From an uncultured Gammaproteobacteria bacterium (GTDB lineage Bacteria > Pseudomonadota > Gammaproteobacteria > JAADHQ01): DNA of 64,000 bases. Under the pieces are notes generated by a model, which worked only from the letters and a program-made list of their open reading frames with translations, did no database searches and was not told the DNA's origin. Within the stretch, counting starts at the first letter, position 1; each line of letters begins with the position of its first letter. The DNA lies in contig CAMYJO010000002.1 of the NCBI GenBank assembly GCA_947258755.1, positions 134,513 to 198,512 on the forward strand. The letters run 5' to 3'. The position numbers and the translations under genes are program-made. This document shows, piece by piece, positions 1-64,000 of the stretch.

Positions 1-2
1 TA

Positions 3-1412
3 ACTTGTCATAAAGAACTATCATCATGTGGACCAAACCCGCATCACTATTTTGAAAAATGCTGGCGCTGCAGATCACGATTCAAGAGAGGTATTACCTG
101 GCTTGGAGAAGACAAGGTAAAAATAAAAAGTATAGACAACCTTACAGGCAATCAGAAAAATATTGTTAGTGAGTTATCAAATAAAAAATATAGCTCGGTT
201 GATGAAATAAGGAAAACATACATTGATAAAGCTGATATTGGGCTATCAGCAATTTCTTCAGTTGTGACTATCCTTCGTGAGCCGAAACCACCAGTAATCG
301 CTAATGAGACAATAATACGAAATAATATTGAAACGGCAGCAACAGTTTATTTTTCGATACTAAATCATCTAAAACAGCATACACCGGATGTTTTTATATT
401 GTTTAATGGCAGGATGTCAGCACTAAGACCAGCATTGCGTGCTGCCCAGACATTAAATATTGACTGCTATTTACACGAGAGAGCAGGGGTAATAGGAGGG
501 TATTCATATTTTAAAAATAGCTATGCCCACGATTTAGAATTAATAAAGAAAAAAATAGAATCAGTATGGCATGATTCTGTTTTAACAAATATTGAAAAAG
601 AAAATATAGCGCGTGAATGGTATGACGAAAGACTAAAAAGAGTGCCACAGGCGCATGTTTCATTTCAAAAAGGTAAGAAAAAGGGGGAATTACCTCGTCA
701 ATTTGATGATTCAAAAATAAATATCGGAATATTTATTTCATCAGAAGAAGAATTTGTAGCTATAGAGGAATGGCATAATCCATTCTATAGGGATCAAAAT
801 GAAGGAATCACCAGACTTTTAAGCGATCTGGATCCTGATGGTGACTATTGTGTTTTTATCCGAATCCATCCAAACCTAGCAAAAATTAATAATTCACAGA
901 CACGAGGCTTATTAGAAATATCCAGTAGATTTCCTTTTGTAAATATAATTCACGCAGAAGAAAAGGTTGATTCATATGAGTTGGTGAAAAATTGCTCATT
1001 AATACTGACATATGGATCTACAATTGGTATTGAAGCGAGCTATCTAGGAAAACCATCCATCGTCATGGGTAGGGCTGATTATGAAGATTTAAATTGCTGC
1101 ATAAAACCATCATCACATGAAGAACTCATACATATTATTAATAATTATGTGAACTTTAACATTCTACCTGATACTAGTAACTCAGATACTGGCATATTGA
1201 AATATGGTTATTATATGAAGAGTAAGGGTGTAAAGTTTCATCATGTGAAGGAGCATAGTTTTCGTAAAGTATCGATGATTACAATCGAAGGTGATAATTA
1301 TTATATCAGGCCTAGTATTCCAGTTTTAAGTGCCTCCTACTTTATTTTGGGTATAAGAATATGCTATAAAAAAATATCAGGCCTTTTCGGTTTTGGAGTT
1401 AGACAATCATAA
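3..1412 (+). CDS. Surface polysaccharide biosynthesis protein, capsule-synthesis type (5' end outside window)
   Basis: The reading frame is open from the first bases of the window, so the true start lies upstream; a GTG at 264 is only an internal codon of this frame. About 469 residues are visible. The middle resembles GT-B-like capsule/LPS proteins: a segment on choosing a cell-surface partner (DVFILFNGRMSALRPALRAA) and a C-terminal nucleotide-sugar-type fold ending in LTYGSTIGIEASYLGKPS, where the Gly-Ser-Thr and Glu positions are typical of this group. Early residues contain a Cys/His-rich patch (CHKEL...CGPNPHH...CWRC). It is the only plus-strand gene in the glycan region and is convergent with the dioxygenase at 1548-2624. 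Substrate unknown; the assignment to a glycan pathway is by fold resemblance and context. Confidence 0.6.
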   Translation, partial: TCHKELSSCGPNPHHYFEKCWRCRSRFKRGITWLGEDKVKIKSIDNLTGNQKNIVSELSNKKYSSVDEIRKTYIDKADIGLSAISSVVTILREPKPPVIANETIIRNNIETAATVYFSILNHLKQHTPDVFILFNGRMSALRPALRAAQTLNIDCYLHERAGVIGGYSYFKNSYAHDLELIKKKIESVWHDSVLTNIEKENIAREWYDERLKRVPQAHVSFQKGKKKGELPRQFDDSKINIGIFISSEEEFVAIEEWHNPFYRDQNEGITRLLSDLDPDGDYCVFIRIHPNLAKINNSQTRGLLEISSRFPFVNIIHAEEKVDSYELVKNCSLILTYGSTIGIEASYLGKPSIVMGRADYEDLNCCIKPSSHEELIHIINNYVNFNILPDTSNSDTGILKYGYYMKSKGVKFHHVKEHSFRKVSMITIEGDNYYIRPSIPVLSASYFILGIRICYKKISGLFGFGVRQS

Positions 1413-1547
1413 TATTAACCATCACGTAAAAGCCACATGACTGGTTAGATCACACGGCTACTAGTATCTATATACCCAACAGTCAGAACTGAAAAAATTC
1501 AGATATTGCGATGCGCTAAACAGGAAAGATTACAAAATCTGTTGGGA

Positions 1548-2624
1548 TCATAAATTCCAATGGTAGTTTTTGACTAATCTTGGGTGTTTTTGAGCGTAGT
1601 CGATAAAGCCTTTCTGGAAGTGCTCGTTAATCTCTACTGGTATATAGCTGGATCCAAAACTGCTGTTCTCATAGAGTATCTGAAGGATAAGTCTATCCCC
1701 TTCCAGAAGTGGCTTACCCTTGTGAAAGCCAATATTGTCTACAGCAACAATAGTTCCACGCTTTCCGATAATTTCCACTAGTTTGTCGGCAGGATAATGT
1801 TGTTTCATTTCATTATCAGAGACTCGCTTCGATCCACGCAATAAAGCACGCGGTTTTCTCTTATGGGAGCCTTCTACAAAACAATGCGGACCATTTTCAT
1901 GATCGACGTCGCTAAGATACACAAAAAATTTAAAAAATCGTATACGATCAAGATCGGCATGATAAAATTGTGCTGCTGACGAACTCCCTTCACTGCCAAA
2001 ATTAGCGTTACTCCACCACATGCTATTCAAATCCGTGATTGGCTTGCATCGTAAATAATTTTCTGCAATCATTATAAAAGTCGGATCTATGATTAGATTC
2101 TGAATGATCGAATTCTGCATCAAATCCTGTGCAATAAAATCATATCGAACAGAAACAGGATTGTCGCGTTCATAAATGCGTGCATTCTCTGGCAAATATC
2201 CGAATGCATCCAGTTTGTCTGTGTTGCCCATCTTCATTGGCGTACAAGGTGTAGACAGTGCAAAGTTTAGTAGCTGATCGCACATCTCCTGTGATAGTTT
2301 GTTATCGAATACGTAATAACCCTTCTCTTTTATTACTTCAACAATATTTTCAATTTCTCCCTTCTTTAGATTACCAAGCACGCCTTTGGCATCTTCTGCC
2401 GGACTGGCAGGATGACGTAAGGAAATAAACCAGGAAAGAAAATCATTCAAACGGCCATTTGAAAAACTGCTAAGATGCGCAAGGCTACGTGTGGCAAATT
2501 TCGGAGTAGTCCCCGTGAATAGAAATACAGAATAACCAACCAGGAAGCGTAATGAATTGATCACTAACCGAAGTGATTCAAATAGAGTCGACCTTAAATT
2601 GTTCAGAAATTTAGCAGCACTCAT
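1548..2624 (-). CDS. Phytanoyl-CoA dioxygenase (PhyH) family Fe(II)/2-oxoglutarate oxygenase
   Basis: A 358-residue protein with the facial triad of non-haem Fe(II)/2-oxoglutarate oxygenases: H222-x-D224 in FYHADLDRIRFF, the distal H301 in GFHKGKP, and R311 in GDRLIL for 2-oxoglutarate. The family hydroxylates varied small molecules, lipids and sugar-linked compounds. The N-terminal 60 residues are hydrophobic and basic and may lie on the membrane. It lies 94 bases downstream of the methyltransferase at 2719-3516 on the same strand, so the two may act on one product. A role in decorating a surface glycan or lipid is inferred from position only. The oxygenase fold is well supported; the substrate is not. 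Confidence 0.75.
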   Translation of the reverse strand: MSAAKFLNNLRSTLFESLRLVINSLRFLVGYSVFLFTGTTPKFATRSLAHLSSFSNGRLNDFLSWFISLRHPASPAEDAKGVLGNLKKGEIENIVEVIKEKGYYVFDNKLSQEMCDQLLNFALSTPCTPMKMGNTDKLDAFGYLPENARIYERDNPVSVRYDFIAQDLMQNSIIQNLIIDPTFIMIAENYLRCKPITDLNSMWWSNANFGSEGSSSAAQFYHADLDRIRFFKFFVYLSDVDHENGPHCFVEGSHKRKPRALLRGSKRVSDNEMKQHYPADKLVEIIGKRGTIVAVDNIGFHKGKPLLEGDRLILQILYENSSFGSSYIPVEINEHFQKGFIDYAQKHPRLVKNYHWNL

Positions 2625-2718
2625 CTTAATCGTTTCTACGTCATGTCATAGATCAGTAGTATTGTCATCTGGAAAACGAAACCTGTATCCGAAGACACAT
2701 TCACGCTATTGACTAGGC

Positions 2719-3516
2719 TCATTTTTTTAGACTAAACACCACCATAATTGTGGACTCACCGTAAGAGCTAACGCGATTCAAGACATCTAGCTGGTCTTTT
2801 AACGGTGCATCATGTTTAAAATAGACAGTGTCAACAGCTTCGCCAAATAAATCAAGAACTTCATCAGCAGAGTTAGCATGCTCCGCTGTCGAATCAGCAG
2901 GAATTATGGCGTATCCATCGCGTTTTTCCACCTCTTGTGGAGTTAAGGAAATGTGGTCTATTCCTATTGCTACCAATGCACCATTCCTGGCAACACGCGT
3001 GATTTCCGCTGCTACATCGCGTGGAGATGCGCTGTAGCTGAGCACCCAGCCACAAAACACGCCATCATAGGAGTTGTCGGGATATTCCATCTTGTGCATA
3101 TCCCCAAGCTCAATCCAGGGTGAATATGTAATTAAATCGATTGCACTTAATCTTGAACGCTCAAAACCATAGGCCAGAAACATCAGTAGATCATTTTCTG
3201 TTCTTGGCCCAATTATCAATATATCAGAATTGGTCCCAATTGTTTCTACTGCGCTAAAAGGACGTAACAGTCTGTCAACGCGATCCATTGTAAAGTCAGT
3301 ACGTGGTCTCTTAAGGGCATCCAGATTATGCATCAATGTAAGTTCGTATGCGCGATCAGATGCCAGGGTACGTAACTTTCTTCTGATGCGGACGTAGTAG
3401 AACATGCGAAGAGATCCGATCAGCCATCGGACTATTGGTATCAACAACATTCGCCGCATCGAAACGCGAATAACGCGTAATATGGCAGAAATTCGGTATC
3501 CAATGCTTTTTTTCAT
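2719..3516 (-). CDS. SAM-dependent methyltransferase-like protein
   Basis: A 265-residue protein with the pattern of a class I methyltransferase: a beta-1/glycine segment (SDILIIGPRTENDL), an acidic residue after beta-2 (SAIDLITYSPWIELGDMHKM), and the motif DNSYDGVFCGWVLSYS typical of the family before a helix and the RVARNGALVAIGI strand. The glycine-rich loop is degenerate (IIGPRTEN rather than GxGxG), so SAM binding may be atypical. The first 50 residues are basic and hydrophobic, suggesting membrane association. It precedes the PhyH-type gene. Substrate unknown; a glycan or lipid is likely from context. Confidence 0.6.
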   Translation of the reverse strand: MKKSIGYRISAILRVIRVSMRRMLLIPIVRWLIGSLRMFYYVRIRRKLRTLASDRAYELTLMHNLDALKRPRTDFTMDRVDRLLRPFSAVETIGTNSDILIIGPRTENDLLMFLAYGFERSRLSAIDLITYSPWIELGDMHKMEYPDNSYDGVFCGWVLSYSASPRDVAAEITRVARNGALVAIGIDHISLTPQEVEKRDGYAIIPADSTAEHANSADEVLDLFGEAVDTVYFKHDAPLKDQLDVLNRVSSYGESTIMVVFSLKK

Positions 3517-3900
3517 AAATTATATATTCTCTGTCGAGTCGTCTATGTTTAAAAACCGCGATACTACCGGCTTGTCAGAAATTAAAATGTGTAAGCTATG
3601 TGAGGAATAAACACATTATAATCAATGTCTAGCACAACTCGCGTTCTACTTTATCTGTAAAATAACAATTTTGTTCACAAGCTTTATGAGCTCCATTTGC
3701 AAACTATATCTTTTCCAGCATCAATCAAGCAAGTTTATATGCTTAGTGATGCCGTTTCCACTTTTATCCGCGGTTTAGCTGTCACGCCTGTAACTAGGAT
3801 TACAAAGTATACTTTTTAAGCTCTTTTTCTACAAAGAATTCTATAGAATGTCATTGGCGTATACTATGTATATGTGAAAAAGGTGTAACTAAATGATTAT
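3517..3900. other. Gene-free AT-rich spacer
   Basis: This 384-base stretch lies between the methyltransferase start and the end of the GT4 gene, both on the minus strand. I see no coding signal, no convincing terminator with a T-run and no well-spaced sigma-70 promoter. A perfect 12-base palindrome (ATTCTATAGAAT) lies near 3838-3849. It probably holds the promoter of the 2719-3516 gene. Confidence 0.4.
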
Positions 3901-5013
3901 TTAATTAATCGAAAAGTTTAAGGTTGATTCAAGTTTAATTGCCTGGTCTCTCCATGTTGGTATACTGATTTCAGGTCGGCGAGGATGTTTTAGTTGATGT
4001 GTAGCGGTCGAGAGGAAATCACCTATATCATCAGCTTGATAGAGGCAGTCAGTATTATTTTCTAGTAATGTTTTCGTTGGGCCGACAGCAGCAGCAATAA
4101 AGGGAATATGGCAAGCCATAAATTCATATATTTTTTGGGGGAAACAGAACTTGCCAAAATTGGTATCTAGATTACAGACTACTGCTAAATCAAGCGAATT
4201 AATTAAGAAGGGTATTTCATTATAGGGCAAGTTCCCCAGATAATGAACTTTATCACCATTAGGTAAAATTACGTTTTTTCCTACTGGGCCAGCAACAAGC
4301 AAATGAAGGTCTTTGTGTTCTGAAACAAGCTGTTTATAGCCATCAAATAATATATTTATACCTCGTCCATTATTTAGTGCGCCAGCAGTTCCTATATAGC
4401 GAGCGTTGACAGGTAGGCCAAGGTGTTGCCGGCAAAATGTTTTTTCCATAGGTTTAAATAAATTAGATGGGATTGCATTTTCAATTACGGACACAGGATT
4501 TTTAGGTTTGTAGTTGCTTATAACATAGTGGGCAAGTGCCTGGCTAATGCATGTTGTTGATTTTGCATTTTCTATAGCGCGTTTGAACAGTGGCAGTATG
4601 CCTGGTATATGAGAGAGTCCATAGCTTTCAAAATTATCATACAGATCGATTACGCATGGTATCCCAGTTCTTTTAGAGAGATTGCTGCCAATGATGGCAT
4701 GTATGGCATCAGAACATGACCATATTACATCAGCCTGGAATGATTGAGTTATTGATTGAAGTCGGTCCTGGTGTCTTTTAAATCTGGGTAGGATAAAGTC
4801 TTTCAGATTATACGAATGCCATTGGAATTTATTGTGTTCTTCTACATTATCAATCAAGATTCCTTCATCACTTTTTCTGTAACTCAGTGCAACACCGATA
4901 ACTTCATGCCCTAACTTGCTTAACTCAAGCGGCATTTCATAAAAACGCCCGTAGCGATCATCGATGAGGTCTTTACTCATATATTGTCGTTTTGTAATAA
5001 CTACTATGCGCAT
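3901..5013 (-). CDS. Glycosyltransferase, GT4-like (GT-B fold)
   Basis: A 370-residue GT-B protein. The N-terminal half starts with a beta strand (MRIVVITKRQY) and carries the acceptor-side fold; the C-terminal half has the donor-binding pattern GTAGALNNGRGINILFDGY, then LLVAGPVG and the E-x7-E region FPQKIYEFMACHIPFIAAAV. This matches family 4 transferases that add sugars from nucleotide-sugar donors to lipid-linked glycans. It lies 64 bases downstream of the epimerase-like gene on the same strand, so it is probably the last gene of the glycan run. Donor and acceptor cannot be read from sequence. Confidence 0.8.
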   Translation of the reverse strand: MRIVVITKRQYMSKDLIDDRYGRFYEMPLELSKLGHEVIGVALSYRKSDEGILIDNVEEHNKFQWHSYNLKDFILPRFKRHQDRLQSITQSFQADVIWSCSDAIHAIIGSNLSKRTGIPCVIDLYDNFESYGLSHIPGILPLFKRAIENAKSTTCISQALAHYVISNYKPKNPVSVIENAIPSNLFKPMEKTFCRQHLGLPVNARYIGTAGALNNGRGINILFDGYKQLVSEHKDLHLLVAGPVGKNVILPNGDKVHYLGNLPYNEIPFLINSLDLAVVCNLDTNFGKFCFPQKIYEFMACHIPFIAAAVGPTKTLLENNTDCLYQADDIGDFLSTATHQLKHPRRPEISIPTWRDQAIKLESTLNFSIN

Positions 5014-5077
5014 ATATTGTAAGTTTTGACTGAAAACACCCTGTATTCTCTATCAAAAATTCTATGAGTAAACATTT

Positions 5078-6169
5078 CTATTTATTAGAAAATTCGCTAA
5101 GTCGTTGCACGATGATCTCGGTAGGTGAGATATTATAATCTATTCTGTTATATCGATAATTGTCAATATTATTGAGAAAGTCTTTTAGAGTGTCAGCGTC
5201 ATAGTCGCAGATAACGGTATTGGTATTCAGGCCTTCTTGACGTTCAGTAGTTTTTCGCATAAGTAAGGTAGGTATGCCTAAATATGATAGTTCTTCTTGG
5301 TTGCTTCCGCCATCTGTTATCATAAAGCTACATGAGGATACTAAATTCATAAAGTCGAAATAACCCATTCGATCTCTAAATGTAATGTTATATTGTTTTA
5401 GTTCGTTAATTAGACCAGTGTTTTCAAGTCTTTTCTTTGTTGTTGGGTGAAGTATGAAAATTAAGGGGTAATGCTCTGATGTAATTTTAAGTAGTTTAAT
5501 TATTTTGACCAATCTTTTTTTGTGAAATAGATTTTCAAATCTATGTATTGAGCAAACGGCATAATTTAGTACTTCCTGACTGTTTTTTTTATTATCATTT
5601 GATTTCAATGCAAGTCTTAATGAGTCAAGCAAAGTGTTCTGCTCAGTATTGATGCGTTCAATTTTTCGGTGTTTTTTAAGATTGTTAAATGCCCATTCTC
5701 CTGGGCAGAAGGCAATATCTGTTAATTGAAAAGTGGCTAGTCGGTTAAGTTCCTCCGGAAAAGGATTGAATATATTATGCGACCGTAGACCGGATTCAAT
5801 GTGCGCTACTTTTGTATTTGAGCGTTTCCCGAGGACTGCGCCCAGTATTGTGGAGAAAGTGTCGCCATGTACCAGGACGATATCGTTACTCGAATCTGAT
5901 TTTATTATATGCTGACGGGCCTTGAATAAGACTTGCCATAATAGCTTTGTTAGCCAGGTGGCAGCTTTAAAGACTGAATTTACTTCACTTCCGTTAATGA
6001 TTGGTTGCCAGGGCGTTTGTATAGAGAAGTCTTCGCATAAAGATTGCATGCTTTCTCGATGTTGCCCTGTATGAATGAGACGGATAGGCCAGTTATTTTG
6101 CTCAATTGCCCTGATTACAGGTGCCATTTTAACAAGCTGCGCGCGTGTTCCAATGATACAGTAGATCAT
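5078..6169 (-). CDS. UDP-N-acetylglucosamine 2-epimerase family protein (WecB-like, divergent)
   Basis: A 363-residue member of the non-hydrolysing UDP-GlcNAc 2-epimerase family, which makes UDP-ManNAc or related sugars. Family landmarks: GTRAQLVKMAPV at the N-terminus (classical enzymes have GTRPE), HTGQH, LVHGDTFSTILGAVLG, HIESGLRS followed by FPEELNR, and ITDGGSNQEE near residue 290 (classical TDSGGxQEE). The altered GTRAQ and DGGSNQ motifs place it off the canonical WecB line, so a different UDP-HexNAc substrate is possible. Its ATG overlaps the stop of the GT2 gene as ATGA, indicating translational coupling in the glycan operon. Confidence 0.75.
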   Translation of the reverse strand: MIYCIIGTRAQLVKMAPVIRAIEQNNWPIRLIHTGQHRESMQSLCEDFSIQTPWQPIINGSEVNSVFKAATWLTKLLWQVLFKARQHIIKSDSSNDIVLVHGDTFSTILGAVLGKRSNTKVAHIESGLRSHNIFNPFPEELNRLATFQLTDIAFCPGEWAFNNLKKHRKIERINTEQNTLLDSLRLALKSNDNKKNSQEVLNYAVCSIHRFENLFHKKRLVKIIKLLKITSEHYPLIFILHPTTKKRLENTGLINELKQYNITFRDRMGYFDFMNLVSSCSFMITDGGSNQEELSYLGIPTLLMRKTTERQEGLNTNTVICDYDADTLKDFLNNIDNYRYNRIDYNISPTEIIVQRLSEFSNK

Positions 6170-7086
6170 TTATCTTGGTTGGTTATCTGCACGTTCTGGA
6201 TGCCGCTATCATGTTCGGAAAAACGATAATGTAAAGATGATATTTGTTCAGAAACTATTCCAATCAGGAAGGTTAATAAAGATGTTATATAAAGCAACGC
6301 ACTCATATTAGTAAAGCGCTCGGCAGTATAAAAAGTGTAAGCGTAATAAATTGAGGCTATAAGGAAAAATAACGCGCTGACAGGGAGAAATAGCCTCATG
6401 GGTGAAAATAGTGCACCTACCTTCATAATAATTATCAGGAAGCGTGTGCCATCCTTGAGCAGGCGAATTTTACTTTTTCCTTCACGCTGCAGGGCAGAAA
6501 TCGGAATATAGGCAATTGGGAATCCTGATCGGAAGAATGCCATTGTGCTTGTTGTCGGATAGGAAAATCCGTTGGGAAGTAGATACAGAAATTTTCTGAA
6601 TTTGTCAGCTTTTACAGCCCGGAAGCCAGAAGTCAGGTCCTTAATAGTAAAGCCTGTCATAAATGACGCTAGTTTATTATAGAATGTATTAGCAAACAGT
6701 CGCCAGAAATTGGCGTGGGTGTCTGATGTGCGAGCACCGACGACCATGTCATATCCTTCGTCAAGCTTATCAAGTAAACGCTGTATGTCCACTGGTTTAT
6801 GTTGGCCATCAGTATCCATGAAGACTATAATGTCGCCTGTTGCATTTCTCGCTCCCGTTTTAATGCTGGCGCCATTCCCCATATTTCTAGGGTGGAGGAT
6901 GGTTTTTACTCCCAGTTCCTGTGCTACTGTTGCTGAATTATCTGTGGAGCCATCGTCTACGACTATTATCTCGGCTTCGGGATATTGAGTGCTGAGGTCT
7001 TCTAATATGCTAGGGAGATTGTTTTTCTCATTATAGCAAGGCAAAACGATAGAAATTCTTGGTGATTGTATATTATTGTTGCCCAT
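6166..7086 (-). CDS. GT2 glycosyltransferase with two C-terminal membrane helices (polyprenol-phosphate sugar synthase type)
   Basis: I start it at the ATG at 7086, not the in-frame TTG at 7098, giving 306 residues. The GT-A domain has DDGS (44-47) for the nucleotide, DTDGQH (91-96) for metal, and LTSGFRAV (151-158). Two membrane helices follow (about 231-254 and 261-279), the layout of GtrB/DPM-like enzymes that transfer a sugar to undecaprenyl phosphate. The start overlaps the end of the GT-C gene by 14 bases and the stop overlaps the epimerase start. In this context it probably makes the lipid-linked sugar that the GT-C enzyme uses; the sugar is unknown. Confidence 0.75.
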   Translation of the reverse strand: MGNNNIQSPRISIVLPCYNEKNNLPSILEDLSTQYPEAEIIVVDDGSTDNSATVAQELGVKTILHPRNMGNGASIKTGARNATGDIIVFMDTDGQHKPVDIQRLLDKLDEGYDMVVGARTSDTHANFWRLFANTFYNKLASFMTGFTIKDLTSGFRAVKADKFRKFLYLLPNGFSYPTTSTMAFFRSGFPIAYIPISALQREGKSKIRLLKDGTRFLIIIMKVGALFSPMRLFLPVSALFFLIASIYYAYTFYTAERFTNMSALLYITSLLTFLIGIVSEQISSLHYRFSEHDSGIQNVQITNQDK

Positions 7087-9010
7087 GTTCAATTTCAATA
7101 CCTAATTCATCGCCTAAGTTTATGATATTATTCAATTTATGCTTATTCCACCAGCGCGCTCGCTGGGCTTGATTATAGGCCTGCTTGAGCAATGCAGTAG
7201 CGTGATCAAGCATGTTTTCGTTCATATACAGTTTTGCCAGCCAAGATAGTCTATCAATAGAAGTTAATATATCATTTGCCTTCTCTACTGCAGTTATTAA
7301 TTGTTTAATGTCAACTTTGTCTTCATGTGCCAATGCTATAGCATAAGCCTCCCAAGTGAAAGAGCGAATGCCTTTGTCGCCCTTTATATTGCTGTTTGCT
7401 CTAAGAGCATTCAGGATCAAGTTTGTGTTCTCTATCCTTAAAATGTCGCATTTTTCATGGTTCCTGGTATCAATTAGGGTTTTAACTAATTGAGGTACAA
7501 AATTTTGGTATCGACCACCGGAGAGCCTTTTAAGTTGATTATTGAAATCTTCATTTCCTATATTCGTATGTAATTTACATGCTAGTAAAAGTCTGTATAG
7601 AGAAGTATTGATATGATCGGGTTCTACAATTTCCAGTTTTTGGATTGTATTGTATGCGTCTTCTACATACCCCATCTCTAGTTGTTTCCCTGCTAGGTAC
7701 TGTATTGATCTAGGTGAGTTGGGATGGAAATGATTCCATATGACTGCCAGCTCAGGTGGGTTACCCCATAACTTATTTAGCTCATAGGTATTATGACCGA
7801 TGAAAAGACTAAATAATATGAAAATGAAATAACCTGCTTTCCTGGCAGTACTATGTAATGAATGGATCGTAATGTATGAAAACAGAACTAAAGGGCCGAG
7901 TATCGCCAGATAATTACGATGCTCGAAATAGAGTTCTAATTGAAAAACACTGCTTTCCAGGACATGCGCTGCCAGGAACCATAGTATGGCGAAGCTATAT
8001 ATCGGATATTTTCTTCTCAGTTTTATTGAGCTAATGAAAAGTGCAAGTATAAAGGCAACGGAGAACAATGTTGAGATTGGGTCTATCAGCGACCTGGAAG
8101 CCTGATAATCATCATGGAAAATAGACATGGTTAAATATCTTGGTGCAAGTATCTGACGTAGGTAGTCTACTAGTACTCTGTTTTCAGTGATCAAACGTTC
8201 CCAGGAATTAAAGCCCCGATATGAAGGGGTAGTAGAAAAAGAAAATATGTAGGTGAAGTAATAGATGCCAAGCAACAAAAGGGGGCTAATAAGAAACAGG
8301 AATAAAATCTTTTGCTGGGTTCCTTTTTTAATTGGAATAGTATTTGATAGGAGAGTAAATTCCAGTACAGCCGCAAATAATATCAGCAGTATGCCCGATT
8401 CTTTGGCAAAAATAGCTATTGTAGAAAAGAACATCAGGCTGGCAATCAGGAGGGTAAATCGTATTCTTTCTACACCCGTATAGCGGATTCTTAATTTGAC
8501 ATAACTTATCAAGCCAAGCAATGTCATCAGCGTCGCAATCTGCGTCATTCTTTGTATGGTATAGAGCGTTGTACTGACATTAAGCGGATGAATCAGCCAC
8601 AGGGTTGTTGCTGCCATTGCCAGAATGAGCGTTTTGTTATTATCTTTTAAGTAGTCTTTGAAGATGAGCGTGAATAGCCAAAAAATACATATCGCATTTA
8701 CTAAATGTAAGATGATATTTGTGATTTTATAGCCTTGTACTGTCTGGCCTAGGTAATGGTTAAGCGCAAAGCTGGCCAGACTTAAAGGGCGCCCGGTTGG
8801 TCCTGAAGTACCGGAAAAAATAAATTCAAAATATTTGCTTTCTTCCCGCTCTGTATTTTCATACAGGCCTTCCAGGTTGGGTATATCATCTAGTAAAAAT
8901 TCGCTATGAGTACCCGGCCAGTATAGAAATAAGGTGAGTGGTATGATGGATGCAAGGAAGAGTATAGAATATAGCTGATTCTTCGTGTGTTTCTGCTCGC
9001 TATTGATCAT
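7073..9010 (-). CDS. GT-C membrane glycosyltransferase with C-terminal TPR-like region (TMTC-like), candidate pilin glycosyltransferase
   Basis: A 645-residue polytopic membrane protein. After the first helix comes a periplasmic loop with a di-acidic motif (LLDDIP, D41-D42) and then GRPLSLASFALNHYLG and NIILHLVNAICIFW, a pattern I recognise from TMTC-type GT-C proteins, which use polyprenyl/dolichyl-phosphate sugars. Roughly ten further helices follow to residue about 415. The last 230 residues are soluble, helical and TPR-like. It lies 72 bases downstream of the second pilin gene, with no terminator between them, and overlaps the GT2 gene. Function as a pilin O-glycosyltransferase is inference from fold plus position; it could instead modify another surface protein or lipid. 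Confidence 0.6.
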   Translation of the reverse strand: MINSEQKHTKNQLYSILFLASIIPLTLFLYWPGTHSEFLLDDIPNLEGLYENTEREESKYFEFIFSGTSGPTGRPLSLASFALNHYLGQTVQGYKITNIILHLVNAICIFWLFTLIFKDYLKDNNKTLILAMAATTLWLIHPLNVSTTLYTIQRMTQIATLMTLLGLISYVKLRIRYTGVERIRFTLLIASLMFFSTIAIFAKESGILLILFAAVLEFTLLSNTIPIKKGTQQKILFLFLISPLLLLGIYYFTYIFSFSTTPSYRGFNSWERLITENRVLVDYLRQILAPRYLTMSIFHDDYQASRSLIDPISTLFSVAFILALFISSIKLRRKYPIYSFAILWFLAAHVLESSVFQLELYFEHRNYLAILGPLVLFSYITIHSLHSTARKAGYFIFILFSLFIGHNTYELNKLWGNPPELAVIWNHFHPNSPRSIQYLAGKQLEMGYVEDAYNTIQKLEIVEPDHINTSLYRLLLACKLHTNIGNEDFNNQLKRLSGGRYQNFVPQLVKTLIDTRNHEKCDILRIENTNLILNALRANSNIKGDKGIRSFTWEAYAIALAHEDKVDIKQLITAVEKANDILTSIDRLSWLAKLYMNENMLDHATALLKQAYNQAQRARWWNKHKLNNIINLGDELGIEIEHGQQ

Positions 9011-9082
9011 AATTTATCATTAAGATGAACAAATCTCGTTCATGGTTAGGCATGTTATTCTGGCCGTAAGTTGCGTGTCTGA

Positions 9083-9535
9083 CTAACGACAGTTTCCAGG
9101 CAAATATTTACTCGGGATAGAACTGCTCTTGCAGGTCCAGACAATGCTTCCAGAAAAGGAGGTATCAGCAATAAGGCTAAGAGTGCCACCAGTGATGTGC
9201 TGCGAAACAGAGCCTGATCCTTTCATGGTAATAACAACTCTGCCTGCACTGCTGGCAAGAACCTGTTTGACATATTTACCAGAAATAGATGTTGCCAATG
9301 GTATTCCGCATTCCCCACTATCAGGGAACAGGCCTGAATGGCTGTAGCACTCTGTGATAGCCGTTTTGAGGCGTCCAGTAAGGGTTAGCCCTTCGGCAAT
9401 TTGTGTTCTGGCAATGTAATTTGAGTATGAATTGAATGCAATGGAGGCAAGGATGCCTATGATGGCGACGACAATCATCAACTCTATCAGAGTAAAGCCG
9501 TTGTTATGTCGTGTAGAGTTAATTTCATTGACCAT
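9083..9535 (-). CDS. Type IV pilin, second tandem copy
   Basis: A 150-residue type IVa prepilin. A 14-residue leader ends in Gly before Phe (NNG/FTLIELMIVVAIIGI), the site cut and N-methylated by PilD; the Glu at mature position 5 is present. The C-terminal disulfide loop is formed by Cys residues in WTCKSSS and LPGNC, with Arg as the last residue. It shares its plan with the pilin at 9626-10066 but differs at many positions, including ASIAFNSYSNYIARTQIAEG against AAIAIPAYQDYIARSQMSEA. No strong ribosome binding site is seen. It lies after the pilA terminator, so expression may be lower or depend on read-through. Confidence 0.9.
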   Translation of the reverse strand: MVNEINSTRHNNGFTLIELMIVVAIIGILASIAFNSYSNYIARTQIAEGLTLTGRLKTAITECYSHSGLFPDSGECGIPLATSISGKYVKQVLASSAGRVVITMKGSGSVSQHITGGTLSLIADTSFSGSIVWTCKSSSIPSKYLPGNCR

Positions 9536-9588
9536 ATAGCTTTTTTATTTGCTCAGATTCTCTGGTCATACTTGGGTTAATAAATAAA

Positions 9589-9618
9589 ATACGGTCCCTG
9601 TTTTGGCAGGGACCGTAT
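9589..9618 (-). terminator. Rho-independent terminator after pilA
   Basis: A perfect 12-base-pair stem with a 6-base loop (arms 9589-9600 and 9607-9618, core ACGGTCCCTG/CAGGGACCGT). On the minus strand it is followed by TTTTATTTATT. It lies 8 bases beyond the pilA stop codon, between the two pilins. Confidence 0.85.
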
Positions 9619-9625
9619 AATATGA

Positions 9626-10066
9626 TTAACGACAGCTGCTAGGCAGGTATTTTGTTTCAGCAGAGCTTGTACATAACCAGGTGATTGATCCACCGCTAGT
9701 TGTATCGGCAGTCAATGTCAGAGATGCTTGAACGATTCCTCCCGAGACACTACCCGCGGTTTTCATTGTCGCAGTAATTGTACCGGCGTTGCTAGCACGG
9801 ATAGAACTGACATATTTACCAGTGATTGAAACTGCAGCCGGGACACCACACTCCTGATTGTTTGGAAAGGTGCCGTTATTCGCATAACATTCAGTCATCG
9901 ACGTTTTCAGACCACTGGCCAGTGTCATTGCCTCACTCATTTGTGAACGAGCGATGTAATCCTGATAGGCAGGGATCGCGATGGCCGCAAGGATACCGAT
10001 AATCGCAACAACGATCATCAATTCGATAAGGGTAAAACCCTGTTGTACTTTCTTCATGGTTTGCAT
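9626..10066 (-). CDS. pilA: Type IV major pilin PilA
   Basis: The start is taken at the ATG at 10066 because GGAG lies six bases before it; the ATG at 10078 overlaps that site. The 146-residue prepilin has a 10-residue leader (MQTMKKVQQG) cut before FTLIELMIVVAIIGIL, with Glu at mature position 5, a long N-terminal helix, and a C-terminal disulfide loop between Cys in WLCTSS and SSC, ending in Arg. The globular part is rich in Thr and Ser. It is the major fibre subunit for twitching, adhesion or DNA uptake. Upstream are a sigma-54 promoter and pilR, as in Pseudomonas. It ends at a strong terminator. Confidence 0.93.
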   Translation of the reverse strand: MQTMKKVQQGFTLIELMIVVAIIGILAAIAIPAYQDYIARSQMSEAMTLASGLKTSMTECYANNGTFPNNQECGVPAAVSITGKYVSSIRASNAGTITATMKTAGSVSGGIVQASLTLTADTTSGGSITWLCTSSAETKYLPSSCR

Positions 10067-10232
10067 GTTTAGCTCCATAGTAAATGTTTGTGTTAACTAT
10101 TGTTCAAATTTCAAGTTAATCAACGTTGTATAACTTTGAAATCCCCTGACTAAACGACCAGACACCGGCTTGCGCGGGTGCTTAGCTATCCAGCCAATGT
10201 TTTGCCAGACGATGTCAGTGCGTGATTTACAA

Positions 10233-10249
10233 TGCAGGGAATGTGCCAG
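10233..10249 (-). promoter_or_regulatory. Sigma-54 (-24/-12) promoter of pilA
   Basis: On the minus strand the sequence reads CTGGCACATTCCCTGCA: the -24 element TGGCAC matches exactly, and GG and GC are separated by exactly ten bases, the invariant spacing. Transcription should start near 10222, giving a leader of about 155 bases before the pilA ATG. PilR, a sigma-54 activator, is encoded next door. The rest of the 362-base pilA-pilR spacer holds the leader and the dyad at 10381-10413. The 102-codon open frame across this spacer has no family resemblance and is not called. Confidence 0.75.
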
Positions 10250-10380
10250 ATATTTTAGTATGGGCTCAATAATGTAAATAAATAAATAAAAACAATTGCT
10301 TATATTTATTTCCATGTCTGAATCACGGTAGCCTTGGAGGCGATTGCGCCAGAAAATCAGCGCCGCCGACAAAATGACCT

Positions 10381-10413
10381 GACCATATTTGTCACTTACT
10401 GACAAATATGGTC
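10381..10413. repeat. Perfect 14-bp dyad: pilR terminator or upstream activator site for pilA
   Basis: The arms 10381-10394 (GACCATATTTGTCA) and 10400-10413 are perfect inverted repeats around a 5-base loop. The dyad is 16 bases past the pilR stop, so it could end pilSR transcription, but on the minus strand only ATTTTGT follows, a poor T-run. It also lies about 130-165 bases upstream of the pilA -24 element, the usual distance for a sigma-54 enhancer, and contains TGTC motifs of the type bound by PilR. Confidence 0.55.
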
Positions 10414-10428
10414 AGTTTTGCCTTGAAA

Positions 10429-11754
10429 TCAATCGATTCCGAGTTTTTTCAGGCGGTATCGCAGTTGGCGAAAACTGATACCCAGCAGTTTGGCGGCGGC
10501 GGTTTTATTATAACGGGTCTTTTCCAGTGCCTGCATGATGACGGATTTTTCCTTGTCGTCGAGGTAGTCTTCCAGTTGTGGTGCTGATTTCGTCTCGATG
10601 TCGTCGCTCAGATCGGGCAGCTGCAGGTCGTCCTGATGGATAATATGGTTTTCGCACAGCGCCGTGGCGCGCTCCAGTATATTCTCCAGTTCACGTACAT
10701 TGCCGGGGAACGCGTAGGCCTGCAATGCCTTGATGGCGTCCTCTGCCAGTACGGGGGTAGTGGTAGCATGGGCGGCGGCTATTTTATTCAGGATGTGCGC
10801 AGACAGCATGTTGATATCCTCAATGCGATCGCGCAGTGGTGGCACGGTGAGCTGGATGACATGCAGGCGGTAGTACAGATCCTGGCGGAAGTGACCACTG
10901 GCGACCTGTTTGTCGAGGTCTTTGTGCGAGGCGCTGAGGATACGTGTATCTATGCTGGTTTCCTGTTGGGCACCCACAGGGCGCACTGCCTTCTCCTGGA
11001 TAGCGCGTAACAGTTTGACCTGCATGGCCATCGGTAGCTCGGCGATCTCATCGAGAAACAGGGTGCCGCCATGGGCGGCCTGGAACAGGCCCTGCTTGTC
11101 GCTAATGGCGCCGGTGAAGCTGCCTTTCTTGTGGCCGAAAAATTCGCTCTCCATCAGCTCCGTCGGGATGGCGCCACAGTTAACGGGTATGAAAGGGTGG
11201 TCGGCCCTGGGGCCCTTGTTGTGGATCAGGCGGGCCACGAGTTCCTTGCCAGTGCCTGACTCGCCACTAATATAAACGGGCGCCTGACTGCGGGCCAGCT
11301 TGGCAATCGTGCCGCGGATCTTTTGCATCGGTTCGGAATCACCGAGTAGTTCATGGCTACTGCGCAGGTTTTTACCCTGGTGTTGGCTCGACAACTTTAA
11401 CGCCGCCTGCACCAGGTTGCGCAGGTTTTCCAAATCCACCGGCTTGGAGACAAAGTCGAAAGCACCGGCCTTGAGAGCCTGGACCGCCAGTTCCATGTTG
11501 CCATGCGCGGTAATGACGGCAACCGGTAGATTCGGGCGATGCTGCTGTATCCATTCAACCAGCTCAATACCGTTGCCATCGGGCAGGCGCATATCGGTCA
11601 GGCACAGGTCATAGTGCTGTTGCTGTAATTGATCCCTTGCCCGGGTCAGGTCGGCGGCGGCATCGGTCGCGATATTCATACGATTGAGTGTGAGCTCAAG
11701 CAGTTCGCGGATATCCGGTTCGTCATCAATGATCAGCGCAGTTTGTTGGTTCAT
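10429..11754 (-). CDS. pilR: Sigma-54-dependent response regulator PilR
   Basis: A 441-residue NtrC-family activator. The receiver domain (1-120) has D10-D11, phospho-acceptor D54 and K104. The AAA+ domain has Walker A GESGTGKE (164-171), the sigma-54 contact loop GSFTGA (211-216) and Walker B TLFLDEIAE (231-239). A Fis-type helix-turn-helix ends the protein (about 395-441, NKTAAAKLLGISFRQLRYRL). It is partner to PilS, whose stop it overlaps as ATGA, and it sits upstream of pilA with its sigma-54 promoter, so the expected output is pilin transcription. Motifs and context agree fully with PilR. Confidence 0.93.
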   Translation of the reverse strand: MNQQTALIIDDEPDIRELLELTLNRMNIATDAAADLTRARDQLQQQHYDLCLTDMRLPDGNGIELVEWIQQHRPNLPVAVITAHGNMELAVQALKAGAFDFVSKPVDLENLRNLVQAALKLSSQHQGKNLRSSHELLGDSEPMQKIRGTIAKLARSQAPVYISGESGTGKELVARLIHNKGPRADHPFIPVNCGAIPTELMESEFFGHKKGSFTGAISDKQGLFQAAHGGTLFLDEIAELPMAMQVKLLRAIQEKAVRPVGAQQETSIDTRILSASHKDLDKQVASGHFRQDLYYRLHVIQLTVPPLRDRIEDINMLSAHILNKIAAAHATTTPVLAEDAIKALQAYAFPGNVRELENILERATALCENHIIHQDDLQLPDLSDDIETKSAPQLEDYLDDKEKSVIMQALEKTRYNKTAAAKLLGISFRQLRYRLKKLGID

Positions 11755-13382
11755 TGCTTGATTCGTCTCGGGTCATAAAAGGATAAGCGGAAACAACTGC
11801 CGCCGGCCGGTACATTATGATAACTGATTCTGGCCTTGTTGGATTCGCACATCTCCTTACTAATATACAGGCCGAGACCGGTACTCTCGGTGCCGGTCGT
11901 AAAGAATGGTTCGAACACCTGCTCGATAATGTCGTCTGCTATACCTTCGCCGGTGTCAATGACATCCAGGAATGGTCCTCTAGACTCTTCGGTGATGCCC
12001 CCTCTGAGGGTGATCCTGACGGGCTGGCCCTCAGCGTGACCATACTTGATAGCGTTCTGGCACAGGTTCCACAGGATTTGTTGCAGGTGACTGGTGTCCA
12101 TCTGAACCATCGTATTATCCGGTTGTATATCGACGCTAATGCTGGCGGGATCGAGTTGCTCGGCTTCGCAAAATTCACGGGCGAAGTCTTCGGTCCAGAC
12201 CTTCAGCTCGATGATTTTTGGGTTGGTGCTTTCGCGTCGGGATAGTTGCAGGATATTCTCAACAATGGTGTTCATGCGTGCCGAGTGATTTTGAATAATC
12301 TCGGACAAGCGGTAATCAGCGCCCTCTAGCTCAGGTGACTCCTGTAATAACTGTGCGGCATGACTGATGGCGCCGAGTGGGTTGCGGATTTCGTGGGCAA
12401 TGCTGGCGGTCAGACGGCCGAGTGATGCCAGTTTCAGCTGCTGCATTTGTTGGGTGACGTGACTGGAGTCCTCGAGCAGGATCAGGGTGCCGTTTTCGCG
12501 GTTTTTTCCGAGTGGCGTGAAGCGAGCAAGAATCTGTGCTGCATCAGGATGTGGCCTGAATGCCTTGATTTCGACGTCCGGGTCCTGTTTCCAGTTTTGC
12601 AGTTGGCACGCCAACTCCTCGGATACCTGGTCCAGGGGTTGGTACTGTTCCAGTTTAGGCATGCCGAGGTAATGCCAGGCCGCTTCATTCACCAGGCGCG
12701 TATCCATATCATGGTCGACGACAATAATACCCGCATCCATGGTCTGAATGATGTACTCATTGACCTGTTGCATATTGGCAAGGTCGATGCCGCGTTGTGC
12801 TGCCAGTTCTTCGGTCTTGCGAATACGGGTGGCGAGGACATGGGACAACAACGCAGTAGCAAAAAAGGTAACGCCGAGGATGCCGGCCTGAGTATAGGAG
12901 GTTGTTGCAAAGGACTGGTGCAGATGTGAGTAGATTTGTTCGATCAGGATGGCGATCGCGGCGACGGCCGCAAACAATAACGCCAGTCGACCTGCCAGGA
13001 TCATACTACTGCCGGCAATGGCAATGACCAACAGGATGCCGAGGCCGGTGGTCAGGCCGCCACTGCTATGCATCAGCAGTGTCAGCGCAATAATATCGAC
13101 CAGGGTTTGCAGTTGTGTCTGCGTGGAGAAGCGCGGTGCTTTAGCGTAAATACTGAACAGGCTGAACAGGCTGAAGACCAGATAGAACACGGCCGTACCC
13201 AAAAACAGCGAGGGTTTATAGGAGCCGAGCAGAATCGGTGTGGGCCCTGATACAAACAGGATGACGAAAAGTCCTGACAGTACCAGCCGGTAATAATTGA
13301 AGTATGCCAGCGGCCTCCATTCGGGGGCCTTAGACTCCATGCCGGATGAGGCATCGAGTATGTTCCATCCCTGCATATTCAT
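11751..13382 (-). CDS. pilS: Sensor histidine kinase PilS
   Basis: A 543-residue membrane kinase. Six hydrophobic segments lie between about 30 and 185, followed by a PAS-like domain (about 200-305), the dimerisation/phospho-acceptor helix with H330 in ASIAHEIRNPLGAISHA, and a HATPase domain with the N box (NLCQNAIKYG), G1 (DTGEGIAD) and G2 (TGLGLYIS). The layout matches PilS of Pseudomonas, which senses pilin in the inner membrane and controls PilR phosphorylation. It is the first gene of the two-gene pilSR operon and overlaps pilR by four bases. Confidence 0.92.
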   Translation of the reverse strand: MNMQGWNILDASSGMESKAPEWRPLAYFNYYRLVLSGLFVILFVSGPTPILLGSYKPSLFLGTAVFYLVFSLFSLFSIYAKAPRFSTQTQLQTLVDIIALTLLMHSSGGLTTGLGILLVIAIAGSSMILAGRLALLFAAVAAIAILIEQIYSHLHQSFATTSYTQAGILGVTFFATALLSHVLATRIRKTEELAAQRGIDLANMQQVNEYIIQTMDAGIIVVDHDMDTRLVNEAAWHYLGMPKLEQYQPLDQVSEELACQLQNWKQDPDVEIKAFRPHPDAAQILARFTPLGKNRENGTLILLEDSSHVTQQMQQLKLASLGRLTASIAHEIRNPLGAISHAAQLLQESPELEGADYRLSEIIQNHSARMNTIVENILQLSRRESTNPKIIELKVWTEDFAREFCEAEQLDPASISVDIQPDNTMVQMDTSHLQQILWNLCQNAIKYGHAEGQPVRITLRGGITEESRGPFLDVIDTGEGIADDIIEQVFEPFFTTGTESTGLGLYISKEMCESNKARISYHNVPAGGSCFRLSFYDPRRIKQ

Positions 13383-13433
13383 GGACGACGGGCCTGATGG
13401 TCGATTGTAGTCATGAGCATAGCTTGAGTAGAC

Positions 13434-13652
13434 TCAGGACTGATGCAGCTTACGATGTTCATCAGAGCAGAAATATTTGCCGGCAGACTCGACGGCCTCG
13501 TCTTTGGGGACATGAACGCCACATTGCTCGCAGCGTATTATCGCCGTGGATGGCGGAAGTTTGTTATCCCCGGTTTTTTTTCGCGGGCCGTATAATTGTT
13601 TCAGGATCAGGATTCCGAGGACAATGGCAACTATCAGTAGTATAAAACGCAT
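13434..13652 (-). CDS. Small membrane-anchored zinc-ribbon-like protein, PP0621 family
   Basis: About 72 residues from the ATG at 13652; an in-frame TTG at 13685 would add eleven low-complexity residues and is less likely. One N-terminal helix (MRFILLIVAIVLGILILKQ) is followed by a short soluble tail with two Cys pairs: CEQCGVHVPKDEAV and YFCSDEH. This matches a conserved uncharacterised family often found just upstream of pilS. A metal-binding role is suggested by the C-x2-C and C-x3-H residues. Its 51-base distance from pilS suggests co-transcription. Function unknown. Confidence 0.8.
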   Translation of the reverse strand: MRFILLIVAIVLGILILKQLYGPRKKTGDNKLPPSTAIIRCEQCGVHVPKDEAVESAGKYFCSDEHRKLHQS

Positions 13653-13809
13653 ATTTATAATGATCTTGATGGTAATTGTAATCAAACATAGTGTGGATAC
13701 TTGCGCCTAAAACTGCAAGTGCGTCCACCCCTGAACCGCGCAATTTTGCCTCTGTGGGTAATTTGTTCCACAATACGTGCCTTGAGAACAAGTTTGAAGG
13801 CCCATTCTA

Positions 13810-14976
13810 ATGAATTTACATGAATATCAGTCGAAAAAGCTATTTTCCGACTATGGTATTGCGGTGCCATCCGGGCGGGCTGCACGCACGGTCGATGAAG
13901 CGGTCAGCTATGCAAAGGCGCTCGGCGGTGAGCGCTGGGTGGTCAAGGCGCAGGTGCATGCGGGTGGTCGTGGCAAGGGGGGTGGTGTCAAACTTTGCGC
14001 CGATCTGGACGAGCTTGAGGCCACCGCCGAGCGCTTGCTAGGTGCCCGGCTGGTGACCCCGCAAACCGACGAAAAAGGTCTTCCAATCAATGTGTTAATG
14101 GTTGAGCAAACGTCTTCGATTGCACGCGAGCTTTATCTTGCAGTATTGCTAGATCGCAGTAGTGAGCGTCTGGTGTTCATGACCTCTACCGAGGGAGGTA
14201 TGGATATTGAGGAGGTCGCCGCTACGCAGCCGGAAAAAATACTCAGTATCCATGTGCATCCGGCGGCGGGCCTACAGGCCTACCAGTGTCGGCAACTGGC
14301 CTTTGGCCTGCAGCTCGAAGGAGAGCAAATCCGTGCATTCACCCGTCTACTAATGTCTCTGTATCGTCTGTTTGTCGACAATGATGCCAGCCTGGTTGAG
14401 ATTAATCCGTTGGTGGTTACCACAGATGGGGCATTGGTGGCGTTGGATGCCAAGATCAATCTTGATGAGAATGCCCTGTATCGTCATGCCGACCTTGCAG
14501 CGCTGTATGATGAATCGCAGCAAGATGAAAAAGAACATCTGGCGGCCCAGCACGACCTTAACTATGTCACCCTGGACGGCAGCATCGGCTGCATGGTCAA
14601 TGGCGCCGGCCTGGCGATGGCGACCATGGATCTGATCAAGCTGCATGGTGGCGAACCGGCCAATTTTCTCGATGTCGGTGGCGGCACCACGGCCGAGCGT
14701 GTGGCCGAGGCCTTCAAGATCATCCTGTCGGACGCCAATGTGCAGGCGATTCTGGTCAACATCTTTGGTGGCATTGTCCGTTGCGATCTGATCGCCGAAG
14801 GGATTGTAAGCGCCTTGCAACAAGTCGACACCCGCTTGCCGGTGGTGGTGCGCCTGCAGGGCACCAATGTCGAACGCGGGCGTGAGATACTGCAAAACAG
14901 TGGTCTCGATATTGTCAGTTCATCCGATCTTACTGAAGCGGCCAAGTCAGTTGTCCGCGCCGCACAGTCCAAGTAG
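13810..14976 (+). CDS. sucC: Succinyl-CoA synthetase (ADP-forming) beta subunit
   Basis: A 388-residue protein with an ATP-grasp N-terminal domain ([35 protein letters not shown]) and a CoA-ligase C-terminal domain ([39 protein letters not shown]). With SucD it converts succinyl-CoA, ADP and phosphate to succinate, CoA and ATP in the TCA cycle. Length matches E. coli SucC (388). The ATG at 13810 has a GAAGG-like ribosome site. sucD follows after 16 bases and nadE after that, forming an operon unlike the sucABCD arrangement of E. coli. Confidence 0.95.
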
Positions 14977-14992
14977 CAGGGTTCGCACTATT

Positions 14993-15865
14993 ATGAGTAT
15001 CCTTATCGACAACAACACTCGAGTGATCTGCCAGGGTTTTACTGGCAAACAAGGCAGCTTTCATTCTGAGCAGGCCATTGCTTATGGTACCCGCATGGTC
15101 GGGGGTGTTACCCCGGGCAAGGGCGGACAGCGACATCTCGACTTGCCGGTATTCAACACCGTTCATGACGCCGTCAGTGAAACCGGCGCCGATGCCAGTA
15201 TGATTTATGTGCCGGCACCGTTTGCAATGGATGCGATCCTTGAGGCCGCCGATGCCGGTATCAAAGTCATTGCCTGTATCACCGAAGGTATTCCGTTGCT
15301 GGATATGGCCAAGGTCAAGGCCGCATTGGCTGATTACGATGCCCGTCTGATTGGCCCTAATTGTCCTGGCTTGATTACCCCGGGGGCGTGCAAGATCGGT
15401 ATCATGCCCGGCAGTATCCATCAGGCCGGTAGTATCGGTATCGTCTCGCGTTCGGGAACGCTGACCTATGAAGCCGTGCATCAAACCAGCATGGCCGGCC
15501 TCGGTCAGAGCACCTGTGTCGGCATCGGTGGCGACCCGATCCATGGCATGGACTTTATCGACTGCCTGGAACTGTTTGAGGCCGATGCGCAGACCGAGGG
15601 GATTGTCATGGTTGGCGAGATTGGTGGCAGCGATGAAGAGGCTGCAGCCGAATACATCAAATCCAGTGTCAGCAAGCCGGTGGTCGCCTATATCGCCGGA
15701 GTCACGGCACCTGCCGGTAAACGCATGGGTCATGCCGGTGCCATCATAGCCGGTGGTAAGGGCACTGCCGATGAAAAATTTGCCGCACTTGAGGCAGCCG
15801 GTGTGGCTACGGTGCGTTCGCCCGCCGAGATAGGCCGACGCATGGCCGAACTATTGCCGGTTTAG
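14993..15865 (+). CDS. sucD: Succinyl-CoA synthetase alpha subunit
   Basis: The frame is open from 14867, but the ATG at 14993 ([20 protein letters not shown]) gives the normal N-terminus and 290 residues. The Rossmann CoA-binding domain has [10 protein letters not shown], and H247 in [10 protein letters not shown] is the catalytic phosphohistidine. It forms the alpha-beta enzyme with SucC, encoded 16 bases upstream. nadE starts nine bases downstream. All expected motifs are present. Confidence 0.95.
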
Positions 15866-15874
15866 AGATCGCCT

Positions 15875-17515
15875 ATGGAAACGACAGAGTCACTTCGATT
15901 GGGTATGGCGCAGGTCAACCTGTTAGTGGGTGATATCGAAGGCAATACCCGTAAGGTGCTGTCCTGTGTGCAGCAGGCGCAACAGCAACAATTGCAGTTG
16001 CTGGTATTCCCGGAGCTGACCCTGACCGGTTACCCACCTGAAGACCTGCTACTCAGATCGGGCTTGTATACACGCGTGGAGCAGGCCTTGCAGACCCTGT
16101 GTGCCGAGATCGGTGATGTTGGTGTCATCATAGGATATCCGCGCCAGATTGATGGCAACATCTATAACATGGCCGGCCTGATTCATCATGGCAAGATCGT
16201 GACCGAATATCAAAAACAGTGCCTGCCCAATTACAGTGTGTTCGATGAAAAACGCTATTTTACTGCCGGCGACAAGGCCTGTGTATTTGACTACAATGGC
16301 ATCCCGCTGGCACTGACAATCTGTGAAGATATCTGGGAGAGCCAACCGCTGCAACGAGCTGCTGATGCCGGTGCACGCCTGATAATTAACCTGAATGCAT
16401 CGCCATTCCAGATAGGCAAGAGTCGGGAGCGTGAACAAGTGCTGGCTCAGCGCCATGCCGAGAATGCGTTGCCGATAGTCTACGCCAACCTGCTTGGCGG
16501 CCAGGACGAATTGGTTTTTGACGGCCAGTCAATGGTCATGGATCGGTATGGCAACATTGTTAGTCGTGCACCAGCCTTTACTGAAGGGATTTATGCACTG
16601 GAATGTCGTCTGCAGGATGACCATGTGGACATTAGTAGTAGTGTCTGCGAGCCGCCGCAGGAGGATGTTGCCAGTGTCTACCAGGCATTGGTCATGGGCG
16701 TGCGCGATTATATAAACAAGAACGGCTTTAAGGGTGCTGTGATTGGCTTGTCCGGTGGCATTGATTCGGCATTGACGTTGGCCATTGCCGTGGATGCATT
16801 GGGCCCGGAGCGGGTCGAAGGGGTATCCATGCCGTCACGTTATACCATGGATATGAGTATCGAAGACGCGCAGGAAGAAGCGCGCATTCTGGGTAGCAAT
16901 TTTCAGGTCATCCCGATAGAACCGGTTTTCAAGTCTTTTCTGAAAAGCCTCAAGGATGAATTTCGGGGTCTGCCTGCAGACACGACAGAGGAAAATATCC
17001 AGGCGCGTTGTCGCGGTGTCATGCTGATGGCGATATCCAATAAAAAGGGGAAAATGGTCCTGACCACAGGTAACAAGAGTGAGATGGCAGTCGGCTATGC
17101 TACCCTCTATGGTGATATGGCGGGCGGCTTTTGTGTCCTCAAGGATGTGCCCAAGACCCTTGTATACCAACTGAGTCATTATCGTAATCGCGAACGCGTG
17201 GTGATCCCGGAGCGAGTCATAGAGAGGCCACCGTCTGCAGAACTCGCACCTGACCAAAAAGATGAAGACAGTCTGCCACCCTACGATGTTCTTGATGCTA
17301 TTCTTGAGCGCTATGTCGAGCAGGACCAGTGTCCCGAGGACATCATTAACGCCGGTTTTGATGCGAAAATTGTCAACAAGGTGACCCGGCTCGTCGACCG
17401 TAACGAATACAAACGACGGCAGGCCGCACCCGGTATCAAGGTCACGCATCGTGCCTTTGGTCGGGATCGACGCTATCCCATCACTTCCGGTTTCGGACGT
17501 TTTGACCAGGAATAG
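15875..17515 (+). CDS. nadE: Glutamine-dependent NAD+ synthetase
   Basis: A 546-residue two-domain enzyme that amidates nicotinic acid adenine dinucleotide to NAD+. The N-terminal nitrilase-type glutaminase has its triad E47 (FPELTLTGYPPEDLL), K114 (EYQKQCLPNY) and C150 (LTICEDIWE). The C-terminal synthetase has the ATP-pyrophosphatase loop SGGIDS (293-298), KSEMAVGYATLYGD and the C-terminal RRYPI region. The length fits glutamine-using NadE rather than the short ammonia-dependent form. It appears to be the third gene of the sucCD operon, perhaps tying NAD supply to the TCA cycle; that link is inference. Confidence 0.95.
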   Translation: METTESLRLGMAQVNLLVGDIEGNTRKVLSCVQQAQQQQLQLLVFPELTLTGYPPEDLLLRSGLYTRVEQALQTLCAEIGDVGVIIGYPRQIDGNIYNMAGLIHHGKIVTEYQKQCLPNYSVFDEKRYFTAGDKACVFDYNGIPLALTICEDIWESQPLQRAADAGARLIINLNASPFQIGKSREREQVLAQRHAENALPIVYANLLGGQDELVFDGQSMVMDRYGNIVSRAPAFTEGIYALECRLQDDHVDISSSVCEPPQEDVASVYQALVMGVRDYINKNGFKGAVIGLSGGIDSALTLAIAVDALGPERVEGVSMPSRYTMDMSIEDAQEEARILGSNFQVIPIEPVFKSFLKSLKDEFRGLPADTTEENIQARCRGVMLMAISNKKGKMVLTTGNKSEMAVGYATLYGDMAGGFCVLKDVPKTLVYQLSHYRNRERVVIPERVIERPPSAELAPDQKDEDSLPPYDVLDAILERYVEQDQCPEDIINAGFDAKIVNKVTRLVDRNEYKRRQAAPGIKVTHRAFGRDRRYPITSGFGRFDQE

Positions 17516-17660
17516 GGCGAAACAGCTTTTCAAGGCCATCCTGTTGCGGTATCTTTTGTACATTAAGGGATCACTGGCTTAACAAAAGCTCGCAATGACT
17601 CAGTATTTTCTATTTATCAGGGATTCCATAACAGTCTGATCATTTAAGTATAATTAATAA

Positions 17661-18092
<432 letters not shown>

Positions 18093-18116
18093 TCGCTAAC
18101 GCAGGACGAGGCTCAC

Positions 18117-18152
18117 AAGGCCTGGCAGGCGCGTACCTGTCAGGCCTTTTTT
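18117..18152 (+). terminator. Terminator after glnB
   Basis: A 13-base-pair stem with one G-T pair (arms 18117-18129 and 18136-18148, AAGGCCTGGCAGG) closes a six-base loop and runs into a T-run. Confidence 0.85.
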
Positions 18153-18265
18153 AATATTTTTTTATTCCTTGTGCAGTGATTTGTACGATGGAAATATATA
18201 AAAGTGATCGCGGTCATCGCCCTATGTGTGAGAGGGTAGTGCCTGGAAGCTCACTGTACGCTGAT

Positions 18266-19051
18266 CTAGATCGGATTCCACCAGGATTTTTTCGATTTCC
18301 TTTCGCTGTCATACTTAGGGAATGAGGCTACCAGTACTCTGCGCGCATCTGCGGCCAGCTCGGTCAGACCCAGTTTATCATAGGCCTGTGCCATAATATC
18401 GAGTGCACCAGGTACTGCCGAAGAGCGGTCATAATTTTCAATAATATATTTACAGCGATTGACCGCAGCGACGTAGGCCTTTCGGGTCATATAATATTTA
18501 GCAACATGCAACTCATGTTCGGCCAGGTTGTTACGCAGATATAAGGCGCGCAGACGTGCCTCTGTGGCATAACGACTATTCGGGAATTTTTTTATCAAGG
18601 TTGAGAATTCTTGGAAAGCCTGTTTCGAGGATTCCGGGTCTCGACTAGAACTATCTTGTTGAAAGAGCCTGCCGAGGAAGCCGATGTTACGATTAAAATA
18701 AATCAGACCCTTCAAGTAATAGGCATAATCAACATGTGGGTGCTTGGGGTGAAGCTTGATGAAACGGTCGGCAGCGGCGATCGCCGATTCGGGCTCATCA
18801 AATTTATAATAGGCATAGGCAATCTCGATTTGCCCTTGCTTGGCGAAGCGGCCGAAGGGATATCGGGATTCCAGGGTCTCGTAAAAATTAATGGCGTTTT
18901 CATAGTCGCCACTGCTGAGAGATTTTTTCGCTTCAGTATAGATTTTACGTGCCGACCAGTTCTTGGTGTCATCGTCAGGGGCCGGAAGCATGGAGCAGCC
19001 CTGTATGAATAAACCGAACAGGCTTGTAAATAATATAAGTGATTTTCGCAT
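18266..19051 (-). CDS. bamD: Outer membrane protein assembly factor BamD
   Basis: A 261-residue lipoprotein: signal peptide with lipobox ending at C19 (LFIQGCSM), then five TPR-like repeats, including SSGDYENAINFYETLESRYP and DEPESAIAAADRFIKLHPKH. It is the essential periplasmic scaffold of the BAM complex, which inserts beta-barrel proteins into the outer membrane. It diverges from rluD across a 210-base spacer, the same neighbour relation as in Pseudomonas and E. coli, which makes the call secure. Confidence 0.95.
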   Translation of the reverse strand: MRKSLILFTSLFGLFIQGCSMLPAPDDDTKNWSARKIYTEAKKSLSSGDYENAINFYETLESRYPFGRFAKQGQIEIAYAYYKFDEPESAIAAADRFIKLHPKHPHVDYAYYLKGLIYFNRNIGFLGRLFQQDSSSRDPESSKQAFQEFSTLIKKFPNSRYATEARLRALYLRNNLAEHELHVAKYYMTRKAYVAAVNRCKYIIENYDRSSAVPGALDIMAQAYDKLGLTELAADARRVLVASFPKYDSERKSKKSWWNPI

Positions 19052-19261
19052 AGGTGCGTAAGGTTACTGGAGCGCGTGCCATAGGTAAAGACTTGTGCGT
19101 GCAGCCCCACCATTTTTTAGCAAATTGCCACAGCCGTAGGCGCTAAAGTGCTCGCAAGCATTGCCAGTGGCCCCATAGATGCTGTATAAGGTTTTGTTCA
19201 AAAAGGTATTTTTATTCTGACTCCCGGGAACCGGGGTCGATCTGCTGGAACATCCAGATTC

Positions 19262-20221
19262 ATGCACAAAATACAGTTAAATGCCCAAATTCCGCAAGAG
19301 ATGGCGGATTTACGTCTGGACCAGGCCCTCGCACGCCTGTTTCCTGATTATTCCCGTGCGCGCCTGAGTCAGTGGATCAAGGCCGGTGAGATCTTGCTGG
19401 ACGGTCAGTCCAGGCGGCCGCGCGATCGTGTCCTCGGTGGCGAGTCGGTGGTCGTGGATGCCACCATTGAAGATGTCAATCTGAGTAGTGTTGCCCAGGA
19501 TATTGATTTGGACATCGTCTACGAAGATGATGCATTGCTGGTACTGAACAAGCCGAGCAATCTGGTCGTACATCCAGGTGCCGGCAACCGCGATGGCACC
19601 GTGTTGAATGCGTTACTGAATCACTGCCCGGATCTGGCTACCTTGCCACGCGCCGGTATTGTCCACCGCCTCGACAAGAACACCACCGGTCTAATGGTGG
19701 TGGCCAAGACCCTGGAGGCGCATCATCACCTTGTCGATGCGATGCAGGCCCGTGAGATCAGGAGAGAGTATGAAGCCGTCGTGCATGGCGTCATGACCGC
19801 AGGTGGGAGCATCGACGAGCCGATCGGCCGACATCCGGTTGAGCGCAAACGTATGGCCGTAGTCGCCAGTGGCAAACCTGCAGTCACGCATTACCGGGTG
19901 CTCAAACGCTTTCGTATGCACACCTGGGTCCGCGTCCGCCTGGAGACCGGGCGCACGCATCAGATCAGGGTGCATATGGCCCATCGGCGTTATCCGATTG
20001 TCGGTGACCCAGTTTACGGCGGGCGTATGCGTATGCCGCCGAATGCATCGGCTGAGTTACGAGAATGCCTGCAGCATTTTTCCCGACAAGCTCTGCATGC
20101 GATTCAGTTGGCAGTGCCTCATCCCAACACAGGCGAGATCATGGAGTGGACCAGTGTGCTACCCGAGGATATGCAGCAACTGATTAATGTCCTTGATCAG
20201 GATCTGCAGGAAGCAGAATAG
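19262..20221 (+). CDS. rluD: 23S rRNA pseudouridine(1911/1915/1917) synthase
   Basis: A 319-residue RluA-family enzyme: S4 RNA-binding domain (about 17-65, RLDQALARLFPDYSRARLSQ) and catalytic domain with HRLDKNTTGLMVVAK, where D138 is the nucleophile. RluD modifies helix 69 of 23S rRNA and supports ribosome assembly. Its stop shares one base with the GTG start of pgeF. The divergent bamD and following pgeF confirm it as RluD rather than RluA or RluC. Confidence 0.93.
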   Translation: MHKIQLNAQIPQEMADLRLDQALARLFPDYSRARLSQWIKAGEILLDGQSRRPRDRVLGGESVVVDATIEDVNLSSVAQDIDLDIVYEDDALLVLNKPSNLVVHPGAGNRDGTVLNALLNHCPDLATLPRAGIVHRLDKNTTGLMVVAKTLEAHHHLVDAMQAREIRREYEAVVHGVMTAGGSIDEPIGRHPVERKRMAVVASGKPAVTHYRVLKRFRMHTWVRVRLETGRTHQIRVHMAHRRYPIVGDPVYGGRMRMPPNASAELRECLQHFSRQALHAIQLAVPHPNTGEIMEWTSVLPEDMQQLINVLDQDLQEAE

Positions 20222-20961
20222 TGGATCACTGTATTCATGCCGACTGGCCGGCACCGGACCATATCAATGCCTGTACCAGCCTGCGTCATCCTGGCAACAG
20301 TCAGCCGCCCTATGCAAGCTGGAACCTGGCCACGCATGTACAGGACTCAAATGTGCATGTTGCCGAGAACCGTGCGCTGTTGAGGCAAAGGCTGGCATTG
20401 CCGGCAGAACCACTATGGCTGCAACAGGTGCACGGCACCTACATAGCAACGCTGGATCAGCAGACATCGGTCCAGGATGCAAAGGCCGATGGCAGTTATA
20501 CCCGCGCGCATGGGCAGGTCTGTGCTGTGCTGACGGCAGATTGTTTACCCGCCTTGATCTGTGATCGCGCCGGTACCGAGGTGGCCGCGGTGCACGCCGG
20601 CTGGCGTGGCCTTGCTGCCGGTGTGCTTGAGTCGGCCCTGCAATGTTTTCAGGCGCCGGCGCAGGAGCTTATGGTTTGGCTGGGACCGGCGATTGGTGCG
20701 CAGGCCTTCGAAGTCGGCGCCGAGGTGTTGCAGGCGTTCACACAACATGACCCGTCGGCAAGTCAGGCGTTTGTTGCCAGTGCAGACAATAAGTTCCTGG
20801 CAGACATCTATCAACTGGCACGACAACGACTGCAACGCGCAGGAGTCGAGGCCGTTTATGGCGGTGACTATTGCACCTACTCCGAGCCGTCGCGTTTTTA
20901 TTCCTATCGGCGTGAACATAATACCGGGCGCATGGCCTCGTTAATCTGGATCGATGCATGA
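20221..20961 (+). CDS. pgeF: Purine nucleoside phosphorylase / laccase-domain protein YfiH (PgeF)
   Basis: A 246-residue DUF152 protein starting with GTG overlapping the rluD stop. Metal-site residues are visible in LTADCLPALICD, AVHAGWRGLAAG and GDYCTYSEPSRFYSYRRE. The family was described as a polyphenol oxidase, then shown to act as a purine nucleoside phosphorylase/adenosine deaminase; E. coli PgeF also edits peptidoglycan precursors carrying L-Ser. Translational coupling with rluD is conserved in gammaproteobacteria. Confidence 0.9.
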   Translation: MDHCIHADWPAPDHINACTSLRHPGNSQPPYASWNLATHVQDSNVHVAENRALLRQRLALPAEPLWLQQVHGTYIATLDQQTSVQDAKADGSYTRAHGQVCAVLTADCLPALICDRAGTEVAAVHAGWRGLAAGVLESALQCFQAPAQELMVWLGPAIGAQAFEVGAEVLQAFTQHDPSASQAFVASADNKFLADIYQLARQRLQRAGVEAVYGGDYCTYSEPSRFYSYRREHNTGRMASLIWIDA

Positions 20962-21021
20962 GTCATTATCTAAAGCCGTATGTTATAGTCATGCCTGATA
21001 AATAAAGAGCTGAAACTGCTG

Positions 21022-21807
21022 ATGGACCTGATTTACTGGATTATTATATTTAGCCTGCTGGGCGGCGTCCTAAGTGTGATTGCGGCTTCGACGTTTTTGT
21101 TATTACCCGAACGCTTTCGTATTCGTTTACTACCCCATTTCGTCAGTTTTGCTATCGGTGCCCTGTTGGGTGCTGCCTTTCTCGCCTTGTTACCGCACTC
21201 CATGGCCAAACCGGGAACAGACTTTCATTTCATTGGCTTGACCGTGTTGTTGGGAATATTGAGTTTTTTTCTATTGGAGAAAATGGTTTTGTGGCGGCAT
21301 TGCCATTCCGATCATTGTGAAGCGCATGCACCTAAGGAAGCCTTTGATAAGGGTAAAGAACAATCCACCGTAACGCTGATCCTGTTTGGTGATGGCCTGC
21401 ATAACTTTGTTGATGGCATATTGATTGCTGCTGCATTCATGACCGATATTCATCTCGGTGTCGTCACCAGTATTGCCGTGGCTACGCACGAGATCCCGCA
21501 GGAGGTAGGGGATTTTGCCATCTTGCTGCACAGTGGCATGAGCCGGGTTAAATCCTTTGTCATGAATGTGCTCTCCAGTCTGACGACGGTGTTAGGCGCC
21601 TTGCTGGCTTATGTTAGCCTTGCTGGCTTTCTGGATATTATTCCCTATGTGCTGGCGGTGGCGGCCTCCAGCTTCATTTATATTGCTATGGCAGACCTGT
21701 TGCCGGGCTTACATAAAAAAACACAGTTGAATGAAACCGTCAAACAGATCATCCTGATCGTCATGGGTGTTGCGACTATTTATTTGGCCCATTCCAGTCT
21801 GCATTAA
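21022..21807 (+). CDS. ZIP family metal transporter
   Basis: A 261-residue inner-membrane protein with about eight helices. The signature helices IV and V carry the metal-binding residues: HNFVDGILIAAAF and HEIPQEVGDFAILLHSG. A histidine-rich cytoplasmic loop (WRHCHSDHCEAHAP) lies between helices III and IV. ZIP proteins bring Zn2+ and sometimes Fe2+ or Mn2+ into the cytoplasm. It lies 60 bases after pgeF and 29 before the gcvR-like gene and may share their transcript. Metal preference cannot be told. Confidence 0.9.
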   Translation: MDLIYWIIIFSLLGGVLSVIAASTFLLLPERFRIRLLPHFVSFAIGALLGAAFLALLPHSMAKPGTDFHFIGLTVLLGILSFFLLEKMVLWRHCHSDHCEAHAPKEAFDKGKEQSTVTLILFGDGLHNFVDGILIAAAFMTDIHLGVVTSIAVATHEIPQEVGDFAILLHSGMSRVKSFVMNVLSSLTTVLGALLAYVSLAGFLDIIPYVLAVAASSFIYIAMADLLPGLHKKTQLNETVKQIILIVMGVATIYLAHSSLH

Positions 21808-21836
21808 GCGGCTTTATTAATGACGGGAGAACAACA

Positions 21837-22358
21837 ATGAATCACTGGTATATGTTAACCGTTGTCGGCGAAGACAGACGCGCCATTGTCGCGCATTTGA
21901 CTCATGCCTTGTATGAGGGGGGTTGTAACCTTGGCGAGGCCTCGATGATGCGCCTGGGTGGAAACTTTTCCATCATGATGATGGTGCAGACGACCTTGAG
22001 CAAGCACCAGCTCGACCAGCTAATTGAACCGGTGGTGGACTCATTGGGACTGCATGCGCATATCGATAGCATTAAGGGTCAATTGCATCAGCACCAGATC
22101 CCGGATGTGCGCGTGCATGTCAATGGCGCCGACCGTGCCGGTATTGTTTCCCAGGTTGTGGGTGCGTTGGCCGAGGCCGGTTTGGATATTACCGATCTGG
22201 AATCCGATGTCGCCGGCACTGAACAGCAGCCAATCTACCTTATGATCATAGAGGGTCATGCAAGTGAAGGTATTGAGCCACTGCGTTCAGCATTGGAGAT
22301 TGTCGCTCAGAATGGTATCGATGCACGCATCGATGAGATCGAAACCATGGTCGGCTAA
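21837..22358 (+). CDS. Tandem ACT-domain protein, GcvR-like
   Basis: A 173-residue protein made of two ACT domains: 1-80 (YMLTVVGEDRRAIVAHLTHA) and 92-170 (VRVHVNGADRAGIVSQVVGA). This is the architecture of GcvR, which binds GcvA to repress the glycine cleavage operon, and of related regulators. No gcv genes are in the window, so the target is unproven. It lies two bases before def, suggesting a shared transcript. The domain call is firm; the regulator role is by family. Confidence 0.75.
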   Translation: MNHWYMLTVVGEDRRAIVAHLTHALYEGGCNLGEASMMRLGGNFSIMMMVQTTLSKHQLDQLIEPVVDSLGLHAHIDSIKGQLHQHQIPDVRVHVNGADRAGIVSQVVGALAEAGLDITDLESDVAGTEQQPIYLMIIEGHASEGIEPLRSALEIVAQNGIDARIDEIETMVG

Positions 22359-22360
22359 GG

Positions 22361-22855
22361 ATGGAAATACTCAAGTACCCCGACCCGCGTCTGAAACAGG
22401 TATCGGAACCCGTCGACTGTTTTGATGATGCCTTGCGGCAGTTTGTTCGCGAACTCGAACAAACCATGCGTGCCGGGCCGGGTGGGGTCGGTATTGCCGC
22501 ACCTCAGGTGGCTTGTTTTAAGCAGATTGTGATTGTCGACGTGTCATCCAAGCCTAAAATTCCGAGTCATGGTTGCATGATATTGATCAATCCGGAATTG
22601 ACTCGTTGGGAAGGCCTGGCGTTGGGGCGGGAAGGATGCATGTCGGTGCCTGACTATACCGGTAACGTTATTCGCGCGGAAAGTATCACCGTTCAGGCCC
22701 TGAATGAACACGGAGAACAGCAGGCATTTGATTGTGAGGGCTATGAGGCCCGGGCCGTGCAGCATGAAATCGATCACCTGCAGGGCATGTTGTTTCTGGA
22801 CAGACTGGTCAGTCGGCGTAACGATCTGTTCAAACGCAAGGTCTATAAAAAATAA
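22361..22855 (+). CDS. def: Peptide deformylase
   Basis: A 164-residue metalloenzyme that removes the formyl group from nascent proteins. All three motifs are present: GGVGIAAPQV (41-50), EGCMSVP with metal ligand C93, and QHEIDH with ligands H135 and H139 and catalytic E136. It is not next to fmt, unlike the common def-fmt pair, so this may be one of two deformylases in the genome. Confidence 0.92.
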   Translation: MEILKYPDPRLKQVSEPVDCFDDALRQFVRELEQTMRAGPGGVGIAAPQVACFKQIVIVDVSSKPKIPSHGCMILINPELTRWEGLALGREGCMSVPDYTGNVIRAESITVQALNEHGEQQAFDCEGYEARAVQHEIDHLQGMLFLDRLVSRRNDLFKRKVYKK

Positions 22856-22980
22856 CAACCTACTAAATTACTAATGTTCTTACAGGGCCGATCTGGGTAG
22901 AAGCAGTCATTGAGGCATGAATTAACAAATCTTGGTTTATTTCATTAACAATTGTCCTGTATATGTTAACAACTGCAAAA

Positions 22981-23009
22981 TTGATGTTTTTCCACTACCC
23001 AACTATATT
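22981..23009 (+). promoter_or_regulatory. Candidate sigma-70 promoter of the OmpA-like gene
   Basis: TTGATG at 22981-22986 and TATATT at 23004-23009 are separated by 17 bases. The predicted leader is about 85 bases and ends in TTTTAGGAGAGAG, a strong ribosome site. Confidence 0.45.
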
Positions 23010-23100
23010 ATTATTATGTAATATCCGCACTCAGGAATGCACACAGGCTCGGGCTTCGCGTTGCATACAAGAATCATTATTACCTTTTAGGAGAGAGTAC

Positions 23101-24000
23101 ATGAAATATCTATCATTCGTTGCGTACGTATTGATGATGTCTCTGGGGCTGGCTACGGCTAGTCAGGCAGGTGGAAAAGATATCATTGGTTATGCGGTCG
23201 ATAGCTCGGGTAAGCTTGTTCACGATAATTACGGTTACTGTGTCAGGACTGGTTCCTGGTCGAAAAAACATGAAATTGCATCTTGTGAAGGCGGTATCGA
23301 TGATAAAGACGGCGACGGTGTTGCTGATGACAAGGACAAATGTCCTGATACGCCTGCCAGCGTCAAGGTAGACGAAAGCGGTTGCCCGCTGGATTCAGAT
23401 GGCGACGGTGTTGCTGATTATCTGGATAAATGTGCAGGTACACCTGCCGGTGCCACTGTTAATTCAAACGGCTGTCCTGGTGACAGTGATAACGATGGCG
23501 TAGCCGACTATCTGGATAAATGTCCAGGTACTCCAGTAGGCGCGACAGTCGATGCCAGCGGTTGTACTAAAGACAGCGATGGTGACGGCATTGCCGATTA
23601 TCTGGATAAATGCCCGGGTACAGCCAAGGGTGTCAAGGTTGACAACAAGGGTTGTAAACTGGATACACGCATCCAGCTGCGCGGTGTTAACTTCGGCAAC
23701 AACAGTGCAAAACTGACAGGTGCTTCATCTGCAGTACTGAATGAGATGGCGACTACATTGAAGCGCTATCCTAACCAGAAAGTAGAAGTGGCTGGGCATA
23801 CTGATAGCTCTGGTGCACGCAGCTACAATGTTCGTCTGTCACAGAAACGTGCTGAAGCAGTACGCAAGTACCTGATCGACAACGGTGTTGCAGCAGGCAA
23901 CCTGACTGCACGTGGCTACGGCCCGGACAGCCCGGTCGCAAGCAACAAGACCCGCGATGGTCGTGCTAAAAACCGCAGGGTTGAACTGCGACTGAAGTAA
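23101..24000 (+). CDS. OmpA family outer membrane protein with thrombospondin type 3 repeats
   Basis: The ATG at 23101 follows AGGAGAG and begins a signal peptide (MKYLSFVAYVLMMSLGLATA, cleaved near SQAG); an upstream open frame from 22963 is not used. The 299-residue protein has four calcium-binding TSP3 repeats (about 60-190), each built on DxDGDGVADYLDKCPGTP, and a C-terminal OmpA domain (about 195-299) with GHTDSSGARSYNVRLSQKRA and NRRVELRLK for peptidoglycan. There is no beta-barrel, so it is probably periplasmic and held to the wall. A promoter and a strong terminator frame it as a single-gene unit. Confidence 0.85.
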   Translation: MKYLSFVAYVLMMSLGLATASQAGGKDIIGYAVDSSGKLVHDNYGYCVRTGSWSKKHEIASCEGGIDDKDGDGVADDKDKCPDTPASVKVDESGCPLDSDGDGVADYLDKCAGTPAGATVNSNGCPGDSDNDGVADYLDKCPGTPVGATVDASGCTKDSDGDGIADYLDKCPGTAKGVKVDNKGCKLDTRIQLRGVNFGNNSAKLTGASSAVLNEMATTLKRYPNQKVEVAGHTDSSGARSYNVRLSQKRAEAVRKYLIDNGVAAGNLTARGYGPDSPVASNKTRDGRAKNRRVELRLK

Positions 24001-24020
24001 TAGCAGTCGTTAAGCGAATA

Positions 24021-24048
24021 AAAGGGAGGCTTCGGCCTCCCTTTTTTT
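24021..24048 (+). terminator. Terminator after the OmpA-like gene
   Basis: A ten-base-pair stem (AAAGGGAGGC/GCCTCCCTTT) with a TTCG tetraloop at 24031-24034, followed by T residues. Confidence 0.9.
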
Positions 24049-24092
24049 ATGCCAGAATTGAAGTAGTTCATCCATGATATGGGTTTTAGCAC

Positions 24093-24120
24093 TTGACTCG
24101 TTGCGCCTTCAGGCTAGGAT
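24093..24120 (+). promoter_or_regulatory. Candidate sigma-70 promoter of the SOR-like gene
   Basis: TTGACT (24093-24098) and TAGGAT (24115-24120) are separated by 16 bases, about 50 bases before the ATG at 24172, which is preceded by AAAGGAAA. Confidence 0.4.
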
Positions 24121-24171
24121 GTTCCTTGTTAATGGAAGTATGGATTCACCAAAACACTAAAAGGAAATATT

Positions 24172-24588
24172 ATGGACAGAAGAGCATTGTTAAAATTGAG
24201 TCTGCTGGGTATCGGCGGCGCTGTTACCCCGGCCATCGTCTCGGCGAAGAGTAAGCTCGCTACACCGATAACAGGCAACCTGTATTATACCAAGGAGAAC
24301 CCGGGTCGCTGGTCTAAAAAGGTAGGCGGGCATTTCCCAACCGTCAAGCAACTAGCGGATGGCAAAATCAAGGTCATCACAAGCCATGCCATGAACGGCT
24401 ATCAACACTATATCGTCAAACACATCATTCTGGATAAGGACTATCAATTCATCACTGAGCATATGTTTGATCCAAGCACGGAAAAGGTGCCCATATCGAC
24501 CTTCGATCTTGGCTCTTACCGGGGGCAGATTCATGTACTCAGTGTCTGTAACAAACACGATACCTGGATGAATTCAGTAAGTGTATGA
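24172..24588 (+). CDS. Tat-exported superoxide reductase-like (desulfoferrodoxin iron-site) protein
   Basis: A 138-residue protein. The N-terminus is a twin-arginine signal (MDRRALLKLSLLGIGGA), so it should be folded and exported to the periplasm. The mature part follows the Fe(His)4Cys centre of superoxide reductases: H54 in GHFP, H72 and H79 in HAMNGYQHYI, and C126-x2-H129 in SVCNKHDTW. The spacing between H72 and H79 is one residue longer than the usual HPM...HYI. Superoxide reductases reduce superoxide to peroxide without making oxygen. It stands alone between its own promoter and terminator. Confidence 0.65.
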   Translation: MDRRALLKLSLLGIGGAVTPAIVSAKSKLATPITGNLYYTKENPGRWSKKVGGHFPTVKQLADGKIKVITSHAMNGYQHYIVKHIILDKDYQFITEHMFDPSTEKVPISTFDLGSYRGQIHVLSVCNKHDTWMNSVSV

Positions 24589-24614
24589 TTCTTAATATTA
24601 TTAAATAAAAGTTG

Positions 24615-24644
24615 GCCCGATATGCATACATATCGGGCTTTTTT
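24615..24644 (+). terminator. Terminator after the SOR-like gene
   Basis: A perfect ten-base-pair stem GCCCGATATG/CATATCGGGC (24615-24624 and 24629-24638) followed by TTTTTT. Confidence 0.9.
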
Positions 24645-24724
24645 GTTTTCACACTTGAATTTTTACCCTACAGTCATCATTTATAAGCCATTAGACAAGC
24701 ATTATTAACAATGGGGTGGTTCGA

Positions 24725-27322
24725 ATGAGAATGGACAAATTAACCAGCAAGTTTCAAATGGCACTGGCCGATGCCCAGAGCCTGGCGGTTGGCCGCGATC
24801 ACCAATTCATAGAGCCGGTTCATGTAATGATTGCGCTGCTGGATCAGGATGGTGGCAGTATCCGTCATCTGCTGACACAGTCGGGAACAGAGGTTAACAA
24901 ACTGCGTTCGCAACTGGGTGAGGCTATGGACCGTCTGCCTTCGGTGGAGGGTGCTGACGGTGATGTTCATCTGTCGAATGAACTCGGCAAATTATTAAAC
25001 ATGACCGACAAGCTGGCACAAAGACGTAACGATAATTACATCTCCAGTGAGCTGTTTGTACTCGCTGCACTGGATGATAATGGCGCACTTGGAAAACTAT
25101 TGCGCGATGCCGGCGCCAGCAAGGGAAGCCTGGAGAGTGCGATAGAAGATATGCGTGGCGGTCAACGTGTCGATGATCCGAATGCAGAGGATCAGCGCCA
25201 GGCCCTGGAAAAATATACCGTTGATCTAACCGAACGCGCTGAGCAAGGCAAACTCGATCCGGTTATTGGCCGCGATGATGAAATTCGCCGCACCATACAG
25301 GTATTGCAGCGACGCACAAAGAACAACCCGGTACTAATTGGTGAGCCTGGTGTGGGTAAAACCGCCATTATTGAAGGTCTGGCACAACGTATCGTCAATG
25401 CCGAGGTACCTGAGGGCTTGCGTGGTAAACGTATTCTTTCGCTGGATCTGGGCGCCTTGCTTGCAGGTGCTAAATACCGCGGTGAATTTGAGGAGCGCCT
25501 AAAGGCGGTCATGAATGACCTGGCCAAGCAGGAAGGGCAAATTATTCTGTTCATCGATGAAATCCATACCATGGTCGGCGCCGGTAAAGCCGAAGGTGCA
25601 ATGGATGCCGGTAATATGCTAAAGCCGGCACTGGCACGCGGCGAATTGCATTGCGTCGGTGCGACCACGCTGGATGAGTATCGTCAGCACGTTGAAAAAG
25701 ACGCGGCACTCGAACGTCGTTTCCAGAAAGTACTGGTTGATGAACCTTCGGTTGAAGATACGATAGCGATCCTGCGTGGCTTGAAGGAAAAATACGAATT
25801 GCATCATGGTGTCGATATGACTGATCCGGCGATAGTAGCCGCAGCAACCTTGTCACACCGTTACATCACCGACCGCAAATTACCGGATAAGGCCATTGAC
25901 CTGATAGATGAGGCGGGTAGTCGGATTCGTATGGAAATAGATTCCAAGCCGGAGGAGATGGATAAACTTGAGCGCCGTCTGATTCAGCTCAAGATCGAGC
26001 GTGAGGCGGTCAAGAAAGAGAGTGATGACGCATCAATGAAACGCCTGCAGAACCTCGAGACCGAGATTGGCAGCCTGGAGCGCGAGTATTCCGATATGGA
26101 AGAGATATGGAAATCTGAAAAGGCCGCCCTGCAAGGTGCCACGCATATCAAGGAGGAACTCGAACGCGCACGCCAGGAAATGGAAACGGCCCGGCGCGCC
26201 GGTGATCTGGCGCGTATGTCAGAGCTGCAGTATGGGCAGATTCCTGACCTGGAAAAATCATTGGAGATGGCCAGCCAGGCCGAAGAGCAGACCATGCAGT
26301 TGCTGCGTAATCGCGTCACCGATGAGGAAATCGCCGAAGTCGTGTCACGTTGGACCGGCATTCCGGTCGCCAAGATGCTCGAAGGCGAACGTGAAAAACT
26401 ATTGCATATGGAAGATGACTTGCGCAAACGCGTGATTGGTCAGGACGAGGCCATGGTTGCCGTCAGTGATGCCATTCGTCGCTCGCGTGCCGGACTTTCC
26501 GATCCAAACCGTCCGAACGGGTCTTTCCTGTTCCTCGGTCCAACCGGTGTTGGTAAGACCGAATTAACCAAGGCCCTGGCTGCCTTTTTGTTTGATACTG
26601 AAGATGCCATCGTGCGCCTGGATATGTCCGAGTTTATGGAAAAGCATGCCGTTGCTCGACTCATCGGTGCGCCACCGGGTTATGTCGGCTATGAAGAGGG
26701 TGGCTATCTGACCGAGGCCATACGCCGCCGACCCTATTCCGTTATCCTGCTCGATGAAGTAGAGAAAGCACACCCGGATGTCTTCAATGTGTTGTTGCAG
26801 GTGCTCGATGATGGCCGTCTGACCGATGGTCAGGGACGCACCGTGGACTTCAGGAATACTGTGATCGTAATGACCTCGAACCTGGGTTCACAGCAAATCC
26901 AGGAGATGTCCGGCGAAGACAACTACGAGGCCATGAAGCTGGCGGTCATGGATAGTGTCGGTGCACATTTCCGCCCTGAATTCATCAACCGTATTGATGA
27001 AGTTGTGGTGTTCCATCCGCTTGGACGCGAACAGATCCGCAAGATTACTGATATCCAGATCGATTATCTCAGGCAGCGTCTACAAGACCGTGAAATGCAG
27101 CTTGAAATAACAGAAGTGGCCCTGGATCGCCTGGGTGAAGCCGGTTTTGATCCGGTCTACGGTGCGCGCCCACTCAAGCGTGCAATTCAGCAACAACTGG
27201 AAAACCAGCTGGCGCAGGAAATACTGGCAGGGCATTACAAGCCAGGCGATGTCATCAAGGTCGATGTTCAGGCGGATAAGTTGGTGTTCAGCAAGTCTGC
27301 TAAGACTGCCTCGGCAGCTTGA
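24725..27322 (+). CDS. clpB: ATP-dependent disaggregase ClpB
   Basis: An 865-residue Hsp100 chaperone. I use the ATG at 24725 ([20 protein letters not shown]), which matches E. coli ClpB; a GTG at 24716 would add three residues. Domains: N-terminal substrate domain (1-145), NBD1 with GEPGVGKT near 206, the coiled-coil M domain (about 410-530) that binds DnaK and separates ClpB from ClpA, and NBD2 with GPTGVGKT near 606. It rescues aggregated proteins together with DnaK. A CTTGAA at 24654-24659 could be a heat-shock -35, but the -10 is poor, so sigma-32 control is only suggested. Confidence 0.95.
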
Positions 27323-27386
27323 TAGTGACTCGACTAATAGCCCATGGATGGGCCAGGCCTGAGCGCAGTCATTGATCGTCTGCGCG

Positions 27387-28199
27387 TTATTCAGATTGTA
27401 GTTTACGTACCCGTTCCCTGATTTCCTCAAACGTATGGCCGCTTTCCTGGCGTGCAGCCGGGGTCAGGAATGACTCCAGTTTCTTTGCCAGGCGTACGGA
27501 ATTCTGTTCATACTGGATGGCCATGACACCATCGGTAACCAGTTTCTGCATCATCAATTCACGCCCGGTCTTGGCGTTAATATTTTCGGCAATCGGGTTG
27601 AGGATAAAATTACTGAGCACGATGCCGTACAGGATCGAGGTCAGGGCGACCGCCATATTCTGCATGATAAAGTCCTGATCGCCATAGCCGGATAACATGG
27701 CTATCAGACCGACAACACTGCCGGCAACACCAAATGCAGGGGCCAGACGCGCCGCATGTCGGAACAGGCGTTCATGATGAATGCGGCGTTCATGAAAATA
27801 GTGCATCTCGGTGTACAGGATATCGCGCAGTTCAGCGGCGCTGTAACCATCAACCAGCATCTCCAGTGCGCGTTTTAAAAAACTGACGGTGGTTTCTTCT
27901 TCGGCGTCTTCCAGGGCCAGCATGCCTTTGCGACGTGAACGAACGGACAGGTCCATCAAGGTATTGACGATGTCCTCGGTGGTCGGTGGTTGTACGGTGT
28001 AGGCATTCTGCGCAACCCGCAGCGATGCAATGATGTCAGAGGAGGAATAGCTCAGAAACATTGCGCCTAGTGTCCCCGAAAATACAACCAGTAGACCCAG
28101 TGGGTTAAAAAATAAGCTGGCGTTATCGTAAACATAAAAGCTTGTCAGAAACAGGCTGATGAACAGCGCAACAGCCAGCCAGTTATAGCGGGTCATCAT
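27387..28199 (-). CDS. MotA-like stator ion-channel protein
   Basis: A 270-residue protein of the MotA/TolQ/ExbB family with four membrane helices. The third and fourth helix region has LAPAFGVAGSVVGLIAMLSG and AVALTSILYGIVLSNFILNP, with the conserved prolines of MotA/PomA. The cytoplasmic loop carries RALEMLVDGYSAAELRDIL, with charged residues as in the torque loop. It overlaps the MotB-like gene by four bases and is convergent with clpB. No flagellar gene is in the window, so it may be a second stator or a non-flagellar rotary unit. Confidence 0.85.
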   Translation of the reverse strand: MMTRYNWLAVALFISLFLTSFYVYDNASLFFNPLGLLVVFSGTLGAMFLSYSSSDIIASLRVAQNAYTVQPPTTEDIVNTLMDLSVRSRRKGMLALEDAEEETTVSFLKRALEMLVDGYSAAELRDILYTEMHYFHERRIHHERLFRHAARLAPAFGVAGSVVGLIAMLSGYGDQDFIMQNMAVALTSILYGIVLSNFILNPIAENINAKTGRELMMQKLVTDGVMAIQYEQNSVRLAKKLESFLTPAARQESGHTFEEIRERVRKLQSE

Positions 28200-29104
28200 G
28201 GTTTATTCTCCGTTTGCGGATTGCCGTCAAGCAAAATAATAATCTCCACACGCCTGTTCTGTGCGCGCGAACTGGCAATCAGGTTTGAGGTCACTGGCTG
28301 ATGCTGCGCCCGACCGCTGACAGTAAAGCGACTGGCATCAAGTCTGCCCACTTCGACCAGGTAGCGCATGACTGCGCTCGCCTGTGCCAGCGATAACGCC
28401 CAGTTATCCGGATAACGTATGCTGTCAATGATCTGATCGTCAGTGTGGCCGATAATTTGTATCGGCTTTTTTAACAGCTGTAGTATCTCTGCGAGTTGGT
28501 CAAGCATCACCGGGGCCGGTTGTAACAGCTCGGCGGTTCCGCTCTCGAATAGCCTATCTACGCCCAGCATTAATTTAATGGATCGTCCCGCCAGATGGCT
28601 TATCCTGACTTGCTCGCTGTTGCTTGTCGTCTGTGAATTACCGAATTGCAGCAACAGTGCGATGTTGGCGTCAGTGCCCGTATCCGCCTGGTTAGTGACA
28701 GCGGCTGTTGTCACTGGCTGCGATGCTGAGCGTATGCTGCCTGGTTCTTGTGTGGCGATGTTGACTGGGTCCTGTACCGTCAACGTCGTGGTGGATGCCT
28801 TTGTCTGTTCATCCTTACTTTGCAGGCTGATCAGCATAAACATGATCGCAAACAATACCATCATCAGATTGGCCCAGGGTATTGACCACAGGTTGTCATC
28901 ATCGTTATTGGAATTCTCAGTCAACAGCCCGGTGTTTTTGTGCCAATCCGGTGATTGCGCGAGCGTCAGTACCCACGGTGGAGCAGGTCTTTCATCCGCC
29001 TCGGTCTGCGGCCCTGTAGCAGGATCGGATGCGGTGCTATCGGCATCCTGGTCGCTGTCATTGGCATCCATTTCAGGCATGGGGGGTTCCTCGTTCTCGG
29101 GCAC
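28196..29104 (-). CDS. MotB-like OmpA-domain protein with Asn in place of the ion-binding Asp
   Basis: A 302-residue partner of the MotA-like protein; it starts with GTG. A long acidic cytoplasmic segment (1-70) precedes one membrane helix (about 73-95, WSIPWANLMMVLFAIMFM). At the place where MotB has the essential proton-carrying Asp (W-x4-A-D), this protein has N79, codon AAT at 28868-28870. The periplasmic OmpA domain (about 190-302) is normal: IQIIGHTDDQIID, NWALSLAQASAVM and RAQNRRVEIII for peptidoglycan binding. The change implies altered or lost ion coupling, or a stator used in another way. Confidence 0.8.
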   Translation of the reverse strand: MPENEEPPMPEMDANDSDQDADSTASDPATGPQTEADERPAPPWVLTLAQSPDWHKNTGLLTENSNNDDDNLWSIPWANLMMVLFAIMFMLISLQSKDEQTKASTTTLTVQDPVNIATQEPGSIRSASQPVTTAAVTNQADTGTDANIALLLQFGNSQTTSNSEQVRISHLAGRSIKLMLGVDRLFESGTAELLQPAPVMLDQLAEILQLLKKPIQIIGHTDDQIIDSIRYPDNWALSLAQASAVMRYLVEVGRLDASRFTVSGRAQHQPVTSNLIASSRAQNRRVEIIILLDGNPQTENKP

Positions 29105-29422
29105 TCATTCTGTTTAATAATAGTTGGATATATTGGTTTTCGTCCTTCTGCCTCAACTCTTTAGTGTATTCGTGGCTATTTGCACCTGTATAGACAGCGG
29201 AGCCAGGTTTTGAGCTGAGCTGAAGAGTCCGTCTTTATGCTGATATGGGCTTTTGCTGGTAAAGTTTGATTTTTATTGTTTTGGAATGCCTAACATCAAT
29301 AAAATTTTGCTTGCAAGTTGCAACGGCTGTACTAGGATTGAGACAGGCGTCGATGACTTGGTAGTTGAGATGACGATCGCCGATAATGATAACTATAAAA
29401 ATAGTATTGCAGGAGTATTAAG
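29105..29422. other. Spacer between divergent genes
   Basis: This 318-base stretch separates the MotB-like gene from the DUF2189 gene. A plus-strand open frame starting at 29253 overlaps the DUF2189 gene in another frame and has no recognisable features. GCAGGAG before 29423 is a good ribosome site. No convincing promoter was found. Confidence 0.4.
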
Positions 29423-30220
29423 ATGCCGGAATCCTCTCACCCTGTTGACCCGGGTCATTACGACCCTTCGAATATGCCCTTTGTGGCGCCATGCAGACAG
29501 CTCGATAAATCAGCACCGGGCCGTTGGTTATATATGGGCTGGCAAGATATCCGTACCGCACCCAGGCAAAGCTTACTGTATGGATTTGTATTAATGCTGA
29601 TCAGTTATACGGTGGCCTACTTTTCATATCAGATTGGCAGTTTCATCATGATGGTCGCGATGCTGGCCGGTTTTATGTTTATCGGGCCGGTGCTGGCGTT
29701 CGGCCTGTACTCGATCAGCCGTCAGATACAGCAGGGTAAAAAACCCGTGCTCGGTTACTGTTTTCAGGAGGGTAGGCGGCATTTTGGTAATGAGATGGTA
29801 TTTGCTGCCATACTGTTGGTTGTTTTTTTGATCTGGGCAAGGGCCGCATCGACCATACATATTTTCTTTCCGGTCGAGGCGAATCCTGATATTAGCGATC
29901 TGGCTATTTTCCTCGGTGTTGGTACAGCGGTAGGGGCTGTTTTTTCTGCCGTTATTTTCTGTGCCAGTGCTTTGTCCCTACCGATGTTACTGGACCGCAA
30001 GGTGGATGTGGTCACAGCAGTGATTACCAGTATCAATGCCTGTTTTCGCAACAAGGGAGTTATGTTGTTGTGGGGTGTCATCGTAACCCTGTGCGTGTTT
30101 ATAGGGTTCTTTACCGCTACATTGATTATCCTGTTACCACTGCTTGGTCATGCAAGCTGGCATGCCTACCAGGAAACAATCGATGCACATGCCTGGCCCA
30201 GTCACAATGGCGAACAATAA
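29423..30220 (+). CDS. DUF2189 domain integral membrane protein
   Basis: A 265-residue protein with about six helices after a 50-residue cytoplasmic start. The order of features (WQDIRTAPRQSLLYGF, then MMVAMLAGFMFIGPVLAFGL, and SWHAYQETID at the end) matches the DUF2189 family, which is common in proteobacteria and has no known activity. The ATG at 29423 follows GCAGGAGTATTAAG. It is convergent with the SDR gene and appears to be its own unit. Confidence 0.75.
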   Translation: MPESSHPVDPGHYDPSNMPFVAPCRQLDKSAPGRWLYMGWQDIRTAPRQSLLYGFVLMLISYTVAYFSYQIGSFIMMVAMLAGFMFIGPVLAFGLYSISRQIQQGKKPVLGYCFQEGRRHFGNEMVFAAILLVVFLIWARAASTIHIFFPVEANPDISDLAIFLGVGTAVGAVFSAVIFCASALSLPMLLDRKVDVVTAVITSINACFRNKGVMLLWGVIVTLCVFIGFFTATLIILLPLLGHASWHAYQETIDAHAWPSHNGEQ

Positions 30221-30257
30221 GGAGTTGTTGCTAACGTGATGGTCGATCTTTAGTGGT

Positions 30258-31115
30258 TTAGCGTTTGCCGCCTGATGAGCTTTTTATCAAGATCCTGTCG
30301 AGTGCGCGATAGGAGAGGATACGACGTAAGAAACCAACGACATAGGTCGGGGTGGTCACATAATAACGGATCTTTGGTTTTCGACTTTCCAGTGCGTGTA
30401 TGACCCGCTTGAGCACAGCTTCCGGTGGCAGGGTTGACTTCATGGCAGCTCCTGGCTTTTGCAGGCGTTTCAGTACCTGTTGATAGGCATCTGTATGCAC
30501 GCTGCTATCGGTATCAATATATTTTTTCAGTGCCAGTAGCGAATTCTCGCGAATCTTGCTGGTGATCGGTCCAGGTTCTATCAGGCAAACGTGTATCGGC
30601 GTGTCAGCCAGCTCGACGCGTAAGGTACTGGACAGACCTTCGAGGGCAAATTTCGATGCCACATAGGCGCCGCGATATTTGAACGGGATCATACCGAGTA
30701 TCGAGCTGTTCTGGATGATGCGTCCATAGCCCTGCTTGCGCATCACCGGAATGATCAGGTTGCTGAGTTCGAGCCAGCCGAACAGGTTGGTTTCAAATTG
30801 CGCCCGCAGCGCCTCGCGTGACAGGTCCTCGACGGCGCCGGGCTGAACATAGCCACCATTATTGAACAGGCCATATAGCTTACCGTCGGTGCGCGACAGG
30901 ACTTCATTGACCGCATGCTGTATCGACTGGGAGTCATCAAGGTCCAGTTGCAGGCTTTCCAGTCCACTGCGGTTCAGGCTATCAACATCGGCCTGTTTGC
31001 GTGCACTGGCAAAGACTCGATAACCGCGTTGTTGCAGGCCTTTGGCGACAGACAGGCCAATGCCGCTAGAGCAGCCGGTGATGAGTATGTTTTTGTCCTG
31101 AGTGTCGTTTTTCAT
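30258..31115 (-). CDS. Short-chain dehydrogenase/reductase
   Basis: A 285-residue classical SDR: the cofactor loop TGCSSGIG (about 14-21), NNGG at the end of beta-4 (normally NNAG), catalytic Ser in IIQNSSILGM, and the YxxxK pair in GAYVASKFALEGLS. The Arg in SARKQAD after beta-2 favours NADP(H). It resembles the group of SDRs acting on lipophilic or retinol-like substrates with a C-terminal RYYVTTPTYVVG segment. It overlaps the DUF1614 gene by four bases (ATGA). Substrate unknown. Confidence 0.85.
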   Translation of the reverse strand: MKNDTQDKNILITGCSSGIGLSVAKGLQQRGYRVFASARKQADVDSLNRSGLESLQLDLDDSQSIQHAVNEVLSRTDGKLYGLFNNGGYVQPGAVEDLSREALRAQFETNLFGWLELSNLIIPVMRKQGYGRIIQNSSILGMIPFKYRGAYVASKFALEGLSSTLRVELADTPIHVCLIEPGPITSKIRENSLLALKKYIDTDSSVHTDAYQQVLKRLQKPGAAMKSTLPPEAVLKRVIHALESRKPKIRYYVTTPTYVVGFLRRILSYRALDRILIKSSSGGKR

Positions 31116-31777
31116 GTCAGTAGTACGGCGATGATGCCGGTAATGAATACGCCGTCGAATGTACCGGCACCGCCAATGGCGGCCACCGGCACGCCCATGC
31201 TGCGGATGTTATTTAATCGCAACAAATCCGCGCCGATCAATACGCCCAGTGTACCACCAATATAGGCCAATGCTGCGGCATGTTCCTGATCAATGAGCAG
31301 AGCGGTCAGTGCGGCACATATCGGCGCAATGAAAACCGGCATGCCAATGCCGAGACCCTTGATGGGTCGGCTGACCAGATAACTAACAGCACTGGTGATG
31401 CTGATAGCCATCAGAATTTGTGTAACAGTCAATGGCTGGATAGTGATCAGGTAGATCGAGAAAGCGAGCGGAATTAATGCGCCGCCGGTGTTCAGTGCAA
31501 TCAAGGTATAACCCGGGGTCGGAACAATACCGATTTGCCTGAATTCAATCATTGGCGTTGGCTGTTGTTGACTGCCGTAGTGTGAGCGTAGGCGAAACAG
31601 GGGTAGATTGATCATACTGCCAAACAGGGAGCTGAATAATAACAGCGCAGCGCCGTGCTGCGACAGGCCCAGTTTGCTGAAGACGATACTGATCGCCTGC
31701 ACCTGAATAAAAATAAACAGGAACAGCAGTGCGAATAGAAAAATAAAAAACGACCCAGGTGGAGAGAAGGGGCGCAT
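31112..31777 (-). CDS. DUF1614 membrane protein
   Basis: A 221-residue membrane protein with about seven helices, beginning MRPFSPPGSFFIFLFALL and containing SLFGSMINLPLFRL and GVPVAAIGGAGTFDGVFITG, the signatures I associate with DUF1614. The conserved GGAGTFDG loop near the end may be functional, and the family is found from archaea to proteobacteria. Translational coupling to the SDR suggests a joint role, but no activity is known for this family. Confidence 0.7.
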   Translation of the reverse strand: MRPFSPPGSFFIFLFALLFLFIFIQVQAISIVFSKLGLSQHGAALLLFSSLFGSMINLPLFRLRSHYGSQQQPTPMIEFRQIGIVPTPGYTLIALNTGGALIPLAFSIYLITIQPLTVTQILMAISITSAVSYLVSRPIKGLGIGMPVFIAPICAALTALLIDQEHAAALAYIGGTLGVLIGADLLRLNNIRSMGVPVAAIGGAGTFDGVFITGIIAVLLT

Positions 31778-31872
31778 TAATCAGAAGACTGAGATTGATC
31801 GGGGTCTGCAGGCAATGCGATGCTGATTGTTGCTTGCGGTGCCTGGTGGCAGTCTAGCAATATCCATGGTCG

Positions 31873-32130
31873 TTAACGATCATTGCTGCGTCCGCGCGCC
31901 TGGTTGACCTGTAAGGTCTGGCCTTCATAGTCTTTTCCACTCAGTGCCTTTATAGCTTCAATGGCGGCATCATCAGGCATTTCAACGAAACCATAACCGA
32001 GCATCTGACCGGTTTCACTATCACTGATTAGCTTGACTGAGAGGATTTCGCCGTATTGTTCGAACAGGGTCTGGACCTGTTGCTCACTGGTGCTTAAGGG
32101 TAGATTTGCAACGTAGATAATTTTACTCAT
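31873..32130 (-). CDS. RRM-type RNA-binding protein
   Basis: An 85-residue protein made of one RNA-recognition motif: RNP2 is IYVANLP (4-10) and RNP1 is MLGYGFVEMP (about 43-52). Small single-RRM proteins occur in cyanobacteria and many proteobacteria, often cold-induced, and probably act as RNA chaperones. The C-terminal tail (QARGRSNDR) is short and basic. It diverges from the PilB/GspE-like ATPase gene. Confidence 0.88.
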   Translation of the reverse strand: MSKIIYVANLPLSTSEQQVQTLFEQYGEILSVKLISDSETGQMLGYGFVEMPDDAAIEAIKALSGKDYEGQTLQVNQARGRSNDR

Positions 32131-32337
32131 AGGTGCTTCCCGGGTCTGAAATATAGTTTGGCATTATCATACACCTGTCACTATATCTTTCAAATAGACA
32201 TTGATTGCCTCGTCGGTTGGCATCGACACTGCCCATTTATCTATAGAATCCTGCTTAGCTGTCGATATCCTGTCAAGAGTATTGATTATATAAAGTGTTT
32301 GAAGCCTGATGAAGGAATAATAGCGGTCGGTTTAGTG

Positions 32338-34083
32338 ATGAGTAAATACGATTACCAGATTGTACACAATATAAGTGATCTGAAGGAGGCCCTGGCTAAC
32401 CTGGTGCCCCAACCTGGGCGACATTTGGGTGAGTTTCTGGTTGAAGATGGCGTTATTAGTGAGCAGCAACTGACCGATATCCTGAAACACAAGACTGACA
32501 ATCCTCATCTGCGTATAGGTCAATTGATGATACAGATGGGCGCTGTTTCACCGACCCAGGTCAGTATTGCCCTGGGTAAAAAATTTGGTATCCCCTTTGT
32601 GCAATTGCACGAGTTCAAGATTAGTCCCGAAGTCTTGAATATGGTGCCGACGGACCTGGCCCTGCAATACAACGCATTACCACTGGCCGAAGTGGATGGC
32701 ATCCTGATACTAGCCATGGAGGATCCGATGGACTGGGAGGCGCGTGATGTTATCCGTTTTCATGCCAATCGCATGGTTGATGCGGTCATTGCCTCTTCGC
32801 AGGATATCAGTCAGACCTTAAGTGAGTATTACAGTCAGCAACAGGACATCGAGATACTCGATGAGGTCGAGTTGGACCTGTTACCCAGGCATGAGTCCGA
32901 TTTCGACAGCAAGGAACTGGCGAATCTGGTAGAGCAGAAACCGATCGTGCGCATGATTAATTCCTTGTTGCAGCAGGCGGTCATGCGCGCGGCTTCCGAT
33001 ATCAATATTCGTCCCGAAAAGGATCGGGTCAATGTCTATTTCAGGATCGATGGCAAACTCCAATTCGTGCGCAGCCTGAATCGTCATATGTTGTTACCAC
33101 TGGTGACCAGGATCAAGGTCATCGGTCAGATGGATATTGCCGAACACCACTTACCGCAGGATGGACACGCGCGTTTAGTACGCGGTAATAATGAAGTGGA
33201 CCTGCGGCTGTCGATTATTCCGACCGTCACCGGTGAGAGTGTGGTCATTCGTATTCTTGATACCGAAGTGGGGCTGAAGCCACTTTCCTCAATCGGCTTT
33301 GGTGAGCGTGAGATTCGTCTGCTGCGAGATCTTGTCAGCCGTTCTTTCGGTATTTTCCTGGTCACCGGACCAACCGGCTCGGGAAAGTCGACGACCCTGT
33401 ATTCGGTGTTGAATGAACTAAAAAAGAAAGGTCCACATATCATTACCGTTGAGGACCCGGTGGAATATCATATGGACGGGGTCGAGCAAATCCAGGTGCT
33501 GAATGCACGCGGTTATACCTTTGCCGAGGCCCTGCGACATATCCTGCGTCATGACCCGGATGTCATTATGATTGGCGAGATCCGTGATGTAGAAACGGCA
33601 CGGATTGCAAACAAGGCAGCGTTGACCGGGCATACGGTACTCAGCACCCTGCATACCAACGATGCTGCCAGTTCGATCACACGCTTGTTGGATATGGGTA
33701 TTGAGCCCTATTTACTTAGTGCGACCATGCTCGGCGGCATGGCGCAACGCCTGATTCGCCTGAATTGTACGCACTGCGTAAAGCCGGCCAAGGTCGAGAC
33801 CGAGTTGTTACAGGAACTGCATCTGAGTAGCGATGAGGTTTTCTATCGTGGTGAGGGTTGTCCGTCATGCAATAATACCGGCTATCATGGCCGCGTAGCT
33901 GTCTGTGAAATACTGCCGGTGACCAATAAAATACGCAATCTGATAACGGCCGGTGCCGATTCTCAGACCATCAAACAAGCGGCCGTCGACGAAGGTATGA
34001 TCAGCCTGACCGAACATGCAATGATGCTGGCACGAGAAGGCAAGACATCCATCGAAGAGGTATACTCTATTCGGCTGGAATAG
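32338..34083 (+). CDS. PilB/GspE-type secretion ATPase with MshEN-like N-terminus
   Basis: The ATG at 32338 (MSKYDYQIVHN) is chosen over a far-upstream start, giving 581 residues. The N-terminus has two tandem motifs, RHLGEFLVEDGVISEQQL and LRIGQLMIQMGAVSPTQV, like the c-di-GMP-binding MshEN domain. The ATPase core has Walker A GPTGSGKSTT, the Asp and His boxes (EDPVEYH, STLHTNDAASS) and Walker B MIGEIRDVETA, then a four-Cys zinc site (CTHC...CPSC). It powers pilus or type II secretion assembly. No other pilus-motor or secretion gene is adjacent, so its system is not known. Confidence 0.85.
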   Translation: MSKYDYQIVHNISDLKEALANLVPQPGRHLGEFLVEDGVISEQQLTDILKHKTDNPHLRIGQLMIQMGAVSPTQVSIALGKKFGIPFVQLHEFKISPEVLNMVPTDLALQYNALPLAEVDGILILAMEDPMDWEARDVIRFHANRMVDAVIASSQDISQTLSEYYSQQQDIEILDEVELDLLPRHESDFDSKELANLVEQKPIVRMINSLLQQAVMRAASDINIRPEKDRVNVYFRIDGKLQFVRSLNRHMLLPLVTRIKVIGQMDIAEHHLPQDGHARLVRGNNEVDLRLSIIPTVTGESVVIRILDTEVGLKPLSSIGFGEREIRLLRDLVSRSFGIFLVTGPTGSGKSTTLYSVLNELKKKGPHIITVEDPVEYHMDGVEQIQVLNARGYTFAEALRHILRHDPDVIMIGEIRDVETARIANKAALTGHTVLSTLHTNDAASSITRLLDMGIEPYLLSATMLGGMAQRLIRLNCTHCVKPAKVETELLQELHLSSDEVFYRGEGCPSCNNTGYHGRVAVCEILPVTNKIRNLITAGADSQTIKQAAVDEGMISLTEHAMMLAREGKTSIEEVYSIRLE

Positions 34084-34130
34084 GTTGAGTTGAGACGCCG
34101 TGTAATTATCGAGTTTATAGCTCAATTCCC

Positions 34131-34268
34131 TATAGGGGCGGCGAATACAAAGTAGCTAGTTGCTAGTGACGAGTGGCTAGAAAAAACTAGGGCCTGGGTT
34201 CTATTTTACCTCGCTACTAGCCACTAGCAACTCGCTACTGTTTTATTGCGGCCAAGGGCCGCTCCTAC
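34131..34268. repeat. Nested-palindrome REP-like element, copy A (left end eroded)
   Basis: The right end is the conserved arm TGCGGCCAAGGGCCGCTCCT followed by AC (34247-34268); the left arm is degraded to TATAGGGGCGGCG. Inside is a second inverted repeat: AGTAGCTAGTTGCTAGTG against its complement near 34218-34239, matching at 17 of 18 positions. It sits between the convergent ATPase and ABC genes, 12 bases from the ABC stop. The same element occurs at 40025-40162 and 60692-60839. Confidence 0.85.
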
Positions 34269-34280
34269 AGTTGCGGCTCT

Positions 34281-36113
34281 TTACCTGGCCACTTGTTCTT
34301 GAAGTCGTGCTTCCTGATTGCGCTGTTGCTGTTCTTTCTGCTGTAGTTGCCATAGATGTTTATAGGCGCCATCATGCTCCAGCAATTCAGCGTGGTTGCC
34401 CTGTTCAACAATACGACCACTGTCTAACACCAAAATCTGATCGGCATCGACAATCGTTGATAAACGATGCGCAATCACCAGGGTGGTGTGATGGCTGGCA
34501 ATTTCCCGCAGTGCTTCAAGGATGGCCTGTTCCGACTTGGAATCGAGTGAGGAAGTGGCCTCATCAAAGATCAGAATTTTCGGGTTTTTCAGTACCGCAC
34601 GGGCAATCGCGACTCGTTGTTTTTCGCCGCCCGAGAGCTTGAGGCCGCGTTCACCGACTATGGTCTCGTAGCCATCAGGCAATGATTGGATGAATTCATC
34701 AATATGAGCAAGTCGTGCTGCTTCGATGACTTGGTCGCGGCTGGCGCTGATCCGTGCATAGGCAATGTTGTGATAGATACTGTCATTAAACAGCACCGTG
34801 TCCTGGGGGACGATACCGATGACATCGCGCAGGCTTTGCTGGGTCACGTCGCTGATATCCTGGTCGTTGATCAGAATGCGGCCTGCACTGACTTCATAAA
34901 AGCGGAACAATAGACGCGCCAGGGTCGATTTGCCGGCACCGCTGGGGCCGACAATGGCCAGTTTCTGTCCTGGCTGAATGCTGAAATCAACGTCCTTGAG
35001 AATAGGGCGGCTGGCATCATAGTGAAAAGACACCTGTTCGAAACGTACGCCCGCATCGCCAACCACCAAGGTGCCGGCATCTGCCTTATCCTTGATCTCC
35101 GGTTCTTCTTTCAACAGCGTAAACATTCTTTCCATGTCCGATAAGGCATGTTTCAGCTGGCTATAGACCACACCAAGAAAATTCAGAGGTATAAACATCT
35201 GAATCATAAAGGCATTGACCAGGACCAGGTCACCCAGCGACATGGTGCCGGCGACAACGGCGTTGGCGGCCATAAACATAATAATGGTTACCCCGGTCGC
35301 GATAATGGCACCTTGACCGATATTCAGCGCCGACAAGGAGGTTTGGCTTTTGACGGCCGCATTTTCCCAATGTTGCAGTGTTTGGTTATAGCGCTGCAGT
35401 TCGTAATCTTCGTTGCCAAAGTATTTGACCGTTTCATAATTGAGCAGACTGTCGATGGCCTGATTATTGGCCTGTGAATCCATCTGATTCATCGTCACCC
35501 TGAATTTCATGCGCCATTCCGTGATTAGCATGGTGATGGCGATATAGATGGCGACCGTGATAAAGGTAACCACAGCAAACCAGGGGCTGTAGTTGCCGAG
35601 CAGGATAATCGCAATAAGACCGACCTCGACCAGAATCGGAATAATACTGAAGACCATGTAATTCAACAGTGAACTGACGCTGCGCGTGCCACGCTCAAGA
35701 TCGCGGGTGATGGCGCCGGTCTTTCGTTCCAGGTGGTAACGTAACGACAGTGCATGTAAGTGCTCGACAACCTTGTGTGACATTCTACGCATGGCCCCAT
35801 GGCGCACGCGTGCGAATGCTGAATCACGCAGCTCATTGAAGGCCGAACCCGCCAGACGTAATACCCCATAGGCGACCAGAAACAGCAGCGGCAGTGTCAG
35901 CTCCTTGTTCTTGGACGCATCCAGGGCATCGACGATTTCCTTCAGTACCAGTGGCACGGCGACAATGGCGACCTTGGACAGGATCAATGCCGCCAAGGCT
36001 AGCAGTACACGGCCGCGATAGGCCCACAGGTAGGGCAGCAGGCTTTGCAGTGTTTTAAGGTCCTTGCGCTGGCTACTGGGCTCGGAGGTGTGGTGGTGAT
36101 ATCCTGCTGACAT
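34281..36113 (-). CDS. Atm1/HMT1-like ABC exporter (membrane and ATPase domains fused)
   Basis: I start at the ATG at 36113 (MSAGYHHHTSEPSS) behind an AGGA site; an upstream TTG-type extension is not supported. The 610-residue half-transporter has six helices (about 35-330) and an ATPase domain with Walker A GPSGAGKSTLA, signature LSGGEKQRVAIARA and Walker B ILIFDEATSSLD. It resembles bacterial Atm1/AtmA exporters of glutathione-linked metals or persulfides. A His-rich N-terminus and a Gln/Glu-rich C-terminal tail are notable. It works as a homodimer in the inner membrane. Confidence 0.85.
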   Translation of the reverse strand: MSAGYHHHTSEPSSQRKDLKTLQSLLPYLWAYRGRVLLALAALILSKVAIVAVPLVLKEIVDALDASKNKELTLPLLFLVAYGVLRLAGSAFNELRDSAFARVRHGAMRRMSHKVVEHLHALSLRYHLERKTGAITRDLERGTRSVSSLLNYMVFSIIPILVEVGLIAIILLGNYSPWFAVVTFITVAIYIAITMLITEWRMKFRVTMNQMDSQANNQAIDSLLNYETVKYFGNEDYELQRYNQTLQHWENAAVKSQTSLSALNIGQGAIIATGVTIIMFMAANAVVAGTMSLGDLVLVNAFMIQMFIPLNFLGVVYSQLKHALSDMERMFTLLKEEPEIKDKADAGTLVVGDAGVRFEQVSFHYDASRPILKDVDFSIQPGQKLAIVGPSGAGKSTLARLLFRFYEVSAGRILINDQDISDVTQQSLRDVIGIVPQDTVLFNDSIYHNIAYARISASRDQVIEAARLAHIDEFIQSLPDGYETIVGERGLKLSGGEKQRVAIARAVLKNPKILIFDEATSSLDSKSEQAILEALREIASHHTTLVIAHRLSTIVDADQILVLDSGRIVEQGNHAELLEHDGAYKHLWQLQQKEQQQRNQEARLQEQVAR

Positions 36114-36313
36114 GAAATTCCTGTGATGTTGAAGCGTTGTTTGCTGTGTGTTGCTGCTCGTGTAAAGGCTGTATCGAATTTTACGATTGTTTGGCTTGAA
36201 TAGCACGGCTATTTGAGGAATTCCGGCACTTATGCAAAAGCGGGCTCAAGCTTGTTAGGGTTTAGCCGCGATAATGCTTTAGACGGGTTTTATAATATCA
36301 AGGAGAATCTAGA

Positions 36314-36583
36314 ATGAAACCGAGTGCAGAACAAATGCAGCATGCCCTTGAACTGGCCGAGCAGATGCGCGAACAGGGTAAAGACCCGGACCATCTGTCG
36401 ATGACGCTACTTTACCTGCAACACAAAGTGGAGGTCCTGGAACAGGTCAATTCCGCTGCCAATGAGTACATGCGTTTTGGTCAGGAAGAGCGTCAGCATT
36501 CACGTTTGTTACGCGCATTGGAGCATGTGCGCCAGTTCGAGGAACGCGAAAGCAATCAGGATAGAGAGGATTTGGGCCTGTAA
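36314..36583 (+). CDS. Small conserved helical protein of unknown function
   Basis: An 89-residue acidic protein with a strong ribosome site (AAGGAGAATCTAGA) and no signal or membrane segment. It is predicted to be almost all helix, with heptad-like stretches (LLYLQHKVEVLEQV). I recall similar short proteins in other gammaproteobacteria but no named family. It lies 113 bases before the FmdB-like gene. Codon use looks like that of its neighbours, so I treat it as real. Function unknown. Confidence 0.65.
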   Translation: MKPSAEQMQHALELAEQMREQGKDPDHLSMTLLYLQHKVEVLEQVNSAANEYMRFGQEERQHSRLLRALEHVRQFEERESNQDREDLGL

Positions 36584-36696
36584 GCCATTCATTTAAAAGT
36601 GAAATTAAGGGATTTTGCTGTCGCCCTGCTGTTATATTCGGGCGTTAGAGGGTATAATAGTATTAGTTAATGCTAATATTTTCGGAGAAGGTGTGT

Positions 36697-36963
36697 ATGC
36701 CTATCTATGAGTACAAATGTACGGAATGTGAACATACATTGGAAAAACTGCAGAAAATGTCCGATGAGCCATTGGTCGATTGTCCTGAATGCGGTAAGGC
36801 TGGATTGCAAAAAATGATTTCAGCGGCGGCTTTCAGGCTCAAGGGCGGTGGCTGGTATGAGACCGATTTTAAATCCGGCAGCAAGAAAAACGTAGCAGAA
36901 TCAGGTGGTTCATCTTCCGGCGGCGGCTGTAGTAGCGGCAACTGCCCGGCAAGTTCCGATTAA
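36697..36963 (+). CDS. FmdB-type zinc ribbon protein
   Basis: An 88-residue protein from the ATG at 36697 (MPIYEYKCTECEHTLEKLQK), a typical FmdB start; upstream frame extension to 36670 is not needed. Two CxxC knuckles (CTEC and CPEC) form a zinc ribbon, followed by GGGWYETDFKS and a flexible Gly/Ser tail with two Cys (GGGCSSGNCPASSD). The family is annotated as a regulatory protein in formamide metabolism, but here it precedes DUF502 and aspS, a frequent arrangement with no link to formamide. Function unproven. Confidence 0.88.
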   Translation: MPIYEYKCTECEHTLEKLQKMSDEPLVDCPECGKAGLQKMISAAAFRLKGGGWYETDFKSGSKKNVAESGGSSSGGGCSSGNCPASSD

Positions 36964-36982
36964 ATCCACAGCGGCATAAGTC

Positions 36983-37615
36983 GTGCGCACCCTGAAAAAA
37001 TACCTGATTGCCGGCATCCTGGTTTGGCTACCCCTAGGTGTGACCGTACTCGTGGTCAAGCTGTTCATCGACCTGATGGACCGCACGCTGTTGCTGATTC
37101 CACCTGAATACCGCCCGGAAGAATTGCTTGGCGTCTCGGTGCCGGGCTTCGGCGTTATCCTGTCGGTGATCATTATCCTGCTAACTGGCATGATCGCGGC
37201 CAACCTGTTGGGTGGCAAGCTGGTAGCCTTGTGGGAGCTGGTTCTGTCACGCATCCCACTGGTGCGTTCGGTCTATTCCGCCGTCAAGCAGTTGACCGAG
37301 ACCCTGTTCTCATCCTCCGGTCAGTCTTTTCGTAAGGTTTTGATGATTGAATATCCACGCAAGGGCCTGTGGACACTGGCGTTTCAGACCGGCACCGAGG
37401 TCGGTGAGGCGCAGCGCAAGACCGGTACCGATGTTGTCAGTGTGTATGTGCCGACGACCCCCAACCCGACCTCCGGTTTTTTTCTGATGGTACCAAAAGC
37501 GGATGTCATCGAGCTCGATATGAGTGTCGATGAAGGCCTGAAAATGATTATTTCGATGGGTGTCGTGATTCCCGGGCAAGAATCCCTGCCTGCAGGTGAA
37601 AAAAAGGGCGGATAG
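36983..37615 (+). CDS. DUF502 membrane protein
   Basis: A 210-residue inner-membrane protein starting with GTG 19 bases after the FmdB-like gene. Two helices lie near 8-30 and 55-78 (IAGILVWLPLGVTVLVVKLF and GFGVILSVIIILLTGMIAAN). The later part has IPLVRSVYSAVKQL and VYVPTTPNPTSGFF, well conserved in DUF502. The family is often beside aspS and fmdB in gammaproteobacteria. Its role is not established. Confidence 0.85.
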   Translation: MRTLKKYLIAGILVWLPLGVTVLVVKLFIDLMDRTLLLIPPEYRPEELLGVSVPGFGVILSVIIILLTGMIAANLLGGKLVALWELVLSRIPLVRSVYSAVKQLTETLFSSSGQSFRKVLMIEYPRKGLWTLAFQTGTEVGEAQRKTGTDVVSVYVPTTPNPTSGFFLMVPKADVIELDMSVDEGLKMIISMGVVIPGQESLPAGEKKGG

Positions 37616-37723
37616 CCTTGCACAGCCTGGGTCAAGGACGTAACATTTCCCGTTTTCAGTAACATAGATGGCGTATGGCAATGGCCTGGGCCCGACTTTG
37701 AGATTAATTTGGAAGAATTTGCT

Positions 37724-39517
37724 ATGCGCAGCCATTATTGCGGACATTTAAACGAAGCCCATCTGGACCAGGAAGTCGAGATTAGCGGTTGGGTCCATCG
37801 CCGTCGTGACCACGGCGGGGTAATTTTTATCGATTTGCGTGACCGCGAAGGTCTGGTGCAGGTGGTCTTTGACCCGGATACCCCGGATATTTTCGCGATT
37901 GCTGAACGTGTGCGTAGTGAATATGTGTTGCGTATCAAAGGCAAGGTACGTCCGCGTCCGCAGGGCACGGCCAATCCGGACCTGCCGACCGGTGCCATCG
38001 AGATACTCGGTCTTGACCTGGAAATTTTGAATACGGCCGAGACCCCACCGTTCCAGACCGATATCGAAGACGATGAGGTCTCCGAGGAACTGCGCCTGCG
38101 CTATCGCTATATCGATCTGCGTCGTCCGCGTATGCTGCAACGCCTGCAGATACGTTCACAGATTACCCGGGTGTTGCGTGAATACCTCGATAAGCATGGC
38201 TTCATGGATATCGAAACACCGATGTTGACCAAGGCAACACCGGAGGGTGCGCGCGATTACCTGGTTCCCAGTCGTACCCATCAGGGTGAGTTTTTTGCGT
38301 TGCCGCAATCACCGCAGATTTTCAAACAACTGTTAATGATGTCCGGCCTGGATCGTTATTACCAGATCGTGCGCTGTTTCCGTGATGAAGACCTGCGTGC
38401 CGATCGCCAGCCCGAGTTTACCCAGCTGGATATCGAGACCTCATTCCTGTCTGAAGAACAGATCATGGAGATGATGGAAGCGATGATGCGTGAGGTATTC
38501 GCTCAGGTGCTTGAAATACCGTTGCACGATCCTTTTCCGCGTATGACTTATACCGAGGCAATGCTGCGTTATGGTTCCGATAAACCAGATTTGCGTATCC
38601 CGTTAGAACTGGTCGATGTCAACGATGTTATGCAGGATGTCGAATTCAAGGTGTTTTCGGGGCCGGCCAAAGACCCACGCGGTCGGGTAGCTGCGTTAAG
38701 GTTGCCGCAGGGCTGTGAGCTGAGCCGCAAAGAGATCGATGACTACACCAAATATGTCGGTATCTATGGTGCTCGAGGTCTGGCCTATATTAAGGTCAAT
38801 GAAGTTGCCAAAGGTCGTGAAGGCATGCAGTCACCGATCCTGAAATTCCTGCCTGATGAGGCCATTGCCACCATTATGCAACGCACCGGCGCCGAAGACG
38901 GTGACCTGGTGTTCTTTGGCGCCGACTCGGCCAAGATTGTTAACGAATCACTGGGCGCATTACGTGTCAAACTGGGTCATGATCGCGGCCTGGTCGAACA
39001 TGGTTGGCGACCGTTATGGGTCGTTGATTTCCCGATGTTTGAATACGATGAAAAATCCAAACGCTGGGCATCACTGCATCATCCTTTCACATCACCGAAG
39101 GAAGAGCATATCGATCTGCTCGATTCCGATCCGGAGGCCTGCCATTCACGTGCCTACGACATGATCCTGAACGGCACCGAGGTCGGTGGTGGCTCGATGC
39201 GTATCTACCGTGCCGAAGTGCAGGAAAAAGTATTTCGACAACTCGGTATCGACGATCAGGAAGCCGAAGACAAATTTGGCTTCCTGCTTAAGGCCTTGAA
39301 ATACGGTTGTCCTCCGCATGGTGGTATCGCCTTCGGTCTGGACCGACTGGTGATGTTGATGACCGGTGCGTTGTCGATCCGCGACGTGATGGCCTTCCCG
39401 AAGACGCAGACCGCCAGTTGCCCGTTGACCGAGGCACCCTCCGAGGTTAGTCAGGCGCAATTGACCGAACTCGGTATCCGCTTGCGTAAACCACCCGCCG
39501 ATACCACGGCTGAATAA
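37724..39517 (+). CDS. aspS: Aspartyl-tRNA synthetase
   Basis: A 597-residue class II synthetase starting at the ATG at 37724 ([18 protein letters not shown]). It has an OB-fold anticodon domain (1-105), the catalytic core with motif 2 ([20 protein letters not shown]), the bacterial GAD insertion (about 290-420) and motif 3 [15 protein letters not shown]. Whether it also charges tRNA-Asn cannot be decided here. nudB follows after 12 bases. The order aspS-nudB-yebC-ruvC is as in E. coli. Confidence 0.96.
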
Positions 39518-39529
39518 GCCGCCCGCGAC

Positions 39530-39964
39530 ATGACGGATTCTGATCGTTACCAGCGCCCGGAATCCGTGTTGGTGGTTGTCTACACCACCGAAGGCGACGT
39601 GCTGTTATTAAACCGCGTACGACCAGCCGGTTTCTGGCAGTCGGTGACCGGCAGTCTCGAATGGGACGAACTGCCGATGCAGGCCGCGGTCAGGGAGCTG
39701 TATGAAGAAACCGGCATTCAAACCGACCACCTGAACGACTGTCATTTACAACACAGTTTTCCGATCCTGCCGGCCTGGCGTGACCGTTTTGCAGCGGACG
39801 TGACAGAAAATACCGAACATGTTTTCACGTTGTTGCTGGATGCTCCCCATGCTGTCCAGCTTAATCCAGAAGAACACAGTCAATACCAATGGTTACCGAT
39901 CAGTGAGGCCGCCGCCAAGGTCTTTTCGTGGACCAATCGTGATGTTATTTTGAGTTTGTTGTAG
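39530..39964 (+). CDS. nudB: Dihydroneopterin triphosphate diphosphatase (Nudix)
   Basis: A 144-residue Nudix hydrolase. The Nudix box runs from G41 (GSLEWDELPMQAAVRELYEE then TG), with all Glu residues that bind metal. The start is MTDSDRYQRPESVLVVV. In E. coli the gene after aspS, nudB, removes pyrophosphate from dihydroneopterin triphosphate in folate synthesis. Position, length and sequence all fit. It is 12 bases downstream of aspS and is followed by the repeat region at 40025-40208. Confidence 0.9.
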   Translation: MTDSDRYQRPESVLVVVYTTEGDVLLLNRVRPAGFWQSVTGSLEWDELPMQAAVRELYEETGIQTDHLNDCHLQHSFPILPAWRDRFAADVTENTEHVFTLLLDAPHAVQLNPEEHSQYQWLPISEAAAKVFSWTNRDVILSLL

Positions 39965-40024
39965 TGGGTTTCTGGTTTTATACCGCTAAGGCGCCAGGAC
40001 ACGACATAATGTAAAATAATCGAT

Positions 40025-40162
40025 ACCCTGTAGGAGCGGCCCTTGGCCGCGATATTCGAGTAGCAAATAACGAGTGGCGAGTGGCTAGAAAAAGACTAAG
40101 ACCCGGGTTCTGTTTTTACCTCGCTACAGTTTTATCGCGGCCAAGGGCCGCTCCTACAGGGT
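40025..40162. repeat. Nested-palindrome REP-like element, copy B (intact ends)
   Basis: Perfect 30-base inverted repeats, 40025-40054 and 40133-40162, flank a 78-base centre. Each arm contains GTAGGAGCGGCCCTTGGCCG, itself a palindrome headed by GTAG, the head tetranucleotide known from REP sequences of Stenotrophomonas and Pseudomonas. The centre has GAGTGGCTAG and an A-run as in copies A and C. The whole can fold into a long hairpin. It lies in the 284-base gap between nudB and the esterase gene. Confidence 0.9.
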
Positions 40163-40182
40163 GTGTAGGTCACTTTTGTATT

Positions 40183-40208
40183 CCTTCGTGTCTTCGTGTC
40201 TTCGTGGT
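40183..40208. repeat. TTCGTG short tandem motif, copy 1
   Basis: Three tandem units of CTTCGTGT (CCTTCGTG, TCTTCGTG, TCTTCGTGG) lie 20 bases after REP-like copy B. The reverse-orientation relative at 60599-60616 also lies near a REP-like copy. This motif is seen in intergenic regions of many bacteria; its role is unknown. Confidence 0.6.
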
Positions 40209-40248
40209 AAATTGAAATAGAAGAATCTATGCTCAGCAGGGCCAATAA

Positions 40249-40875
40249 ATGGAAACAGTTATACTACTACATGGCATCTGGATGAAGCCGGTGATCATGC
40301 AGGCGCTGGCGGCACGCCTGCGCAAAGGCGGTTACAATACCGCTTGTTTCTCCTACCCCAGTCTGAAAAAAACCCCGGCACAAAACGCGCAACTATTGCG
40401 CGAATACACACACGGCTTATCTGGCGATCGCCTGCATTTTGTCGCCCATAGCCTGGGTGGCATCGTATTGATGCATTATTTTTCCCTTTTTGCCGAACCC
40501 AGGCCGGGACGGGTGGTGTTGCTGGGTTCGCCAGTCTGCGGCAGTGCCTATGCCGAGAAATTCCAGCAGTTACCGCTGTCGCGGCTGACATTGGGGAACA
40601 GTATTGAGCAAGGCTTGCTGGGTGGGGTTCCACCCTGGGAAGGTGGACGTGATCTCGGTATGATCGCCGGTACCCGTAATATAGGGGTGGGTAATCTGCT
40701 TGGTCGCTCGACAGAAACCAATGATGGTGCAGTTTTTCTGGCCGAGACGCAGTTACCGGGCTTGAGCGATCACCTCAGTCTGCCGGTCAGTCACACCGGT
40801 ATGTTGCTGTCAGCCAGGGTAGCCAGGCAAGTCATTCATTTCCTTAAAAATGGCTACTTTTCGCCAGAGAGGTAA
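40249..40875 (+). CDS. Alpha/beta-hydrolase, PGAP1/lipase-like esterase
   Basis: A 208-residue alpha/beta-hydrolase. The oxyanion segment is VILLHGIWMKP, the nucleophile elbow is AHSLGGIVLMH, and the last catalytic His is probably in VSHTGML; an acidic residue in NDGAVFLAE may complete the triad. No signal peptide is seen, so it is probably cytoplasmic. It interrupts the usual nudB-yebC order and sits between the repeat region and yebC. Substrate unknown. Confidence 0.8.
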   Translation: METVILLHGIWMKPVIMQALAARLRKGGYNTACFSYPSLKKTPAQNAQLLREYTHGLSGDRLHFVAHSLGGIVLMHYFSLFAEPRPGRVVLLGSPVCGSAYAEKFQQLPLSRLTLGNSIEQGLLGGVPPWEGGRDLGMIAGTRNIGVGNLLGRSTETNDGAVFLAETQLPGLSDHLSLPVSHTGMLLSARVARQVIHFLKNGYFSPER

Positions 40876-40948
40876 TTAATGAAAAGATGTGACCAGCCAT
40901 GGTATTATTACGCGACTTTTCAAGAATAGGTAGCAAACGAGGTTATGC

Positions 40949-41692
40949 ATGGCTGGACATAGTAAATGGGCTAATATCAAACATCGTAAGGCAGCCCAGG
41001 ATGCCAAACGCGGCAAGCTGTTTACTAAATTGATCAGGGAACTGACCGTGGCGGCCAAAATGGGCGGCGCAGACCCGGATTCGAATCCGCGCCTGCGTGA
41101 TGCCACCAGTAAGGCCTTATCCGCCAATATGACCCGCGATACCATTGATCGCGCCATCAAACGAGGCGCCGGCGCTGCGGATGGCGAAAATTTCGATGAG
41201 GTCCGCTATGAAGGTTATGGTGTCAATGGCGTCGCCATCCTGGTCGATTGTCTGACCGATAATATTAACCGTACGGTGTCCGAGGTCCGGCATGCCTTCA
41301 GTAAATGCGGCGGTAATCTGGGTACCGACGGCTCAGTCGCCTATCTGTTCAGCAAGACCGGTGTCATCAGTTATCCAGCAGATGCGGACGAGGACACGAT
41401 TATGGAGCAGGCCCTCGAGGCCGGCGCCGACGATGTGGTTAATAATGATGATGGCAGTATCGATGTCATCACTACCCCGGAGAGCTTTACCGATATCAAA
41501 GAGGCCCTGGTGGCGGCAGGATTGGAAGCACAGAATGCCGAGGTATTGATGAAACCATCGACCTCGGTAGATCTCGATCTGGAAGGTGCGCAGAAGGTCA
41601 TGCGTCTAATTGATATGCTCGAAGACCTGGATGATGTGCAAAACGTCTATTCCAATGCCGATTTCTCTGAAGAGGTCATGGAGCAACTGTAA
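40949..41692 (+). CDS. yebC: YebC family protein (TACO1-like)
   Basis: A 247-residue protein with the family start [20 protein letters not shown] and three domains. YebC proteins were called transcriptional regulators near ruvC; bacterial and mitochondrial (TACO1) members were later linked to relief of ribosome stalling at proline-rich stretches. It lies 74 bases before ruvC, as in most gammaproteobacteria. Length and sequence are typical. Confidence 0.93.
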
Positions 41693-41766
41693 ATGCAGCA
41701 ACAAGCGACAGTTAAAGGGCTGACATCGGCGAACAAGTTTGCCGTGTTGCTCGTGTCGACTGGTTT

Positions 41767-42285
41767 ATGACCCGTATTCTCGGCATTGATCCGGGCTCAA
41801 GAATCACCGGTTTTGGCGTGATCGAACTCCAGGGCCATCAACATCAATATGTCAGCAGTGGTTGTATACGTACCAGCAGCGATGTCCTCGCAGAAAGGCT
41901 ACAGGAAATCTTCAATGGCCTGGTCGAGATTGTGGCCACACACAAGCCCGATGTGATGGCGATAGAGCGTGTTTTTATGCACCGTAATGCCGATTCCGCG
42001 TTGAAACTGGGGCAGGCCCGTGGAGCGGCCATTTGTGCCTGTTCGACGCAATCCCTTAGCGTTCATGAATATAGTCCCAGGGAAATCAAGCAGGCCGTGG
42101 TCGGCAAAGGCGGGGCCAGTAAGGAACAGGTGCAGCATATGGTCGTGTCGATGTTGTCGCTGAATGCAAGCCCACAGGCCGATGCCGCCGATGCGCTGGC
42201 TACGGCCATTTGTCATGCACAGATGAGCCAGGGTCTGGCGGCCATGCAGGGTGTCAAAGGTAAGCGCGGGGGACGTCTACGATGA
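41767..42285 (+). CDS. ruvC: Holliday junction resolvase RuvC
   Basis: A 172-residue RNase H-fold endonuclease. The four catalytic acids are visible: the first Asp in ILGIDPGS (residue 7), Glu in AIERVF, and two Asp in the C-terminal [15 protein letters not shown]. It cuts four-way junctions delivered by RuvAB. Its stop overlaps the ruvA start as ATGA. The C-terminal tail is basic (KGKRGGRLR). Confidence 0.95.
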
Positions 42286-42890
42286 TCGGTCGGCTTCGGG
42301 GTACATTGGCGGAAAAACAGGCGCCTACGATCCTGATCGATGTTCAAGGCGTTGGCTATGAGGTGTCGGCACCGATGTCGACTTTTTATGTCCTGCCTGA
42401 GTTGAATCAGACCGTCACACTGCATATCCAGATGGTGGTACGCGAAGACAGTCAGACCTTGTATGGTTTTGCCAGCGTGGATGAGCGCAGCCTGTTTCGT
42501 AGCCTGATCCGGATCAATGGTGTCGGCGCCAAGCTGGCCCTGGCGATCCTGTCGGGCGTATCGACGACTGAATTCATCCAGTGTATCGAACATGAGGATG
42601 CCGCAACCCTGGTGCGCCTGCCCGGTGTTGGCAAGAAAACCGCCGAACGCCTGATTATTGAAATGAAGGACCGCATCAAGGAATTGTCGGCGCATAGTGT
42701 GTCGCCAGCTAGCGGACAGAGTACCGAATCCTTGCACACAAACGACTCGGTCGGTGATGCCGTCAGTGCCTTGATGGCGCTCGGTTACAAGGCCCCGGAG
42801 GCCAGTCGTATGGTAAGACAGGTGGAAAATATGTCATCCTGTACGAGTGAGGAACTGATCCGCCTGGCCCTGCAGGCGGCAGTCAAATAA
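42282..42890 (+). CDS. ruvA: Holliday junction DNA helicase subunit RuvA
   Basis: A 202-residue protein with the OB fold ([20 protein letters not shown]), two helix-hairpin-helix motifs ([31 protein letters not shown]) and the flexible linker plus C-terminal domain ([17 protein letters not shown]) that contacts RuvB. RuvA tetramers hold the junction. It is coupled to ruvC by overlap and is followed by ruvB after 12 bases. Confidence 0.95.
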
Positions 42891-42902
42891 CAGGCTGGAA
42901 AT

Positions 42903-43970
42903 ATGATTGAATCTGACCGATTGATAACAGCAAGTGCCAACCGCGAAGAAGAAGCCATTGATCGTGCGATTCGACCGGATAATCTGGCCGACTATGTCGG
43001 CCAGGACCACGTCCGCGAACAGATGGAGATCTTCATTCAGGCCAGTCGCGAACGTCAGGAGGCACTGGATCATGTGCTTATTTTCGGCCCACCCGGACTG
43101 GGCAAAACCACCCTGGCTCATATTATCGCCCATGAAATGGGCGTCAACTTGCGACATACCTCAGGACCGGTACTGGAACGTCCCGGGGACCTGGCCGCAC
43201 TGCTGACTAATCTGGAGCCGCACGATGTATTATTTGTTGATGAAATTCATCGTCTCAGCCCGGTGGTGGAGGAAGTGCTTTATCCGGCTATGGAAGATTA
43301 TCAACTGGACATCATGATCGGTGAAGGCCCGGCGGCGCGCTCGATCAAGCTGGATCTGCCGCCATTTACACTGGTTGGCGCGACCACGCGGGCCGGCCTG
43401 CTGACCTCGCCATTGCGTGATCGTTTCGGTATCGTCCAGCGCCTCGAGTTTTATGCGGTCAGTGATCTGACCTCGATTGTGCAGCGCTCGGCCGGCATCC
43501 TCGGACTGGATATGCAGGAAGCAGGTGCGCATGAGATTGCCCGTCGATCACGTGGTACACCACGTATCGCTAATCGACTGTTACGCCGGGTTCGCGACTA
43601 TGCGCAGGTCAAGGCAGCAGGCAGTATCAGTAGCGAGGTCGCGGACGCGGCCATGCAGATGTTGAAAGTGGACAGCTGCGGGTTTGACCAGATGGATCAT
43701 AAATTATTGTCGACGATGATAGAAAAATTCGATGGTGGGCCGGTCGGTCTTGATAGCCTGGCCGCCGCGATTGGTGAGGAACGTGGCACGATTGAAGATG
43801 TGCTCGAACCTTACTTGATTCAACAGGGTTTTATTATGCGCACACCGCGTGGACGTATGGCTACCCGTAATGCCTATAAGCATTTTGGCTTTAAAATGCC
43901 GAAGGCCCTGGATTCGGCGCAGTCTGCCGAGGAAGATTTGTTTGCACAGCAACAGGATAATGTCGAGTAA
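42903..43970 (+). CDS. ruvB: Holliday junction DNA helicase subunit RuvB
   Basis: A 355-residue AAA+ motor: N-terminal [18 protein letters not shown], Walker [13 protein letters not shown], Walker [12 protein letters not shown], sensor 1 [11 protein letters not shown] and a C-terminal winged helix (about 265-340) with [17 protein letters not shown]. It drives branch migration with RuvA. It is the last gene of ruvCAB, 112 bases before the tol-pal operon. Confidence 0.96.
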
Positions 43971-44016
43971 GCAAAATTACCGTTGTTTTGGTTTTATGAA
44001 TAATGTTTACATAACT

Positions 44017-44046
44017 TTTACATACGATACCGGAATTATTTATTAT
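44017..44046 (+). promoter_or_regulatory. Candidate sigma-70 promoter of the tol-pal operon
   Basis: TTTACA (44017-44022) and TATTAT (44041-44046), each matching five of six consensus bases, are separated by 18 bases. The ybgC GTG start is about 36 bases further on, behind AAGGAAT. Confidence 0.5.
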
Positions 44047-44082
44047 TCTCAGGGTCATATTAAGCAAGGAATATATTAAACT

Positions 44083-44493
44083 GTGAATGAGTTCCTATGG
44101 TCCGTGCGCGTTTACTATGAAGATACAGATCGTGGCGGTGTCGTTTATCATACGAACTACCTGAAATTCATGGAACGCAGCCGTACTGAGATGTTACGCA
44201 GTGTTGGATTTGAACAGGACCAGCTGATTGAGAAGGAAAATATTATTTTTGTCGTGCGCTCACTGCAGGTAGACTATATGAAACCTGCTACATTTAATGA
44301 CTTATTGCAGGTGAGTGCCTTGATCAGTCATGTCGGTCATGCAAGCCTGACATTCAAGCAGGCTATCAAGCGCGAAGCTGATGACAGCCTGATCTGTCAA
44401 GCCCAGGTCAAGGTCGCCTGTTGTCATGCCCAGGAAATGAAGCCACGCCCGATTCCGAAAACTATTCGAAGAGAATTTAACTATGCAGATTGA
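44083..44493 (+). CDS. ybgC: Tol-Pal system acyl-CoA thioesterase YbgC
   Basis: A 136-residue hot-dog-fold thioesterase starting with GTG. The active-site Asp lies in VYYEDTDRGGVVYHTNYLKF, the YbgC signature. The family hydrolyses acyl-CoA or acyl-ACP and is nearly always the first gene of tol-pal; it has been linked to phospholipid synthesis. Its end overlaps the tolQ start by 11 bases. Confidence 0.93.
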   Translation: MNEFLWSVRVYYEDTDRGGVVYHTNYLKFMERSRTEMLRSVGFEQDQLIEKENIIFVVRSLQVDYMKPATFNDLLQVSALISHVGHASLTFKQAIKREADDSLICQAQVKVACCHAQEMKPRPIPKTIRREFNYAD

Positions 44494-45166
44494 AATGTCA
44501 TATTGGCATCTTATCCAGAATGCCAGTCTGGTCGTGCAGTTGGTGATGGTGTTGCTGGTACTGGCATCGGTAATGTCATGGACTTTTATTTTCCGTAAAT
44601 GGAAAACAGTCGCAAAAGCGCGTCGGGCGGCCGATAATTTTGAAAAACGCTTCTGGTCCGGTGGTGATCTTGGCGATATATACAAGCAGGTGCAAGCGAA
44701 GGGTAAGCGTACCTACGGTATGGAGAATATTTTCGAGGCCGGCTTCCGAGAGTTTGCCCGTCTGCGTAAACAGGATAGCGCCGTTGCCATGGATGTATTG
44801 CACGGTGCGCAACGGGCAATGCGGGTCGCCCAGGCGCGCGAGATGGATGCGTTGGAGACCCATCTGTCATTCCTGGCAACAGTCGGTTCTACCAGTCCCT
44901 ATGTCGGCCTGTTCGGAACGGTGTGGGGGATTATGAATTCCTTCCGTGCCCTCGGCAACGTCGAGCAGGCAACACTATCCCTGGTGGCTCCCGGTATTGC
45001 CGAGGCCCTGATAGCGACTGCGATCGGACTGTTTGCAGCGATACCGGCGGTAGTGGCCTATAATCGATTCGCCAATCATGTCGAGCGACTGGATAATCGT
45101 TACGATACATTCTCAGACGAGTTTTCTACTATCCTGCAACGTTATGCTTACGAAGCCAAAGGATAG
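44483..45166 (+). CDS. tolQ: Tol-Pal system protein TolQ
   Basis: A 227-residue inner-membrane protein with three helices (about 15-38, 130-155 and 165-190). The last two, with VGSTSPYVGLFGTVWGIMNS and GIAEALIATAIGLFAAIPAV, form the proton channel with TolR. It belongs to the MotA/TolQ/ExbB family. It energises TolA for outer-membrane constriction at division. tolR follows after 12 bases. Confidence 0.96.
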   Translation: MQIEMSYWHLIQNASLVVQLVMVLLVLASVMSWTFIFRKWKTVAKARRAADNFEKRFWSGGDLGDIYKQVQAKGKRTYGMENIFEAGFREFARLRKQDSAVAMDVLHGAQRAMRVAQAREMDALETHLSFLATVGSTSPYVGLFGTVWGIMNSFRALGNVEQATLSLVAPGIAEALIATAIGLFAAIPAVVAYNRFANHVERLDNRYDTFSDEFSTILQRYAYEAKG

Positions 45167-45178
45167 GCGGTCGTTTCG

Positions 45179-45610
45179 ATGGAAAAACCACGTCAGAAAA
45201 TAAAAAAACGACCGATGTCCGAGATTAATGTCGTGCCGTATATTGATGTCATGCTGGTATTACTGGTCATCTTCATGATTACAGCACCGTTATTGACACA
45301 GGGTGTCAAAGTAAGTCTGCCGCAGGCCAGTGCCAAGCCAATGGATAGCCAGAAGCTGAAACCACTGATCTTGAGTATCGATATCAACGGCCAGTTCTAT
45401 CTCGATGTTGGTGAGACACCGAATGAGCCGGTCGATGCGGCCACCCTGGTCGCCAGGATAGCAGCCGTTTTGCAAAGCAAAAAGGGCACTCAGGTACTGG
45501 TCAGGGGTGACGAAGGCGTCAATTATGGCAGAGTCATGGATGCGATGGTATTGGCACAAAAGGCGGGGGCACCGAGTGTCGGCATGATAACCCGCAATCC
45601 GGAGCCATAG
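45179..45610 (+). CDS. tolR: Tol-Pal system protein TolR
   Basis: A 143-residue protein with one N-terminal helix (about 18-38) carrying the essential Asp in MSEINVVPYIDVMLVLLVIF and a periplasmic ExbD-like domain (LSIDINGQFYLDVGE, VLVRGDEGVNYGRVMDAM). It forms the proton path with TolQ. In contrast to the MotB-like protein at 28196-29104, the channel Asp is intact. Confidence 0.95.
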   Translation: MEKPRQKIKKRPMSEINVVPYIDVMLVLLVIFMITAPLLTQGVKVSLPQASAKPMDSQKLKPLILSIDINGQFYLDVGETPNEPVDAATLVARIAAVLQSKKGTQVLVRGDEGVNYGRVMDAMVLAQKAGAPSVGMITRNPEP

Positions 45611-45615
45611 GTTTC

Positions 45616-46515
45616 ATGTGGACGTTTATTAGTCGTTATAGCTTTTTCTTGGCCCTGTCAGTTGTTTTGCATGTCATGGTCCTAGGTGGTTTATTATTGG
45701 GATTTTCATCGACCCCGGAACGGCCAAAACCATTAGGGGCGAGTAAAAAGAAAAACGTGATCCAGGCCGTGAGTGTGGACGCATCAAAGGTGCAGGCGGA
45801 ACTGCAGAAACTGCAGAGCGCCGAAATGAGTAGAAAACAACGCGAGTCCAAGCGCCAGAAACGGCTGCAGGATCAGGCCAAAAAAGCAGAGCAGCAACGC
45901 ATTAAGGAACAGGAAAAACTGGCGGCGTTAAAAATACAGCAAAAAAAGCAGCAGGACCGTCTGCAAAAACAGAAGCAGGAACAGGAAAAGAAGATATCGG
46001 AACTGAAAAAAAAGCAGGCGCAGGAACAGCAACGTATCAAAAAACTGAAAACAGCTGCCGCGGAACTGGAGAAGAAGAAAGTTGCCGAGAAAAAGCGCTT
46101 GCAGAAGCTAAAGGATGATAAGGCCGCGGCAGAGAAAAAACGCCAACAGCAAAAATTACGCGCGGCGCAGGCCAAACGTGAAAAGGCCCTGAAAGAACAA
46201 ATGGCTGCAGAGGAACAGGCAGAACAGGAACAAGAGCTGGAGGGCGTGCGTTCCAGTTATATTGACAGTATTGCTGCTGTTATTAATCGCAACTGGCGAC
46301 GGCCATCGCGTGTCGACAAGGACGCCTCTTGCCTGATAGAAGTAACACAGATTCCGGGTGGTGAGATCATCTCTTACCGGGTCAGCAGCTGCGATGGTGG
46401 CGTGGTTTTCCAGGATTCAGTAGAAAGGGCGGTGGGTAAGACTTCGCATCTGCCGGCACCACCTGATCCGCGCGTATTTGATCGCGTGATACGTTTTAAA
46501 TTTACTATTAAATAG
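45616..46515 (+). CDS. tolA: Tol-Pal system protein TolA
   Basis: A 299-residue protein: one N-terminal helix (about 10-32) with the S-H-containing face that meets TolQR (FFLALSVVLHVMVLGG), a long Lys/Gln/Glu/Ala coiled coil (about 55-210) crossing the periplasm, and a C-terminal domain (about 210-299) with YIDSIAAVINRNWRRPS and a Cys pair (ASCLIEV and VSSCDGG). It links the inner-membrane motor to Pal and TolB. The antisense strand of the coiled coil gives long spurious frames. Confidence 0.94.
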   Translation: MWTFISRYSFFLALSVVLHVMVLGGLLLGFSSTPERPKPLGASKKKNVIQAVSVDASKVQAELQKLQSAEMSRKQRESKRQKRLQDQAKKAEQQRIKEQEKLAALKIQQKKQQDRLQKQKQEQEKKISELKKKQAQEQQRIKKLKTAAAELEKKKVAEKKRLQKLKDDKAAAEKKRQQQKLRAAQAKREKALKEQMAAEEQAEQEQELEGVRSSYIDSIAAVINRNWRRPSRVDKDASCLIEVTQIPGGEIISYRVSSCDGGVVFQDSVERAVGKTSHLPAPPDPRVFDRVIRFKFTIK

Positions 46516-46528
46516 TGGGTTGAATTAA

Positions 46529-47863
46529 ATGTTTAAAAAAGCTCTGTTATTGATGTGTTGCATAATGAGCCAGCCGGCATTGGCCGTGTTGGATATCGAA
46601 ATTAGCGGTGGCGTCGTCGGCGATCATCCCATTGCCATTGTGCCGTTCGCCTGGGATGTGAAAAGTCGGGCGGGCCTCGAAGACGTCAGTAAAGTATTAG
46701 CGACAGATTTAAAAAGAAGTGGGCGCTTTGAACTGATTCCGGAAAAGAAGTTTCTCGAATTTCCGCATCATGGCGATGAGGTCGATTTCCAGAACTGGCG
46801 TTCGCTCGGTGCTGAGAGTCTTGTCGTCGGTCGTGTACGTCCCGGTAGCAATGGTCAATACCTGATCGAATTTCAATTATTTGACATTTTTAAGCGTGCA
46901 CAGGCACAAGATGCCGGGCCGGTTGAGGTGGAGTATAAGGTTAAGCAAATCATTGGTTACAGTTTGTCTTCTACTCGACAAGACTTGCGTCGTACTGCGC
47001 ACCATATGAGTGATCTGATTTACGAAGCCCTGACCGGGGAGAAAGGAATATTCACAACGCGCATTGCCTATGTTACGGCGACATCGAAAGGCAAGCAGAA
47101 AAAATATCAGTTGCGCATAGCCGATATGGACGGACAGAAACCATTTACGGTTTTAAAATCGAGTCAACCCATCATGTCGCCGGCGTGGTCACCGGATGCT
47201 CGAAAACTGGCCTATGTTTCTTTTGAGAAAAAGAAATCCCAGGTTTATGTTCAAGATGTGCTCACGGGTACGCGGCAACTGATTGCATCGTATAAGGGCG
47301 TCAACAGTGCGCCTGCCTGGTCGCCGGATGGCAATAAACTGGCCTTGACCCTGTCGCGCGCCGGCAACCTGGAAATCTATACGCTGGACTTGACTTCGCG
47401 CCTGTTAAAACGGATGACTCGCAATAGCGCTATCGATACCGAAGCGGCCTGGTCGCCGGATGGAAAATCCATTGTTTTCGTTTCCGATCGTAGTGGCCGT
47501 CCACAGGTCTATCGCATGCCGGCAAATGGTGGCCGTGCAGAGCGTATGACATTTCAGGGGAAATACAATGCGCGTCCATCCTTTTCGCCGGATGGAAAAT
47601 CCATGGCCCTGGTGCATGGGACCTCGCGGGGTTATTACATCGCGATCATGGATATCGCCTCGGGCGTTATCAATGTAGTCAGTGATGGGCGTTTGGATGA
47701 ATCCCCCAGTTTTGCTCCCAATGGGAGTTTGGTGCTATATGCGACGTCGGGCGCGCGTCGAGGAATTTTGTCAGCAGTTTCTGCAGATGGTAAGGTGAAG
47801 CAACGTCTGGTCTTGCAGCAGGGTGATGTCAGGGAACCCGCCTGGGCTCCATTTCGAAAATAA
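46529..47863 (+). CDS. tolB: Tol-Pal system beta-propeller protein TolB
   Basis: A 444-residue periplasmic protein. A signal peptide (MFKKALLLMCCIMSQPALA) precedes an N-terminal alpha/beta domain (to about 165) and a six-bladed propeller built of repeats such as PAWSPDGNKLALTLSRAGN and AAWSPDGKSIVFVSDRSG. TolB binds Pal and is pulled off by TolA. Length is near the usual 430. Confidence 0.96.
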   Translation: MFKKALLLMCCIMSQPALAVLDIEISGGVVGDHPIAIVPFAWDVKSRAGLEDVSKVLATDLKRSGRFELIPEKKFLEFPHHGDEVDFQNWRSLGAESLVVGRVRPGSNGQYLIEFQLFDIFKRAQAQDAGPVEVEYKVKQIIGYSLSSTRQDLRRTAHHMSDLIYEALTGEKGIFTTRIAYVTATSKGKQKKYQLRIADMDGQKPFTVLKSSQPIMSPAWSPDARKLAYVSFEKKKSQVYVQDVLTGTRQLIASYKGVNSAPAWSPDGNKLALTLSRAGNLEIYTLDLTSRLLKRMTRNSAIDTEAAWSPDGKSIVFVSDRSGRPQVYRMPANGGRAERMTFQGKYNARPSFSPDGKSMALVHGTSRGYYIAIMDIASGVINVVSDGRLDESPSFAPNGSLVLYATSGARRGILSAVSADGKVKQRLVLQQGDVREPAWAPFRK

Positions 47864-47875
47864 AGGAGAGGTTTG

Positions 47876-48415
47876 ATGTTTAAAAAAATACTGTTTTCTG
47901 TTTTAGTCGGTGCTTTCGTGTTGTCGGCTGGTTGTAGTTCAACAGGCGATACCAAGGGCGATGATGGCGCTGCAGTTGAGGATCGCAGCTCGGGCTCAAC
48001 AGCCACTGATGACGCCAGTAGCACGGGTTTACCCTCTGCTGGTACTTTTCAGGGAGACCCATTGGATAATCCAGCCAGCCCCTTGTCTACTCGAACCATT
48101 TATTTTGAATACGATAGTAGTGAAATCAGCCAGGAGTTCCAAAATATCATTCTCGCGCATGGACAGTATCTGGGCGGACACCAGGGGGTATCAATAACAC
48201 TCGAAGGTCATACCGATGAGCGTGGTTCACGTGAATATAATATCGGTCTGGGTGAGCGCCGAGCGCAAGCGGTCCGCCGCCTGTTGTTGTTTCAGGGTGC
48301 AGCCGACCAGCAGGTACAGGTAGTCAGTTACGGCGAGGAGAACCCTGCTCAAGAGGGTCACGATGAACAGAGCTACAGCCGCAATCGTCGTGTCGAGATA
48401 TTATATAAGAGGTAG
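47876..48415 (+). CDS. pal: Peptidoglycan-associated lipoprotein Pal
   Basis: A 179-residue outer-membrane lipoprotein, started at the ATG at 47876 after AAAGGAGAGG rather than the TTG three bases earlier. The lipobox ends at C20 (VLSAGCSS). A low-complexity Ser/Thr/Gly/Asp linker (21-60) leads to an OmpA domain with ISQEFQNIILAHG, GHTDERGSREYNIGLGERRA and NRRVEILYKR for binding peptidoglycan. It anchors the outer membrane to the wall. Confidence 0.95.
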   Translation: MFKKILFSVLVGAFVLSAGCSSTGDTKGDDGAAVEDRSSGSTATDDASSTGLPSAGTFQGDPLDNPASPLSTRTIYFEYDSSEISQEFQNIILAHGQYLGGHQGVSITLEGHTDERGSREYNIGLGERRAQAVRRLLLFQGAADQQVQVVSYGEENPAQEGHDEQSYSRNRRVEILYKR

Positions 48416-48417
48416 CA

Positions 48418-49206
48418 ATGAATAAACGCCTATATCTAATTGCCCTCAGCCTGCTACTGAGCAGCCTGTCGGTCACTGCCCAGGAGCCGCTGAGCAGGTC
48501 TGGAACACTCGGGGTAAACAGAAGCGCTGTCGAAATACTGAATCGACTTGATCAGTTGGAGAAGGAGATAAGACAGCTGCGCGGTGATATGGAGGTCATT
48601 AATCACGATTTGTCGGGTATCAAGCGTCGGCAGCGTGAGCTTTACCTTGATATAGATCGGCGTCTCAGTGCATTGGAGCTGGGTAGCGTGCATAGTGGGT
48701 CGGTAACGGATAAGGCCATTGATAATCAGCCAGTGGATGCAGAGCAGACACTAGCGCCTGCAGCGCAGCCTACGATGACTGATGCTGGCGCGCTGGTAGT
48801 GCCACCACAGCCACCGACGAGAGAGGAAAAAGATGCTTATCGCAGTGCCTTTAACTTACTCAAGGAAGGGCGGTATGAACGTTCCATCAGGGCATTCAGC
48901 AGTTTTCTGATTGGTTATCCGAAAAGTAGCTATGCTGACAATGCGCAGTATTGGCTCGGCGAAGCCAACTACGTATCGCGCAAATACCCGGCGGCGGTCA
49001 AGGAGTTTGGCAAGGTGATCTCCGCTTTTCCGAACAGCTCGAAGACGCCGGATGCGATGTTGAAGCTGGGCTTTACTCATTATGAATTAAAGCAATGGGA
49101 CAAGGCCCGGGAAACCCTGACAGCAGTCGTGCAAAAATACCCGCAGAGTACTGCTGCCAAACTGGCGCAAACACGCCTGAAGCGCATGCAAGACGAAGGG
49201 CGTTAA
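48418..49206 (+). CDS. cpoB: Cell division coordinator CpoB (YbgF)
   Basis: A 262-residue periplasmic protein with a signal peptide (MNKRLYLIALSLLLSSLSVTA, cut before QEPL), an N-terminal trimerising coiled coil (about 38-90, ILNRLDQLEKEIRQLRGDME) and three C-terminal TPRs (about 135-260, YRSAFNLLKEGRYERSIRAF). In E. coli it links Tol energy to PBP1B during septation. It is the last gene of tol-pal and is followed by a strong terminator. Confidence 0.94.
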   Translation: MNKRLYLIALSLLLSSLSVTAQEPLSRSGTLGVNRSAVEILNRLDQLEKEIRQLRGDMEVINHDLSGIKRRQRELYLDIDRRLSALELGSVHSGSVTDKAIDNQPVDAEQTLAPAAQPTMTDAGALVVPPQPPTREEKDAYRSAFNLLKEGRYERSIRAFSSFLIGYPKSSYADNAQYWLGEANYVSRKYPAAVKEFGKVISAFPNSSKTPDAMLKLGFTHYELKQWDKARETLTAVVQKYPQSTAAKLAQTRLKRMQDEGR

Positions 49207-49230
49207 AGCGCTAAACAAACCTCTGCAGCA

Positions 49231-49256
49231 AGGCGCACCTTGGTGCGCCTTTTTTT
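49231..49256 (+). terminator. Terminator of the tol-pal operon
   Basis: Stem AGGCGCAC/GTGCGCCT (49231-49238 and 49243-49250) with a CTTG loop and a run of T. Its stem is almost the same as that of the terminator after grxD at 60561-60588. Confidence 0.9.
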
Positions 49257-49559
49257 GTTTGCTCACAGCATCTACATTCATTGCCTTGCCGTCCCATTTT
49301 TGCGGAGGACATAAGCTTATTTTTTAAATTTTTTTAAGGTTTTGTTGCGACGCTTATTTATCTCCGTGTTAAACTAAAAATAATAGTAAAAACAATAATA
49401 TATTAAACTTTTCTTAGCCGCTTATGCGCGCGTTGCAGGCACCTGGAGCCACGTTTAGGTCTGATAATACCTTTCCACATAAAAATAATGGTAAATAAAT
49501 CGCAACGATCTGCCGTTTATCCACCTAGTGATTGAACATAATTAGACAGGACTGGGCAA
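49257..49559. other. AT-rich leader region before the chemoreceptor gene
   Basis: This 303-base spacer has runs of A and T (49318-49410) and no coding signal. TAAACTTTTCTTAGCCGCTTAT near 49406 has parts of a sigma-28 flagellar promoter, but the spacing is too short by several bases. No ribosome site better than GACAGGACTGGGC before 49560 is seen. Confidence 0.4.
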
Positions 49560-51584
49560 ATGGGAAAACTGTTTTCAAAATTTACTATTAATCAAAAGAT
49601 CTGGGGCGGCTTTGGCTTGCTACTGATTATCCTGAGCGTGGTGTCGGCAGGCAGTATAATGGGTCTGTCATCGACGCAGAGCAGTATCAAGAAAGTCGTC
49701 AGTGACGTGCAACCGACACTGGTGGTCTCTCTGGAACTAGCGCAGGTTCTGGATAGCTCGGCCCAATCCCTCGGTTTCTATTTATTGAGTCTGGAAGAGG
49801 CCGACAAGAAAGCCTATCAGGAAAGCCTGAACCAGGTTGGTACGGTGCTTACCAGTCTGAAGCAGCAAAAACCGATTATGGACAGCGCAGAGATGAAACA
49901 GCTGGTCGCCAGTATTGAAACACGCACCCAGAAATACCAGTCTTACCAGGGACAGATGTTTAAATACGCAGCGTCACAACCGGCCAACATGCCCGCTGTT
50001 GCCATTACCAGTAATGACATGAACCCGTTGGCCCGGACCCTGTTGCAGCAAATTGGTGTGATGTCTGGTGCGGAAATGGAGATTGATGACGAAGAGTTGA
50101 AGGCCAGTATCACTAAGGATATATACGAGCTGCGTTATGCCTATATGAATGTCCTGAATGAGATGCGCGGTTACCTGTTCTCAAGGACAGACAGTTTGAA
50201 GGCCAATCTTGGTCTGTATACCAGCAGGGTTAATGAGTTGGTGACAAAATTGAACGGCTATGGCGAGGACCTGGGTTTCGAACAGTCCGACGCGCTGGCT
50301 ATTTTTGAAAAAACCTATGCCAAGTATCAAAAATTAGTAACCCGTGTGATTGAAGCACACGGTAGCGACAAGTGGCGTAGCGATGCCTATGTGATTCGCA
50401 CGGAGCTTGGCCCCTTGCTGAAGACTATCAAGAGCGATCTGAAAACCCTAGTGACAACACTGCAAGGCATGTCTGAACAGGAAAGCACGCTGCTATTGGA
50501 TCGTGTCAATGGTTCACAGGCACTGGTCAGTACCCTGTTTATCGTAGGCCTGTTGATAGGCCTGGGTTGTGCCTTATTGATTGTGAATGTAGTCGTCAAG
50601 CCACTGAAAATTGCTGTACATGCGATGAATGATATCGCCGAGGGCGAGGGTGACTTGACCCGCAGACTGGATGCTGAGGGTAAGGATGAGATTGCTGCAT
50701 TTGGTCAGGCCTTTAACAAGTTCGCCAGTAAGGTGCATGGTGTTGTTTCCGAGGTCATGAATTCAGTGTCACAACTATCGAGTGCGGCCTCTGAATTGTC
50801 TATGGTGACTAACCAGACCAGTGATGGTGTTGCGCGTCAGCAAATGGAAACTGAGCAGGTAGCCACAGCGATGAATGAAATGACATCTACTGTGCAGGAA
50901 GTTGCCAATAATGCCGAACAGGCAGCTGAAGCGGCTAATGATGCGAATACGGCATCACAAAGCGGTAATAGCATCGTCAATGAAGGTATCAAGTCGATCA
51001 GTTCATTGGCTACTGAGATCACCAATGCATCTGATGTTATCGGCCGATTGGAAACCGATAGCGAAAATATCGGCACTGTGCTGGATGTTATTCGCGGCAT
51101 TGCCGAGCAGACCAATCTGTTGGCATTGAATGCGGCGATTGAGGCGGCACGTGCCGGTGAGCAGGGTCGCGGTTTCGCGGTAGTTGCGGATGAGGTCAGG
51201 ACCTTGGCGTCACGTACACAGGAGTCGACCCAGGAAATACAATCGATGATCGAGAAGTTACAGAGCGGTGCTCATGATGCGGTGGAAGTGATGACAGCCA
51301 GTCAAAGCCGAGCCTCTGAGACCGTTGGTCATGCCAATGAGGCGGGTAATGCACTTAATTCCATTGCCGGCTCGGTTGAAAGGATCAATGATATGAACCT
51401 GCAGATCGCCAGCGCTGCCGAAGAACAGAGTTCGGTCGCCGAGGAGATCAATATGAACGTGGTCAAGATAGCGGATATTGCCCAGGAGACTTCGGGCAGT
51501 ATGCAGCAGATCGCCAGTTCCAGTGAAGACCTGGCACGCCTGTCTACTACCCTCGATCAACTGGTGGGTAGCTTTAAAGTCTAG
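49560..51584 (+). CDS. Methyl-accepting chemotaxis protein
   Basis: A 674-residue chemoreceptor: first helix about 16-38, an all-helical periplasmic sensor of about 280 residues (HBM-like size), second helix about 323-345, a HAMP domain ([26 protein letters not shown]) and a cytoplasmic signalling domain whose hairpin tip is [20 protein letters not shown], the contact for CheA and CheW. It has no C-terminal CheR-binding pentapeptide. It is a single-gene unit with its own terminator. It may control flagella or type IV pili; the ligand is unknown. Confidence 0.93.
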
Positions 51585-51606
51585 GTTCGCATTTTAGCTT
51601 GATATT

Positions 51607-51635
51607 AATGGCCCGTCCCGACGGGCCATTTTTAT
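51607..51635 (+). terminator. Terminator after the chemoreceptor gene
   Basis: Ten-base-pair stem AATGGCCCGT/ACGGGCCATT (51607-51616 and 51621-51630) with a CCCG loop and trailing T residues. Confidence 0.9.
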
Positions 51636-51698
51636 TTCTGACTATTCCATGGCGGTTATAGTCTATACTGTGCTTATATTCATTCTATCTAAAATTAA

Positions 51699-52187
51699 AT
51701 GGAGCTAATCTTACTTAGACATGCCGATACGGAATCCGGTGCCAGTTTCGCCGATGATTCACTGCGCCCACTAACATCAAGGGGACGCCAGGTCCAAGAA
51801 CAGGTTGCCAGGGAATTACATCGGCGTGGATTTAACCCGGATGTTATATTATCCAGCCCGCGCTTACGTGCGGAACAAACCGCGTGGATTACCGCACAGG
51901 TTTTGCCGGGTGATGTTACCGTCGTCGAGGTGCCGGAACTGGATGGTGGTTATGCGGTCGAGGATCTGCTGAAACGTCTGCAAAACTATCTGGATTGTCA
52001 GCGCCTTTGTTGTACAGGGCATGAACCGGATGTGACGTTCTGGACAAATGCGTTGTTGGCAACAGATCAAATGCAGGTGCCTGGTTTTAGTAAAAGTGGC
52101 GTGGCGTCTATACAGTTCGAGCGCGAGCCTGTAGTACACAGTGGCCGTTTAAATTATTTTTATACGGCAGATGATTTATTGTTGTGA
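51699..52187 (+). CDS. sixA: Phosphohistidine phosphatase SixA-like
   Basis: A 162-residue histidine phosphatase of the SixA type. The phospho-acceptor His is in ELILLRHADTESG, with the second Arg in ILSSPRLRAEQTAW and the second His in CCTGHEPDVTFW. SixA removes phosphate from histidine in phosphorelay proteins, in E. coli mainly the nitrogen PTS. It is convergent with the ABC ATPase gene, with a 13-base gap. Confidence 0.85.
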   Translation: MELILLRHADTESGASFADDSLRPLTSRGRQVQEQVARELHRRGFNPDVILSSPRLRAEQTAWITAQVLPGDVTVVEVPELDGGYAVEDLLKRLQNYLDCQRLCCTGHEPDVTFWTNALLATDQMQVPGFSKSGVASIQFEREPVVHSGRLNYFYTADDLLL

Positions 52188-52200
52188 AGTTGTGGTGCTG

Positions 52201-53247
52201 TTACTTGGCCGGAAAAGCAACCACATGATCGGCTTCGATGTTGACACAAACCTGCTCACCAATTTCATGATTATGATGACTGGGAAAAAGCGACAGTAGG
52301 GTACTGCCGGTCGCCAGCTGTAAGGTATAGAGGATCTCCGCACCCTTAAAGGCCTTTTGGCTGATAATGGCAGGGATGCTACCATTAGGGTCGTGTATGA
52401 TATCGTCCGGACGTATCAGCACATCAACCTGTGTTCCTTTCGGCCATAATAGTGTGTGTTCCGAGTTAATAATGCCCAGTTCTGTTTCCAGACTGCTTGC
52501 AGATAACACCGTGGCTCTCAAAAAACTGCCCTGACCGATAAAATCTGCGACAAAACGCTCAGCAGGTTCATGGTACAAATTATAGGGCGTATCCCACTGC
52601 AGAATGCGTCCATGCTCCATGACGCCAATGGTATCGGCAATAGCAAAGGCCTCATGTTGGTCATGAGTGACGATAATGCCGGTGATGCCGCGTTCTTTTA
52701 ATATATTTCGTACATCGACGCTGAGTCGCTCACGCAATTCAATGTCCAGATTGGAGAAGGGTTCATCCATGAGGATGATTTCAGGTTCAGGCGCCAGTGC
52801 CCGTGCCAGTGCAATACGTTGTTGCTGCCCCCCGGATAGCTCATGCGCATAGCGATGTTCCATGCCGTCCATGCCAACCAGTTCGAGTAACTGTCCAGCC
52901 GTTTGCTGTTTTTGTTGTGCCGTGAGCTTACGCAGACCAAAGCAGATGTTGTCAGCGAGGTTGAGGTGTGGAAAGAGTGCATAATCCTGGAATACCATGC
53001 CCAGTTTGCGTTTCTCTGGTGCCAATGTGAACCCAGGCTTGGAAGCGGTTATGCCACGCAGTTGTATTTGTCCGGAAAGTAGGGGCTCGAAGCCGGCGAT
53101 GGCGCGTAATACGGTTGTTTTACCGCAGCCACTGGGTCCAAGTAAACCGACAATACTGCCACGATTGACCTCAAAGGATAAGTTGCGTACAACGCTAAGA
53201 CCGCGATATTGGCATTCTATATTATCGATGTTTAGCAATGTATACAT
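52201..53247 (-). CDS. ABC transporter ATPase of the iron/polyamine/thiamine (FbpC/PotA) type
   Basis: A 348-residue ATPase with Walker A GPSGCGKTTVLRA, signature LSGGQQQRIALARAL, Walker B IILMDEPFSNLD and a C-terminal TOBE-like domain (about 240-348, VDVLIRPDDI). This layout belongs to importers of Fe3+, spermidine/putrescine or thiamine. The permease and binding protein genes are not in the window; the next gene upstream is argF, 65 bases away. It may serve a transporter encoded elsewhere. Confidence 0.85.
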   Translation of the reverse strand: MYTLLNIDNIECQYRGLSVVRNLSFEVNRGSIVGLLGPSGCGKTTVLRAIAGFEPLLSGQIQLRGITASKPGFTLAPEKRKLGMVFQDYALFPHLNLADNICFGLRKLTAQQKQQTAGQLLELVGMDGMEHRYAHELSGGQQQRIALARALAPEPEIILMDEPFSNLDIELRERLSVDVRNILKERGITGIIVTHDQHEAFAIADTIGVMEHGRILQWDTPYNLYHEPAERFVADFIGQGSFLRATVLSASSLETELGIINSEHTLLWPKGTQVDVLIRPDDIIHDPNGSIPAIISQKAFKGAEILYTLQLATGSTLLSLFPSHHNHEIGEQVCVNIEADHVVAFPAK

Positions 53248-53312
53248 AGTGGTAGCAGACTGCTCGTGAATTAATGCCTAATGTAACAATAGCTGATCGC
53301 AGTCACAAGCGC

Positions 53313-54215
53313 TCAGGTCAGCAGGAATTCCAGCAGTGCCTTTTGTGCATGCAGACGATTCTCAGCTTCGTCCCAGGCAACACTCTGTGGGCCATCGATA
53401 ACATCGGCGCTGACTTCTTCACCACGATGCGCGGGCAAGCAATGCATGAACAGGGCATCGTCATTGGCCAGGCTCATCATCTCGGTGGTGACGATAAAAC
53501 CTGCAAAGGCCGCTTCGCGTTTGGCTTGCTCCTCTTCCTGACCCATGCTGGTCCAGACGTCGGTAACGACCAGGTCTGCCTGTTGCGCGGCTTGTTGTGG
53601 TGACCTGAATATTTCGATATGTTCACGGGCATTGTTGACCACGACAGTGTCCGGATCGTAGCCTTCAGGGCAGGCGATCTTAAGCTTGAAGTCAAATTGT
53701 CGTGCGGCATTGATATAGGAATGGCACATGTTGTTGCCATCACCAATCCAGGCAACGGTTTTCCCCTGGATAGAACCACGGTGTTCGACATAGGTTTGTA
53801 CATCGGCCAGTAACTGGCAGGGGTGATATAGATCGGTCAAGGCATTGATGACCGGAACAGAACTGTATTGAGCAAACTGTTCGATCTTTTCATGTTCGAA
53901 GGTGCGAATCATGACGGCATCGAGCATGCCCGAGAGTACGCGTGCGCTGTCTTCGATGGTCTCGCCGCGCCCCAGTTGCGTATCGCGTGGCGACAGGAAA
54001 ATGGCATGGCCACCAAAATGCGCCATCGCAGTCTCGAAGGACACACGTGTGCGCGTGGATGACTTCTCGAACACCATGCCAAGCACGCGATTCTTCAGGG
54101 GTTCATAAATCTCGCCGGCCTTGTGCATGGCTTTCAGCGCTATCGCGCGATCGATGATGGATTGCAATTCGCTGGCTGACAGGTCAAGCAAGGTAAGGAA
54201 ATGACGTACAGGCAT
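53313..54215 (-). CDS. argF: Ornithine carbamoyltransferase
   Basis: A 300-residue enzyme that joins ornithine and carbamoyl phosphate to citrulline. Carbamoyl-phosphate contacts: [10 protein letters not shown] (52-61, the STRTR motif) and HPCQLLAD; ornithine contacts: [11 protein letters not shown] near 261. Length matches the anabolic enzyme. It lies 19 bases after argD on the same strand, forming an arginine operon. Confidence 0.95.
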
Positions 54216-54234
54216 TAGACTATGTCCACTTTAC

Positions 54235-55410
54235 TTACTGGCTGAGGAAATCACGAACCAGTTCGCTGACCACGGTTACGATGTGGTCGGCGTCCTGTTC
54301 GCTGATAATGAGTGGTGGTAACAACCTGATGACACGTTCGGCAGTGACATTGATCAACAGACCCTTGTCTCTTGCATGGTCTACCAGTTCTGCGCAGGGT
54401 CGATCCAGTTCAATACCCAGTAACAATCCCAGGCCGCGTATTTCGGTGACACCTTCAACATCCTGCAGGGACTGTTGGAAACCCGTTAGCATACGTTTGC
54501 CTAAAGTTGCGGCATGTGTGGCATATTGGTTTTTTTCCAGTGTATCGATGACATTGTTTGCGACGGCACTGACCAGTGGATTGCCACCAAAGGTTGAGCC
54601 GTGCGTGCCGGGTTGGAATATGTCAGCGGCCACGCCCTTGCCAAGGCAGGCGCCAATCGGCACGCCATTACCCAAGCCCTTGGCCAGAGTCATGACATCG
54701 GGCTGAATGTTATTATGCTGAAATGCAAACCAGTGGCCACTTCGGCACATACCGGTCTGTATTTCGTCCAGCATCATCAACCAGCCATGTTCGTTACAGA
54801 GTTCACGGATGCCGTTCAGATAATCGCTATCCGGCATCTGTATACCACCTTCTCCCTGTATCGGTTCAACCAGAATGGCGACAACATTTTTCGAGTTCTG
54901 ACCAATCGCCTTGATCGCTTCCAGGTCATTATAAGGTGCGCGCACAAAGCCCTTGACCAGCGGTTCGAATCCGGCCTGAACCTTACGGTTGCCGGTGGCA
55001 GACAGGGTCGCCATGGTGCGTCCATGAAAGCTGCCTTCCATGACAATAATCTCGGGGTTATCGATATTCTTCTGATGGCCATACAGACGCGCCAGTTTGA
55101 TCGCGGCTTCGTTGGCTTCGGCACCGGAATTAGAGAAAAATACCTTATCCATACCGCTGAGTCGGCACAGACGCTCGGCCAATTCCTGCTGTTGTTTGAC
55201 CTGATACAGGTTGCTGGTATGAATCAGGGTCTTGCCTTGTTCACACAGGGCTGCAGTGACAGCGGGATGGGCATGACCAAGGCCGCAGACGGCAATGCCG
55301 CTCAGCGCGTCCATGTATTGCTTACCTTGATCATCCCAGAGCCAGATACCATCACCTTTTTCGAAGGTAATGCTTTGTGGCCTGTATGTACTCATCAGTG
55401 TTTCTGTCAT
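54235..55410 (-). CDS. argD: Acetylornithine aminotransferase
   Basis: I start at the ATG at 55410 (MTETLMSTYRPQSITFEKGD), since the longer frame begins with a TTG at 55434; an ATG at 55395 is also possible. The 391-residue class III PLP enzyme has SNSGAEANEAAIKLAR, the LDEIQTGMCRSG segment with the PLP-contacting Asp, and the Schiff-base Lys in TLAKGLGNGVPIGA. It makes N-acetylornithine from the semialdehyde and may also act on succinyl-diaminopimelate. argF follows after 19 bases. A perfect hairpin lies in its leader. Confidence 0.93.
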   Translation of the reverse strand: MTETLMSTYRPQSITFEKGDGIWLWDDQGKQYMDALSGIAVCGLGHAHPAVTAALCEQGKTLIHTSNLYQVKQQQELAERLCRLSGMDKVFFSNSGAEANEAAIKLARLYGHQKNIDNPEIIVMEGSFHGRTMATLSATGNRKVQAGFEPLVKGFVRAPYNDLEAIKAIGQNSKNVVAILVEPIQGEGGIQMPDSDYLNGIRELCNEHGWLMMLDEIQTGMCRSGHWFAFQHNNIQPDVMTLAKGLGNGVPIGACLGKGVAADIFQPGTHGSTFGGNPLVSAVANNVIDTLEKNQYATHAATLGKRMLTGFQQSLQDVEGVTEIRGLGLLLGIELDRPCAELVDHARDKGLLINVTAERVIRLLPPLIISEQDADHIVTVVSELVRDFLSQ

Positions 55411-55431
55411 TGCTAGCGTACTCTTGAAAAG

Positions 55432-55463
55432 CAAATGGCAGTCTCAATAGAGACTGCCATTTG
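55432..55463 (-). promoter_or_regulatory. Perfect hairpin in the argD leader
   Basis: Arms of 14 bases (55432-55445 and 55450-55463, CAAATGGCAGTCTC on the minus strand) enclose a four-base loop. On the minus strand it is followed by CTTTTC and, 22 bases on, by the argD ATG. It is too close to the gene for an ordinary upstream terminator and could attenuate or protect the arg transcript. Confidence 0.55.
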
Positions 55464-55530
55464 TGCATAAGATTATGGATATTAATAATAAAATCGGGTT
55501 TTGGCAACCATTTCGTGCCTTTACCCTAAT

Positions 55531-55559
55531 AAAAAAACCCGGTCAAGAGACCGGGTTTT
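55531..55559 (-). terminator. Terminator after the PuuD-like gene
   Basis: An 11-base-pair stem (AAAACCCGGTC with its complement, 55534-55544 and 55549-55559) with a four-base loop. On the minus strand it continues into a run of T (55531-55537), 21 bases beyond the stop of the gene at 55581. Confidence 0.9.
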
Positions 55560-55580
55560 GGCTAATATTGCCGGCTTGAA

Positions 55581-56177
55581 TTACAGCGGCATGCCACCAT
55601 TGTGGAATGAGCTGGCAGTCATGGCCAGTAACATCGGGATGGATAACATGGTGTTGGTACGTGATGCCATCAATGCGACGACCTTACCCTTGGCGATGGC
55701 TTCCGGTGTGGATTCAACCATGCCGAGAATTTTCTTCTGGTTAGGCCAGATCAATACCCAGACGTTGAACAGCATGATGGTACCCATCCAGGCGCCGAGA
55801 CCAATAACCATGGCATTTTCTTTTAACATGAAAGCATCTGCGAGAATACCGTATTTCCATAATGCTGCGGCACCTGTCAGCCAGGTCAACAGGGCTGAAT
55901 AACGGAACCAGGCCAGTGCTCTGGGGGCAACATATTTATTGATGGCTGCAGCACCCGGGCCACCGCTGTCTGCTTCGGCCAGGGCCTGGCCAACAGCCGG
56001 AACTTGGACAAAGTTGAAGTAATAGAGTAGGCCAATCCAGCATACGCCGACAATGGCATGGACCCAGATAGTCCATTCATTCATGTTGCCGTTACCTGTT
56101 TTCATGGCAAAGACCATGATAAGAGCAAGGACGATACCTGCGATGATCGTGCCCGGTATGGATTTTAAAGGATTCAT
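55581..56177 (-). CDS. PuuD-like (Urate_ox_N) integral membrane protein without cytochrome domain
   Basis: A 198-residue protein with about five helices. Sequence features are WTIWVHAIVGVCWIGLLYYF, KYVAPRALAWFRYSALLTW and MLFNVWVLIWPNQKKILG, which match the membrane part of urate hydroxylase PuuD (Urate_ox_N family). Full PuuD has a C-terminal cytochrome c domain near 400 residues; that domain is absent here. The His in the first helix could bind haem. It diverges from hyuB. Urate oxidation is possible but unproven for this short form. Confidence 0.6.
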   Translation of the reverse strand: MNPLKSIPGTIIAGIVLALIMVFAMKTGNGNMNEWTIWVHAIVGVCWIGLLYYFNFVQVPAVGQALAEADSGGPGAAAINKYVAPRALAWFRYSALLTWLTGAAALWKYGILADAFMLKENAMVIGLGAWMGTIMLFNVWVLIWPNQKKILGMVESTPEAIAKGKVVALMASRTNTMLSIPMLLAMTASSFHNGGMPL

Positions 56178-56310
56178 AAAAACTCTCCGCTATTGTTATA
56201 AAAATTAGCCCACTGAAATGATCGAGTATTGGCGAACATTATATGCAGGCCGACAAGGATTGCAATCTGATTTTATTCTGTTGTGCCCTAAGCAATGCTA
56301 TTATGACTGC

Positions 56311-57861
56311 ATGGATGCCATTGATTTAAGTATATTTTCCAGCCGTATTGATGCCATATGTGAAGAAATGGGGGTTGTTTTGCGACGCACCGCCTTTTCT
56401 CCCAATATCATGGATCGGCTGGATTTTTCCTGCGCGATCTTCGACGCCCGTGGTCAGTTGTGTGCCCAGGCTGCCCATATTCCAGTGCATCTCGGCAGTA
56501 TGGCCTATGCCATGAGCGCTATTGTCAGCCAGATCGAGTGGCAAGCGGGCGACATGGTTATTCTAAATGATCCCTATCTGGGCGGCACGCATCTACCGGA
56601 TGTGACGGTGATTGCGCCCTTATTCATCGATACACAGTTGTGCGCCTTTATCTGCAATCGAGCGCACCATGCCGATATCGGCGCCGAGTCACCGGGGTCG
56701 ATGCCGATCTCAACACGATTGGATGAAGAAGGCATGATTATCGCGCCGACCGTGTTGGTCAAAAATGATCAAGTGGATGAGGCGGTAATGACAGCGATTA
56801 TTACAAAAACGCGTACGCCGCGTCAGGCGCGCGGTGACTTTTCCGCCCAGATCAGTGCCAATCGAGTCGGTCTGCAACGCCTGCAAGATCTGATTGACGG
56901 CATGGGCCTGGTGGATTTTGATGTCGCCTTACGACAATTGAATGACTATGCCGAGCGCCTGGCGATCGCCACACTGAAAACCATTCCTGCTGGCTACTAT
57001 CAGGCAGAGGATTTCATGGATGATGACGGTCTTGGGCAGCGAGATATCGCTATCAAAGTCAAATTGCATGTTGATGGCGGCAAAGTGGATATCGATTTCA
57101 GTGGTACGGCCGCGGCCGTCAACGGCAATATCAATTGCCCGTTATCGGTCACTGCAGCAGCCGTCTATTATGTGTTTCGTTGCTTGATGCCGGATTACAC
57201 GCCAGCTTGTCAGGGAAGTTTTCGGCCAATCAGTATTCGTGCGCCAAAGGCCTGTCTGGTCAATGCCACACGCCCCGCAGCCGTGGCGGCTGGTAATGTT
57301 GAAACCAGCACTCGTATTGTTGATGTCATCCTCGAGGCCCTGGCGGCGGCCTTACCACAGCGCATTCCTGCGGCCAGTCATGGTAGTATGAACAACCTGG
57401 CCATGGGTTCGACAGACCCCGAACTTGGCTGGGATTATTATGAAACCATCGGTGGTGGCATGGGCGCTAGTGCTGCAGGCCCTGGTCTGAGTGCCGTACA
57501 AACACATATGACCAATACCCTGAATACACCGGTAGAGGTATTGGAGAAGCGCTATCCATTGCGGGTCAGACGTTACATGATTCGCAAGCACAGTGGTGGC
57601 GAGGGTCGTTATCGTGGTGGTGACGGTTTGTTGCGCGAGTTTGAATTTTTGCGCCCGGCAACTGTGACCTTATTGACTGAGCGTCGTCGACTAGCGCCTC
57701 CCGGCCATGTCGGTGGCGCAGATGCGCGATGTGGAGAAAATCGTTTGAACGGACAGATTCATGCACCCAAGTTCTCTGTACAGGTACAGGCAGGGGATTG
57801 TCTGACCGTGGCCACACCGGGAGGGGGTGGCTGGGGTCGAAAATCAAATAGTGAGGAGTAA
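56311..57861 (+). CDS. Hydantoinase B / oxoprolinase (HyuB) family protein
   Basis: The ATG at 56311 (MDAIDLSIFSSRIDAICEEM) gives 516 residues; the frame is open upstream to 56218 but lacks family features. Typical HyuB segments are GVVLRRTAFSPNIMDRLDFS, AAHIPVHLGSMAYAM, NDPYLGGTHLPDVTV, NRAHHADIGAESPGSMP and GGGWG at the C-terminus. HyuB works with HyuA in ATP-dependent opening of N-methylhydantoin or 5-oxoproline-like rings. No hyuA is in the window. It is three bases before the BON lipoprotein gene. Confidence 0.85.
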   Translation: MDAIDLSIFSSRIDAICEEMGVVLRRTAFSPNIMDRLDFSCAIFDARGQLCAQAAHIPVHLGSMAYAMSAIVSQIEWQAGDMVILNDPYLGGTHLPDVTVIAPLFIDTQLCAFICNRAHHADIGAESPGSMPISTRLDEEGMIIAPTVLVKNDQVDEAVMTAIITKTRTPRQARGDFSAQISANRVGLQRLQDLIDGMGLVDFDVALRQLNDYAERLAIATLKTIPAGYYQAEDFMDDDGLGQRDIAIKVKLHVDGGKVDIDFSGTAAAVNGNINCPLSVTAAAVYYVFRCLMPDYTPACQGSFRPISIRAPKACLVNATRPAAVAAGNVETSTRIVDVILEALAAALPQRIPAASHGSMNNLAMGSTDPELGWDYYETIGGGMGASAAGPGLSAVQTHMTNTLNTPVEVLEKRYPLRVRRYMIRKHSGGEGRYRGGDGLLREFEFLRPATVTLLTERRRLAPPGHVGGADARCGENRLNGQIHAPKFSVQVQAGDCLTVATPGGGGWGRKSNSEE

Positions 57862-57864
57862 GGC

Positions 57865-58188
57865 ATGCATAAAACAGCTTTGATCGTGATGCTCTGTATA
57901 TCCATGTTCATAGGTGGTTGCGCCAGTCTGCTAGTTTCAAGACCTTCTGGTAGCTCGGGTACGAGTGGCACGCCGTCGACGTCTGATGCCAGGGTGACCA
58001 ATCAGGTCAATGCTGCTCTGGTACGCGAACCGGGTATTTCATCGCTGGATGTTTATGTCAGTACCTATCAGGGTGTTGTTACCCTTAAGGGTTACGTCAG
58101 TAGCGAACGCATGAAAAGCCGTGCGGCAGAGCTCGCCAACTCGGTAGCCGGCGTGCAGGCGGTACGTAATCAAATACGCCTGAGGTAA
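57865..58188 (+). CDS. BON domain lipoprotein
   Basis: A 107-residue lipoprotein: signal peptide and lipobox ending in C21 (MFIGGCAS), a Ser/Gly/Thr-rich linker (28-42) and one BON domain (about 45-107, VNAALVREPGISSLDVYVST ending GVQAVRNQIRLR). BON proteins such as OsmY and DolP bind phospholipid and support the envelope under stress. It starts three bases after hyuB and ends 25 before asnO, so the three may share a transcript. Confidence 0.88.
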   Translation: MHKTALIVMLCISMFIGGCASLLVSRPSGSSGTSGTPSTSDARVTNQVNAALVREPGISSLDVYVSTYQGVVTLKGYVSSERMKSRAAELANSVAGVQAVRNQIRLR

Positions 58189-58213
58189 TCGCAGGCATTA
58201 AACGGAAGTTGAT

Positions 58214-59992
58214 ATGTGTGGTATTTGTGGTGAATTAAGAATCGATCAGTCGCGCGCAGACCCGGCTGATCTTATGCCAATGTTAAAGACATTGCAGCGT
58301 CGCGGTCCGGATAATGAGGGTGTTTTTCATCAGGGGCCGGTGGCCTTGGGGCATCGCCGTTTATCGATCATCGATCTGTCTGAACGTTCCAACCAACCTT
58401 TACTTGATCAGACTGCGGGCCTGGCCCTGGTCTTCAATGGCACGATCTATAATTATCCAGAATTGCGCAAACACCTGCAGGCCAAAGGTCACCACTTTAT
58501 TAGTACGGGTGATAGCGAAGTGATTTTGCGGGCATACCAGGAATGGGGACAGGCCTGCGTAGAACACCTGCATGGTATGTTCGCTTTTGCGATCTGGGAC
58601 AATAATCAGCAACAGTTATTCCTGGCGCGCGACCGACTTGGCATCAAGCCGCTTTATTATGCCGAGGATAAAAAGGGGTTTCGTTTCGCCTCTAATACCC
58701 AGGCGCTGTTGGCCGCGGGCGGTATCGATACCGACATCGATGCAGTGGCATTACATCACCAGTTCAGCCTGCATGCCGTTATCCCGGCGCCTCGAACGAT
58801 TCTGAAGGGTGTGCGCAAATTAGCGCCCGGTACGACCATGACGGTGTCAACGTCCGGCCATCAGCAGCATCAACGCTACTGGCAATTGCAGGCCAGGCGC
58901 CCGCAAAAAGCACTAAGCGAATGGGAGTGGATAGAACAGATTCATGAGTCCTTGAAGCAGGCGGTGGAAAAACGCAAGACCATCGCCGATGTGCCGGTCG
59001 GCGTATTGTTGTCGGGTGGCCTGGATTCAAGTCTGCTAGTGGGCCTGCTGGCCGAGGCCGGTGTCAAGGACCTGAAGACCTTCTCGGTTGGTTTCGAGGA
59101 CAGCCCGGAAGAGAGCGGTAGTGAATTTGTATACTCGGATCAGGTCGTGGCCATGTATGGCACCGAACACCATAAAATTCATGTGCCCAATGACGAAGTA
59201 CTTAAGCGTCTGCCCGAGGCCGTCCGCAACATGGCCGAGCCGATGGTAGGTCAGGATGCCGTGGCCTTCTATCTGTTGGCTGAACAGGTCTCGCAACATG
59301 TTAAAGTCGTGCAGAGTGGGCAGGGTGCGGACGAGGTATTTGCCGGCTATTTCTGGTATGCGCAAATGCAACAGGCGGCGGGCACTGACCTGGATCGATT
59401 CCGGCAGCATTATTTCGATCGCGATCACGATGAATATCTGCAAATGGTGCAGCCGTCGTATCATGGCCCGGACTATACATCGGGCCTGGTTGAATCTTTA
59501 CTGGCAGCCCCGGGCGCCGATACGTTTATGGATAAGGTCCTGCGTTTGGATGTCACCACTTTGATTGTCGATGACCCGGTCAAGCGTGTCGATAACATGA
59601 CTATGGCCTGGGGACTGGAGGCACGTGTTCCATTCCTGGATCATGAGCTGGTTGAGTTGGCCGCACAGATGCCTGCGGAAATCAAAATGAAAAGTGGTGG
59701 TAAGCATCCCTTGAAAGCGATTGCACGCGGATTGATACCGGATGCGGTCATCGACCGGCCCAAGGGTTATTTCCCGGTTCCGGCGCTGAAATTTGTCCGC
59801 GGTGAATTCCTGGAATTCATGAAATCGGTTTTGTTGTCAGACAGTAGCCGCCAGCGCGGCATCTATCAATCCGCTTATCTGGAGAAATTATTAAAAGAAC
59901 CGGAAAAATACCTAACCCGTATACAGGGTAACAAACTCTGGCATATGGCCCTGCTTGAATTCTGGTTACAGCAAAATGTGGACAATCCCTGA
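58214..59992 (+). CDS. asnO: Asparagine synthase-like amidotransferase, N-acetylglutaminylglutamine amidotransferase type
   Basis: A 592-residue enzyme with an N-terminal glutaminase domain (Cys2 in MCGICGELR; GHRRLSIIDLS; VFNGTIYNYPEL) and an ATP-pyrophosphatase synthetase domain (LLSGGLDSSL). The C-terminal half (KVVQSGQGADEVFAGYFW, VDDPVKRVDNMTMAWGLEAR, VIDRPKGYFPVPALKF) follows, from memory, the group that amidates the osmoprotectant N-acetylglutaminylglutamine (NAGGN) more closely than AsnB. The synthetase gene ngg, usually adjacent, is not in the window. It follows the BON gene by 25 bases. Ordinary asparagine synthesis cannot be ruled out. Confidence 0.75.
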   Translation: MCGICGELRIDQSRADPADLMPMLKTLQRRGPDNEGVFHQGPVALGHRRLSIIDLSERSNQPLLDQTAGLALVFNGTIYNYPELRKHLQAKGHHFISTGDSEVILRAYQEWGQACVEHLHGMFAFAIWDNNQQQLFLARDRLGIKPLYYAEDKKGFRFASNTQALLAAGGIDTDIDAVALHHQFSLHAVIPAPRTILKGVRKLAPGTTMTVSTSGHQQHQRYWQLQARRPQKALSEWEWIEQIHESLKQAVEKRKTIADVPVGVLLSGGLDSSLLVGLLAEAGVKDLKTFSVGFEDSPEESGSEFVYSDQVVAMYGTEHHKIHVPNDEVLKRLPEAVRNMAEPMVGQDAVAFYLLAEQVSQHVKVVQSGQGADEVFAGYFWYAQMQQAAGTDLDRFRQHYFDRDHDEYLQMVQPSYHGPDYTSGLVESLLAAPGADTFMDKVLRLDVTTLIVDDPVKRVDNMTMAWGLEARVPFLDHELVELAAQMPAEIKMKSGGKHPLKAIARGLIPDAVIDRPKGYFPVPALKFVRGEFLEFMKSVLLSDSSRQRGIYQSAYLEKLLKEPEKYLTRIQGNKLWHMALLEFWLQQNVDNP

Positions 59993-60199
59993 CTGCTCAG
60001 TATGGCTTGAAATTTTCTGATACGTCCCCATATTACCTCTAAATCAATAAGATATCGGTTTTTTTAGGCTAAAAACCCTATAAATCGGTGCTATTTATTT
60101 CGTTTAACCGGGGGTAGACTGCGCAGCACTGGTAGTGAACCACCCTTTTTTCTGCGGACCAATGGTTGCCGCGGGCTGGTAAATAGATGAGGTCACAAG

Positions 60200-60538
60200 A
60201 TGGATGTATTGGAAAGAATTCAGAAGCAGGTTGATGAGAACCCGATCGTTCTCTATATGAAAGGAACACCACAAATGCCTAGTTGCGGTTTCTCAAGCCG
60301 CACGGCCCAGGCTTTGCAGGGTTGTGGCGTCGAGTTTGCCTATGTCAATGTACTCGCAGACCCGGAGGTTTTTGAAAATCTGCCGCGTTTTGCCGACTGG
60401 CCTACCTTTCCCCAGGTTTATATCAATGGCGAGCTGATTGGCGGCTGCGATATCACTCTGGAGCTGTTTCAAAAAGGCGAATTACAGAAAATGACCAAGG
60501 AAGCGGCAACGGGCAAGGAAAACGCTGAGCAGGGATAA
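60200..60538 (+). CDS. grxD: Monothiol glutaredoxin Grx4
   Basis: A 112-residue CGFS-type glutaredoxin (C29 in MPSCGFSSRTAQAL), with glutathione contacts in TFPQVYINGELIGGCDI. It binds a [2Fe-2S] cluster as a dimer and passes it to other proteins, often with BolA. The gene stands alone with 207 bases upstream and a strong terminator downstream. Confidence 0.95.
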   Translation: MDVLERIQKQVDENPIVLYMKGTPQMPSCGFSSRTAQALQGCGVEFAYVNVLADPEVFENLPRFADWPTFPQVYINGELIGGCDITLELFQKGELQKMTKEAATGKENAEQG

Positions 60539-60560
60539 TTACTGCTGATTGTTTATAAAA

Positions 60561-60588
60561 AAGGCGCACTTTAGTGCGCCTTTTTTTA
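60561..60588 (+). terminator. Terminator after grxD
   Basis: Stem AAGGCGCAC/GTGCGCCTT (60561-60569 and 60574-60582) with a four-base loop and a T-run. Confidence 0.9.
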
Positions 60589-60598
60589 TTGATGTTGT

Positions 60599-60616
60599 TA
60601 CCACGAAGGCACGAAG
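60599..60616. repeat. TTCGTG short motif, copy 2 (reverse orientation), in a 407-base gene-free region
   Basis: TACCACGAAGGCACGAAG is the reverse complement of the CTTCGTG...CTTCGTGG pattern at 40183-40208. The gene-free stretch 60539-60945 also holds the grxD terminator, three tandem CTTGTAC units (60663-60686), REP-like copy C and a related CTTTTATCTTGCACC stretch near 60917-60940; nothing coding is seen. Confidence 0.55.
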
Positions 60617-60691
60617 AAAAAAACTACTAGATTGAAATTAAGAATAATACCCCTGCTATCATCTTGTACCTTGTACCTTGTACCTTCCCCT

Positions 60692-60839
60692 GTGGGAGCG
60701 GCCCTTGGCCGCGATATTCGAGTCGCTAGGGGAGAGTGGCTAGCAGCTAGAAAAAAAGTAGTAACAGGATTCTGTTTTACCTCGCTACTCGCCACTAGCA
60801 ACCCGCTACTGTTTTATCGCGGCCAAGGGCCGCTCCTAC
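60692..60839. repeat. Nested-palindrome REP-like element, copy C
   Basis: The left arm GTGGGAGCGGCCCTTGGCCG (60692 onward) and the right arm ending CGCTCCTAC (60839) are inverted repeats of about 24 bases with one mismatch. The 100-base centre has GAGTGGCTAG, an A-run, GATTCTGTTTTACCTCGCTA and GCCACTAGCAACCCGCTAC, all shared with copies A and B. It sits between the convergent grxD and diguanylate cyclase genes. Confidence 0.9.
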
Positions 60840-60945
60840 AAAAACAGTTCAAAGGGGAAGGCATAAGATCGCTGGATATGGGTGATCAGATTAATTTGAG
60901 CTGGCAACCCCCTTTAATCTTTTATCTTGCACCTTTTATCTGACG

Positions 60946-61905
60946 CTAATAAATAACCTGGTCACGCCCTTTCTTTTTCGCGCGATACATTTTCTGGTCT
61001 GCGCATTTGATCAGCATATCCATGTCCATATCAGGATCACCACTGAAGCGGCAACATACACCCATCGTTATAGTGACTTGCAATTCGCCGGCCGAAGTCT
61101 TGATCGGACGGGCGCCGACGCTTTTCTGGATGCGGCCGAAAATGGAATGACGAAAGTTGCTGGCATTTTGATAGTACATGATGATAGCGAATTCTTCGCC
61201 GCCGATGCGAGCCAGGACATCGGTCGGTCGTACCGCACGACGTAAGCGGCTGGAAACACCAATTAAAACTTCATCGCCGACATCGTGCCCATGCTTGTCA
61301 TTGATCTTTTTGAAATGGTCGATATCGATAATGGCACAACAAGTGCCACCCTCGCGGCTTGAGGATTCTCTGAGGATGGCCTCCAGGTGTGATTGCATAT
61401 AACGGCGGTTGCCCAACTGGGTTAACGGGTCGGTTTGCGCCAGCTCAGTGAGTTTCGCATTGCGTTCCTGCAGCTCGCGGGCAGTATCAAACAGACTATT
61501 TTGCAGGCTGCTGATACGCCCGGCGGCCTGCACACGTGCAGCTAGTTCGCGGGTATCGATCGGTTTGGATAGAAAATCATCGACTTCATGTTCGAAGGCG
61601 TAGACCAGGTTTTCAACGCCTTCTCTGGCCGTGCATAGTACGATTGATGTATAGCGGTTTTGTTCTTCATCTTGTTGTCGTATTTTCTGCGTCAGTTCAA
61701 GACCATCCATTTCCGGCATGATCCAGTCCGCCAGGACGACATCAGCCGGGCGCTCGGCCAGCATTTGCAGAACTTCTTTACCACTTTCGGCGAGACGAAT
61801 GTCTTGATAACCCGCTTCGTTTAATGTTGATTTAAAGAATTGGCGGCCTGCGTTGGTATCATCTACTGTTAATATGGACAGGTCATTAGTAATCATATTG
61901 CGCAC
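60946..61905 (-). CDS. Response regulator with GGDEF diguanylate cyclase domain
   Basis: A 319-residue protein (or 316 from the ATG at 61896). The receiver domain has D15-D16, phospho-acceptor D60 in VVLADWIMPEMDG and K114. The GGDEF domain (about 160-319) has the active-site loop GGEEF (235-239) and an inhibitory I-site RxxD (226-229, RPTD). It should make cyclic di-GMP when phosphorylated, with product feedback. The partner kinase is not in the window. The PilB/GspE-like ATPase at 32338-34083 is a possible target of its product. Confidence 0.93.
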   Translation of the reverse strand: MRNMITNDLSILTVDDTNAGRQFFKSTLNEAGYQDIRLAESGKEVLQMLAERPADVVLADWIMPEMDGLELTQKIRQQDEEQNRYTSIVLCTAREGVENLVYAFEHEVDDFLSKPIDTRELAARVQAAGRISSLQNSLFDTARELQERNAKLTELAQTDPLTQLGNRRYMQSHLEAILRESSSREGGTCCAIIDIDHFKKINDKHGHDVGDEVLIGVSSRLRRAVRPTDVLARIGGEEFAIIMYYQNASNFRHSIFGRIQKSVGARPIKTSAGELQVTITMGVCCRFSGDPDMDMDMLIKCADQKMYRAKKKGRDQVIY

Positions 61906-61945
61906 CGTTAAGCATTTGTTATTATTTGTCGACTATTTTCTTAGG

Positions 61946-62073
61946 GAGTCTCTGATTAATTAAAGAGTTTTTGTCATTGCGAGCGTGGCGCGGCAGTCTG
62001 TTAGATAGAATCATATACTTTCAGATTGCTTCGTCGTGTCTTTCCTCGAAATGACATATTAATCAAAGATTCC
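61946..62073. repeat. MITE-like GTCATTGCGAG element
   Basis: Outer imperfect inverted repeats GAGTCTCTGATTAAT (61946-61960) and ATTAATCAAAGATTCC (62058-62073) enclose a second pair, TGTCATTGCGAGC (61972-61984) and CCTCGAAATGACA (62044-62056). The inner part, with CAGATTGCTTCGTCGTG, resembles a short repeat found between genes in many bacterial genomes. It fills most of the 196-base gap between the diguanylate cyclase and rnt. Confidence 0.65.
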
Positions 62074-62101
62074 TTGATTTTAGAGCATCATCGAGCAGGG
62101 T

Positions 62102-62755
62102 TTATCCAAACGCCTGTGGCGTCGTATCATCCAGTTGCGCGAGCTGTTGCCAACGATTGGTCATCAGGCAAAACAGGTCGGCGGTCCGTTCGGCATCATA
62201 GATGGCGGAATGGGCAGATTCATGATCCCATTCCATGCCTGCTGCTTCGGCAATCCGGGCAAGTACCGTCTGGCCATAGACAATACCACCCAATGTGACC
62301 GTGTCAAATGTACTGAACGGGTGAAACGGGTTGCGTTTGATTTCGCAGCGTTCAGAGGCCGCATTAATGAATCCCAGGTCAAACGGTGCATTATGGCCAA
62401 CCAGGATGGCTCGTTTGCAGCTGTGCTTTTTCAAGGATTTGCGGATAGCGCGAAAAATTTCCTGTAATGCTTCTTTCTCAGGCTTGGCCATGCGGAAGGG
62501 GTGGAAAGGATCAATGCCAGTAAAGGCCAATGCGGCCGCTTCAAGGTTAGCGCCCTTGAAGGGCTGGATATGGCAATTGAAGGTCTCTTCACGAAAGAGT
62601 TCTCCCTTGCTGTCCATATCCAGGGTGACCGCAGCAACTTCCAGCAGTGCATCCTTTTTGGCATTAAAACCGCCCGTTTCGACATCAACAACAACAGGCA
62701 TAAAGCCGCGAAAACGGTCGGACAGGGCGTAGGATGAGGAATCTTTTGCTGACAT
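62102..62755 (-). CDS. rnt: Ribonuclease T
   Basis: A 217-residue DEDDh exonuclease. Catalytic residues: D24 and E26 in VVVDVETGGF, Asp in LVGHNAPFDLGF, and His/Asp in HSAIYDAERTADLF. RNase T trims the 3' ends of tRNA (CCA turnover), 5S and 23S rRNA. Length matches E. coli RNase T (215). pyrC lies beyond the TraB-like gene on the same strand; rnt and pyrC are neighbours in Pseudomonas. Confidence 0.95.
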   Translation of the reverse strand: MSAKDSSSYALSDRFRGFMPVVVDVETGGFNAKKDALLEVAAVTLDMDSKGELFREETFNCHIQPFKGANLEAAALAFTGIDPFHPFRMAKPEKEALQEIFRAIRKSLKKHSCKRAILVGHNAPFDLGFINAASERCEIKRNPFHPFSTFDTVTLGGIVYGQTVLARIAEAAGMEWDHESAHSAIYDAERTADLFCLMTNRWQQLAQLDDTTPQAFG

Positions 62756-62826
62756 GGCTACAGAATAACGAATGATTGCATTAAAATCGATATATAATTG
62801 GATTTGATTCCGTTAAGGAGGATGTT

Positions 62827-63720
62827 ATGAAGGTTTTTCGCGCCGGTTTTTTATTGGCTCTGTTAGTGCTGGTTCCACCACTGCAGGCCGAATCCCTTAG
62901 TGCCCTGGTGGTGCCGGTTAAATATACTAAAGGATTGTTGTGGAAAATCGAATCAGCTGGCCAGGCGCCGAGTTACCTGATCGGAACCATGCATGTTGAT
63001 GATCCGGGTATTCGGGATATGTTCGCTCAGGCGAAAAAATATTTTGATAAATCTCAAACAGTCTGTACCGAGGTCAAACTGGATTTTGAAACAGTCGCCG
63101 CTGAAATGCGCGTGATGTTTTTCAGTGATGGACGTACATTGAAAAGCGTTATGAATGATGATGAGCTCTATCAGCGCGTCATCCACACGGCCAGTCTACG
63201 TGGCTTGCCGGAAGTCATGGTCAGGAGTATGAAGCCATTTACACTGGCCTTTATGTTGAGCATGCCGCAGTCAAAGGGTGAGGTGTTGGATCAGAAAATA
63301 TATACCGATGCGATTCGTCAGCATAAGCAATTGTGCGGTCTGGAAACCACGGCAGAGCACAGCGCAGTATTCGAGTCTTTTGATATGGCCACACAGCTGA
63401 AAATGCTGAAAATGACCGTTGAGCGAATAGATGAAGTCGATCAGGTCTATCCACTCATGTTGGCGGCCTATCTTGATCGTGATCTCGCTGCAATCGCACG
63501 AATTGTCAACGGCTCGCTGCTGATGGAAGATAAAGATATCGAGCGCGTGTTTATCCAGCGCTTCCTGCTCGATCGCAATAAGAAAATGTTTGAACGGATG
63601 GTGCCCTTAATTAATAAGGGTAGCGCTTTTTTTGCAGTCGGCGCCATGCACCTGACGGGTAAGGCGGGACTGTTGCGTATGCTGGAAGCAAAGGGTTATT
63701 CGATCAGCAAGATTTTTTAA
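62827..63720 (+). CDS. TraB/GumN family protein
   Basis: A 297-residue exported protein: signal peptide (MKVFRAGFLLALLVLVPPLQA) and a TraB/GumN domain with the first motif YLIGTMHVDDP, in which Gly and His are conserved, and the closing motif FFAVGAMHLTGKAGLLRML. The fold is related to Tiki/EreA-type metal-dependent hydrolases. The ribosome site TTAAGGAGGATG is strong. It lies between rnt and pyrC, facing the other way. Substrate unknown. Confidence 0.88.
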   Translation: MKVFRAGFLLALLVLVPPLQAESLSALVVPVKYTKGLLWKIESAGQAPSYLIGTMHVDDPGIRDMFAQAKKYFDKSQTVCTEVKLDFETVAAEMRVMFFSDGRTLKSVMNDDELYQRVIHTASLRGLPEVMVRSMKPFTLAFMLSMPQSKGEVLDQKIYTDAIRQHKQLCGLETTAEHSAVFESFDMATQLKMLKMTVERIDEVDQVYPLMLAAYLDRDLAAIARIVNGSLLMEDKDIERVFIQRFLLDRNKKMFERMVPLINKGSAFFAVGAMHLTGKAGLLRMLEAKGYSISKIF

Positions 63721-63759
63721 TGCCGTGAGTGATTCCTAAGCTCATAATCCAGAAAAAGC

Positions 63760-64000
63760 CTACAGCTTCCATTGCAGGGATTCTCCAGCGCGAAAGGGGA
63801 TGATCGTATCCTCATTGCCCATTGGAAATTCTGACGCCACCTGCCATTGCTTTCTGTTGATGGTTATTTTATCTGTGTTACGCGGCAGACCATAAAAATC
63901 GGGGCCATTAAAACTGGCAAAGGCCTCGAACTTATCCAATGCACCGGCCTGTTCGAAGGCCTCTACATAGAGTTCCAGGGCGGCATGCGCTGTGTAAATG
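63760..64000 (-). CDS. pyrC: Dihydroorotase, C-terminal part (runs off right edge)
   Basis: The last 79 or so codons are visible on the minus strand, with a TAG stop at 63760-63762. The reading ends in FGLP-type motifs of class II dihydroorotase: [36 protein letters not shown] and [14 protein letters not shown]. It closes N-carbamoylaspartate to dihydroorotate in pyrimidine synthesis. The active site lies outside the window. The nearness of rnt supports the call. Confidence 0.9.

Follow-up and report, generated by a model that had tools for sequence, protein, structure and literature searches.

A flagellar stator-like gene pair with asparagine in place of the ion-carrying aspartate

What can a flagellar stator-like complex do when the aspartate that carries its coupling ion is missing? 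Two overlapping genes raise this question in the genome of an uncultured gammaproteobacterium, in a 64,000-nucleotide stretch of DNA that was analysed as a whole and is referred to here as the window (Table 1). They encode a MotA/PomA-like A subunit and a MotB/PomB-like B subunit, and codon 79 of the B gene specifies asparagine where Vibrio PomB has D24, a residue that has been called universally conserved in stators (PMC10374538). A sequence-only reading of the window had claimed that the substitution is present, that the genes are otherwise intact, and that the product may be a stator that does not conduct, is regulated or is coupled differently. We examined the two subunits, their relatives, their predicted folds and their genomic setting.

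Table 1. Coordinates of the stator-like gene pair, its notable sites and its upstream region in the window
Feature	Position	Strand	Remarks
A subunit, MotA/PomA-like, 270 aa	27387..28199	-	PF01618, 3.8e-15; ATGA overlap with B gene
Family-unique substitution cluster, A 172-189 (Y172, Q175, F177, M179, M182, A183, I189)	27633..27686	-	
A-subunit codon 189 (PomA T186 position)	27633..27635	-	ATC, Ile; Thr in 82/84 relatives
Rotor-facing R89 and E97, A subunit (PomA R88/E96, E. coli MotA R90/E98)	27909..27935	-	Retained
B subunit, MotB/PomB-like, 302 aa, GTG start	28196..29104	-	One membrane helix and C-terminal OmpA domain
OmpA-type peptidoglycan-binding domain, B 185-284	28253..28552	-	PF00691, 3.4e-16
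Conserved membrane block, B 68-98, DDDNxWSIPWANLMMVLFAIxFMLISLQS	28811..28903	-	90% identity between the two Asn genomes
Ion-carrier codon 79, B subunit	28868..28870	-	AAT, Asn; PomB D24 / E. coli MotB D32 position
Patch upstream of B gene, 54 bp	29113..29166	-	Conserved in G002, 79.6%

The ion-carrying position and a second altered site

The plus strand reads ATT at the ion-carrier codon, which is AAT on the minus strand, and direct reading of the B subunit places Asn79 at the end of the segment W73-S-I-P-W-A-N79, as had been claimed. In alignment with five Asp-bearing stators, three of them from the window's genome and two from elsewhere in the class, Asn79 falls in the aspartate column in every case (the aligned motifs are WKVAFAD, WMVSYAD, WIISYVD, WMVTFAD and WLMTFTD). 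The aspartate in the B membrane helix that is a trait of ion-driven stator units is therefore absent, with asparagine in its place. An acidic residue elsewhere in the channel would offer another carrier, and a search for one returned none. Direct reading found the B membrane helix (residues 73-96) and the membrane parts of the four A-subunit helices to be free of Asp, Glu, Lys, Arg and His, which leaves the membrane without another acidic residue. A replacement ion carrier was rejected on the same ground, that the membrane segments of both subunits have no charged residues.

The claim that the MotA-like partner is intact did not hold: the conserved prolines P154 and P202 are present, but the channel threonine at residue 189 is isoleucine. 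This residue aligns with T186 in the PomA chain of a solved structure, and it is isoleucine in both genomes that carry the asparagine (the window's and G002, from another member of the genus) and threonine in every other stator aligned. Among relatives of the pair, the only two that lack threonine here have proline; one of them, L117, retains Asp in its B subunit and comes from a genome without detected FliG. When A-subunit columns conserved in at least 80% of relatives were compared, the Asn pair departed at four, 182, 183, 189 and 216. Seven of the 12 family-unique A-subunit sites lie within 18 residues (permutation p about 1e-4, start residue left out), in the periplasmic turn between TM3 and TM4 and the outer part of TM4. 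The positions of PomA T158, T185 and T186, which together form one Na+ site in PomAB (PMC10374538), are occupied by S161, S188 and I189, and the set of threonines that marks a PomAB-type sodium site is not found.

The remainder of the B subunit has also changed at many positions that do not vary among 26 relatives from Gammaproteobacteria and Betaproteobacteria. The changes include A89F (membrane helix), P183D, and E236A (OmpA domain). With these changes, and with those of the A subunit clustered at 172-189, the picture of an intact remainder and partner had to be abandoned. E236A is found in both Asn genomes and counts against a motor role. A further change in the OmpA domain, R241Q (28382-28384), affects an arginine that is invariant in the 26 relatives and kept in G002; it too counts against a motor role, and it may weaken the cell-wall anchor in the window's species only.

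Laboratory mutants are known in which these two positions carry the same replacements. Vibrio PomB-D24N, PomA-T158A and PomA-T186A gave no motility, no ion transport and no Na+-binding infrared signal, and the complexes formed; PomA-T158I and T186I were isolated in a random screen and were apparently functionless (PMC6677748). Unlike PomB-D24N, PomA-T186I/A and E. coli MotB-D32N, the pair described here combines both changes, in nature and under selection. Because two positions essential in Vibrio are substituted and no membrane charge stands in for them, the published mutants make it quite probable that ion conduction has been lost.

Descent and selective constraint

To place the asparagine among related proteins, contigs of GTDB genomes were scanned with a pattern that set no condition on the critical codon. 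Aspartate was found at 86 of 87 loci, and the single locus with asparagine was G002's own contig. Counted as distinct MotB-like membrane motifs, 66/68 have aspartate and the two with asparagine are those of the window and G002; MotB-like frames of other families have aspartate in 20/20 cases. A search of 196 genomes from the order of the sister lineage (E 1e-24) found no further Asn members near it. In the A-subunit tree the window and G002 group together (SH-aLRT 100). Their sister group is a lineage with aspartate (96), and both are nested within the Asp family. The asparagine is a single derived Asp-to-Asn change within that family.

The Asp orthologues, recognized by the motif WxxPWxDLMM, belong to the same family by descent and occur in Gammaproteobacteria, in Desulfovibrionales and their relatives, and in Nitrospirota, with A subunits up to 69% identical to that of the window (L107). 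In contrast to the Asn pair, all of them have the aspartate, all have proline at A-subunit position 183, and nearly all have threonine at position 189. Alignment of homologues at the clpB-adjacent locus, proposed earlier as a check on whether asparagine is fixed, found it in 2/2, although the homologues at that locus are those of the two same-genus genomes only; outside them, orthologues lie in other gene contexts and have aspartate. No gene neighborhood beyond the pair itself is widely shared across the family, and the neighborhoods gave no functional hint. No plasmid copies of the pair were found.

G002 has the pair at the corresponding locus, amid the same neighbors (an SDR gene, a DUF2189 gene and clpB). 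The A subunits of the two genomes are 90.7% identical (dN 0.051, dS 1.51), and working stators compared between the same genomes are 93.0% (MotA) and 88.4% (MotC) identical. The A-subunit dN/dS, about 0.03, equals that of the working stators of both genomes. The B subunits are 47% identical overall, with conservation concentrated in the membrane block. The pair is under strong selective constraint, and this purifying selection implies that the complex still does something. Both reading frames are open, in agreement with the earlier claim of a clean, undecayed gene. FliG but not the pair is found in two further members of the genus (genomes 95% and 79% complete), an observation that counts against a motor role.

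Fold, rotor face and genomic setting

The AlphaFold2 model of the A subunit (mean pLDDT 82.6) has four membrane helices. Compared with the definition of flagellar ion transporter stators (FIT, TGI4) in PMC12505986, it shows the square four-helix membrane fold, with TM3 unbroken (helix 121-170), and the expanded cytoplasmic domain of four helices or more (here 53-68, 74-91, 93-102 and 106-116). The B model, a membrane helix and an OmpA fold joined by a disordered linker, has the OmpA domain that the same definition places on the B subunit, and this domain matches those of MotS, PomB and MotB. In a search of PDB folds, the best 23 matches to the A model were flagellar MotA/PomA chains (TM-score up to 0.90 by target length); ExbB and TolQ appeared only after a sharp drop (E 7e-3 or worse, TM-score at most 0.6 by target length).

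Pfam matches the OmpA domain of B and the MotA_ExbB domain of A above cut-off; B scores 14.4 bits against PF13677 (MotB_plug), under the cut-off of 24. The FIT definition also has a plug and linker behind the B membrane helix; residues 106-142 of B are disordered and modelled with low confidence, and their helix propensity is not clearly distinct from that of the Asp family. Neither the model nor helix propensity revealed a plug helix in the B subunit, a further point against a motor role. Plug loss as a change accompanying the asparagine was rejected, since the Asp relatives also lack a consistent plug.

Several known systems resemble the pair. Vibrio PomAB (8BRD) shares the A-subunit fold (TM-score 0.82-0.89 by target length), the pairing of A with B, the OmpA domain on B and the rotor-facing R88/E96 positions. 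It differs in that D24 is here Asn, T186 is Ile, and T158 and T185 are Ser, and in that the present pair has no clear plug and is unlinked to flagellar genes. In NCBIfam the pair comes closest to Bacillus MotPS, with 110 bits for MotS and 164 bits for MotP, each well short of its cut-off, and the MotS periplasmic domain is the best PDB match of the B model, but MotPS is ion-driven and the present pair lacks the aspartate. ExbBD and TolQR are distant superfamily kin (PF01618); unlike them, the pair has a larger cytoplasmic domain and an OmpA domain on B, and the fold match is weak. Assignment to such generic ion transporters (GIT) was rejected, as the A subunit has neither the condensed cytoplasmic domain nor the ExbB/TolQ fold. 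Zorya ZorAB, marked by a long cytoplasmic tail on ZorA and by zor genes nearby, was likewise rejected, because the A subunit has only 270 aa and the neighbors are clpB and the DUF2189 gene. Elsewhere in the window, at about 44720-46515, a TolQ-like gene is followed by one for a TonB/TolA-like protein, probably as part of a Tol-Pal operon. The pair is homologous to flagellar stators by descent and lacks the aspartate that defines an ion-driven stator.

The genome encodes FliG, two flagellin matches and three further Asp stators (MotAB, MotCD and one more pair). The two retained rotor-facing residues of the A subunit correspond to E. coli MotA R90 and E98, which are described as contacting FliG (PMC7564593). 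FliG was detected in 33/39 sampled genomes of the pair set (35 with the pair or its Asp form, the rest genus mates and near copies) versus 99/181 genomes of the class (Fisher p 5e-4), a difference that is a lead only, the sets not being matched by lineage. Four genomes carry an Asp-bearing pair without detected FliG or flagellin: G266 (L019, 97% complete), G378 (L068), G388 (L110) and G390 (L117). Since the Asp family extends to such genomes, its ancestral role was perhaps not flagellar.

No flagellar genes adjoin the pair, which lies beside clpB and the DUF2189 gene; this too counts against a motor role. The conserved upstream patch contains a weak sigma-28-like element, TAAAGAGT-N11-GACGAAAA; the flagellin of the same genome is preceded by TAAAGATC-N11-GCCGTTAA. 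With 12/16 bases fitting in the window and 11/16 in G002, the element is at best a weak candidate for a sigma-28 promoter tying the pair to the flagellar regulon, and its weakness counts against a motor role. The window also encodes a methyl-accepting chemotaxis protein that contains 4HB and HAMP domains (49560-51584) and a small protein whose N-terminus is Tat-like and whose match to desulfoferrodoxin is below threshold (24172-24588).

Possible roles of the complex

The reading we prefer, at a probability of roughly 0.45, is that the pair forms a selected, non-conducting stator-like complex that acts in the flagellar motor as a passive or competing unit. The ion pathway would have been dismantled in both subunits, by Asp to Asn at the D24/D32 position of B and by Thr to Ile at the T186 position of A. 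The complex would probably still assemble as A5B2 with a periplasmic OmpA domain, would neither bind nor conduct the coupling ion, and may serve as a brake, load-tuner or place-holder. A motor role is the most likely one because the complex keeps the fold of a flagellar stator and the Arg and Glu that face the rotor, and because its genome also has flagellar genes and three Asp-bearing stators; even so, we infer action at the motor with somewhat less than even confidence. We are slightly more hesitant to call the pair a pseudo-stator, in which ion coupling was given up through both subunits and the complex was kept as a regulatory or structural motor unit, much as in pseudoenzymes. Of the earlier claims, the one on the kind of stator is supported.

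Published mutants bear on this reading in more than one way. Borrelia MotB-D24N is non-motile, yet about 45% of stator positions are occupied (PMC6663468), and Pseudomonas aeruginosa MotB-D30A was interpreted as a dominant-negative form that possibly competes for sites in the motor (PMC12288467). Stators of E. coli and Vibrio are held in the motor partly by ion flow (PMC6663468), so a non-conducting unit might not stay there.

The main rival, rather unlikely in our estimation, is a non-conducting stator-shaped complex with a role outside the flagellum, as a static link between inner membrane and cell wall or as a sensor. The want of flagellar neighbors fits such a role, as do the genomes in which the Asp family occurs without FliG and flagellin, and a conserved membrane block and A subunit combined with a periplasmic linker free to vary. 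The flagellar-type fold and the retained rotor-facing charges argue the other way, as does the higher frequency of FliG in the pair-set genomes, with the same reservation about lineage matching.

A working motor with altered coupling, in which another ion or carrier residue is used and the asparagine and changed TM4 constitute a retuned site, is distinctly less probable. The cluster of changes at 172-189, together with those in the B helix, resembles remodelling rather than loss, the hydroxyls of S161 and S188 are kept, and a carrier can move, as when MotA P173D restores proton flow in an E. coli MotB-D32N complex (PMC4030992). Here, however, P154, at the position of P173, is unchanged, the membrane segments have no acidic or basic residue, and the threonine at 189, whose loss stops Na+ binding, is also gone.

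Decay of a paralogue on its way to loss is improbable: the pair is missing from two genomes of the genus and the B linker is nearly unconstrained, but the A subunit is constrained like working stators of the same genomes, and open frames and synteny persist in both. Chance, or a sequencing or assembly error at codon 79, is excluded for practical purposes, since the independent genome G002 encodes the asparagine by a different codon, AAC rather than AAT, and has the same second-site T189I.

In the papers cited here, the effect of passive stators is known so far from laboratory mutants only, and no account of natural Asp-less stators was found in a search of open-access literature. Where the aspartate is described as universal (PMC10374538), this natural pair has asparagine, accompanied by isoleucine at a second essential position, under the constraint of a working stator. 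Such a pair would separate the stator functions that need no ion flow, namely assembly, rotor contact, cell-wall anchoring and signalling, from torque, and it offers a natural case in which to ask if flagellar motors are regulated by passive stator units.
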